From a virus: a stretch of DNA of 35,006 nucleotides. Position 1 is the stretch's first letter. Each line of letters opens with the position of its first letter. This document shows, in pieces, positions 1 to 35,006 of this stretch. Position numbers and translations under genes: made by a program. The notes beneath the pieces are model-generated. The model saw only the letters and a list, made by a program, of their open reading frames with translations. It did no database searches and was not told where the DNA came from. The stretch is taken from positions 1 through 35,006 of IMG/VR virus record IMGVR_UViG_3300048597_000144; one strand, written 5' to 3'.

Positions 1-201
1 GCGCCGCTCGGCAGTGACGTGACGAAAGGCCAGGTCATCGCGGTGATGGCCGATGCCTTCGGGCGCCGTACCGAAACGATCACCGCGCCGGTCGCCGGGC
101 GGATTTCAACGAGCTTCACCGACCCGCGCCGCGAGCGCGGCGGCATGATCGTTAGCATCATCCACAATTCGGATGACCCGAAATGTGCGATGGGGTGTTG
201 A
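1..201 (+). CDS. Succinylglutamate desuccinylase/aspartoacylase-type protein, C-terminal fragment
   Basis: This is the last 66 codons of a gene that begins before the window; the frame is open from base 1 to the TGA at 199-201. The visible peptide has the pattern of the C-terminal beta-barrel of the M14-like succinylglutamate desuccinylase/aspartoacylase (AstE/AspA) family: a 'VTKGQVIAVMADAFG' stretch, then 'ITAPVAGRI', then a glycine-rich 'GGMIVSI' strand. In that family the zinc-binding catalytic residues lie further upstream, so activity cannot be judged here. It is probably a host gene flanking the prophage. An internal GTG at 19 is not the likely start, because the homologous fold continues upstream of it. 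The family call rests on a short segment and is moderate. Confidence 0.6.
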   Translation, partial: APLGSDVTKGQVIAVMADAFGRRTETITAPVAGRISTSFTDPRRERGGMIVSIIHNSDDPKCAMGC

Positions 202-268
202 ACAAACGCGCGCTTGTCGATACCGCGAAGCCACGTTGGCGCGGGCAGGCACCGCCGCCAGACCGAAT

Positions 269-343
269 GCCGGATTAGCTCAGCGGTAGAGCAGCGGTTT
301 TGTAAACCGAAGGTCGGGGGTTCAATCCCCTCATCCGGCACCA
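269..343 (+). tRNA. tRNA-Thr (anticodon TGT)
   Basis: A complete cloverleaf can be folded by eye. The acceptor stem is GCCGGAT (269-275) pairing with ATCCGGC (333-339), followed by discriminator A340 and an encoded CCA at 341-343. The D-arm contains AGCGGTAGA, the anticodon loop is TTTGTAA (299-305) with anticodon TGT at 301-303, and the T-arm contains GGTTCAATCCC. The anticodon stem has one mismatch at its base (G294 with A). TGT reads ACA threonine codons. The 3' end points into the phage genes, the usual orientation for a tRNA serving as prophage attachment site, so this is probably attB/attL. That role is inferred, because the second att copy is not in the window. Confidence 0.93.
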
Positions 344-471
344 GCTTTTCCGCCGATTTCTGCGGAATAAGCAGGGCGCGATAGACGCGAAACGCGCGGC
401 AATCTACGGTCAACCCCGGCACATAAGCCGGCACATTATGTTGTCGATTCGTTCGCGGTGGAGCGGCCCTG

Positions 472-924
472 ATGCAAGACCTGTATTTCATCCGATGCGG
501 CGACGAGATGAAGATCGGCAGATCAGGAAACCCGGCGCGGCGCATGGCGACAATGAAGACCGGGAACACGCGGCCTTTGGCCCTCGTCGCAACGCTGCCC
601 GGCATGGGCTGGCAGGAGAAGGTCTGGCATATGGCCTTCTGCAATGATCGCATCGGCGGGGAGTGGTTCACCGTCACGCCGGCTCTCGAACAGGCCATCG
701 CGGCAGCCGTGTCGGGCAACGAGTGGATTGCCACCCTTCCCGCACCGCTGCCTGATGCTCATGACGAATGGAGCGACCTTGCTCCCGACGCCGCGACCTG
801 GCGCAACATGGTCGCCGACTATGAGGAGCGCATGTCGGAGGCAACGTCGGGAAGGGCGAAATTGCTGACGATCAGTTCCGTCACCGGCTTGCCCGCGCCG
901 GCCACCTTCGTTGCCAGCGTGTAG
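472..924 (+). CDS. GIY-YIG nuclease family protein (T5orf172/MUG113-like)
   Basis: A 150-residue protein whose first 75 residues resemble the T5orf172/MUG113 branch of GIY-YIG endonucleases. It has a 'YFI' strand at residues 5-7, 'KIGRS' at 14-18, arginines near 20-24, a mid-domain 'EKVWH' helix (49-53) and 'GEWF' at 63-66, where the conserved metal-binding Glu is expected. The C-terminal half has no recognised domain. A GGAG at 460-463 lies eight bases before the chosen ATG. It is the first gene after the tRNA and the only plus-strand gene on this side. Its last 106 bases overlap, antisense, the end of the adenine methyltransferase gene. Such proteins are common accessory genes of phages; the substrate is unknown. 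It could act on invading DNA or in homing, but nothing here decides that. Confidence 0.7.
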   Translation: MQDLYFIRCGDEMKIGRSGNPARRMATMKTGNTRPLALVATLPGMGWQEKVWHMAFCNDRIGGEWFTVTPALEQAIAAAVSGNEWIATLPAPLPDAHDEWSDLAPDAATWRNMVADYEERMSEATSGRAKLLTISSVTGLPAPATFVASV

Positions 925-1667
925 GTCGTGGGGACATCGGCGATATGGAACCGAGCGAAGGTCTCGCGGGCGCCGGGCGTGGCGTTGATCGAGAACAGGA
1001 ACTTGCCGCTGATGCCGGCGAGCTGATCGGCCAGCGTGGCGAAATCGGCCCGGCTGAAAACGCCCTCGCCATAGTCCGTCTCGTTCCCCCAATAGGGCGG
1101 GTCGAGATAGAACAGCGTCGCCGGTTTGTCGTAGCGCGCGATGAATTCGGCATAGGGCAGCCGCTCGATGGTCACCCCGGCCAGGCGCTCGTGCAGATCG
1201 GCGAGCATGGGCTCCAGCTTCGTCACGTCGAATCGGGCGGGCGTCCGCGCGTCGACGCCGAAGTTGCGGCCATGTACCTTGCCGCCGAACGCCAGGCGCT
1301 GGAGGTAAAGGAAGCGGGCGGCGCGTTGCAGATCGGTCAGCGTGTCGGGCGGGACGGCCATCAGGCGGTCGAACTCGGCACGGCTCGCGAGACGCCAGCG
1401 CAGCATGTCGATGAAATAGGGATAGTGTTCCTGCAGGACGCGGAACAGGGTCACCACATCGGCGGAGATATCGTTGATCTTCTCGGCCTTGGCGCGGCGC
1501 TTTCGCCGGAGGAAGATGCCGCCCATGCCGATGAACGGCTCGGCATAGGTTTCGTGGGGCGTGGCATCGATGATGCGGCATAGCCGCTGCGCGAGGTTGC
1601 GCTTGCCGCCGACATAGGCGGCGACGGGTGCGACAGTGACGCCGTCGATTCGGGATAGAGACTCCAT
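819..1667 (-). CDS. DNA adenine methyltransferase, D12 class (Dam-like)
   Basis: Predicted 282-residue N6-adenine DNA methyltransferase that transfers a methyl group from S-adenosylmethionine to adenine in DNA. The D12/Dam motif order is visible: 'YVGGKR' at 18-23 (SAM-binding N-terminus), 'FIGMGG' at 45-50 (motif I) and the catalytic 'DPPY' at 189-192 (motif IV). The middle part (about 75-180) would carry target recognition. The frame is open further upstream, but the ATG at 1667 places the protein N-terminus just before the family's first motif and is preceded by AGG at a usable distance. It lies beyond the lysis genes, 143 bases downstream of Rz1, at the late end of the prophage and converging with the GIY-YIG gene. 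No cognate restriction gene is adjacent, so it is probably an orphan methylase that protects phage DNA or changes host gene expression. Confidence 0.85.
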   Translation of the reverse strand: MESLSRIDGVTVAPVAAYVGGKRNLAQRLCRIIDATPHETYAEPFIGMGGIFLRRKRRAKAEKINDISADVVTLFRVLQEHYPYFIDMLRWRLASRAEFDRLMAVPPDTLTDLQRAARFLYLQRLAFGGKVHGRNFGVDARTPARFDVTKLEPMLADLHERLAGVTIERLPYAEFIARYDKPATLFYLDPPYWGNETDYGEGVFSRADFATLADQLAGISGKFLFSINATPGARETFARFHIADVPTTYTLATKVAGAGKPVTELIVSNFALPDVASDMRSS

Positions 1668-1719
1668 GGCTGTTACCTGACATAGCGCCCCCGCCGGTGC
1701 GCCCGGTGCGGGGACTGAA

Positions 1720-1735
1720 GGCTGCGCGCGCAGCC
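1720..1735. other. Perfect 16-bp palindrome between Rz1 and the methyltransferase gene
   Basis: GGCTGCGC followed directly by GCGCAGCC forms a perfect inverted repeat in the 143-base gap between the end of Rz1 and the start of the methyltransferase gene. Transcribed leftward it could fold into a GC-rich hairpin at the end of the lysis cassette, but no run of T follows, so it is not a convincing intrinsic terminator. It could equally be a protein-binding site for the methyltransferase promoter. The rest of the gap shows no gene. Confidence 0.4.
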
Positions 1736-1810
1736 CAAGGTGCGGGTGACCGCCCGCGGTTCGAGGTGTGTCCAGCACCCCGGCCCCCCGCTTTCACACG
1801 AGAGGGAATT

Positions 1811-2065
1811 CTATTTCGGCCAGCCGGCCACCAGCGCGCGCCGCCGGCGCTCGCAATCGGCGATGGCTGCGCCCCGTTCGATCAGCGCCCGGTCGACCGC
1901 TGCACTGTCACCCCCGGCCAGCGGCGGGATGGTGCAAGCGACCAAGCCCTCAGCGGGTGGCGCCGGCAGCGGCAAGGGCGGCACGATCGGCTGCCGCGAT
2001 GGCCCGCAGGCGGACAGGATCGAGGCAAGCCCGGCGAGCAGCAGGGCGGGTCTGGTAATAGGCAT
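1811..2065 (-). CDS. Rz1: Rz1-like outer-membrane spanin lipoprotein (o-spanin)
   Basis: A small proline-rich lipoprotein of 84 residues. It starts with a hydrophobic signal peptide ending in a lipobox, 'LSAC', so the mature protein would begin at Cys18 and be anchored in the outer membrane. A proline-rich linker follows (about residues 25-37), as in lambda Rz1. It pairs with the inner-membrane spanin Rz to fuse the two membranes in the last step of lysis. Its ATG at 2065 lies inside the Rz gene in another reading frame, preceded by AAAGGA about six bases upstream. The two genes overlap by 116 bases and Rz1 extends 139 bases past the Rz stop. This overlapping layout, the lipobox and the position after the endolysin make the call secure despite low sequence conservation in the family. 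Confidence 0.85.
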   Translation of the reverse strand: MPITRPALLLAGLASILSACGPSRQPIVPPLPLPAPPAEGLVACTIPPLAGGDSAAVDRALIERGAAIADCERRRRALVAGWPK

Positions 2066-2351
2066 CGGCGTCCTTTCGGGTTTCGGCGGCAAGGGCGTCC
2101 AGGGCGACGCTCGCGGCCTTGGCGGCGGTCTCTGCCCCGGCGACGGCTTGCGCGCGCTGAGCGGCCTCGCTGGCTGCCACAGCGCGCAACCGAGTGGCTT
2201 CCTTCTCCCACGCGCCGCGCTCGTGGCTGACGCCCCGGTCATAGGCCCGGTCGTTGATCGTCCAGGCGCACAAGGCCAGCGCCGCGATGACGGCACCTAT
2301 GACATAGGGAAGCGCCGGGCCGAGCGCCCATGCGACTGCGGTCTTGATCAT
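1950..2351 (-). CDS. Rz: Rz-like inner-membrane spanin (i-spanin)
   Basis: A 133-residue protein with one N-terminal transmembrane segment (about residues 10-28, 'LPYVIGAVIAALALCAW') and a long alanine- and charge-rich helical periplasmic part likely to form a coiled coil, the standard build of an i-spanin. It would span the periplasm and bind the Rz1 lipoprotein to disrupt the outer membrane after peptidoglycan is cut. The start at 2351 overlaps the stop of the upstream two-helix membrane gene (ATGA at 2348-2351), which indicates translational coupling. Rz1 begins within its 3' third. The ORF is open further upstream, but that part is simply the other frame of the preceding gene. Confidence 0.82.
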   Translation of the reverse strand: MIKTAVAWALGPALPYVIGAVIAALALCAWTINDRAYDRGVSHERGAWEKEATRLRAVAASEAAQRAQAVAGAETAAKAASVALDALAAETRKDADAYYQTRPAARRACLDPVRLRAIAAADRAALAAAGATR

Positions 2352-2593
2352 TCCACCGGCTCCGTTGGTCGCGCCACACGCATCGCCGCCCCGAGCGCGG
2401 CCAGGATCAAGCCGGCGCCGGTGCCGTACTCGGTCGGCGAGAACTTCTCCCAATTCGCTCCGGCCAGCCAGACGAACTGCACCGCCACAGCGAGGCCGGT
2501 GACCCGGATAATGTCGCTCGTCTGATTATCGCGGGCTGTCGTGATCTCGCGGACGAACCGGGCAAAGCTGTCCCAAGCGCGGCGGAGCATCAT
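2348..2593 (-). CDS. Small two-helix membrane protein, candidate holin
   Basis: An 81-residue protein with an N-terminal amphipathic, charged stretch and two probable membrane helices (about residues 30-46 and 57-73). It sits between the endolysin and Rz genes, coupled to both by ATGA overlaps (2590-2593 and 2348-2351). Position, size and two hydrophobic segments fit a class II holin or another lysis membrane protein. No specific holin family is recognised, and two other small membrane proteins of the same cassette (3102-3212 and 3209-3451) compete for the holin role. Confidence 0.6.
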   Translation of the reverse strand: MMLRRAWDSFARFVREITTARDNQTSDIIRVTGLAVAVQFVWLAGANWEKFSPTEYGTGAGLILAALGAAMRVARPTEPVE

Positions 2594-3102
2594 GCCTCAC
2601 CCGTCGTGGCAACGCCCGGCCCCGCAGCCCATGCCACTGGCGAGGCAAGCCCGATGCCGGCCGGCCAGCGCAGCGCGACGAGACGCGCCCGGCCGAACCG
2701 GCGGATGTTGACGGCGTCGCCCTGATTGCCGCCGAGGATATCGAGGTCACCGTTGGGATGGGCGCCGACGACAAAGCCGACGTGCCCGCCGCCCTCGCGG
2801 CCGAACACGGCGATGGCACCCAAGGGCGGGCGGGTTGCGGTGGTGCTGAGCGCGATGCCCCAGCTCGCCCACGCCTTGGCGCGGACGCCGACAAAGCCGC
2901 GCGGCGGGGTCATGCCGATCGCGGCAAAGCAGTCGGCGACGAACAGGCCGCACCACGGCACGCTGTCGGCGGCATAGGTGATGCCCAGCCACCGGGCAGC
3001 TCGCTTCGCCATGGCCATGACGCGGGGCTCGTTGCGCGGGCCGGGCGCCTCGCGGACGCCGATCTGCGAGCGGGCGACGGTCAGCCAGGTGGGTTCGCTC
3101 AT
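2590..3102 (-). CDS. Endolysin, TIGR02594/CHAP-like cysteine peptidase
   Basis: A 170-residue single-domain peptidoglycan hydrolase of the TIGR02594 type, related to NlpC/P60 and CHAP cysteine amidases. The family pattern is clear: 'PWCGLFVADC' holds the catalytic cysteine (C51), 'GGHVGFVVG' holds the catalytic histidine (H107), and 'GGNQGDAVNI' (about 124-133) supplies the third active-site region. There is no signal peptide, so it should accumulate in the cytoplasm and need a holin for release. It lies in the middle of the lysis cassette and is coupled to the upstream 36-residue membrane gene (TGATG at 3100-3104) and to the downstream candidate holin (ATGA). Confidence 0.88.
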   Translation of the reverse strand: MSEPTWLTVARSQIGVREAPGPRNEPRVMAMAKRAARWLGITYAADSVPWCGLFVADCFAAIGMTPPRGFVGVRAKAWASWGIALSTTATRPPLGAIAVFGREGGGHVGFVVGAHPNGDLDILGGNQGDAVNIRRFGRARLVALRWPAGIGLASPVAWAAGPGVATTGEA

Positions 3103-3212
3103 CAGCGTTCCTCGTCGTCATGGCCCTCGGGCCAGTTGCGGATTGCCCAGCACAGCAGGGCGACGCTGCCGAGCAGCAGCACGATCAGGGTGAGTGCGAC
3201 GGGCGCGTTCAT
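3102..3212 (-). CDS. 36-residue single-pass membrane protein of the lysis cassette
   Basis: A very short gene. The peptide starts 'MNAPVALTLIVLLLGSVALLCWAIRNW' and ends in a charged tail, so nearly the whole chain is one membrane helix with N-out/C-in polarity by the positive-inside rule. Its ATG at 3212 overlaps the stop of the upstream gene (ATGA at 3209-3212), and its stop overlaps the endolysin start (TGATG). Coupling on both sides supports it as a real gene. It may be a holin partner, an antiholin or a pinholin-like peptide. No family is recognised. Confidence 0.6.
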   Translation of the reverse strand: MNAPVALTLIVLLLGSVALLCWAIRNWPEGHDDEER

Positions 3213-3451
3213 TTGGCGGGCCAGTTCGTCACCAGCGCCCATATCCCGCCGATGCTGGCGCCGACGCCGGCCATCCATTTGACGACGACGAGGAGCGTGC
3301 TCGCCGCCTTCCACATATCGACGAGCGCCTTGACCTCGGCCCGCACCGTGGCCAGGTCCTCTTTCATGTCGGAGATATCGCGCCGCATCAGGGCGCGCTC
3401 CTCCTGAGCGTCGGCGTCCCGCTGTGCCGACGTGCTGTGATTTGGTGCCAT
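3209..3451 (-). CDS. Coiled-coil plus membrane-helix protein, possible holin (XhlA-like build)
   Basis: An 80-residue protein. Residues 10-48 are a charged amphipathic helix ('SDMKEDLATVRAEVKALVDMW') and residues about 52-74 form a membrane segment. The architecture of a cytoplasmic coiled coil followed by a C-terminal membrane helix is that of XhlA-type lysis accessory proteins and some holins, but sequence similarity is not strong enough to assign it to either. It is the first gene of the lysis cassette, directly after DUF2793. Its end is coupled to the 36-residue membrane gene by ATGA. Confidence 0.55.
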   Translation of the reverse strand: MAPNHSTSAQRDADAQEERALMRRDISDMKEDLATVRAEVKALVDMWKAASTLLVVVKWMAGVGASIGGIWALVTNWPAK

Positions 3452-3465
3452 GCTGTCCCCCGGTT

Positions 3466-4071
3466 TCAGGCGCGCGTCACGACGCCGGCATTGACCCAGA
3501 GGCGGTTGCTGCCGGCGCCGGGATTGGTGGTCGGGAGGCCAGGCGCAATCACCCGGCCGTCGCTATCGATCGAGAAGACATCGACCCCGCCGCTGTCGCG
3601 GATGACCACGCTCGATGCGCCGGCCGCGTCGTACAGATCGATGATGATGCGGTTGTCGCTCGCCAGCTTGCCGGCGCGGATGCGATAGGCGCCGTCCTCG
3701 GACCGGATGCCGACATAGCCGCTGTCGCTGGCCAGCCACACCGCGATGACCCATGCGCTGCCATCGAACCGCAGCATCCGGTCGTTGAAGTTGTCCCACA
3801 CCGCGAAGCCTTCGCGCGGGATGGCGAAGCGCCAGCCACCGCCCGTCCAGGTGGCGAGCTGCCCGGCCTTGCCCACCCATGCGCCGGTCGCGCCGGTGGC
3901 GACGAGATAGGTGTCCCCAAGGGCCGGCGAGCCCGGCGGCGCCGTCGTCGTCGGGTTGATGATGGCGGGCATCACCAGCGCATCGAGCGCGGTCAGCGCC
4001 TCGTTGTGGGTGACGGCCTTTTGCGCCTGCGTTTCGGACAGCGTCGGCAATGCCAGGCGCGGAGTCGGCAT
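3466..4071 (-). CDS. DUF2793 domain tail-associated protein
   Basis: A 201-residue protein. Its first 105 residues match the DUF2793 pattern: 'LALPTLSETQAQKAVTHNEAL' style N-terminus, 'LDALV', then 'PGSPALGDTYLVATGATGAWVGKAGQLATWTGGGW' split over residues 45-81. The C-terminal half is beta-rich with short repeats of the kind seen in fibre or receptor-binding tips. DUF2793 proteins are typically found immediately downstream of GTA-like tail hub genes in alphaproteobacterial phages, as here, after the 751-residue hub gene with a 12-base gap. It is probably an exposed tail-tip component; its exact role is not known. Confidence 0.82.
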   Translation of the reverse strand: MPTPRLALPTLSETQAQKAVTHNEALTALDALVMPAIINPTTTAPPGSPALGDTYLVATGATGAWVGKAGQLATWTGGGWRFAIPREGFAVWDNFNDRMLRFDGSAWVIAVWLASDSGYVGIRSEDGAYRIRAGKLASDNRIIIDLYDAAGASSVVIRDSGGVDVFSIDSDGRVIAPGLPTTNPGAGSNRLWVNAGVVTRA

Positions 4072-4083
4072 GGTGGTCTCTCC

Positions 4084-6339
4084 TTAAAGGGTAGCGCCGG
4101 CCTGCAAGCCGCGGCCGATGCGGGCGCTCATCTGGTAGATGCGGATCGCGATGCTCGCCTGTGCCGAGCCGAAGTCTGCGACCTGTTCGGTGGCGAGATA
4201 GGTTGCGGCCGGCGTGGTGCTGGCGATGGTGCGGACCACCGTGCCGCCGTTCATGATGTCGACCTGATAGGACTCGGCGTCCTCGCCCACCGGCGCATCG
4301 ACGTTGTCGCGCCAGCTGGCATCGAGCCGCGTCCGTCGTACCCAGCTGATGGCCAGGTCACCGCCGCCGTTGCGGGTGCCGGCGAGCAGCACCGGGGCCA
4401 GCGGTTGCAGCGAGCGGCCGGCATCGGTGAACGGGAAGGCAACCGCTGCCGCAACCTCGGTGCCGATCGAGACGGCTTTCCAGCTGCGCGGCACCCCGAT
4501 ATCGGCCAGCGTCTGCGGCGTGCGGACAATGCCCGCGCCGCTCAGCAGCACGAACCGCACGCCGGCAGCCGCAGCGGAAATCCGCTCCTCGGTGCCCTTG
4601 CGTCCCCGAAGGAAGCCGCTCAGCTGATAGGTCTGCGGCGCGGTCAGGGTGGCGGTGCGGAACTGGACCACCTCGTCACCGATCAGCGCCGCATTGGCGC
4701 CATTCAGCACATCGTCCGTGGTGACGCTCGACAGCGTGTCGTCGGCGCGCAGCAGCGCCACCGTGACGACGCTGCGCTCGTCCCAAAGCTCGGGGTCCGC
4801 ATTCGCCACCAGCGCGGTCGAGGCGGTGCCCAGCGTGGCAATCTCGGCGAGTTCCTGAAAGCGGTCGTAGTTGACGCCGCCATCGGTCGAGCGGAAAAGC
4901 GACGCCCCGATGTAGCCGGCCTGAAACCCTGCTGCCGCTGCATAGAAGCCGGGGCCGTCGTCGGCATCGCGCAGCAGCGGGATATCCATCAGCGCATAGT
5001 TGGCGACGCCGGGCAGCTGCACCTCCTGCGGCGGCACCGGGGTGATAGCCGCCGCCGCCGACGAGGGCACCGTCGCCACGCCATCGGCCTCGCATTCCAG
5101 CTCGACGGTCTGCGGGAAGCGCAGCGTCTTGCGGACGATTCGCGCCGCCCGCACCTTGCCGTTGTCGAGCGGCAGCAGCGGCTTCGATCCCGGCTCCAGC
5201 GTCATCCACCGCAGCGGCAGCGAAACCGTGAAGCGGGTGCGCCGGCTCCATGCCGTGGCCAGCGAGCGTTCGGCGAGCAGCTTGGCATCGGCGGCGTCCA
5301 TCACCAGCGGCATTTCCAGCGTCGTCGATGCGGTGGCGGCGCCAGTCTGCCGGCGGGCGCGCTGGCTGTTGGTCTGGTAATCGCGCGCCGGGTCGGAATG
5401 GCTGACGACGATCTCGCGCGGCAGCTCGGCCGGGCCGGTGCGCGCCGCTTCATAGACGTTCGGCCGTTCGGTGCCGGTCAGATGCGCGGCCAGACTGCCC
5501 GCCTTGATGTTCGCCACCGGGGCGCCATCGCTCGGGCCAAAGCGCAGCAGCCCGCGGTCCTCGACGGCATCGAACAGGAACGCCTCGCGCAGCGGCTGCA
5601 AGGCATCGCGGGCGCTGCTCTGCCGGCCGATCGCAAAGCCACGCACGTTGAACTCGGCGCAATCGGCGGCGTCGACATCGGCGAGGCCCGAGACGGCGCA
5701 CAGATCCGTGATGATCGTCTCGACGGTGCAGGCGTCTTGCGCGATGACCTCGAACTGGAGAAAGGGCAGCCGGTTGCCGAAGTCCGCCAGCTGCAAATTC
5801 TCGATGACGACATAGGCCATGCCGCGATGGGCCGGCGTGTTCGCCACCCCCACCGCCGCCTGGATAAGGCTGTCGGGCAGCTGCGTCTCGGTGCCGGTGT
5901 AGATGCGGACGGCGGTCGCTTGCTTCTGCGTGCCATCGGCCTCGCGGAATATCTTGCTGTCAGCCCAGATGCGGCCGACGCCGCTGATCGGGCCGGCACA
6001 CAGCGCCAGTGCCACATCGACGGCATAGGTGTAGCTGGTGGTCGAGGTCTTGGCGCCGCCGGTGCCCTTGCCGCCGGAGCGCTCCGTGGTCTTGGTCTCG
6101 CGCAGCCCGCTTGACCAGATGACGTTGCCGGCAATGCGGTTCTCGGGACCATAGAGCCGGGGCACGGCGCTGCCATAGGTCGAGGTCTGCACGCTGAGGT
6201 CCGACAGGCGCGGGCCTTCGGTGCGGATAGTGGGCGTGAACAGCGCGTTGTCGATCAGGCTGCCAGCGGCGGCACCGATCAATCCGCCGATCGGCCCGCC
6301 GAAGATGCGGCCCACGGTGCCAAGGACAAGCGATGCCAT
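4084..6339 (-). CDS. GTA-type tail tip 'megatron' (Rcc01698-like) without the TIM barrel
   Basis: A 751-residue homologue of the large tail-tip protein of the Rhodobacter gene transfer agent. The N-terminus is a glycine-rich hydrophobic segment ('GGPIGGLIGAAAGSLID', about 11-27). Next comes the conserved 'YGPENRIAGNVIWSSGL' and 'TSYTYAVDVALALCAGPI' region (about 60-125), then a phage-tail hub domain (about 200-420) and beta-sandwich domains. The GTA protein is about 1,300 residues and carries a TIM-barrel-like insertion. Here the chain passes from the N-terminal block ('GNRLPFLQFEV') straight into the hub domain, so that insertion appears to be missing. The ATG at 6339 overlaps the NlpC/P60 stop (TGATG). 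It would form the tail spike or central hub that contacts and penetrates the cell envelope. Confidence 0.83.
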   Translation of the reverse strand: MASLVLGTVGRIFGGPIGGLIGAAAGSLIDNALFTPTIRTEGPRLSDLSVQTSTYGSAVPRLYGPENRIAGNVIWSSGLRETKTTERSGGKGTGGAKTSTTSYTYAVDVALALCAGPISGVGRIWADSKIFREADGTQKQATAVRIYTGTETQLPDSLIQAAVGVANTPAHRGMAYVVIENLQLADFGNRLPFLQFEVIAQDACTVETIITDLCAVSGLADVDAADCAEFNVRGFAIGRQSSARDALQPLREAFLFDAVEDRGLLRFGPSDGAPVANIKAGSLAAHLTGTERPNVYEAARTGPAELPREIVVSHSDPARDYQTNSQRARRQTGAATASTTLEMPLVMDAADAKLLAERSLATAWSRRTRFTVSLPLRWMTLEPGSKPLLPLDNGKVRAARIVRKTLRFPQTVELECEADGVATVPSSAAAAITPVPPQEVQLPGVANYALMDIPLLRDADDGPGFYAAAAGFQAGYIGASLFRSTDGGVNYDRFQELAEIATLGTASTALVANADPELWDERSVVTVALLRADDTLSSVTTDDVLNGANAALIGDEVVQFRTATLTAPQTYQLSGFLRGRKGTEERISAAAAGVRFVLLSGAGIVRTPQTLADIGVPRSWKAVSIGTEVAAAVAFPFTDAGRSLQPLAPVLLAGTRNGGGDLAISWVRRTRLDASWRDNVDAPVGEDAESYQVDIMNGGTVVRTIASTTPAATYLATEQVADFGSAQASIAIRIYQMSARIGRGLQAGATL

Positions 6340-6746
6340 CAGACGGTCTCCGGCAAGCGCCAGGCGCCGATGATGCGGTCGCGCCATGTCTCATCGAGGC
6401 CGTGCTCGACGACGCGGCGCGCGGCGGCATGGGCGTGGATCATGCCGATATCGGTGGCGATGCCGACATGGCGCGCACGCGGCCCGCTGATGGCGAACAG
6501 CAGCACGTCGCCCGGCTGCCATTCCTCGACCTGCTCGCAGTGCAGGTGCAGGCTTTCGAGCAAGATATCGGCCTCGGGCTCGCGGCCATAATCGGTGCGG
6601 TCCTCGACGGCGAGGCCAAGCTCCAGCGCGACGCCGACGACAAGCCCGATGCAGTCGACGCCGACATGCTTCACTCGGCCTTGGTGGTGCCAGGGCGTGC
6701 CGAGCCAGCCGCGCGCCGCAGCCATGATGGCATCAGGACTTGGCAT
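6339..6746 (-). CDS. NlpC/P60 family tail-tip peptidase
   Basis: A 135-residue cysteine peptidase of the NlpC/P60 superfamily, matching the 'phage cell wall peptidase' of GTA-like tails (g14). The catalytic cysteine is C32 in 'GVDCIGLV', the histidine is H93 in 'RHVGIATD', and a second polar residue follows at H104. 'WQPGDVLLF' (76-84) is the strand that precedes the histidine in this fold. It is expected to be a virion component that opens peptidoglycan during DNA entry, unlike the separate endolysin at 2590-3102. It sits between the hub and megatron genes in the same order as in GTAs, with its start overlapping the hub gene by 14 bases. Confidence 0.87.
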   Translation of the reverse strand: MPSPDAIMAAARGWLGTPWHHQGRVKHVGVDCIGLVVGVALELGLAVEDRTDYGREPEADILLESLHLHCEQVEEWQPGDVLLFAISGPRARHVGIATDIGMIHAHAAARRVVEHGLDETWRDRIIGAWRLPETV

Positions 6747-9489
6747 CGGGGTACTTCAACACGGCGTCCTGGCCGGGGACGTGCGGCTCACCGCGAAAGT
6801 TGACGACGTTGCCGAACTTGCCCGAGCAGGTGGTCAGGCGCTTGTCGCAGCCGGGCGTGATGGTGAAACTGTCGCCGACAGCAAAGCCCAGATTGAGCGG
6901 TTCGAAGAGGTCGATGCGCCCGCCGGCCCAGCGCGCCACCTCCATCGATCGGCCCGTGCTGGCGCCGCTGGTGAAGGTGATGATGCCATAATCGAAATAG
7001 CCATCGGCCTGCGTCAGCGCGCCTGCGAACAGCCGGCGGAAATCGGCGGTCGCGCCGAGCGTGCCCTCGGTCAGCGCGGTCACCGTCGCCGCCACGGCAT
7101 ACGTCGAGAGCACCACCTTGCAGCGCGCGTCGCCAAGATCGGCGCGGCACTCGGGCGTGAAGCTCTCGATGATGGGCGTTTGCAGTCGCTGCGCCAGCCC
7201 GCGCATCTCGGCCTGAAATGCCGAGCCCGCCTGGCTGACGGTGCCCAGCCAGCCCTTGCGCAAGATCAGCCGCCCGCCGGCAACATTGGTCCAGTCGCAC
7301 GCCGATGCCTCGAACGCCGCTCCGTCATAGACCCCGGCGAGCAGGTCCGCCGCCGACAGATCATCGGACGCGATGGCGCCGACAACCTCCAGATCGGGGA
7401 CGCCCATCTCGGCATCCGCGACAAACGCCGTGGCGTCGAACCCGCCCGCCGGCTGATAGGTGGTGCCGTCGACAGTCAGCGGCAGGTCGTGGCTGGTGTA
7501 GGCTTTGACGACGCCGTCGAGCCGCTCGATCCGCCACAGCTGCGCAAGGTTGGTCTGTTCGGGGAACAGCATCCATTCGAGCCGGCCATAGGTCCAGCCA
7601 TCGCGCCAGACCTGCTCGCGCGACCACACATAGAGCTGTTTCGGTGCCCGCGCTGCGGCGAGCGACAGCGCATAATCGGTGTGTTCCCAGACATAGGCAT
7701 CGGTGGGGAGGAGCGCGAAGCCGCCGAAGTATTCGATCTTGTTGAGCGGATAGCCGAGCACCGTCTGTGCCAGCATCCATGTCAGCGGCAGCTTCTCGAA
7801 CGCCGCCTCCGCCACCCAATCATAGTCCTCGATCTGGAGGATATCGAAGGCCGGCGACGCCCATGCCGCGCTCGGGAAATTGAGCGTGTAGAGCATCGGC
7901 GCGACCGTCGAGAGCAGCTGCGGCGTGAAGATCAGCAGATAGCTGGTGGCGGTCGGATGCACCGCCTTGACCTGCGTCGTCAGATAGGTGGTCGCGGCGC
8001 CGAGCCGGTCGCGCAGCCAGGTCAGATAGGGCAGGTGCTGCGCCGCCGGTTGCGCATCGACCGTCGTCAGGAACGGCGTCGGCACCGCGCCCACCGCCGC
8101 GACATAGGCGGCTTGCGTCACCGCGTCATAGATGTGCGGGGCGCGGCTGCCGAAACTGCCATCCCACCACCACGGCTCGCCGATCTGGAAATGCTTGGCA
8201 GCGCCGCCCGGCAGTTGCGCCAGCGCCGCCAGGAACACGTCGCGGAAATAGGCCAGCGCGGCGGTGTTGGTGGGCGCTGCCAGCGATGACGGCGGGTTCC
8301 ACCCGGTGCGCGCCTCATTGCCCGCATAGTCGCGCTGTTTCCACGCGGTGGGCATGATCGAATTGAGGATTTCGAAGCTGACCGAGGGGATGATGGTGAA
8401 GCCCTTGGCGTGCAGCCGGGTGAAAAAATCGGCCAGCCATTGCGCGGCCGGCGCATTCAGGACGGGCTTGGCCGGGTCGACGACATAGCGGCTCTCGCCG
8501 GCATTCCAGCTGAGGGCGTGGAATTTCGAGATGCCCATGTAGAGGACGTACTGCCCGCGATATCCGAGCCGATGGACCTGCTCGACGATGCGCTCGGGCG
8601 TCAGCGGATAGGCGTTGTCGAAGCCATCGGTCATCGCCAGCTCGTGCGCCGGCAGCGGCGTCGTCCGAATCGGCAGCGTCGCGTTGGCGCCGGTCACGGA
8701 AAGGTTGCTGATGGTGACCTCGGCAGCCTGCTCGCCGATCTGCTGTTTCGTCGCGGTCTGCACATAGGCCTCGGTCCCGGCCACTGCTGCGGCCGGCAGC
8801 GGCGGGGTGATACCGATGGTCTGCGTCGCGCCGCTCGTCGTCGTCGTCACCGTGAACGGATCGCGCGCCGCGAGCAGGAACAGCTGATCGCCCGGCACGA
8901 TCGGCCCGGCGTCGCCGACGCTCAGCTGCACCGAGGACGCGCCGGCACTGGCGTTCGCCGACAGCGTGCAGTTGCCGCGCCCGGCGGCGGCGGGCTGGAG
9001 CGAGATGAACAGCCGCTTGACATCGTGCCAGGGCACATCGGTGTCCGAGGCGTAGCCGCTCCTGGTGCCCGGCCCCAAGGTCATGCTGATCGAGCAGGCG
9101 GACGGCGTGCCGCTCGTCTTGTAATTCCAGATGCGGATGTAGTGGACGCCGTTCGAATAGGTCTCGACCGTCAGCGTCACCGATTGCAGCCGCTCCATCG
9201 ATCGGATGCCCGACGATGCCCAATCGAACGAGACCGTCACCCCGCGCCAGTCGCGGCGGCGGGGATAGGCGAACATGGCGTGATCGGTCTTGTCCTCGAC
9301 AGCCCAGATCAGCCCCATCAGATCCTGATTGGTGCGGAACAGCGCGCGCATCCGCAGCGCATCCGGGCCGGTGGTGACGACGGTGGCCATCATCTCGATA
9401 CCGAAGTCGACCGTCCAATAGGCCGGCTCGAACCGGCGGATGGTGGCGTTGGCTTCGCTGGCCAGCGGCGCGCGGGTGAGGCGGCTCAT
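6733..9489 (-). CDS. Tail hub protein: TIM-barrel-like domain fused to DUF2163/BR0599-like C-terminus
   Basis: A 918-residue protein with three recognisable parts. Residues 1-280 are beta-rich with no firm family. Residues about 285-640 read as a TIM-barrel, glycoside-hydrolase-like domain: repeated strand-helix units, 'FQIGEPWWWDG' around E438 where clan-A hydrolases have their acid/base Glu, and 'LQIEDYDW' around E554. Residues about 650-918 are the DUF2163 plus BR0599-type hub: 'CDWTNVAGGRLILRKGWLG', then C780 and C790 ('CRADLGDARC'), and 'GCDKRLTTCSGKFGN' with C881 and C888, then 'NFRGEPHVPG'. In GTAs the DUF2163 hub (g13) is only about 300 residues. The ATG at 9489 overlaps the DUF2460 stop (ATGA). 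It should form the baseplate hub ring. TIM-barrel sheath domains of N4-like phages may be related; only a structure search could tell. Confidence 0.8.
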   Translation of the reverse strand: MSRLTRAPLASEANATIRRFEPAYWTVDFGIEMMATVVTTGPDALRMRALFRTNQDLMGLIWAVEDKTDHAMFAYPRRRDWRGVTVSFDWASSGIRSMERLQSVTLTVETYSNGVHYIRIWNYKTSGTPSACSISMTLGPGTRSGYASDTDVPWHDVKRLFISLQPAAAGRGNCTLSANASAGASSVQLSVGDAGPIVPGDQLFLLAARDPFTVTTTTSGATQTIGITPPLPAAAVAGTEAYVQTATKQQIGEQAAEVTISNLSVTGANATLPIRTTPLPAHELAMTDGFDNAYPLTPERIVEQVHRLGYRGQYVLYMGISKFHALSWNAGESRYVVDPAKPVLNAPAAQWLADFFTRLHAKGFTIIPSVSFEILNSIMPTAWKQRDYAGNEARTGWNPPSSLAAPTNTAALAYFRDVFLAALAQLPGGAAKHFQIGEPWWWDGSFGSRAPHIYDAVTQAAYVAAVGAVPTPFLTTVDAQPAAQHLPYLTWLRDRLGAATTYLTTQVKAVHPTATSYLLIFTPQLLSTVAPMLYTLNFPSAAWASPAFDILQIEDYDWVAEAAFEKLPLTWMLAQTVLGYPLNKIEYFGGFALLPTDAYVWEHTDYALSLAAARAPKQLYVWSREQVWRDGWTYGRLEWMLFPEQTNLAQLWRIERLDGVVKAYTSHDLPLTVDGTTYQPAGGFDATAFVADAEMGVPDLEVVGAIASDDLSAADLLAGVYDGAAFEASACDWTNVAGGRLILRKGWLGTVSQAGSAFQAEMRGLAQRLQTPIIESFTPECRADLGDARCKVVLSTYAVAATVTALTEGTLGATADFRRLFAGALTQADGYFDYGIITFTSGASTGRSMEVARWAGGRIDLFEPLNLGFAVGDSFTITPGCDKRLTTCSGKFGNVVNFRGEPHVPGQDAVLKYPDAKS

Positions 9490-10112
9490 TCGCGCACCTC
9501 GATCAACGGGATTTCCGGCAACATCACCGTGCGCTTGTTGACGGCGGTGGGCGCCAGGCTGTCGGTATCGAAGCGCACCGGCACGTCGAACAGGAAGCCG
9601 GCGGTCACCGCGATGCCAAAGGCCGGCGGCGTGGCGAAGGTGATGCGGCCGGTGGTGGCATCGACGGTGAAGCCCGAGAAGACCTGGACGCCAGCGCGGG
9701 CGACGAGGACGCTGCCGGCGCGCGGCCGGGTGATGGTGCGGCTGTGCGTGACGGCGCCCGAGACGTAGCGGCGGGTCAGCTGAAAGACCATGTTCGCGCC
9801 GTCGCCGGTGCCGATCGGCTGATCGAGCGCGGTGGGCACAGCCGAGGCGGCGCAGCTCTTGAAGTCGAGCGGGTCGGGATAGCGGAAGCCGCGGGCCTTG
9901 CCGCCGCGCGCATAGAAGAAATCGCGCAGCAGCTCCCATTCGGCAAGCTCGACCGTGCGCGAGCCGACATCGAACGACAGCCGCGCCTTTGACCAGTTGC
10001 GGTTGCGGCTCTCATAGCCCGAGGCCACCTCGACAACATCGGTCGAGAACGATGGGCCCCCACTGCTGCCGAGCGCGAGGCGCACCGGAAAGGCGATATC
10101 GTCGAAGCTCAC
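9486..10112 (-). CDS. DUF2460 distal tail protein (GTA g12-like)
   Basis: A 208-residue protein of the DUF2460/TIGR02217 family. Visible family features are 'FPVRLALGSSGGPSFSTDVVEVASGYESRNRNW' (9-41, broken across the first strand pair), 'ELAEWELLRDFFYARGGKARGFRYPDPLDF' (55-84), and the repeated beta-strand pattern ending 'FLFDVPVRFDTD'. In the GTA virion this is the distal tail protein that joins the tube to the hub. The start is a GTG at 10112 whose GTGA overlaps the stop of the tape-measure gene. It is followed, again coupled, by the hub gene. Confidence 0.88.
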   Translation of the reverse strand: MSFDDIAFPVRLALGSSGGPSFSTDVVEVASGYESRNRNWSKARLSFDVGSRTVELAEWELLRDFFYARGGKARGFRYPDPLDFKSCAASAVPTALDQPIGTGDGANMVFQLTRRYVSGAVTHSRTITRPRAGSVLVARAGVQVFSGFTVDATTGRITFATPPAFGIAVTAGFLFDVPVRFDTDSLAPTAVNKRTVMLPEIPLIEVRE

Positions 10113-11833
10113 AGGCCGCGCCTCCCGCCAGCGCTGGCCCGCGCGAGCCGTGCCGCCGCCTGGCTGCCGGCAAGGCGCACCTGGCGCGGGTTGGAGACCG
10201 GACCGTTGAAGTTGATGACGACGCCCGAGCCCATGGCGCGCGTCGCGCTGGCCGTGGCGATGGTGCCGGCGCCGTTCGGCATAAACATCTCGGGGCCTTT
10301 CTCGCCGACGAGATAGGCAAGGCCGGGCTGCACCGGGCCACCGATGGCCTTGCCGCCGCCGAACAGCCCGCCGAGGAACGATGCCGCCGCACCGAACAAC
10401 CCACCGCCCGAGCTGCTGCCGCCGTCGCCGTTGAACAGGGACTTGAGCCCGGAGGAAATCAGCTCGGCGCCCGCCGAACGGAGGCTGTAGACGAGCACGT
10501 CGCCGAGCGAGCGGCCATAGGCGACGGCGTTGCCCAGGTCCTCTGCCAGTCCTTCGCCGAACCGCTGAGCCCGGTCGAGCAGATCGGGCGTGATGACATC
10601 GATCTTGGGGATTTCGATCGCAGTGACCTTGATGTCCTGGAGCTGCTTGCCGAAGTCGTAGCTGCTGTCGACGATGTCCTTGAGGCCCTGCGAGATGCCA
10701 CCGTCGCGGCCGAGCACGTCCTGCAGCGTGTCGAGCCCGCCCATGCGGACATCGCTGGCGCTGAGGCCCTTGTAGATGTCCTCGGGCGTCTTGCTGCCGG
10801 CGCCGCTGCGAGAGCGCGAGGGCTTGCTGCTGCCGAGGACGGGGCGGTCGGGCCTGGCGGCATTCCGGGCATCCAGCGCTGCGAACGATGTGGCGCCGGT
10901 GACGCCCTTCATCCGGAAACTGCCATCGGCAGCGCCGCGCGCCATCGTGTTCTGGTTACTCTCGGGCGTGCCGAAGAACGTCTCCTGCAACCCTGCGAAA
11001 AACCCGTCCTCCTTGTAGACCTTGGCGAGGCCGGCATAGTAGCGGCCGGCGGCGGGCAAGCCCTTCAACATCGCATCGGTGAGGTTGAACACGGCGTCAG
11101 CCAGGTAGAGGATGCTGTCGGCGTTCTCGGCCACCGTCGTGGCAATCTTGGCCTCAAGAACCGTCTTCATCGCCGACAGCTTGTCGGCAGTCTCATCGGC
11201 CTTTTGGATGTTCTCGTCGGACAGAACGACGCCGAGCTTTTCGGCAGAGGTGGCCAGTTCGTCGACGGCGCTGCGCCCCCCGGCGAGCAGCGTGTCGAGC
11301 TTCTGCCCGGCCTTGCCGAACAGATCGACCTCGATGGCAGCGCGCTTCGCCGGGTCCTCGACCTTGGCCAGCCGCTCGGCGATGAGCCTGATCGCTTCGC
11401 CGGTGTCGAGCTTGGCAATCTGCGCCTGCGAGATGCCCAACTGGCCGAACGCTGCCGTCGCCGAGGTGCTGCCCAGCTTGGCATCGCCGAGCGTCTTGGT
11501 CAGCTTGGCGAGGCCCTTGTCCATCGTCTCCTGATCGATGCCCACCTGCGTCGCCGCATAGCGAAACACCTGGAGGTCCTTCGTCGTCACGCCCAGCTGC
11601 TGCGAGACCTCGCCGAGCGAGGACGCATATTCGAGCCCGCGATTGACAACGCCGACAACGGCATCGATCCCGATACCGGCGACGAGGCCGGCGGCGGCGC
11701 CCTTGAGCACGCCGAACGCCTTGTCGATCTGCCCGACGCCGCGGTCCGCCGCATCCGCCGCCTTTTTCATGTTCGAGATGAACGACGACGATTCGAGCGT
11801 CAGCGAGGTGTAGAGGCTGCCAACTTGTGCCAT
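10109..11833 (-). CDS. Tail tape measure protein
   Basis: A 574-residue protein with the features of a tape measure. The N-terminus is 'MAQVGSLYTSLTLESSSFISNMKKAADAADRGVGQIDKAF' in style, with a hydrophobic glycine-rich stretch at about 42-55. Long helical segments follow ('LGVTTKDLQVFRYAATQVGI', 'DPAKRAAIEVDLFGKAGQKLDTLL'), and the C-terminus is glycine-rich ('GGLFGAAASFLGGLFGGGKAIGG') with 'GPEMFMPNGAGTI'. It lies directly after the G/T tail chaperone genes, which fold this protein, and is coupled to T by TGATG. At about 1.5 angstroms per residue, 574 residues would set a tail of roughly 85 nm; this is a rule-of-thumb estimate. The ORF is open 13 codons further upstream, but the coupled ATG is preferred. 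Confidence 0.88.
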   Translation of the reverse strand: MAQVGSLYTSLTLESSSFISNMKKAADAADRGVGQIDKAFGVLKGAAAGLVAGIGIDAVVGVVNRGLEYASSLGEVSQQLGVTTKDLQVFRYAATQVGIDQETMDKGLAKLTKTLGDAKLGSTSATAAFGQLGISQAQIAKLDTGEAIRLIAERLAKVEDPAKRAAIEVDLFGKAGQKLDTLLAGGRSAVDELATSAEKLGVVLSDENIQKADETADKLSAMKTVLEAKIATTVAENADSILYLADAVFNLTDAMLKGLPAAGRYYAGLAKVYKEDGFFAGLQETFFGTPESNQNTMARGAADGSFRMKGVTGATSFAALDARNAARPDRPVLGSSKPSRSRSGAGSKTPEDIYKGLSASDVRMGGLDTLQDVLGRDGGISQGLKDIVDSSYDFGKQLQDIKVTAIEIPKIDVITPDLLDRAQRFGEGLAEDLGNAVAYGRSLGDVLVYSLRSAGAELISSGLKSLFNGDGGSSSGGGLFGAAASFLGGLFGGGKAIGGPVQPGLAYLVGEKGPEMFMPNGAGTIATASATRAMGSGVVINFNGPVSNPRQVRLAGSQAAARLARASAGGRRGL

Positions 11834-12111
11834 CAGCTTGCCTCCCTCATCTCGTCGTATCGATCGAACCACCCGAGCAGCTTGCTCGCCACGTCGTCAT
11901 CCTCGACCGGCGGTTCCCATGTTTTCAGGAAGTCGGCGGGCGTCGCCGGCTGCCCGCTGCTCGATGCGGCGTTGACCGCCAGCGATGCGAGCAACCGGGC
12001 GGCATCATCGGCGCGCGGCTGACCGAACGGTTCGACCAAGCTGTAGGCCATCCATTCGGTCAGCTCAGCCGAGGACAGCACCGATTGCAGCTCGGCGACG
12101 GTGCGCCCCAT
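11833..12111 (-). CDS. Tail assembly chaperone, gpT-like part (DUF4035-like)
   Basis: A 92-residue ORF from the ATG at 12111. The pattern 'GRTVAELQSVLSSAELTEWMAYSLVEPFGQPRADD' (split at residue 20) is that of DUF4035 and lambda gpT-like minor tail proteins. The frame stays open upstream of this ATG to the end of the G gene. The upstream codons read 'GRRFLFRLALA', which also looks like family sequence. The natural product is therefore probably a -1 frameshift fusion with the G protein rather than a separately started 92-residue protein. It is coupled to the tape measure gene, as expected of a tape-measure chaperone. Confidence 0.75.
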   Translation of the reverse strand: MGRTVAELQSVLSSAELTEWMAYSLVEPFGQPRADDAARLLASLAVNAASSSGQPATPADFLKTWEPPVEDDDVASKLLGWFDRYDEMREAS

Positions 12112-12512
12112 CGCCAGCGCCAGGCGGAACAGGAATCGCCGGCCGGGCCGGCGCGTCAGTTTCCCGCCAGCTCCTCGACATCGCCCTCGGCGATGGCGTT
12201 GAAGCTGAGCACGGCGTCATAGACCCGGCCCAGCGCCGCCGCGCTCTTGCCCCCAAGCGCGACGATGTCCTCCTCGGTGAACAACGGCTTGCCGTCCTCG
12301 CCGACGATGCACGCCGAGGCGTAGCGGGCGCGGACATTGTCGGGCGCCACGAGCCCGTCCTGCCGCGCCTGGTAGACCGCCGTCTCCAGCGCATCGCGGT
12401 CGCGCGCGGTGAGGGAGCGGATGCGGACGGTTCCACCCCACTCCGGCACCGGCACGTCCTTGGTGGGAAGGTCGTGCGCCCCAAGGATGGCGTCGCGGCC
12501 GAGGACCGTCAC
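11833..12512 (-). CDS. Predicted G-T tail chaperone fusion made by -1 ribosomal frameshift
   Basis: A joined product read from 12512 leftward in the G frame to the heptamer GGGAAAC (12165-12159), then in the -1 frame to the stop at 11833, giving about 226 residues. The slip is in register: the zero-frame codons are GGA AAC followed at once by TGA, and stepping back one base gives GGG AAA CTG ACG with no stop until the T ORF ends. In lambda and most long-tailed phages a small fraction of G translation yields a G-T protein that recruits tail tube subunits and folds around the tape measure. The arrangement here matches that rule. The fusion is inferred from sequence; the frameshift frequency is unknown. 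Confidence 0.75.
12137..12165 (-). promoter_or_regulatory. -1 frameshift site: GGGAAAC slippery heptamer plus 3' hairpin
   Basis: On the minus strand the heptamer GGGAAAC (12165-12159) ends directly before the TGA of the G gene, in the X XXY YYZ phase needed for slippage. Five bases later (12153-12137) lies CGCCGG-CCCGG-CCGGCG, a six-pair all-GC hairpin with a five-base loop. Lambda uses the closely similar GGGAAAG at the same gene junction. Heptamer, spacer and hairpin together are a textbook -1 signal. Confidence 0.85.
12156..12512 (-). CDS. Tail assembly chaperone, gpG-like
   Basis: A 118-residue, mainly helical, acidic protein. 'VPEWGGTVRIRSLTARDRDALE' (23-44) and 'EDGKPLFTEEDIVALGGKSAAALGRVYDAVLSFN' (72-105) are the pattern of phage tail assembly chaperones acting between tail tube and tape measure. 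It is the zero-frame product; a slippery sequence overlaps its last codons and leads into the T frame. The start is GTG at 12512, overlapping the tail tube stop (GTGA at 12509-12512). Confidence 0.82.
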   Translation of the reverse strand: MTVLGRDAILGAHDLPTKDVPVPEWGGTVRIRSLTARDRDALETAVYQARQDGLVAPDNVRARYASACIVGEDGKPLFTEEDIVALGGKSAAALGRVYDAVLSFNAIAEGDVEELAGN

Positions 12513-12934
12513 GAGCGGGTCACCGCGCCGGTGATCTTCAACGTCGCGTTCGCCGTGATCTGGCTGCCGACGCGGGCACCATATTGGAAGGCGGTGACGA
12601 ACGCGGTGAAGCTGAGCGTCTTCTGCAAAGGCGTCGACAGCCGGATGCGGAAGTTGCGGCGGGTCTGCGCATAGAAGTCGCTCTCAAGCCCCACCTGCTG
12701 CGCATCGGCCTCGTCGAGGTTCATCTGCAACGAGACGTTACCGAAGTCGGGCAGATCGGCGATGTACTCCTTGGCGTCGGATTCGAGGGTGGTGACCTCG
12801 ATCAGGCCCGTCGAGCCATCCGGCCCGGCAATGTCGCGGATTTCCCCGACGAGCGTGAACACCTCGGGGCTGCCCCCATTGCCGCGCAGCAGCACGGACT
12901 TCTTCGACGCCACCGCGCGGGATGGATTGGCCAT
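12509..12934 (-). CDS. Major tail tube protein
   Basis: A 141-residue beta-rich protein immediately upstream of the G/T chaperones, where the tail tube gene of long-tailed phages lies. Visible features of the tube family are 'VTTLESDAKEYIADLPDFGNVSLQMNLD' (47-74, an immunoglobulin-like strand pair with the inter-ring loop) and 'FRIRLSTPLQKTLSFTAFVTAF' (94-115). It should polymerise into the hexameric tail tube. A good Shine-Dalgarno sequence, CAGGAGA, lies just before the ATG at 12934, in keeping with a need for many copies. It opens a translationally coupled set running through G, T, tape measure and the tail tip. Confidence 0.85.
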   Translation of the reverse strand: MANPSRAVASKKSVLLRGNGGSPEVFTLVGEIRDIAGPDGSTGLIEVTTLESDAKEYIADLPDFGNVSLQMNLDEADAQQVGLESDFYAQTRRNFRIRLSTPLQKTLSFTAFVTAFQYGARVGSQITANATLKITGAVTRS

Positions 12935-12972
12935 CTTGGTCTCCTGTCAGATTGAGGGTTTCGCAGGCCCGA

Positions 12973-13473
12973 TCAGCCGATGCCGATAAGGGTGATGTCG
13001 TAGGTCACCGGGGTGCCGGCGCCGCCGTTGAGGATGCGCAGCAGATCCCCGGTGCCGGCCACGACGGGCCAGCCAGTGGCGGGCGCGACAAACAGCAGCT
13101 CGCCGCCGGGGCGAACCGCGGCGGTGTGAACAGCGGCGCCGAACGGTCCCAGGAACTGATTGCTGGCGGCGTTGCCGACGATGACATCGTTGGTGTTGCC
13201 GGCGGCGGCGACGATCAGGATGGCCTTGATTGCCGTGAAGGCGAGCACCGCGCCGAAGGCATCGACGAGGACGCCCGACAGGTCGATGCTTTCCGACGCC
13301 GACGCGGCGAGGGTGCGCTGCGAGACCCACCGGCGGTTCGCCTGATTGGGGCCGGTGCCATCGGTCAGCGCCGTGACATAGCGCAGCGCCAGGCTGTCCG
13401 TGGGCGTGCTGAGGCCCGACGCGGCGGTATAGTCGCCGGTGACCCCGACGATGATGTTCGCATTGAGAGGCAT
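12973..13473 (-). CDS. Virion-associated beta-rich protein, function unknown
   Basis: A 166-residue protein placed between the tail completion protein (DUF3168) and the tail tube. It is almost all short beta strands and glycine/alanine turns, with 'GNTNDVIVGNAASNQFLGPFG' split around residues 91-111 and 'VRPGGELLFVAPATGWPVVAGTGDLLRILN' at about 118-147. That pattern recurs in uncharacterised structural proteins of tailed phages and suggests a jelly-roll or fibre-like fold. GGAG lies eight bases before the ATG at 13473. It may decorate the tail or neck. I cannot assign a function. Confidence 0.7.
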   Translation of the reverse strand: MPLNANIIVGVTGDYTAASGLSTPTDSLALRYVTALTDGTGPNQANRRWVSQRTLAASASESIDLSGVLVDAFGAVLAFTAIKAILIVAAAGNTNDVIVGNAASNQFLGPFGAAVHTAAVRPGGELLFVAPATGWPVVAGTGDLLRILNGGAGTPVTYDITLIGIG

Positions 13474-13478
13474 GGGCG

Positions 13479-13877
13479 TTACTCCGTTTCGGTGATGATG
13501 AAATCCAAGGTGGTGCGGTGCAGCCTCGGCTCTGCGGTGGGGTCGTAAAGGTCGCGCTCGCTGTCGATGGCGCAGTCGGCAACCGGCTGCCCGTCGTTGT
13601 CCCAGCCATCGAGCCGCTGCCGCGCCGCCTTCGCCAGCTGGCGGACGGCGGTGTAGGTCAGTGCCCAGCAATCCACCTGGACGCGGACATCGGCATAGCC
13701 AGAGGGGCCTTGCAGCGAGCGCACATCGGTGCGGCTGATGCGCTGCCAGGTGATGCACGGATAGGCGACGTTCTGCGGGGCGACGACGGGATAGACCCGA
13801 TCGGCAATCAGCGCCGTCATTGGGCCAGTGGTCAGCCGGTCGAACAGCGCATCGTCGAGCGTCGGCGCGACCGTCAT
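13479..13877 (-). CDS. Tail completion/terminator protein (DUF3168)
   Basis: A 132-residue protein with the DUF3168 pattern: 'TGPMTALIADRVYPVVAPQNVAYPCITWQRIS' (17-48), 'GYADVRVQVDCWALTYTAVRQLAKAARQRLDGW' (60-92) and a final strand 'RLHRTTLDFII'. DUF3168 proteins cap the end of the tail tube and form the joint to the head (lambda gpU or SPP1 gp17 role). It follows the HK97 gp10-like gene, coupled by ATGA at 13874-13877. Confidence 0.85.
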   Translation of the reverse strand: MTVAPTLDDALFDRLTTGPMTALIADRVYPVVAPQNVAYPCITWQRISRTDVRSLQGPSGYADVRVQVDCWALTYTAVRQLAKAARQRLDGWDNDGQPVADCAIDSERDLYDPTAEPRLHRTTLDFIITETE

Positions 13878-14368
13878 GCGTTCCGCCCGTTGGGCAGCAC
13901 CGGCCCGAACTTGCGGAGTTTCTTCGCCGCTCGCTCGATCCCGCGCTCCAGCTCGGCAATCTGAATTTTCAGCCCGACATCGGCAGCGGCATCGAAGGCC
14001 GGGCGCATCCACGGCCGGGCCGGCATGTTGACGGTGCCGAACTCCTGAAACAGCCCCCAGAATGCCTTGCCGGTCGAGATGTTGAACGTGATCGTGTTCT
14101 CGCTGCGGGCGCGGGCCTTGCGCACCTTGATGTTGTCGACGAGCCGGCCATAGTCGGCGATGGTCACCGCGCCGCTTTTCAGCCTGCGGCGCCGCACCGT
14201 GCTGCCGGTGCCCCGCGGCGCCACCGATTTGATGACCCCGGCCACGACCTTCGCCGCCTCGCGGTTGGCCTTGTTCCCCACCTTGGTGGCAACCTCGTCA
14301 CCGAGCGCGGCGAGATTGGCCTTCAATTCGGCGAGTCCCTCCAGCCGGGTGCGGACAGCGAAGCTCAT
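13874..14368 (-). CDS. HK97 gp10-like tail completion protein
   Basis: A 164-residue protein of the HK97 gp10 family. The N-terminus is 'RLEGLAELKANLAALGDEVATKVGNKANREAAKVV' in pattern (8-42), followed by 'APRGTGSTVRRR' and 'GRLVDNIKVRK' and the characteristic 'FWGLFQEFGTVNMPARPWMRPAFD' (105-128). These proteins act at the head-tail or tail-terminator interface. It is coupled to the head closure gene upstream and DUF3168 downstream by ATGA overlaps, the normal order in HK97-like phages. Confidence 0.88.
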   Translation of the reverse strand: MSFAVRTRLEGLAELKANLAALGDEVATKVGNKANREAAKVVAGVIKSVAPRGTGSTVRRRRLKSGAVTIADYGRLVDNIKVRKARARSENTITFNISTGKAFWGLFQEFGTVNMPARPWMRPAFDAAADVGLKIQIAELERGIERAAKKLRKFGPVLPNGRNA

Positions 14369-14682
14369 TGCACCGCCGCCTTTGCAAACAGGTGAAGCCC
14401 GGCCTTGCGGCCAAGCTCCTCGATCCCGGTGATGTCGTAGGTCAGGCCGTCGCACTGTGCCCGCCACTCGGCTTTCACATCGCCGCGCCAGCGCACCTTG
14501 AACTTGACCTCCGCCTGCGCCTGCATGATCGCTTCGCGCTCGATTTCCCGCGCCGTCAGCGGCAGCCGCGACGCCCACACCGTCGCGACCTCGACGAATG
14601 CCTCCAGCGCTTCACCGCCGGTGCCGCGCGTGATGGTCCTCGACAGCAGCGTCAGCCGCCGGTCGAGTTGCCCAATCCGCAC
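14365..14682 (-). CDS. Head closure/head-tail adaptor protein (SPP1 gp16-like)
   Basis: A 105-residue protein of the phage head-tail joining family. The start 'IGQLDRRLTLLSRT', the middle 'EVATVWASRLPLTAREIEREA' and the end 'GLTYDITGIEELGRKAGLHLFA' are the three conserved blocks. It closes the connector and gives the docking face for the tail. The start is a GTG at 14682, three bases after the stop of the preceding gene. The ending overlaps the gp10-like gene by ATGA. Confidence 0.87.
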   Translation of the reverse strand: MRIGQLDRRLTLLSRTITRGTGGEALEAFVEVATVWASRLPLTAREIEREAIMQAQAEVKFKVRWRGDVKAEWRAQCDGLTYDITGIEELGRKAGLHLFAKAAVQ

Positions 14683-14685
14683 AGG

Positions 14686-15003
14686 TCAGTCCGTGGTCAG
14701 CGCGTGGACGACGGCGATGTTGCCACCGAGGTCTTCGGCTTCTGCCTCCAGGATGGTCGCACCGCCGATCGTGCAGCCTTCCAGCCGCCCGGCGAGCGCT
14801 GCCAGATCGTCCATCCGGCCCGGCGTCACCTGCAGGCGCACGCGGTGCAGCTGCGCCACGGCGCCCATCGATGCCCATTCGTCGATTTCATAGACGACGA
14901 GTTCGAGCCCGGCGGGCATCGTGCGCAGCAGCAGCTCTGCCAGGTCGGCGAACGGGCGGAACGCCGTGGCGGCAGCGGTTTCGGTCAGCAGCGTGTCAGT
15001 CAT
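14686..15003 (-). CDS. Small hypothetical protein in the head-tail completion cluster
   Basis: A 105-residue acidic protein with no recognised family. It contains a helical N-terminus ('FRPFADLAELLLRTMPAGLELVVYEIDEW' about 17-45), then strand-rich sequence with 'VRLQVTPGRMDDLAALAGRLEGCTIGGA'. The start at 15003 overlaps the DUF6456 gene stop by eight bases, and it ends three bases before the head closure gene. Position suggests a neck or completion protein, but a small regulatory partner of the DUF6456 protein is also possible. Confidence 0.6.
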   Translation of the reverse strand: MTDTLLTETAAATAFRPFADLAELLLRTMPAGLELVVYEIDEWASMGAVAQLHRVRLQVTPGRMDDLAALAGRLEGCTIGGATILEAEAEDLGGNIAVVHALTTD

Positions 15004-15505
15004 GGTCACCCTCCGGCAGTCGATAGAAATCCGCGAGCCGATCGAGCGCGATGCACAGCACCACCTTGCCAGACCGGTTCGGCCAGCCCAGCGCGCGTTC
15101 GACTTCGACAAGGCCCTCGCCATTGCAGACCGAGCGCCACAGCACATCGACGAGGCCGCGCCCTACGGCCTCGCAGGCGGCGTCGAACCGCGCCCTGGCG
15201 CTCATCTGCGTCTCGGTGGCGTGCATCGGCCGGGGCGCCCCCTTGGCCACCGTGCTGCCCGGCACCGCGTTCCAGTTCATGGTCACCTGCGGGCCGAGCG
15301 CCGCGCGGGTGTAATCATTCCGCAGCCGGTCACCCGCCTCGAACTGGCGCCAGCTGATCATGCCACGATTGGCCAGCCAGCCGAGCGGGCCTTCATCGGT
15401 GGCGACATCGACAAGCTGCATCCCGCCATCGAGTAAGCGGATGCGCGGCTGAATGCGGCCCCCCGGCCGCGCGGTTGCAATGGCTTTGGGTATGCGCTTG
15501 GGCAC
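14996..15505 (-). CDS. DUF6456-like protein, possible DNA-binding regulator
   Basis: A 169-residue protein matching the DUF6456 pattern: 'ISWRQFEAGDRLRNDYTRAALGPQVTMNW' (50-78), then 'RARFDAACEAVGRGLVDVLWRSVCNGEGLVEVERALGWPNRSGKVVLCIALDRLADFY' spread over 104-161. The family is common in alphaproteobacterial chromosomes and phages. The 'E..LGWP..SGK..L..AL..LA' segment looks like a helix-turn-helix, so DNA binding is likely but unproven. The start is GTG at 15505. It sits among head-tail genes, an unexpected place for a regulator. The basic, proline-rich N-terminus (1-25) could bind nucleic acid. Confidence 0.68.
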   Translation of the reverse strand: MPKRIPKAIATARPGGRIQPRIRLLDGGMQLVDVATDEGPLGWLANRGMISWRQFEAGDRLRNDYTRAALGPQVTMNWNAVPGSTVAKGAPRPMHATETQMSARARFDAACEAVGRGLVDVLWRSVCNGEGLVEVERALGWPNRSGKVVLCIALDRLADFYRLPEGDHD

Positions 15506-15516
15506 GCTTCCCGGCC

Positions 15517-15885
15517 TCAGACCGGGTCGCCGATCTCGACTGCCCAGCTGGCGATGCTGACCGTGCCGCCGCTGACGAGGGCCTGATCGGGGCAGGTGGT
15601 GACGTAGAGCAACCGGGTGCCTGCAACGTCGAGCAGCGACACGTGATTTCCCGTGCCATCGGCGAGCACGGCGAGGCCGCTTTTGGCCGCGATGGTAACT
15701 TTGCGCCCGCTCACGTCGCCGGCAGCAAGAGCGAAGTCGCCGCCCACCATGGCGCTTTCCACCAGCTTGCCGGCCTGTGCAGCGGCATAGCTGGCGGGCT
15801 GGCCGTTCGTCACCACCATCAGGGTGGCGGAGGCGACGACATTGAGCGAGCCGTCGATGACGGCGGTGCTGGCAAACTTGCCCAT
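15517..15885 (-). CDS. Virion-associated beta-strand protein, function unknown
   Basis: A 122-residue protein of repeated short strands: 'LVESAMVGGDFALAAGDVSGRKVTIAAKSGLAV', 'GTGNHVSLLDVAGTRLLYVTTCPDQALVSGG' and a terminal 'VEIGDP'. The block 'SGRKVT...GTGNHVSL.D....LLYVT' recurs in small structural proteins encoded near phage head-tail connectors. GAGGAG lies a few bases before the ATG at 15885, giving strong expected expression. A role as a minor capsid, decoration or fibre-adaptor protein fits the location, but no function can be named. Confidence 0.68.
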   Translation of the reverse strand: MGKFASTAVIDGSLNVVASATLMVVTNGQPASYAAAQAGKLVESAMVGGDFALAAGDVSGRKVTIAAKSGLAVLADGTGNHVSLLDVAGTRLLYVTTCPDQALVSGGTVSIASWAVEIGDPV

Positions 15886-15895
15886 TGGGAACTCC

Positions 15896-16201
15896 TCAGC
15901 GGTTTTCGACGCGGATGAGGAACGACCGTTCATCGGTCGTGCCGTTGCTCGCGGTGATGCGGTTGGTGATCTGGTAGATGTGCCCGACGACGCCGCCCGA
16001 AATGCGCAGAGTGGTCTTGCTGGCGTCGAACGTCTCGTTGCTCGCCACCAGCCCGCCGGCCTCGACGGGCGTGATGGTGAAGACCGATGCGGCAATGGTC
16101 AGCGGCGGCGTCGTCCGCGCCAGATAGCCATTGCCCCCGCCGAGCCAGTCGACGGCATAATCGAGGATCGCCGCCGGGTCCTTGACGTGGTTGTTACTCA
16201 T
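15896..16201 (-). CDS. Fibre-tail adaptor-like small structural protein
   Basis: A 101-residue protein with the pattern 'KDPAAILDYAVDWLGG' (7-22), 'IAASVFTITPVEAGGL' and 'LRISGGVVGHIYQITNRITASNGTTDERSFLIRVEN' (split at residue 83). This is the beta-sandwich family often annotated as phage fibre-tail adaptor protein. The N-terminal helix would dock to a partner and the sandwich packs on the virion surface. The start at 16201 overlaps the connector gene by eight bases. Confidence 0.72.
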   Translation of the reverse strand: MSNNHVKDPAAILDYAVDWLGGGNGYLARTTPPLTIAASVFTITPVEAGGLVASNETFDASKTTLRISGGVVGHIYQITNRITASNGTTDERSFLIRVENR

Positions 16202-16778
16202 ACAGCCGCGTCCTGCATTCATCGAGGAGCGCGTCGACCGCGAAGGGCAGCGGCGTCACAATGTTGCCGACGTTCACTGCCTCGCGGTTTTCATACCAGT
16301 GCGCGACGAGCAGCATGATCGCGAGCCTGGCGGACTCGGGAACATCGTTCCAACTGCTGCCATAGCCGGCCTGAAACGTGATCTTGATTGCGGCCATCTG
16401 CTCGCGGGTTTCAGGCCACAAGTTGCCGAAGGACGGGGCCAAGCGCGCTGGCGAGGCGGCTGCGTCCAGAAAATACATGGCGGGCGCCAGGACGGTCGAG
16501 ACACCGGCAGTGCTGATGTAGCGCACTTCGGTGATGCTGATAATCGGCGGGCGCCGCAGGATGATGGGGCCGCAGTCGGGCCAGGCATCAAGGGTTAGTT
16601 CCCAGCCCTGCGTAATCAGCGCAATGCCGAGCATGTTCTCAACCGTCCGGGTCGCCGCACCGATCAGCCCGCTGATGTGCAGCAGGTCATCCGGGTCGTT
16701 GCCGACGCGCAGGTGTTCGAGCACCGAGGTGGTCGGCACGGCCGGGCCGGCTGCGTCGACGGTGCGGCGGAGTTTCAT
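16194..16778 (-). CDS. Head-tail connector protein (HK97 gp6 / phiE125 gp8-like)
   Basis: A 194-residue protein of the head-tail connector family that forms the adaptor ring under the portal. Typical blocks are visible: 'LEHLRVGNDPDDLLHISGLIGAATRTVENMLG' (20-51), 'ITQGWELTLDAWPDCGPIILRRPPI' (55-79), 'VRYISTAGV', and the C-terminal 'VPESARLAIMLLVAHWYENREAV' (about 147-169), the helix common to this family. It is separated from the capsid gene by 70 bases that hold a strong hairpin. Confidence 0.86.
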   Translation of the reverse strand: MKLRRTVDAAGPAVPTTSVLEHLRVGNDPDDLLHISGLIGAATRTVENMLGIALITQGWELTLDAWPDCGPIILRRPPIISITEVRYISTAGVSTVLAPAMYFLDAAASPARLAPSFGNLWPETREQMAAIKITFQAGYGSSWNDVPESARLAIMLLVAHWYENREAVNVGNIVTPLPFAVDALLDECRTRLYE

Positions 16779-16804
16779 CCGTCAGTCCTCGCAGCCAGAG
16801 CAAA

Positions 16805-16832
16805 GAGGGCGGCGCCCATAGGCACCGCCCTC
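16805..16832 (-). terminator. Strong hairpin between capsid and connector genes (attenuator-like)
   Basis: Leftward transcription gives a 12-pair stem, GAGGGCGGTGCC with GGCGCCGCCCTC (one G-U pair), closed by the four-base loop TATG and followed by TTTGCTC. It directly follows the major capsid stop. The T tract is short, so it may be a partial terminator or an RNA-end stabiliser that makes capsid message more abundant than downstream genes. Confidence 0.7.
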
Positions 16833-16848
16833 CCTTCGTTCCGATCGA

Positions 16849-18222
16849 TCAGGCGACCGAGCAGCGCAGCAGCTTGATGGCCTGCGTGTTGCGCAGACGC
16901 CCGCCGACGCGCTTGCGGATGTAGAACTGGACGAAGCCCGGCAGGGTGATTTCGTCCCGCGTCATCCGCAGCCCGACACGATCGGCAATCAGGTAACCCT
17001 GATTGAAGTCGCCGAACGCCACCGAGAAGCTGTTCGCCGCGACCGCCGGCATATCCTCGGCTTCGGTCACACCATAGCCCATGAACGCTTCCGGTTGACC
17101 GGCGGCAAGCGACGGCTGCCACAGGTACTGCCCGGTCGTGTCCTTGTACTTGCGCATGGTGGCAAGCACCGACTTGGCAGCAACCCAGCGGGCGTTGGCG
17201 CGGTAGCGCGCACGCAGGGCATAGACCATGTCGACGAGGGGGTCAGGGTTGGCCGGCATCGCTGCCGCGACGAGCGACGGCACATACTGCAGGGTGCCGA
17301 AGGCGCGCGCCGGGTCGCCGGTGACCACCGGAGCCGGGCCGGCGAGGAAGCCGGTCGGGCGGTTGACACCGGTGCCGCTGACGAACGCCGCACCTTCACC
17401 GGCAGCGATGGCTTCCGCCGCGCTTTCGATCAGCCACGATTCGACGTTGAAGAACAGATCGTCGAGCGACTCCTCGGATGCGCGGGGCCGGGCCGATGCG
17501 GTGCCGAACGTCGGCGCAATCTCGGCCAGGTCGGGCGTGTTGGTCTGCGAACGGGCACCACCTTCACCCACCCACTCGAACGCGGCGCCGCCGACATCGA
17601 TGAGCTCCTTGTAGTCGGGCGTCCCGACCGTCACGACCCGAGCGATTTCGCGGATGGGCGAGATTTCCGCCACGAGCCGGTCGATCATCGTCGCAATCTG
17701 CTCGGGCAGTGCGAAACCGCCAGCCGAGCCGGTCGACGTGACCACCTGTGCAGCGCGGCGCTCCAGCTCGCCACCAGCGCGGGCGCGGGTTTCGAGGGCT
17801 TTCACCGCCTGGTGCACGCGCGCCTCGCGGGCCTGATCGCGCGGGGCACGAACCCAGTCGAGCCAGGCCGACTTATAGTCGGAGGCTTCCTGCGTCTCGG
17901 TTTCCTTGCGGTCACCGCTGCCGCCGGGACGATTGGCGCGCAGCTCGACGGCATCGAGCCGCTTCTTGATATCGCCGAGGCCGTCGAGTTCGGCGTCGAG
18001 CTTGGCGAGCTTCGCCTCGGTGACGGGGTCAGCCGAGCCGGTGGCCTTGATTTCCGCCAGGCGCTTGTCGTTGGTCGCCTTGTACTCCTCGAAGGTGGTG
18101 CCGATCTTGTCGATCGTCTCGGCCAGCTTGGTGAAGTCGGGCGCGTCGCGGGTTTCGTAGATCCCGCCAGCGGCGAGCAGCTTCGCGCGGAATGCGGCGA
18201 AGTCGTTGTTCTTGATGAACAT
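16849..18222 (-). CDS. HK97-family major capsid protein with N-terminal scaffold domain
   Basis: A 457-residue HK97-fold capsid protein. Residues 1 to about 155 are charged and helical with a likely coiled coil at 30-95, the delta domain that acts as built-in scaffold and is removed by the prohead protease. The mature fold probably begins near 'AQVVTSTGSAGGFALPEQI' (158-176), with 'SPIREIARVV' (N-arm/E-loop region), 'DDLFFNVESWLIESAAEAIAAGEGAAFVSGTG' (spine helix area) and a C-terminal 'FVQFYIRKRVGGRLRNTQAIKLL' strand. It follows the protease gene by 11 bases and is followed by a strong hairpin, fitting high expression. Confidence 0.93.
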   Translation of the reverse strand: MFIKNNDFAAFRAKLLAAGGIYETRDAPDFTKLAETIDKIGTTFEEYKATNDKRLAEIKATGSADPVTEAKLAKLDAELDGLGDIKKRLDAVELRANRPGGSGDRKETETQEASDYKSAWLDWVRAPRDQAREARVHQAVKALETRARAGGELERRAAQVVTSTGSAGGFALPEQIATMIDRLVAEISPIREIARVVTVGTPDYKELIDVGGAAFEWVGEGGARSQTNTPDLAEIAPTFGTASARPRASEESLDDLFFNVESWLIESAAEAIAAGEGAAFVSGTGVNRPTGFLAGPAPVVTGDPARAFGTLQYVPSLVAAAMPANPDPLVDMVYALRARYRANARWVAAKSVLATMRKYKDTTGQYLWQPSLAAGQPEAFMGYGVTEAEDMPAVAANSFSVAFGDFNQGYLIADRVGLRMTRDEITLPGFVQFYIRKRVGGRLRNTQAIKLLRCSVA

Positions 18223-18233
18223 GGGGAGTCCTT

Positions 18234-18929
18234 CTAGCTGAGGGATGAAAGCAGCCGTTCGGCTGCCTTGGAGGCTTGTGCGACTGCTTCCCGAGCGTCC
18301 CGCTCCGCGGCTGCAATGCGCTTGACCGTGGCAATCGCCGCCACGGCAGTTTGCTGGGGAACGCCTGCCTCCCGCAGTTTCCGTTCCACCTCGCGAATGG
18401 TGTTGATGCCTTCGAAATCAGCAGCCTTGACGCCGGTAACGCGGGCCAGGGTGTTGGCGGGGAAGGTCACCAGCGAGACTTCCCAAAGGTCGATTTCGCT
18501 GAGGATGCGGATGTCCGACCCTTTGTCGTACAGCCACTGCTTGCCCTTGAAGCCGATCGACAACCCATTGAGGGCGCCCATCTTCATCAGCGAATGGGCT
18601 TCCTTGCCGCGCACGGTATCGAGAGCCAGCCGGCCCTTGACGAACAGCCCCTTCGGGTCCTCGCGCATCTCGGTCCATACGCCGATCGGCGCGGCAGTAT
18701 CGTGCTGCCAGAGCATCGCCGGGTTGGTGCCGGCTGCCTTGTGCGCTGCGAGGGACACCGCGAAAGCGCCGGGGATGATGACATCGTCATAGGCGTCGCT
18801 GTTACCGAACACCGAGCCATAGCCTTCGACGGTGCCATCGTCGTTCATTGCCCGCAGTTCGAACTTGCAGGCGTGACGCCCGTTGCTCGGGGCCGAGCGC
18901 CGCTCCAGATCAGGCACCGGATTCGTCAT
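18234..18929 (-). CDS. Prohead maturation protease, HK97 family (U35)
   Basis: A 231-residue serine protease that cleaves the capsid delta domain during head maturation. 'EGYGSVFGNSDAYDDVIIPGAF' (35-56) and 'LWQHD' with His76 are the conserved catalytic region; 'NGLSIGF' holds Ser124. 'DLWEVSLVTFPANTLARV' (about 148-165) is the third family block. The C-terminal third is helical and rich in Ala and Arg and may be the scaffold-binding part. It overlaps the portal gene by 20 bases. Confidence 0.92.
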   Translation of the reverse strand: MTNPVPDLERRSAPSNGRHACKFELRAMNDDGTVEGYGSVFGNSDAYDDVIIPGAFAVSLAAHKAAGTNPAMLWQHDTAAPIGVWTEMREDPKGLFVKGRLALDTVRGKEAHSLMKMGALNGLSIGFKGKQWLYDKGSDIRILSEIDLWEVSLVTFPANTLARVTGVKAADFEGINTIREVERKLREAGVPQQTAVAAIATVKRIAAAERDAREAVAQASKAAERLLSSLS

Positions 18930-20127
18930 CGGTCATGTCTCCCTTCGGGCCGGCGCCCGTCATGTTCATCGGCGTCAGAGGTTCGTCGAGCCCGTCGAGA
19001 GGGTCCTTGCCTTCCTCGTCACGCAGCTCATTGCGGGTGTAGATGCCCATCTCGGCCATGGTGCGCGCCCATGCGGCGCGGTCCTTCATCGAACCGCTGA
19101 CGAGATACCGCGTGTCGAATTCGGCAAAGAGCGGCCCGCGGCCGTCGAGAACGAACTCGTCCAGCCGCTGAATCCACGTCTGATGCCAGGGGCCGAGCGT
19201 GTGCTTGAGGTGCGCGGCGAAGAATGCTTCCGACGAAGCGAAGGTCGCGGTCTTGTCCGAATGGCCGATCATGATCGGGAAAACATCGAAGGCCCGGCAG
19301 ACCTCCTCGACCTGAAACCGACGCAGTTCCATGTGCTGCGAGTCCACCCCCGTCATCGCCAGCGGGGTGTATCTCATGCCGTGGTCGAGGATGGCCGTGC
19401 CGTTGCGGTTCGAGACCTGCCAAGCGCGCCAGGCGTCGCGCAGTCGTTCGAGCTTTTCCGGGTTGAGCTGCTGCTCGGTCGACAGCAGCCCCGATGGGCG
19501 CCCGCCGTTTTCATGCAGCGTGGCCTGCGTCCGCTCCGATGCGATGGACAGCCCGACCGCCGAGGCCGCGATGCCAACCGCGTTGATGCCCTTGATCGCA
19601 TCCCACTGCCAGTTCGGCAGATGCAGCACGTCCTTGGGGCCGAACACCCCCACCAGCCCATATTCGTCGGCCACCCGGTACTGCACATCGTAGCGGGAGA
19701 CCCGATCGATGGTGAAGTTTCCCGGCTTGACCGGAATTAGCTCCAGCACGCGATTGCCAGCCATGACCTTGACCGCCAGCGCGTTGCCGGTCAGCGCGGC
19801 GTGCATCGTCATCGTCCGCCGAAACTCGATGCTCGTCTGCCACTCGTTCGGCCGGCGATTGAGCAGCCGATACTCGGGAGCGTCGGTTGCCAGTTGCCGG
19901 CGCCCATCCGGCAGCTCGCGGTAGATGTGCAGGGCGGGCGTTGCGCAGCCATTGGCGATGGCCTTCACGCACGCCCACACAGCCGAAACCTGCATGGCCG
20001 ATTCGACCGAGACCGAGACGCCGGCAACCTGATTGCCATAGATGCCGTCCAGCCTGGCCATCACCTCCTCGAAACCGCGGGGCACTGGCGGCGCCGATCG
20101 GCGGGAAAGGAAATCGAGCCAGCCCAT
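18910..20127 (-). CDS. Portal protein, HK97 family
   Basis: A 405-residue portal protein that forms the 12-fold DNA channel at one capsid vertex and docks the terminase. Family features are 'SVSVESAMQVSAVWACVKAIANGCATPALHIYR' (38-70), 'YRLLNRRPNEWQTSIEFRRTMTMHAALTGNALA' (86-118), the wing strand 'DVLHLPNWQWDAIKGIN', and 'GRPSGLLSTEQQLNPEKLERLRDAW' before the crown. The usual HK97 size is about 420 residues, so it is full length. Ten bases separate it from the large terminase gene. Confidence 0.93.
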   Translation of the reverse strand: MGWLDFLSRRSAPPVPRGFEEVMARLDGIYGNQVAGVSVSVESAMQVSAVWACVKAIANGCATPALHIYRELPDGRRQLATDAPEYRLLNRRPNEWQTSIEFRRTMTMHAALTGNALAVKVMAGNRVLELIPVKPGNFTIDRVSRYDVQYRVADEYGLVGVFGPKDVLHLPNWQWDAIKGINAVGIAASAVGLSIASERTQATLHENGGRPSGLLSTEQQLNPEKLERLRDAWRAWQVSNRNGTAILDHGMRYTPLAMTGVDSQHMELRRFQVEEVCRAFDVFPIMIGHSDKTATFASSEAFFAAHLKHTLGPWHQTWIQRLDEFVLDGRGPLFAEFDTRYLVSGSMKDRAAWARTMAEMGIYTRNELRDEEGKDPLDGLDEPLTPMNMTGAGPKGDMTDDESGA

Positions 20128-20136
20128 CAGTCGGCG

Positions 20137-21777
20137 TCACGCGAAGGCAAATCCAACATCGCCGGTCTCTCCCACCTTCGCTCGTGCGGACATTCCGATG
20201 GCCATCACCAGCGTCACGATGCCGTCGATCTTGTCATTCGACCGGCGCTTGTCCGGTTTGCGGTTGCCCGCCTCGTCCTTCTGGACCACGCAGTTCGACG
20301 CCTGCCAGCGCATCACCGGGTTGCCCCCATGTTGCAGCTTGGCCTCCAGCAGCTCGGTCTCGAACGCATCCCAGGCCGGCGCCATGTCCTTGAAGCCCTG
20401 GCCGTGCTCGACGAGCGGGATGTCCGTCACGCCCTCGTCTTCGAGCTTCTTTTTTAGGTCCTCGATCCGCCAGCGGTCATAGCCGATCTCGCGGACATCG
20501 AACCGGCCGCAGACCTCGACGAGCTTGCGGATGATGGCGGTATCGTCGCGCGCCCGGCCCGGCGTGGCGATGATGTTGCCGTCCTTCACCCACACGTCGT
20601 AGGGGACGCGGTCCTTCTCGACCCGCTCCCGGATGCGGACCTTGGGCACCCACTGCCATGTCCACGACGCATGAACGTCGGGCCAGAACAGCGTGAAGGC
20701 CGTCAGATCGCTGACCGAGCCCAGATCGAGCGCCCCGTAACAGGGCAGTCCGATCAGGTCATCAAGCTCCACCAGCCCGTTGCAGGCATCCCAATCGTTC
20801 GAGGCAATGGCCCGCTCGACCGCATCCACCCGCTGATTGAGGTAGAGGTTGCGGAATGCACTCTCGAAACTCGGCAGCCGGGTGGCCCTGAGCGCCAGCG
20901 TACGCAGATCGGTCGCGTCGCGGAACGTGCCCAGCGCCGGATTCGACGCTGCCCATGCCGCCTCGTCGAGCAGATCGCACCCCTCGGGAGAGGCATAGAC
21001 CTTGCCGACGAACGTCGGGTCATCGACGATGCCGGCCGCAACCTGCTCGCCATAGTCGACCAATTCCGACATCGGATGATCGGCCTTGGGCGATTGCGTC
21101 GAGATGACGATGCCGAGCGGCTCGGCGCGGCCTCCCTGGCTCGTCTGCAGCGTGTCGAAAAGCTCGCGCTTCGCCGACTGCGCCAGCTCGTCGTAAATCC
21201 ACAGCGACGGCGACATGCCGTGCTTGGTCTTGGCGTCGGAGCTGAGCGCCTCATAGGTCGAACCGCGACCCTTGCCACCCGGCGGATTGCCGGTGACCTC
21301 GATGGTTTTCTTGAACGACTGGACGTTCGTGATCGCTGCCAGCCATGGCACCGCGTCGATGATGGCCACCAGCTCGTCGAACACGAGGCCGGCTTGGTCC
21401 TTGTCGTTCGCCGCGCTGGCAATCTCGCCGCGGTCCTCGGCCTCCGGTCCCACCAGATGCGCCATGACGATGCCGACGATTAGCCCCGTCTTGCCGTTCT
21501 TGCGGGCAATCGAAAGCAGCGCCTGGCGCACCGCCCGCCGGCCATCGGCCGTGACGGGGTCGTAAATCTCGCGCAGCCACTCTTTTTGAAAGGCGAGCAG
21601 CCGATAATTCGTGCCTGAGAGGATGCCCTTGGTGATGGGCAGCGTCTCGATGAAGGCGATGACCCGGCCAGATCGCGACAGCAGCGGGTTGAGCCAGGGC
21701 GTCTCGGGTGGTCCCGCCGCCTCAGCCTCCGCTACAATCTTCGCCTGCGGCCTGGCACCGGGGCCTCTGCGGCCCAC
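20137..21777 (-). CDS. Large terminase subunit (ATPase and nuclease)
   Basis: A 546-residue DNA packaging motor of the HK97-like, cos-cutting type. The N-terminal ATPase has a Walker A-like 'ARKNGKT' (91-97) and a Walker B 'SLWIYDEL' (191-198) with the catalytic Glu. The C-terminal RNase H-like nuclease begins at 'GALDLGSVSDLTAF' (348-361) with D351 and D358, and continues to 'NDKIDGIVTLVMAIG' near the end, which would supply the last metal-binding Asp. The start is a GTG at 21777, three bases after the HNH gene; the following 'GRRGPGARP' is the usual N-terminus of the family. No small terminase gene is recognised between it and the early operon. Confidence 0.94.
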   Translation of the reverse strand: MGRRGPGARPQAKIVAEAEAAGPPETPWLNPLLSRSGRVIAFIETLPITKGILSGTNYRLLAFQKEWLREIYDPVTADGRRAVRQALLSIARKNGKTGLIVGIVMAHLVGPEAEDRGEIASAANDKDQAGLVFDELVAIIDAVPWLAAITNVQSFKKTIEVTGNPPGGKGRGSTYEALSSDAKTKHGMSPSLWIYDELAQSAKRELFDTLQTSQGGRAEPLGIVISTQSPKADHPMSELVDYGEQVAAGIVDDPTFVGKVYASPEGCDLLDEAAWAASNPALGTFRDATDLRTLALRATRLPSFESAFRNLYLNQRVDAVERAIASNDWDACNGLVELDDLIGLPCYGALDLGSVSDLTAFTLFWPDVHASWTWQWVPKVRIRERVEKDRVPYDVWVKDGNIIATPGRARDDTAIIRKLVEVCGRFDVREIGYDRWRIEDLKKKLEDEGVTDIPLVEHGQGFKDMAPAWDAFETELLEAKLQHGGNPVMRWQASNCVVQKDEAGNRKPDKRRSNDKIDGIVTLVMAIGMSARAKVGETGDVGFAFA

Positions 21778-21780
21778 CGA

Positions 21781-22092
21781 TCAGCCCTTTGCCCAAGGGT
21801 GGGCAGGGTCCAGCGGCGAGCCATCCGGGTTGCACCCCTTGCGAGGCCGGGTCGTTCGCGCCGCGCCGGCCTCGGAACCGCGCGCCGTCTTGGCGCCATG
21901 GCACGGCGAGCAGCAGCTGCGCAGATTGGCCAGGTCGAACGGTGCCCCGCCATCGGCAATCGCGGTCGCATGGTCGACGGTATCGGCCGCGGTCAATCGC
22001 CCGCCGGGGCAGTATTCGCAGAGCGGGTTCGCCCGCAATTTCAGCCGCCGAAGTCGCTGCCACCGCTGCGTGTTGTAGGGCCAGGCAGCCAT
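21781..22092 (-). CDS. HNH endonuclease adjacent to terminase
   Basis: A 103-residue HNH nuclease. The zinc-binding and catalytic core is visible as 'LCEYC' (24-28), 'DTVDHATAIADGG' (37-49, with the HNH-type histidine in 'VDH'), 'LANLRSCCSPCHGAK' (54-68) and a basic tail. In HK97-like phages such HNH proteins next to TerL are needed for cos cleavage during packaging, and that role is likely here. Its ATG at 22092 follows GAGGGGG about six bases upstream. It is the first gene of the late operon. Confidence 0.9.
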   Translation of the reverse strand: MAAWPYNTQRWQRLRRLKLRANPLCEYCPGGRLTAADTVDHATAIADGGAPFDLANLRSCCSPCHGAKTARGSEAGAARTTRPRKGCNPDGSPLDPAHPWAKG

Positions 22093-22295
22093 GCCAACCC
22101 CCTCGCCGATTCGGGCCAGATCAAAACTAACTCTTTGCGGTGAGGGGGCGGCGGTCTTCAAAGGCGAAGCCGTGGGGTTTTGACCCTCCCCCCACCCCCT
22201 GCGCAGACACAAAAAAAGCCCGCGAGGGCTACCTCCGGGCGCAACTGCTGAGTTGACCGGGCCACTACCTCCCAACGCGTCCCGCGTCAAGCCCA
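22093..22295. other. Early/late intergenic region, likely late promoter and cos
   Basis: About 200 bases without a gene. They hold the terminator of the left early operon (22211-22230), then a C/G-homopolymer-rich stretch (22184-22199) and an AT-richer patch near 22125-22135 ahead of the HNH gene. Position between the early operon end and the HNH/terminase genes makes this the best place for the late promoter and the cohesive-end site. Neither can be pinpointed from sequence alone. Confidence 0.45.
22211..22230 (-). terminator. Rho-independent terminator of the left early operon
   Basis: On the minus strand AGCCC-TCGC-GGGCT forms a five-pair GC-rich stem followed directly by TTTTTTT (22217-22211, the first T shared with the stem). 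It lies about 65 bases after the last early gene (stop at 22296), so it separates the left early operon from the late operon. Read-through by an antiterminator could connect the two. Confidence 0.85.
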
Positions 22296-22823
22296 TCACG
22301 CGACGTTCATCCGCGCTTTGCCGTAGACCTGATCGAGCACCACCGTCACCGCATCGGCAGCCGCCTCCAGGTGGCGCACGAGCCGCGCTCGGGTCACCGT
22401 CGCCCGACCACCGATGTCCTCGACGCACGCCGTCAGCGTCCACCCATCCACCACGATCATGGCCACCGTCCGCTGGCAATGCTGCGGAACTGCATCGTGC
22501 AGCCGATCGAACCACGCCGCTGCCCTGATGCGAGCGCTCAGTGCCCCGGTGATGTCGCCACCACGCGGTGTCTGATCGAGCGCGCATCGATAGCCCATGT
22601 CCCGGCCCACCGCTTCCCACGCATCGCGGTACAGCCGCAGCGACGCCAGCCTGGCATCGGTCAGCCGGGTGCGGCGCAGCTCGTCGAGGTTGTCCTTGCG
22701 GCGGATGACGGTGGCCGTGCCAAGCTGCGACCGCTCGCACCCTGCCGGCAGCTCGATCAGCCCGCGTGCTGGCCCATGCCGCCCCTTGACCCGCATCCGC
22801 TGGCGTGGCCGACGCTTGCTCAT
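22296..22823 (-). CDS. Unknown helical protein, candidate late regulator
   Basis: A 175-residue protein, last in the left early operon and just upstream of the HNH/terminase genes. The N-terminus (1-25) is very basic and arginine-rich. Residues 65-170 are helical, with 'LRLYRDAWEAVGRDMGYRC', 'IRAAAWFDRLHDAVPQHCQRTVAMIVVDGWTLTACVEDIGG' (split at about residue 125) and a terminal 'LVRHLEAAADAVTVVLDQVYG'. The order of a basic start, a helical middle, then 'vdG.tl..~E.iG' and a final helix recalls the DUF6456 protein at 14996-15505, but this is a weak resemblance. The slot at the early/late border is where Q-like antiterminators or small terminase subunits usually lie; either could apply. ATGA coupling to the preceding gene fixes the start. 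Confidence 0.6.
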   Translation of the reverse strand: MSKRRPRQRMRVKGRHGPARGLIELPAGCERSQLGTATVIRRKDNLDELRRTRLTDARLASLRLYRDAWEAVGRDMGYRCALDQTPRGGDITGALSARIRAAAWFDRLHDAVPQHCQRTVAMIVVDGWTLTACVEDIGGRATVTRARLVRHLEAAADAVTVVLDQVYGKARMNVA

Positions 22824-23920
22824 GCGGCCTTGCTCCCCACCGTGACGCTGATCTGCCTCGCCGAGCCAGCCACCGCGCGGGCTGCCGATGCCAGTGCAGC
22901 ACCGAAGTGGTTGGTCACCCAATCGGCATGGAACTGCGAGGGCGCGACGACATGCAGGGCCTCGCCGTTGAGCCGCATCCCGATCGGGTCAATCCACGCC
23001 TGCGACAGGTGCTCGCCGCTCTCGGCCAGGATGCGCGCCCTGATCGCCCGTTCGGCGTCACCCTCGCCGGTTCGGGCGACTGGCTTGGCCCTTGGCGCCG
23101 GCTTGGGCTTCTCGGGCAGCAGCTTGCGCGACACGGCGTCGGCGATGGGGATATCGAACCGGGCGAGGGTGTGAGTCCCACCGTCGTGCTTGGGGTCGCT
23201 GAGCCAGCGCTGCACCGCCGGCACGATGTCCCCCTCGATCGTCAATCCTCGTTCCAACCAACCGTCCAGCCGAGCTTGCTCGGCGTCCGTCCATGCCGCA
23301 GCGGGCAGGCCGGCGACGGTTGCGACCCGCTCGAAATCCGCGCGGGGCACAAAGGTCGGTTGGGTGGTCTTTTCTTTCTTTCTTCTCGTCTCGTCCCGTC
23401 CATTCCCGTCAGCGGGGACAACCGCGTCGCGGGGCGCGGGACAGGGCGGGGACAAGGGTAGCATGTCCCCGTCTCCGTCCGCGTCCCCGCGACTGTCGTG
23501 TCCGCGTTCCGGTGCGCCTTCCGAGCCGGACTTTTGCGCCCGCCATTTGGCCTTGCGCAGCCGCTCGGCCATGCGCTTCTCCCATGCGACGATGGCCTCG
23601 CCGGCAAGGAACCGGTGGTAAAAGCGCCCGTCGCTGCACAGCACGAAATTGTGCATGGCCATCGATCGCACCCGCTTCCACGACTTCACATCGCGGCCGA
23701 GGTCCGCCAGCTTGCACAGCACCACATCGTCATCGGGCAGGCTGGCGGCGGGCAGCTGCTGCCAGGATGACCACCATAGCGCCATCGCCGCGCGGAATTC
23801 GGCGTCGGAGGCGCGGGCGTTGAAATCGCTGTCATACAGCCGGGCGCCGTGGAACGGCATATAGTCGAGCCCGCGCAGATCGCATTCGGCGGGCGTCAGG
23901 GGTGCCGGCAAGTCGTTCAT
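22820..23920 (-). CDS. DUF1376 replication protein with DnaA domain I-like C-terminus
   Basis: A 366-residue protein. Residues about 15-110 match DUF1376 ('GLDYMPFHGARLYDSDFNARASDAEFRAAMALWWSSWQQLPAASLPDDD' across 17-65, and 'RFYHRFLAGEA' near 100). A charged, low-complexity linker follows (about 120-190), then a helical region. The C-terminus, about 305-360, has 'LSQAWIDPIGMRLNGEALHVVAPSQFHADWV', the pattern of the DnaA N-terminal domain that recruits the replicative helicase. DUF1376 proteins are phage replication genes, so the likely role is loading of host replication proteins at the phage origin. The start at 23920 is coupled to the methyltransferase stop by ATGA. A homopurine/pyrimidine stretch at 23366-23402 encodes the linker. 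Confidence 0.75.
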   Translation of the reverse strand: MNDLPAPLTPAECDLRGLDYMPFHGARLYDSDFNARASDAEFRAAMALWWSSWQQLPAASLPDDDVVLCKLADLGRDVKSWKRVRSMAMHNFVLCSDGRFYHRFLAGEAIVAWEKRMAERLRKAKWRAQKSGSEGAPERGHDSRGDADGDGDMLPLSPPCPAPRDAVVPADGNGRDETRRKKEKTTQPTFVPRADFERVATVAGLPAAAWTDAEQARLDGWLERGLTIEGDIVPAVQRWLSDPKHDGGTHTLARFDIPIADAVSRKLLPEKPKPAPRAKPVARTGEGDAERAIRARILAESGEHLSQAWIDPIGMRLNGEALHVVAPSQFHADWVTNHFGAALASAARAVAGSARQISVTVGSKAA

Positions 23921-24576
23921 GCCGCAGCCTCCGTCATAACATCGATATTGTTGGTAGGAACAGGCGCCGCGAACAGGTCGCCGACAGCCGCGTGGACAAG
24001 GGCCGGCTTCCTCAGCGGTCGAAAGCGCTGGCGCCCGGCCTCGCGGGCATCCCACACCGCCCATGCGCAATCCATCGTCGGGTTGCCGCCGCCGGTGAAA
24101 TCGAGCCGCCAGGCCAGCGGCAGCCAAGCCGTGGGTGGCACCCGCTCGAACAGCCCCACGCGCTCGTCGGCGTGCCAGTATTGGGATTTCAGCAGCATCG
24201 CCACATAGGGCATCCGCAGCTCGATCAGCGCCCGCCGGATGAAGTCGGCAGCCAGCGCAAAGGGCGGGTTGGTGACGATCGCATCCGTCCGCCCATCGGG
24301 GTCCGCCGTCGTCAGGAAATTGCACCCGCCGATGCCAAAGCCGCGGTCGACAAGATCGGTGGCAGCGACCACCGGGCAGCCGTTGCGCTCCAGCTCGCGC
24401 ACCATCGCGCCGTCACCGCACGCCGGCTCCCAGATGAACCGGCTGCGCAACCGCTCGCCCTCGGCCTCGGCAAGCGCCGCCGTCGCCTCCCATGGCGTGG
24501 GATAGAAATCGTCCTGGCGCCGGCCGGATTCGGCAGCACCACCCGTCATCATCGCCCCGATGCCCCGCGCGCTCAT
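23917..24576 (-). CDS. SAM-dependent DNA methyltransferase (N6-adenine type)
   Basis: A 219-residue methyltransferase with 'DDFYPTPWEATAAL' (22-35, the usual phage N6-adenine methylase start), SAM-binding motif I 'WEPACGDG' (49-56) and catalytic motif IV 'TNPPF' (102-106). The NPPF form points to adenine or cytosine amino-group methylation of DNA. It is separate from the D12 methylase at 819-1667 and is expressed early, so it would modify replicating phage DNA. No target recognition domain is obvious. ATGA overlaps couple it on both sides. Confidence 0.83.
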   Translation of the reverse strand: MSARGIGAMMTGGAAESGRRQDDFYPTPWEATAALAEAEGERLRSRFIWEPACGDGAMVRELERNGCPVVAATDLVDRGFGIGGCNFLTTADPDGRTDAIVTNPPFALAADFIRRALIELRMPYVAMLLKSQYWHADERVGLFERVPPTAWLPLAWRLDFTGGGNPTMDCAWAVWDAREAGRQRFRPLRKPALVHAAVGDLFAAPVPTNNIDVMTEAAA

Positions 24577-24782
24577 GGCCGGTGCGTCCGCTCGAACAGC
24601 GCCTGGCACCCGGCACAGCGCACCGCAAAGGGGGCTGCGGCTCGCCGGCCCTCGGGGATGTCGTCGCCGCAATCCTCGCACTCGGTCGCACCCGATGGCG
24701 CCAGCTTCGCCTTGACGCGGGCAATCCCGGCGTCGCGTTCGGCCGCGACGATGTCCTCGGCCATGTCGAGTTCATCCGCCAT
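24573..24782 (-). CDS. TraR/DksA-type C4 zinc-finger protein
   Basis: A 69-residue protein with an N-terminal helix ('DELDMAEDIVAAERDAGIARVKAKL') and a four-cysteine zinc finger 'CEDCGDDIPEGRR' followed by 'VRCAGCQALFE'. This is the small TraR-like branch of the DksA family, which binds the RNA polymerase secondary channel and can change promoter choice without ppGpp. Phage copies are common in early operons. The start at 24782 overlaps the upstream membrane gene by 11 bases. Confidence 0.85.
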   Translation of the reverse strand: MADELDMAEDIVAAERDAGIARVKAKLAPSGATECEDCGDDIPEGRRAAAPFAVRCAGCQALFERTHRP

Positions 24783-25020
24783 TCGTCGTCTCCATCGATG
24801 CTCGCAGCGCCATCCGGTGCGCCTTCGACGCGGCAAGCCGCTTCGCCTTGGCTGTCTCCGCGCCGCGCTGGTGCGGCGTCTTGTCGACCGGCCGGGGCAG
24901 CGAACCGAACAGCGCCAGCGCCGCCAGATAATCGCGCCGACGCCGCGATGCCCGAGCCCAGCCCACTGCCGCGCACGCCGTAGCCGCCAACCCCCAAAGT
25001 ATTAGGAGCGCCATCGTCAT
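24772..25020 (-). CDS. Small membrane protein, function unknown
   Basis: An 82-residue protein with one N-terminal membrane segment ('ALLILWGLAATACAAVGWA', residues 4-22) followed by a strongly basic cytoplasmic tail. It is coupled by ATGA at 25017-25020 to the preceding nuclease-like gene. A second ATG two codons later could also start it. No family is recognised. Confidence 0.6.
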   Translation of the reverse strand: MTMALLILWGLAATACAAVGWARASRRRRDYLAALALFGSLPRPVDKTPHQRGAETAKAKRLAASKAHRMALRASMETTNGG

Positions 25021-25793
25021 AGCAGCCCCGCTGGCCTGATCAGCGGCCCCCAGCTAGCGAAGTCGGCCTCAATTTCAGCATAGTTGACCGGGTGCTGAGC
25101 ACGCAGGTCAGGTGTCCGATCGCAGCGGACATAGCCGGCCGAACCGCGCTCCAAAAAGCCGAAGTGCGCCGCAGTAAACCGGCTCGGGCTGAGTTTCAGC
25201 GCGGCCATGTCTTTACGGGTCACCGCGCCGGTGCGGTCGAGCAAGATGAGCAGTTTAATCGCAGCGATTTTCCACGGCGTCAGCATCAACGGTGAAGCGC
25301 ATCCGCCGCTGACATCGGGGACATAATCAGGCAGACGGCACCGTTCGGCTGGCAGCCAGCTAAACCAATCGGTGTCATACATGCTCGCCTCGTCAGGCAA
25401 GCGGCGGCTCAAAGCCCATTCCGCTTTGCCGCAATAGGCGCGGTCAATGAGTTTGATGATTGTGATGCCGAGGTGCCCGGCGAGAGACGCCATATGCGCC
25501 TGGCAGGCATAGGCCGGCACCAGCACCGCCCGGTAATCGGGGCCGTCAGACAGCCAAGACGAATGGCCGGGCAACGCTTGGTCGAGGACCTTGGCATTGA
25601 GCGATAGCTTCGCCTCGACGCCGATCTGCACTCCGGTTTCGGCATGAACGACGAGCACGTCCCAGCCCGCGGTCTCGTGATAGAGCGTCCATTTCGAGAC
25701 GCCATTGCGCGGTCGATCGGCTGCAACGAGGGCGCCGAAGGTGGCGACCATCTCGGCCTCTGAGGCAAAGCGGTTGAGAGCCGCCGCCGTCAT
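25017..25793 (-). CDS. Possible PD-(D/E)XK nuclease-like protein with winged-helix-like C-terminus
   Basis: A 258-residue protein without a recognised family. Residues 38-72 contain 'YHETAGWDVLVVHAETGVQIGVEAKLSL', giving D45, E60 and K62 in the spacing of a PD-(D/E)XK active site (strand with Asp, hairpin, E-x-K), followed by Q72. Residues about 190-235 ('PWKIAAIKLLILLDRTGAVTRKDMAALKLSPSRFTAAHFGFLERG', split at 210) look like a winged helix. The base composition is slightly less GC-rich than its neighbours, consistent with recent acquisition. ATGA overlaps on both sides place it firmly in the operon. It might be a DNA nuclease or a restriction-type defence gene; this is inference from motif spacing only. 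Confidence 0.55.
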   Translation of the reverse strand: MTAAALNRFASEAEMVATFGALVAADRPRNGVSKWTLYHETAGWDVLVVHAETGVQIGVEAKLSLNAKVLDQALPGHSSWLSDGPDYRAVLVPAYACQAHMASLAGHLGITIIKLIDRAYCGKAEWALSRRLPDEASMYDTDWFSWLPAERCRLPDYVPDVSGGCASPLMLTPWKIAAIKLLILLDRTGAVTRKDMAALKLSPSRFTAAHFGFLERGSAGYVRCDRTPDLRAQHPVNYAEIEADFASWGPLIRPAGLL

Positions 25794-26794
25794 TCGCACA
25801 ATCCATAGGCGCTCTCGCAGATCGCAGGTGCGTCCTGATCGTCGATGCTGTGCTCGATATCGTAATTCCAGCCGCCCCGTCCGGTATTCGCCCAATCGAC
25901 GGCGCTGCGAATATTGGCTCGGGTGTCGCCTTCACCCGGCACCATCTTGGCGGCAAAGAACGTCGCATTCTGCCGGCGCGATACCGACTGGACGATGCGC
26001 TCCCACTCCTCGATGCGGTCGATGTGCTCGGGGAACCGCCGGGCAATCTGGCGCAGCTCGCCCTTCTTGGCCATGATGCACGGCATACAGCCGACGCGGT
26101 TCATGCCCTGGCTGTAGAGCGGATTCGAGGGCACGCCGTGGCGCTTGGCGATGGCGAACACCTCGGCGACTTTCAGATGATGGATAGGCCGGTACAGCAC
26201 CCGCGACGCAGGCCGGGCCAGCCGCGCCCCGGTGACGCTGTGGAACGCCCACCGAACCCGCTCCAGCGCCGGCTTGGCCGCACGCGCCGGGCTTTCCTCG
26301 GCCCGCTCGCCGATCCACTCGATAATCGACTGGCCGGCATCGAGCAGCGGCAGCTTGATCTGCTCGTCCATCGGCCGCAGTTTCAGGTCCTCGGTGCAGA
26401 ACCGAGATTTCACGCCGGGGAACCGGCCCTTCAACATGCACAGGTCGAGGAACGGGATGCCGGACGGAATGAGGCAGGCAATCGCCCGCTCGATCAGGGC
26501 ATCGGGCACCGCCGGGGTGGGGTTGCCGTCCGACCCGACACGCCCCGGCCTGGACCAAAACTTGTGGAGCTGCTCGCGGCGCAGCGCGAATGCCGCGGTG
26601 AAATCGGCCCGCACCGTCTCGATCGGCACGCCGAGATAGGCCTCAAGGCTCGCGACATAATCGAGCACGATCTGGTGCTCGTTGCCGGTATCGGCGAAGA
26701 CCACCCGGAACGGCCGGCCGCGCTCTTTGGCCTTCAACGCGGTGGCCAGCGAATCCTTGCCACCGCTCAGGCTGACGATGTGCTGCGCAGTCAC
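25790..26794 (-). CDS. PP-loop protein of the phosphoadenosine phosphosulfate reductase family
   Basis: A 334-residue protein beginning 'TAQHIVSLSGGKDSLATAL'; the 'SGGKDS' PP-loop (10-15) binds ATP or an adenylated substrate. 'VVFADTGNEH' (31-40) is the second family block. Cysteines occur in 'SRFCTEDLKLRP' and in 'NRVGCMPCIMAKKGELRQI', a pattern seen in iron-sulfur or zinc-binding PAPS reductase-like proteins such as DndC. Phage members rarely act in sulfate assimilation; DNA or RNA modification or host sulfur diversion have been suggested, and the substrate here is unknown. The start is GTG at 26794 overlapping the RuvC-like stop (GTGA); the frame is open upstream but that region belongs to the RuvC gene. 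Confidence 0.78.
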   Translation of the reverse strand: MTAQHIVSLSGGKDSLATALKAKERGRPFRVVFADTGNEHQIVLDYVASLEAYLGVPIETVRADFTAAFALRREQLHKFWSRPGRVGSDGNPTPAVPDALIERAIACLIPSGIPFLDLCMLKGRFPGVKSRFCTEDLKLRPMDEQIKLPLLDAGQSIIEWIGERAEESPARAAKPALERVRWAFHSVTGARLARPASRVLYRPIHHLKVAEVFAIAKRHGVPSNPLYSQGMNRVGCMPCIMAKKGELRQIARRFPEHIDRIEEWERIVQSVSRRQNATFFAAKMVPGEGDTRANIRSAVDWANTGRGGWNYDIEHSIDDQDAPAICESAYGLCE

Positions 26795-27393
26795 GCTGCC
26801 CGCCTCCCCATTGCCCGCGCTGCCATCATCCGCGCCAGAAACAGGTCGAGGATGGCCAGCGCGTCGGCCTCGTGATCGGTGGCAACGGCCCAGCCCAGCG
26901 CCCGCGCGCACGCCATCATCGGCGCCTTGTCTTTCGACATCTTGCTGCCGAACCACGCCTTGGCGCTGATAATCGGGATTTCGCGGAACAGGCAGCCGTG
27001 GCGGTGGGCGTGGCTCTGCACCACCATGCTCAACCCGATGGCAATCTGCGTCGCCGCCAGGTTCTTCGAAAACTTCGCCGGCATCGGCTGCTCGATGACG
27101 ATGACGCCGGGCCGATGATCGGCCTGCACCTTGTCCAGCCAGGTCACCAGCGCCGCCGCCCGCTCGCCATGCGTGCTGCCGGGCTTGCCGGTCATCAGCG
27201 TGCCGAATTCCGCCGGCGGGCGCGGCTCGGGCGGCACCAGCGCCAGCCCCGAGAATGGGCGGGACCGGGGCCACGCCCGCGCATGTTCGGCGCGGGTCAT
27301 GGCCCAGCCGGTGCGGGTCGCGAGGTCGAGCGACAGCACGCCCCCCCGCAACGCCGCATCCGGCACACCGTCGCTGGCTTCGATCCCCCGCAT
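26791..27393 (-). CDS. RuvC-like Holliday junction resolvase
   Basis: A 200-residue RNase H-fold nuclease. The four acidic residues of the active site can be placed: D23 in 'LSLDLATRTGWA', E101 in 'GVIVIEQP', and D173 and D177 in 'TDHEADALAI'. It would resolve branched recombination or replication intermediates before packaging, in keeping with the RecE-like and Sak4-like genes on the right arm. It is six bases downstream of the GapR-like gene. Confidence 0.85.
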   Translation of the reverse strand: MRGIEASDGVPDAALRGGVLSLDLATRTGWAMTRAEHARAWPRSRPFSGLALVPPEPRPPAEFGTLMTGKPGSTHGERAAALVTWLDKVQADHRPGVIVIEQPMPAKFSKNLAATQIAIGLSMVVQSHAHRHGCLFREIPIISAKAWFGSKMSKDKAPMMACARALGWAVATDHEADALAILDLFLARMMAARAMGRRAA

Positions 27394-27399
27394 CGGCCG

Positions 27400-27771
27400 T
27401 CAGTGCCGAACGTCGCTGGCGCCGAACGCCTCGGCTCGCTGGCCAAAGTCGAACTCGCGCTGCAGCACGATCGCGTCCTCGTACACCTTCAACAGCGCCT
27501 CGGCCTCGGCCACCGCGCCGCTGCCCAGCTTGCGGCGCTTGATGACCGTCTTGATGATGGCAGTATCGAGCCCGGCCGACTTCGCCGCCTTGAACACGTC
27601 CTTGATGTCGTCGCTCAGCTCGCCGCGCTCTTCCTCCAGCCGCTCGACCTTCGACACGGTAATCCGCAGCCAGTCAGCGGCGCTGCGCTCATGCTCGGGC
27701 TTGTCGAACAGGGCGGTGACATCCTGCTCCTCGCCGTCCCCAATCTTCATCGTGATGCGTCTGATCGTCAT
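27400..27771 (-). CDS. GapR-like (DUF2312) nucleoid-associated protein
   Basis: A 123-residue protein. Residues about 38-105 match the GapR/DUF2312 core closely: 'VSKVERLEEERGELSDDIKDVF' then 'AKSAGLDTAIIKTVIKRRK' and 'EAEALLKVYEDAI'. GapR of Caulobacter forms a tetrameric clamp on overtwisted AT-rich DNA ahead of forks and RNA polymerase and stimulates type II topoisomerases. The phage protein is longer than the roughly 90-residue chromosomal form, with an extra N-terminal 35 residues and a C-terminal tail. GGGAGAAGG is placed before the ATG, a strong ribosome site. It may support phage DNA replication or compete with host GapR. Confidence 0.9.
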   Translation of the reverse strand: MTIRRITMKIGDGEEQDVTALFDKPEHERSAADWLRITVSKVERLEEERGELSDDIKDVFKAAKSAGLDTAIIKTVIKRRKLGSGAVAEAEALLKVYEDAIVLQREFDFGQRAEAFGASDVRH

Positions 27772-27783
27772 GGCCTTCTCCCT

Positions 27784-28101
27784 TCAAAAACCTGTGTGGC
27801 GTCGCCAGCCGCGGCCGATCGGCAGCCCGAATTCGCGCAACCGGGCGGTGACCTGTGCCGGCGTCACCCCCAGCCGCCAGGCCAGCGGATCGATGCCGAC
27901 GCCGCGGGCGCGCAACCCGCGCAGCTTCGCGTCCATCTCCGGGGTCCAGACCTGGCGGTTCGGCCGCGCCGGGCGGATGGCGCCATGCGCGGTGACGATG
28001 TGGTGGCAGCGCTGCATCGACACGCCGAACCGCGCCGCGAGGCCCCGCAGCGTGTCGCCGCCGCGATAGGCATCGACCATTTCGGCATCGCGCGGGGTCA
28101 T
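27784..28101 (-). CDS. Double helix-turn-helix protein
   Basis: A 105-residue basic protein with two apparent HTH units: 'GDTLRGLAARFGVSMQRCHHIVTAHGAIRP' (about 14-43) and 'WTPEMDAKLRGLRARGVGIDPLAWRLGVTPAQVTARLREFGLP' (about 51-93). The second unit resembles SANT/GcrA-type or small terminase-like HTHs. It could be a transcription regulator, or less likely a DNA-recognition (small terminase) subunit. The ATG at 28101 overlaps the upstream stop as TGATG; a GTG one codon earlier is also possible. Confidence 0.65.
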   Translation of the reverse strand: MTPRDAEMVDAYRGGDTLRGLAARFGVSMQRCHHIVTAHGAIRPARPNRQVWTPEMDAKLRGLRARGVGIDPLAWRLGVTPAQVTARLREFGLPIGRGWRRHTGF

Positions 28102-28559
28102 CACCGGCCCGCCCGCTTACGATCGGCCACCGCAATGCGGCCGGTCAGTTCCTGGACGACGCCGCGCGCCTGTGTCGCAATCGCCTGTTCCTCGATGTGA
28201 TCGATGCGGCCATCAGCCAGCGCCGTCGCCACCGTGGCGCCCAGCCCGGCGATATCGGCGAGCAGGCGCGCGTCGCCATTGTCGACCGCCTCCATGGGCA
28301 CCAGCCGCAGGTTGAAATGCGCCGCCAGCTCGTCGAGCACCGTGGGGTTGACGAGCAGCATGTTGAACAGCGTCGAGCCGACGAGCGAGGACTTGCCGTC
28401 GCGCGCCGCCCGCATCGTCTTTTCATCGCACCCGACCTCGACCGCGAACCGCGCCGCGCCTTCGCCGGCACTGCACCGCCGCACCCCGGCGGCGACGAGC
28501 TGGCGGTAGTCCGCTTCCGTCAGCCGGGTGGCATTCGGGAGGACATGCACCCCGGTCAT
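28101..28559 (-). CDS. CII-like (phage CP76-type) regulator, tentative
   Basis: A 152-residue protein with 'AGVRRCSAGEGAARFAVEVGCDEKTMRAARDGKSSLVGSTLFNMLLVNPTVLDELAAHFNLRLVP' spread over about 24-88, a helical HTH-like segment followed by a multimerisation-like helix region similar in layout to phage CII/CP76 regulatory proteins. The C-terminal 60 residues are helical. Its place, two genes after the cro-like gene, is where CII sits in lambdoid phages. It might steer lysogeny by activating the repressor promoter. Family similarity is weak and the call is tentative. Confidence 0.5.
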   Translation of the reverse strand: MTGVHVLPNATRLTEADYRQLVAAGVRRCSAGEGAARFAVEVGCDEKTMRAARDGKSSLVGSTLFNMLLVNPTVLDELAAHFNLRLVPMEAVDNGDARLLADIAGLGATVATALADGRIDHIEEQAIATQARGVVQELTGRIAVADRKRAGR

Positions 28560-28768
28560 GGGCGAAGTTCCCGGCTATGAAGATGCCCGCACATCCCCGA
28601 CATCGCCCCGTCACAATGACGTGTCCGCTTCCCGGCGGGGCGTTGACGCATGGCGGAGCCGGCAGCCAGGGCCGGCATAGATGCGCTGTCGAGGTTCCCT
28701 TGAGGGGCGAGCGGCGGGCAGGTCTCGCCCCGGATCGTCCAGGAGCGGATGCGGTTCGGCAGCATCAT
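28556..28768 (-). CDS. Small basic hypothetical protein between cro and the CII-like gene
   Basis: A 70-residue ORF from the ATG at 28768. Both ends overlap neighbours as ATGA (28765-28768 with cro, 28556-28559 with the next gene), the strongest evidence that it is translated. The sequence is rich in Arg, Pro and Cys and has no recognised family. Without it there would be a 200-base untranslated gap inside a tightly coupled operon. It may be an N-like antiterminator or a small regulator, on position only. Confidence 0.5.
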   Translation of the reverse strand: MMLPNRIRSWTIRGETCPPLAPQGNLDSASMPALAAGSAMRQRPAGKRTRHCDGAMSGMCGHLHSRELRP

Positions 28769-28998
28769 GCTGCCTCGGAGGTCGTGACGCCTTCGGCGGC
28801 AGCAGCGGCGGCTTCCATTTCGTCGAGCGCAGCTTGCAACTTGCTCAGCGTCGAAAAGGTCATTCCGACCGGATTGGCCCCCTTCCATCGCGACGGTGTT
28901 GACGCCGCGACGCCGGCACGGCGGCACACCTCGTACATAGGGACACCAAGGGCCTTGGCGCGCGCTTCAAGGCCGGCGATAACGGTTTGCTGTTCCAT
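28765..28998 (-). CDS. Cro-like helix-turn-helix repressor
   Basis: A 77-residue protein with an HTH at about residues 18-45 ('GVPMYEVCRRAGVAASTPSRWK'-type pattern, split at residue 30), the layout of Cro/C1-type DNA-binding proteins. It is divergent from the CI-like repressor gene and first in the left early operon. The predicted promoter places transcription start almost at its ATG (28998), and no Shine-Dalgarno sequence is seen, so its message may be leaderless. It probably binds the same operators (29012-29075) and favours lytic growth by blocking the repressor promoter. Confidence 0.78.
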   Translation of the reverse strand: MEQQTVIAGLEARAKALGVPMYEVCRRAGVAASTPSRWKGANPVGMTFSTLSKLQAALDEMEAAAAAAEGVTTSEAA

Positions 28999-29005
28999 GT
29001 CGGGC

Positions 29006-29034
29006 AAAGTATTAGCATGATTGCTAACATGCAA
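29006..29034 (-). promoter_or_regulatory. Left early (cro) promoter with operator in the spacer
   Basis: Reading leftward, -35 TTGCAT (29034-29029) and -10 TACTTT (29011-29006) are 17 bases apart. The 16-bp operator at 29012-29027 fills the spacer. The expected transcription start is close to 28999, next to the cro ATG. An alternative -10, TAATAC preceded by TGC, overlaps the operator edge. Confidence 0.55.
29012..29027. promoter_or_regulatory. Operator O1 (perfect TTAGCA-N4-TGCTAA)
   Basis: A perfect inverted repeat TTAGCA-TGAT-TGCTAA in the cro/repressor intergenic region. It lies between the -35 and -10 elements of the cro promoter, so bound repressor would block RNA polymerase. It is the best match among five similar sites in the window and defines the consensus. 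Confidence 0.82.
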
Positions 29035-29049
29035 GAGCATTCTTGCTCC
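29034..29049. promoter_or_regulatory. Operator O2 (AGAGCA-N4-TGCTCC)
   Basis: A second site of the same 6-4-6 form, AGAGCA-TTCT-TGCTCC, centred 22 bp from O1. It abuts the -35 element of the cro promoter. The spacing of two helical turns suits cooperative binding of repressor dimers. Confidence 0.7.
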
Positions 29050-29059
29050 GAGCAACGGC

Positions 29060-29075
29060 TTGGCATTTTTGCTAA
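29060..29075. promoter_or_regulatory. Operator O3 (TTGGCA-N4-TGCTAA), near the repressor start
   Basis: A third site, TTGGCA-TTTT-TGCTAA, one base off the perfect palindrome and 26 bp from O2. It ends 10 bases before the repressor ATG, so it would allow autoregulation or Cro-mediated shut-off of the repressor gene. Only weak -35/-10 elements for the repressor can be proposed in the same stretch. Confidence 0.72.
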
Positions 29076-29085
29076 TGGGCCTTGC

Positions 29086-29727
29086 ATGGCCGATACATCC
29101 GACAAAGACCTGATCAACGCGCTCGCCGAATATGTCGGCGTTTCCGCGTCCGAGGTCGCCCGCCGCGCTGGCCTGGCAGTCAGCACCCTTACTCGGCCAC
29201 TGAACCACCCGGTCAAACACCGATTGTCGGTGCCAACGCTGCAAAAGTTGCGCGAGACTTACCCGGATTTCCCCGGCTTTAAGGTCGAGGCCGATCTGCC
29301 AGAAACGCGGGCGGACAGGGACTATCTGCCCATCGAGGTTCTGCCATCGTTCGCTGGCATGGGCGGCGGCGGCACCGGCGAAGGAGATCGGGGCCGGGCG
29401 CTGATCTCACGAACTCTCATCGAGGATGAATTGCGGGCGAAGCCATCCGACCTATTGCTGATCGACGTGCGAGGCGACAGCATGACGCCCGATTTTCAGC
29501 ACGGTGACCAGATACTGGTGGACTGTCGTGATCGCGACCCCCTGCAACCTGGCGCCTTCGCGCTCTGGGATGGAGACGGATATGTCGTCAAACTCGTGGA
29601 GCGCGTGCCGCAGCGGCGAGGCTGGTATCGCCTGTTTTCTGCAAATGACAGGTACACCCCGTATGAAGTCGACGCAGCCGAAGTGATTATCATGGGCCGG
29701 CCCGTTTGGTTTGCGCGGAGGCTCTGA
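29086..29727 (+). CDS. CI/LexA-type prophage repressor (S24 peptidase)
   Basis: A 213-residue repressor. The N-terminal HTH spans about 12-42 ('EYVGVSASEVARRAGLAVSTL'-type, split at residue 25). A linker contains 'SFAGMGGGG', where A90-G91 is the likely self-cleavage bond. The C-terminal S24 domain has 'DVRGDSMTPDF' with catalytic S132 and 'GYVVKLVERV' with K169, so RecA-stimulated self-cleavage and SOS induction are expected. The ORF is open upstream but the ATG at 29086 is chosen because earlier starts would run through the operators. It is divergent from cro and is followed after four bases by a zinc-ribbon membrane gene. Confidence 0.9.
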   Translation: MADTSDKDLINALAEYVGVSASEVARRAGLAVSTLTRPLNHPVKHRLSVPTLQKLRETYPDFPGFKVEADLPETRADRDYLPIEVLPSFAGMGGGGTGEGDRGRALISRTLIEDELRAKPSDLLLIDVRGDSMTPDFQHGDQILVDCRDRDPLQPGAFALWDGDGYVVKLVERVPQRRGWYRLFSANDRYTPYEVDAAEVIIMGRPVWFARRL

Positions 29728-29731
29728 GCGG

Positions 29732-30277
29732 ATGCCCACCGCCAAATGCCCTCAGTGCCGGGAACGAATAAACACTGAAGCGAACCTCTGCCGATATTGC
29801 GCCCACCGATTGTCTGACGACGAGCGCGACGACTTCAAGCGCCGTGGCCGCATTACTTGGACGCTGAGGGTTGTCTATGTGATCGCATTTGGCATGTTCG
29901 TCAGCTGGTGCTCGTCGCGCCCCGACCCAACGCCAATCGAGCGTCAGAAAGCGCTCGATATCGTGCTGGGCAGCCACGACTTAGCCAACCCCACGGTTGT
30001 CGACACGTCGAATTCCTACTTCAAAGAGAGTTCGAGAGCACACTGCGCCGATAGATATCCCGCCGACTTCACCATGCGAGCCGCATGTGAGAGAAACGCG
30101 AAAACGGGCTTTGCCGATTTCAAATGGATGTGGGGCGCTTATCAGTCGCAGCCGCCTGTCATCGATGCACTGACCATGTGCTTCGATCGATACACCGACG
30201 CCAAGGTGACAGACTTCATGATGGTTGGAGCTTGCGCCCGAAATCAGCAGAAAGCCCTTGAGGAGCTTGATCGCTAG
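29732..30277 (+). CDS. Zinc-ribbon single-pass membrane protein, likely lysogeny-expressed accessory gene
   Basis: A 181-residue protein with an N-terminal zinc ribbon ('CPQC' 6-9, 'CRYC' 20-23), a basic linker, one membrane helix (about 42-60, 'TLRVVYVIAFGMFVSW') and a C-terminal extracytoplasmic domain of about 120 residues containing several cysteines. Codon and base composition are visibly less GC-rich than the surrounding phage genes, suggesting separate acquisition. It starts four bases after the repressor gene and is probably cotranscribed with it, so it would be made in the lysogen. Superinfection exclusion, phage defence or another lysogenic conversion trait is plausible; the function is not known. 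Confidence 0.72.
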   Translation: MPTAKCPQCRERINTEANLCRYCAHRLSDDERDDFKRRGRITWTLRVVYVIAFGMFVSWCSSRPDPTPIERQKALDIVLGSHDLANPTVVDTSNSYFKESSRAHCADRYPADFTMRAACERNAKTGFADFKWMWGAYQSQPPVIDALTMCFDRYTDAKVTDFMMVGACARNQQKALEELDR

Positions 30278-30292
30278 ACGCGGTGGTCGCTG

Positions 30293-30523
30293 CTATTCGG
30301 CAGCCTGAGACAGCACGTGCCCAGCCGGTTCGATCGTCGTCACGTCGAGCACATCGAAGTCGGCGCGCACCCCGACGACGCGGACGCGCTGGCCGATCAG
30401 GCGACGAAACCGCAGCGGGGCATCAAGCTGCCAGGTGCCGCCGGCCTCGCGCGTAAGCGCCAGCATACCGCCGCGGCCGGACGCGAGGATGCCGATCTCG
30501 TCGTGATGTGAACCCATGGGCAT
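30293..30523 (-). CDS. DUF5818 domain protein
   Basis: A 76-residue protein with the DUF5818 pattern common in sphingomonads: 'MGSHHDEIGILASGRGGMLALTREAGGTWQLDAP' (3-36, split at residue 20) and 'RRLIGQRVRVVGVRADFDVLDV' (40-61). The fold is probably a small OB-like beta barrel. It converges with the zinc-ribbon gene (15-base gap). The start at 30523 is favoured; an ATG at 30517 and a TTG further upstream are alternatives. Its function is unknown. Confidence 0.75.
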   Translation of the reverse strand: MPMGSHHDEIGILASGRGGMLALTREAGGTWQLDAPLRFRRLIGQRVRVVGVRADFDVLDVTTIEPAGHVLSQAAE

Positions 30524-30620
30524 AGTCGCCAATTACCACGAGCGCTGGCAACCGCAGTAGGGAATTCGCAACCATTTCGGCTGAGGACCGACAACGGCAT
30601 CTCGCGTCACGACAGAACGA

Positions 30621-30636
30621 TTAGCACAATTGCTCT
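30621..30636. promoter_or_regulatory. Operator R1 (TTAGCA-N4-TGCTCT) of the right early promoter
   Basis: TTAGCA-CAAT-TGCTCT matches the operator consensus of the cro/repressor region. It ends at the first base of the predicted -35 element of the rightward promoter, the same placement as O2 at the cro promoter. Confidence 0.75.
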
Positions 30637-30664
30637 TGCAGAATAGCATTGATGCTAATAACGT
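30636..30664 (+). promoter_or_regulatory. Right early promoter with operator in the spacer
   Basis: -35 TTGCAG (30636-30641) and -10 TAACGT (30659-30664) are separated by 17 bases that contain operator R2. The layout is the same as at the cro promoter, and the two promoters share the strings TGCTCTTGCA and ATGCTAATA. Transcription would begin near 30671, leaving about 56 bases of leader before the first gene. Confidence 0.6.
30643..30658. promoter_or_regulatory. Operator R2 (ATAGCA-N4-TGCTAA) of the right early promoter
   Basis: ATAGCA-TTGA-TGCTAA lies 22 bp centre-to-centre from R1, identical to the O1-O2 spacing. It occupies the promoter spacer. Repressor bound here would silence the right arm in the lysogen. 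Confidence 0.75.
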
Positions 30665-30726
30665 CTCTTCACACCCGCTGACCTCGGCATCGTGCCGACG
30701 CGAGACGCAGGTGCTGGAGAACCCGC

Positions 30727-30966
30727 ATGGCTCGCACCTTCGCTCATACCCATCTCGATGACGGTGACCCGATTGCCGTCAAGCCGTCCGAGGCGCATCC
30801 CGGCATTCAGGTCATCGACTTTGCCGGCACGCTGATCTTCCTGCCCGAGGACGAACTCGTCACCTTGGCCACTGCCATCGACGAGCGGCTCGATGCCATC
30901 CGCACCGGCCGGCAGCCCGCCAGCAACGTCATCATGATGCAGCCCAACTCGGGCGTCATCGCATGA
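30727..30966 (+). CDS. Hypothetical early protein 1 of the right operon
   Basis: A 79-residue acidic protein, first in the right early operon. GGAGAA lies six bases upstream of the ATG. 'GIQVIDFAGTLIFLPEDELVTLATAIDERLDAI' (26-58) suggests a small alpha/beta fold. No family is recognised. Its stop overlaps the next start as ATGA. First-made proteins of phage operons often act against the host or its defences; that is position-based speculation. Confidence 0.7.
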   Translation: MARTFAHTHLDDGDPIAVKPSEAHPGIQVIDFAGTLIFLPEDELVTLATAIDERLDAIRTGRQPASNVIMMQPNSGVIA

Positions 30967-31508
30967 ACCGGCCGACTTCCCACCCTTGGCTGTCGCCGGC
31001 CGAGCACGCCTATCTGGCGCAGGAACGCGCCAGCATCGAGGCCAACCCGCGCGGCTATACCAGCACCGAGCCCGCCTATTTTCAGGCCCTCAACCGGTTG
31101 CTCTACACCCCGCAGGCCATCGCCAGCGCCATTGCCGCCGATGAACTGCGCGCCGCCGTCCGCCTCGCTCCCCGCGACCCGGCCCGCCATGCCGTCAGCT
31201 GCGCCTTGGGGATGCTGGCGCTCTACGCCCCCGGCGCCGGCCTGTGGTCGCCCTGGCACGGCTTCGAACATGGCAACGTCATCATCGGCGTCGAAAGCCC
31301 GCGTCGTCCCTATCCCGGCGACGAACGCTATGCCGCCTCCGATGCCCGCTGGTGCGTCGACCGCCTTGCGGAGGCCATCACCTGGCTGTCCGCAACTGTG
31401 CCGCTGACCGTCGTCTCCCAATGCCGCGACCCCGATCTGGTGACGGCGCGCGGCGCGGCGGCACAGGTGCGGTTCCTCCGCGCCATCCCTCAGCAGGTGG
31501 CGGCGTGA
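30963..31508 (+). CDS. Hypothetical early protein 2 of the right operon
   Basis: A 181-residue soluble protein. The N-terminus is helical ('LSPAEHAYLAQERASIEANPRGYTSTEPAYFQALNRLLY', split at residue 32). The middle has a hydrophobic helix, 'AVSCALGMLALYAPGAGLW', that could be buried, and the end is helical again ('WCVDRLAEAITWLSATVPLTVV'). No known domain is recognised. It is coupled by ATGA to the preceding gene and by GTGA to the following membrane gene. Confidence 0.65.
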   Translation: MNRPTSHPWLSPAEHAYLAQERASIEANPRGYTSTEPAYFQALNRLLYTPQAIASAIAADELRAAVRLAPRDPARHAVSCALGMLALYAPGAGLWSPWHGFEHGNVIIGVESPRRPYPGDERYAASDARWCVDRLAEAITWLSATVPLTVVSQCRDPDLVTARGAAAQVRFLRAIPQQVAA

Positions 31509-31672
31509 TCGCTTTCCCGATCATGGGCGCCTTTGCCTTGGGCACCATCCTGCTCGCGCTGGCCATCGGCCTCGCCGAGCTGCGCTCGCCCGCACTCTCC
31601 AACTTGATGGCGCTCGCCGCGGCCTGTGCCGCCGGCCTCGGCGTCCTCGTCATGCTCGGAAAGGTTTACTGA
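31505..31672 (+). CDS. Small two-helix membrane protein
   Basis: A 55-residue protein consisting of two membrane helices ('IMGAFALGTILLALAIGLAEL' and 'LMALAAACAAGLGVLVML') joined by a short loop. The start is a GTG at 31505 overlapping the preceding stop (GTGA); an ATG at 31523 is the alternative. Its stop overlaps the next gene as TGATG. Too short for family assignment; a membrane-acting early protein such as superinfection exclusion is possible. Confidence 0.6.
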   Translation: MIAFPIMGAFALGTILLALAIGLAELRSPALSNLMALAAACAAGLGVLVMLGKVY

Positions 31673-31992
31673 TGGCCAGCCTGCCACGCGTCGACGCCGA
31701 CGCCATTGCCGCCGTGCTCCTCGCCAACGACGAACTCGGCCTTGCCGGCTCGGCGGTGATGCGGACCTTTGTCCAGATGACCGCCGCGCAGCAGCTCGTC
31801 GCGCGCATCAAGGTCGCCATCACCACCCGCGACCGGCTCTACACCGCCGGCAGCATCCGCGAACTCAACCGGGTCCAAGATGCGCAGCTGGACGACGCCG
31901 AGGCGGAGATTGACACCTGCCGTGGCCAGCTGCGCGGGCTGATTGCCGATCGCATCGGCGTCAGCTTCGACGATCTGGAAACGGTGCTGTGA
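31672..31992 (+). CDS. Hypothetical early protein, helical
   Basis: A 106-residue, largely helical acidic protein ('AVMRTFVQMTAAQQLVARIKVAI' and 'IRELNRVQDAQLDDAEAEIDTCRGQLRGLIADRI' in part), likely a coiled coil in its second half. No family is recognised. It overlaps both neighbours by one base (TGATG), so it is translated in series with them. Confidence 0.62.
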   Translation: MASLPRVDADAIAAVLLANDELGLAGSAVMRTFVQMTAAQQLVARIKVAITTRDRLYTAGSIRELNRVQDAQLDDAEAEIDTCRGQLRGLIADRIGVSFDDLETVL

Positions 31993-32138
31993 TGCACCGG
32001 CCCTATCCGTTCCCGCGCCCGGCGCGCGAGCAGGCGCATATCGATCGCTGCAAGACCATCGCCTGGCGCGGCATCATCGTGTCGCTGGCTTGCGTCTGGG
32101 GCCTCGTCGGGTGGGCGCTGTGGCGCACCTTCGCATGA
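31992..32138 (+). CDS. 48-residue single-pass membrane protein
   Basis: A short gene starting at the ATG of TGATG (31990-31994). The N-terminal 20 residues are basic and proline-rich ('MHRPYPFPRPAREQ'), followed by one membrane helix 'GIIVSLACVWGLVGWALW'. The stop overlaps the next ATG (ATGA at 32135-32138). Coupling on both sides is the main support for translation. No function is known. Confidence 0.58.
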   Translation: MHRPYPFPRPAREQAHIDRCKTIAWRGIIVSLACVWGLVGWALWRTFA

Positions 32139-32353
32139 GTAGCTCGCCACTCCGCTGCGCGGTGCTCGTGCCATCTGCCGTCCCCGGTTCCGACAAGCCT
32201 GACTGGCGCGTCCTGTGGGCAAACGGCGACGAGGCCGAGGCCCGCAAGATCGCCGCCGAATGGGTCCGGGAGAACCCCGGCCAGGAAGCCCACCTCTTCA
32301 TCCGTGACGACACCGCCCGCGCCGTCACCCGCATCGAATGGACGAAACCATGA
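32135..32353 (+). CDS. Small hypothetical protein upstream of the exonuclease
   Basis: A 72-residue protein: 'WRVLWANGDEAEARKIAAEWVRENPGQEAHLFIRDD' (24-59, split at residue 40) suggests an alpha/beta fold with a strand-helix-strand core. It is coupled by ATGA to the gene before and to the RecE-like gene after, so a role with the recombination genes is possible. No family is recognised. Confidence 0.58.
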   Translation: MSSSPLRCAVLVPSAVPGSDKPDWRVLWANGDEAEARKIAAEWVRENPGQEAHLFIRDDTARAVTRIEWTKP

Positions 32354-33360
32354 CCCTGCCCACCATCACCCCCGGCGTCCACGACCTCAGCGAGGAAGCC
32401 TATCACGCGGACCCGGCGCCGGTGCCCTCGCTGTCGGCATCGCTCGCCAAGCTGCTCATCGATCGCAGCCCGCGCCACGCCTGGCATTCGCACCCGCGCC
32501 TCAACCCCGACCATGAGCCCAAGAACAGCGACGCCTTCGACCTTGGCAAGATCGGCCATCGGCTCGTCTTGGGTGCCGGCGGGGACTTCACCGTCATCGA
32601 TGCCGACGACTGGCGCAGCGGTGCCGCCAAGGGCCTGCGTGATCTGGCGCGCAGCCGTGGCCAGACGCCCATCCTCGCCAAGCATTTCGAGCGCGCCGAG
32701 GCGATGGCCCGCCGCGTCCATGCCCAGCTCGCCCGCCATCAGGAAGCTGCCGGCGCCTTTCAGGGCGGCAAGCCCGAACAGTCGCTGCTCTGGACCGAGG
32801 AGGTTGACGGGCAGACGGTGTGGTGCCGCGCCCGGCTCGATTATCTGCCGGCCGGCGGGAATGTCTTCGACGATTTCAAGACCACTGCCGCCAGCGCCGC
32901 CGCCAGCCAATGGGGCCAGCGCACGATGTGGGAGACCGGCTGCGATGTGCAGGCGGCGTTCTACATCCGGGGCATTAAGGCGCTCGGCCTGGCCGCAGAC
33001 CCGCATTTCCGCTTCGTCGTTGCCGAGCTTGAAGACCCGTTTGCCATTGCCGTCCACACCCTGACGCCGGCCGCGCTGGCGATGGCGAACCGCAAGGTCG
33101 AATATGCGCTGCGGCTGTGGGCGCGCAGCTTGGCCAAGGACTGGTGGCCCGGCTATCCGCCGTTCACCGCCTACCTCGATCCGCCGCCGTGGACGGAGAA
33201 GCGGTGGATTGCCCGCGAGGAAGCCGGCGAGACCGAGCCCGCGCGATTCGATGAGCTGTACCCCGTCGAGCCGACGCCGCTGCGGCTGCCGGTGCCCGAC
33301 GATGCGCCCGCGACGGACGTGTTCGGCTATGTCCTCGATGCACAGGGCCATGCGGCATGA
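32350..33360 (+). CDS. RecE-like PD-(D/E)XK exonuclease (DUF3799)
   Basis: A 336-residue nuclease of the exonuclease VIII/DUF3799 type. The N-terminus 'LSEEAYHADPAPVPSLSASLAKLLI' is the typical start. The active site can be traced: 'DLGKIGHRLVL' with H70, 'EQSLLWTE' near 143-150, 'CRARLDYLP' with D164, and 'DDFKTT' with D175 and K177, then 'QAAFYIRG', the Q-containing helix. It degrades one strand of duplex DNA to make 3' overhangs for annealing. The ATG at 32350 is chosen because it overlaps the previous stop (ATGA); another ATG lies four codons upstream. The adjacent ATPase gene completes a recombination pair. Confidence 0.85.
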   Translation: MTLPTITPGVHDLSEEAYHADPAPVPSLSASLAKLLIDRSPRHAWHSHPRLNPDHEPKNSDAFDLGKIGHRLVLGAGGDFTVIDADDWRSGAAKGLRDLARSRGQTPILAKHFERAEAMARRVHAQLARHQEAAGAFQGGKPEQSLLWTEEVDGQTVWCRARLDYLPAGGNVFDDFKTTAASAAASQWGQRTMWETGCDVQAAFYIRGIKALGLAADPHFRFVVAELEDPFAIAVHTLTPAALAMANRKVEYALRLWARSLAKDWWPGYPPFTAYLDPPPWTEKRWIAREEAGETEPARFDELYPVEPTPLRLPVPDDAPATDVFGYVLDAQGHAA

Positions 33361-34358
33361 GCTATGATTTCCGCCCCGCGGTCCGCACCCGCACTAGCAT
33401 CCTCATCGCGCTCGCCGGCACCACCGGCACCGGCAAGACCTTCACCGCCTTGAAGCTGGCGACGGGGCTGGCGGGTCCGACCGGACGCATCGCCGTGATC
33501 GATACCGAGGCCGGGCGCGCGCTGCATTATGCCGATCAGTTCCGGTTCGATCATCTCGACATCAAGCCGCCGTTCCGCCCGCAGACCTACCGCGACGCCA
33601 TCGTGGCTGCCGAGGAGGCGGGCTATGACGTGATCGTCATCGACAGCATGAGCCACGAATACGAGGGCGAGGGCGGCATCCTCGAATGGGCCGACGAGAT
33701 GCTGGCCGGCGGCGAGAAGTCCCCCGGCAATTGGAAAGAGCCCAAGGCCGCGCACAAGCGGATGATGAACCGGCTCGTCCAGTGCCGCGCCCACCTGATC
33801 TTCTGCCTCCGCGCCGAAGAAAAAATGCTGCTCGAACAGGTGCCGCAGACCAACGACGACGGCAGCCCCCGCATGTGGAAGGGCAAGCAGTCCATGAAGA
33901 CAGTGGTGACGCCGGCCAAGGACCGCCCGGTCGAGGAGCGCTGGCAGCCGATCTGCGAGAAACGCTTCATGTACGAGATGACGGTCAGCTTCCTGCTGCT
34001 GCCCGAAAAGCCCGGCGTCGGCATGGCGGTCAAGCTGCAGGAGCAGCACCGCCCGTTCTTCCCGGATGGCCAGCGCATCGGCGAGACCAGCGGGCAGGGC
34101 CTCGGCGCATGGGCGCGCGGCGGCAAGGCGGCACCGGCCGCAGCCGAACCGCCCGCCGGCACCCGGTCACAGACCGCCGACGAATGGCTCGACGCCTATC
34201 TGGCCAGCGTCGCAGCTGCCCCTGATCGTGAGGCCCTGGCAGCCGTCCAGGTGGGAGCCGCCAAGGCCATCGCCAAGCTGCAGGCGCAGCGCCCCGACCT
34301 TCACCAGCGCGCGGTCGAGGCCACCACCGCCCGCGCCGCCGCCTTCGACCACGCCTGA
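33357..34358 (+). CDS. Sak4-like RecA-fold ATPase (recombination)
   Basis: A 333-residue P-loop ATPase. Walker A is 'GTTGTGKT' (21-28), Walker B 'YDVIVIDSMSH' (90-100). The fold matches short RecA-like Sak4 annealing/recombinase proteins of phages, which pair with RecE-like exonucleases. The C-terminal 90 residues are Ala/Pro-rich and helical and may bind a partner. It is coupled to the exonuclease by ATGA. An alternative reading is a generic AAA ATPase used in replication. Confidence 0.8.
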   Translation: MSYDFRPAVRTRTSILIALAGTTGTGKTFTALKLATGLAGPTGRIAVIDTEAGRALHYADQFRFDHLDIKPPFRPQTYRDAIVAAEEAGYDVIVIDSMSHEYEGEGGILEWADEMLAGGEKSPGNWKEPKAAHKRMMNRLVQCRAHLIFCLRAEEKMLLEQVPQTNDDGSPRMWKGKQSMKTVVTPAKDRPVEERWQPICEKRFMYEMTVSFLLLPEKPGVGMAVKLQEQHRPFFPDGQRIGETSGQGLGAWARGGKAAPAAAEPPAGTRSQTADEWLDAYLASVAAAPDREALAAVQVGAAKAIAKLQAQRPDLHQRAVEATTARAAAFDHA

Positions 34359-34382
34359 TCAACCCGAAACGAGGACCGTCCA

Positions 34383-35006
34383 ATGACCAAGACCAAAGCC
34401 GCGCCCGTCGCGGATGATTTCCAACCCGACGCCATCGTGCTTCGCACCACCGCAAAGGGCGGTCGCAGCTATGGCGGGTTCCTGTGGCCGATGACGATTG
34501 GCGCTGTCGTCCAGTGCCCCGACTGGAAGCCGGAGGCGACGTGCCGCAATGGCCTGTTCGGATATCTCGACGGCCTCGGCTCGCGCTCGAACCTCTCGGC
34601 CGATCCCGATGCGCTGTGGTGGATTGTCGAGGTGATGCGCGCCGAGTGCATCCTCGTCGAGAACGACAAGGTGAAGTACCCGCGGGCTCGGGTGGCCTAT
34701 TTCGGCACGTTCGGCGGTGCCCTGGCCCGGCTGCCGCTGGCGATGGTCGAGGCCATCTTTGCGCAGACCAAGGCGAGCAAGGAGACGCTGGCGACCACCG
34801 GCTATGGCAGCGCGGCGGCGACCACCGGCTATGGCAGCGCGGCGGCGACCACCGGCTATGGCAGCGCGGCGGCGACCACCGGCTCTCGCAGCGCGGCGGC
34901 GACCACCGGCGATGGCAGCGCGGCGGCGACCACCGGCTATGGCAGCGCGGCGGCGACCACCGGCTATGGCAGCGCGGCGGCGACCACCGGCTCTCGCAGC
35001 GCGGCG
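34383..35006 (+). CDS. Early protein with C-terminal nonapeptide repeats (runs off the window)
   Basis: An ORF of at least 208 codons with no stop before the window end. The first 137 residues form a compact domain ('GRSYGGFLWPMTIGAVVQCPDWKPEATCRNGLFGYLDGLG' split over 28-67; 'LWWIVEVMRAECILVENDKVKYPRARVAYFG'). The style resembles phage proteins annotated DUF7666, which also continue into Ala/Gly/Ser/Thr repeats. From residue 138 the chain is a string of nine-residue units TTG-xx-SAAA. The repeats are likely to form a regular beta structure. The function is unknown. Confidence 0.72.
   Translation, partial: MTKTKAAPVADDFQPDAIVLRTTAKGGRSYGGFLWPMTIGAVVQCPDWKPEATCRNGLFGYLDGLGSRSNLSADPDALWWIVEVMRAECILVENDKVKYPRARVAYFGTFGGALARLPLAMVEAIFAQTKASKETLATTGYGSAAATTGYGSAAATTGYGSAAATTGSRSAAATTGDGSAAATTGYGSAAATTGYGSAAATTGSRSAA
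34794..35006 (+). repeat. 27-bp in-frame tandem repeat (8 units, continues beyond the window)
   Basis: Seven full units and most of an eighth encode TTGYGSAAA, TTGYGSAAA, TTGYGSAAA, TTGSRSAAA, TTGDGSAAA, TTGYGSAAA, TTGYGSAAA, TTGSRS.. . Only codons 4 and 5 vary (TAT GGC, TCT CGC, GAT GGC); the rest are identical at the DNA level, which indicates recent expansion or homogenisation. Unit length is a multiple of three, so copy number changes preserve the frame. Confidence 0.95.

Follow-up and report, generated by a model that had tools for sequence, protein, structure and literature searches.

Tailed phages use a programmed -1 frameshift to make a little of a longer chaperone, G-T, beside the short protein G. 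The locus described here raises the question of whether the junction between its own G-type and T-type reading frames is such a site, or whether G and T are two separate proteins. The DNA, 35,006 bases long, is a virus record of IMG/VR, analysed along its whole length (hereafter the window). A sequence-only reading of this stretch had proposed a -1 frameshift signal at the G/T junction. We find that the site is almost certainly a lambda-type G/G-T site of programmed -1 ribosomal frameshifting, a reading supported by family matches, by gene order and by the way relatives keep the phase, the heptamer and the coding in the T frame. In lambda, G and G-T are made in a ratio of about 30:1 by a -1 shift on GGGAAAG (PMC5009743), and the arrangement is widespread among long-tailed phages (PMC5009743).

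Gene order and family identity

The genes of interest lie on the minus strand in the order capsid, neck and tail-completion genes, tail tube, G, T and tape measure (Table 1); the best matches of the capsid protein among isolates share approximately 39% identity with it. Four features that define the lambda type are present: a G-like chaperone ORF between the tail tube and tape measure genes, a T domain that belongs to the Phage_tail_T family, a -1 frame that is open into T with coding kept from the slip site, and an X XXY YYZ heptamer that is in phase with G and close to its 3' end. The G product matched PHROG 344, a family of tail assembly chaperones (E 8e-24), and its match to Pfam TAC_13 fell below the cut-off. 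The -1 product counted from 12159 scores 56.4 bits against PF06223, where the cut-off is 25.9, and its match to PHROG 337 (E 3e-22) spans residues 5-102, thus beginning upstream of the ATG at residue 17.

Table 1. Features of the G/T junction and its neighbours in the window.
Feature	Positions	Strand	Remarks
Tail tube (major tail) protein, upstream neighbour	12509..12934	-	PF16460, PHROG 158
G-type tail assembly chaperone ORF of 118 aa, with a GTG start that overlaps the tail-tube stop	12156..12512	-	PHROG 344, E 8e-24; viral contigs yield 372 relatives
Slippery heptamer G GGA AAC, in G phase, adjoining the G stop	12159..12165	-	Heptamer in phase in 103/112 non-redundant -1-phase relatives
G stop codon TGA, distance 0 from the heptamer 3' end	12156..12158	-	Stop at 0 or 3 nt in 75/201 non-redundant loci
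T domain in the -1 frame, 108 aa counted from the slip site (LTRRPGRRFLFRLALAMG...)	11833..12159	-	PF06223 Phage_tail_T, E 4e-15; PHROG 337, E 3e-22, residues 5-102
T ORF from ATG as a gene caller would give it, 92 aa	11833..12111	-	ATG without Shine-Dalgarno
Local hairpin, 7 G-C pairs, candidate stimulator	12137..12153	-	3-nt loop, 5-nt spacer from heptamer
Possible longer stem competing with the local hairpin	12115..12153	-	About 12153-12139 with about 12127-12115; related long stems in stop-adjacent relatives
Tape measure protein, downstream neighbour	10109..11833	-	PHROG 9483, E 2e-33

The slip site and its conservation

On the minus strand, G ends in ...GAG GAG CTG GCG GGA AAC TGA, and since the G frame reads GCG GGA AAC TGA, the GGGAAAC at 12165-12159 stands in X XXY YYZ phase and directly adjoins the stop at 12158-12156. 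From 12216 to 11833, through the whole of T, the -1 frame contains no stop, and it overlaps G by 58 nt; the claims of the sequence-only reading on the phase of the heptamer and on the open frame are both borne out. In-phase canonical heptamers are rare in the window, and at the window's own rate the chance of meeting any of them within the 58-nt overlap is about 1%. GGGAAAC itself occurs twice on the minus strand of the window and not at all on the plus strand.

Relatives were gathered with G and with T queries, giving a first set of 115 loci once redundancy at 80% G identity was removed, and an enlarged set of 201 non-redundant loci. T lies in the -1 frame in 112 of the 115, and 103 of those 112 carry a canonical heptamer in phase, where codon shuffling expects 2.6 (an excess of about 40-fold); AAAAAAC (43) and GGGAAAC (30) are the commonest forms. 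The T-frame residues are kept from the first codon after the slip, as LRxRPERRFYFRLALALGMTV, alike in loci where the G stop adjoins the heptamer and in those where it is distant (36 nt). The closest relative, L002, has 22 differences from the window across G and T, of which 20 are silent (14/16 in G and 6/6 in T) and none falls within 12113-12188. Loss of the heptamer or of the open frame in close relatives, which would have spoken against a frameshift, is thus not seen in L002, and phase, heptamer and T-frame coding are kept across more than 100 distinct relatives.

Some 8% of the non-redundant -1-phase relatives are without a canonical heptamer, and the function can therefore evolve other solutions. 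Five loci with T in the -1 phase (L105, L106, L121, L122 and L123) have no canonical heptamer at the G stop; their G genes end in CAG GAG GAC TGA in four cases and in CAG TCG GAC TGA in L121. In L165, from Nocardiopsis listeri, T lies in the G frame as an apparent in-frame fusion, and in L085 and L194 it lies in the +1 phase. The phase of L085 may be due to a one-base sequencing error, because GCAAAAACG stands there at the place where its relatives show AAAAAAC.

Origin of the T domain

A T-frame ATG is present at 12111, 45 nt past the G stop, and it offers a footing for an alternative in which G and T are made as distinct proteins, with T started from this codon by reinitiation or by coupling after the G stop. 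We consider this very improbable for the window. The ATG has no Shine-Dalgarno sequence (best anti-SD energy -2.6 kcal/mol), and the 16 residues ahead of it are conserved T sequence, as the sequence-only reading had surmised when it called the residues between the slip site and the ATG native; they align with the conserved LRxRPERRFYFRLAL. In addition, 47 of the 201 non-redundant loci have no start codon within the first 26 T codons, and heptamers exceed expectation about 40-fold. One locus among the relatives does lend the alternative some substance: L184, on an Acrocarpospora pleiomorpha contig, lacks a canonical heptamer and reads GGGGGAATGA, with an ATG that has an SD-like stretch and overlaps the G stop, which suggests that stop-start coupling may stand in place of slippage in some lineages. 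In the window, T appears to start at the slip site rather than at an ATG, because its frame is conserved from the heptamer onward, and ATG 12111 is probably not an initiation site. Taken together, the conservation of the heptamer and of T-frame coding, the loci without a T start codon, the silent changes in L002 and the want of a Shine-Dalgarno sequence at the ATG show that T, as predicted from sequence, is made as a C-terminal extension of G.

Downstream structure and the position of the stop codon

A hairpin follows the heptamer, formed by pairing of 12153-12147 with 12143-12137 around the loop CCG and separated from the heptamer by the spacer TGACG. The sequence-only reading had described a six-pair, all-GC stem five bases downstream; the composition and the spacing stand, and the stem has seven pairs rather than six. 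Upstream, GAGGAG ends 5 nt ahead of the heptamer, and synonymous selection for such SD-likeness was not found in the window's class of relatives (z 0.05), though it is slight in other classes.

Structure was assessed in the 50 nt after the heptamer against synonymous shuffles preserving the T protein, with loci divided into a stop-adjacent class, to which the window belongs (0 or 3 nt from the heptamer to the G stop), and a distant class (33 or 36 nt); the loci are related to one another, and each shuffle draws on the limited sample of codons in its own locus. The stop-adjacent loci of the first set gave a mean z of -1.76, compared with -0.13 for the 33/36-nt loci, and control positions in the stop-adjacent class lay near 0. 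Because this split between classes was noticed after the fact, a validation set was built from four further scans, in which the stop-adjacent mean was -1.79 (n=39) against -0.31 and -0.19 (p = 1e-5); these loci were fetched with T proteins of first-set stop-adjacent members and are therefore new loci rather than independent lineages. The enlarged set gave -1.74 (n=75) compared with 0.01 at the control position, and the signal persists when the long-stem clade is left out (z -1.32) and when the loci are clustered at 55% (-1.63, n=23). In the distant-stop class, the downstream control region also tends to be negative (-0.69). The pairing itself is not conserved across stop-adjacent relatives, and local stems of 6 bp or longer reach a frequency of 25%, where 11% is expected. 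Loci L025, L062, L054 and L280 serve as examples of the downstream structure over these 50 nt.

For the window, the hairpin is probably, though not certainly, a stimulator of the frameshift, because structure is under selection in its class but its own hairpin is not significant alone. A competing explanation, somewhat less probable in our judgement, holds that the frameshift is real and the hairpin no stimulator at all, the heptamer alone slipping enough and the stem arising as a by-product of the GC-rich RRPGRR codons. In accordance with this, a heptamer alone has been described as enough in lambda and other tailed phages, the stability of the hairpin is unremarkable for so GC-rich a stretch (z = 0.22 versus dinucleotide shuffles), 12% of synonymous shuffles reach an equal or longer stem, and RNAalifold found no consensus pairs over 48 stop-adjacent relatives. 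We accordingly rejected the hairpin by itself as evidence on the strength of these z and shuffle values, and as a conserved covarying helix because it does not rise above shuffles. Against the by-product explanation stands the greater downstream stability of the stop-adjacent class in both the enlarged and validation sets, and the 5-nt spacer is the same as that in dnaX (PMC7282821). A long stem of the actinophage type was also set aside as the structure of the window: it stands above shuffles over the 48 stop-adjacent loci, yet only 7 of its 12 pairs are possible in the window. In the actinophage clade, the 12-pair stem is encoded by RPERR and FRLAG.

That selection on structure is restricted to the stop-adjacent class, and that 63 of the 201 non-redundant loci have no nucleotide between heptamer and stop, might also be taken to mean that the stop is part of the signal, such that a ribosome waiting at TGA with GGA AAC in its E and P sites would slip, with an efficiency tied to release factor supply. 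We regard this as unlikely, as stops sit where T coding permits and the structure z does not clearly vary with which stop codon is used. Both classes of loci, with adjacent and with distant stops, mostly have Leu as T residue 1; from CTG-A or CTA-R the G frame gains an adjacent stop, and a conserved Leu-Ala encoded by CTA-GCC gives it one at 33-36 nt. Both stop positions follow from T coding and neither calls for a special role of the stop, and stop adjacency as a signal in itself was rejected on this simpler ground. A broader proposal, to which we give an even chance from the sequence comparisons, is that two designs exist: sites with an adjacent stop would use a selected downstream stem as stimulator, the window hairpin being one such, and sites with a stop at about 36 nt would not. 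A selected stem at stop-adjacent sites would qualify the published statement that certain tailed phages seem to shift without stimulators.

Proposed mechanism

Under the frameshift reading, most ribosomes would translate G and end at TGA 12158-12156, giving the 118-aa chaperone. A minority would slip back by one nucleotide on G GGA AAC, their tRNAs re-pairing on GGG AAA with CTG as the next codon, and would then read 108 codons into T to yield a predicted G-T fusion of 226 aa. The hairpin, at its dnaX-like spacing of 5 nt, would probably raise the efficiency of this step. By analogy with lambda, the G part is expected to bind the tape measure protein and the T part to recruit the tail tube protein, and the ratio of G to G-T would matter for tail assembly. 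Second codons AAC have been grouped as mammalian-like (PMC5009743), and how slippery G GGA AAC is may depend on the host.

Relation to known systems and annotation

The frameshift is already known in kind. Lambda shares with the window the order of tail tube, G, T and tape measure, a heptamer at the 3' end of G and entry by a -1 shift into a Phage_tail_T-type domain, and the claim that its fusion arises from the near-identical GGGAAAG proved correct (PMC5009743). The lambda heptamer ends in G whereas that of the window ends in C, the window's G stop adjoins the heptamer, unlike that of lambda, and lambda is not known to need a stimulator (PMC5009743). The Streptomyces phages phiSASD1 and Dubu have homologous G (42-43% identity) and T, GGGAAAC followed by TGA, and a joined CDS, though they belong to another phage lineage and differ in the sequence and pairing of the downstream RNA. 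The g-t site of haloarchaeal virus HCTV-1 has the same heptamer, G_GGA_AAC (PMC5009743), and differs in its archaeal host. E. coli dnaX resembles the window in its succession of heptamer, 5-nt linker and downstream hairpin (PMC7282821); it differs in its AAAAAAG heptamer, longer hairpin, efficiency of 50-80%, upstream SD stimulator and unrelated gene.

The expectation that automatic annotation would miss the fusion holds in part: the lambda RefSeq record keeps G and T as separate entries, but joined G-T genes are annotated in the related phages Dubu, phiSASD1 and Jflix2, and PRFect predicts frameshift sites of this type (PMC10885494). With the site described here, G and G-T of this virus can be annotated correctly, adding to a textbook case of recoding. 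The start of the neighbouring tape measure gene also bears on annotation. Its ORF is listed from GTG 11872, and an alternative ATG at 11833 overlaps the T stop (TGATG) and is preceded by a strong Shine-Dalgarno sequence (anti-SD energy -10.0 kcal/mol); ATG 11833 is probably the start, being likelier than GTG 11872.
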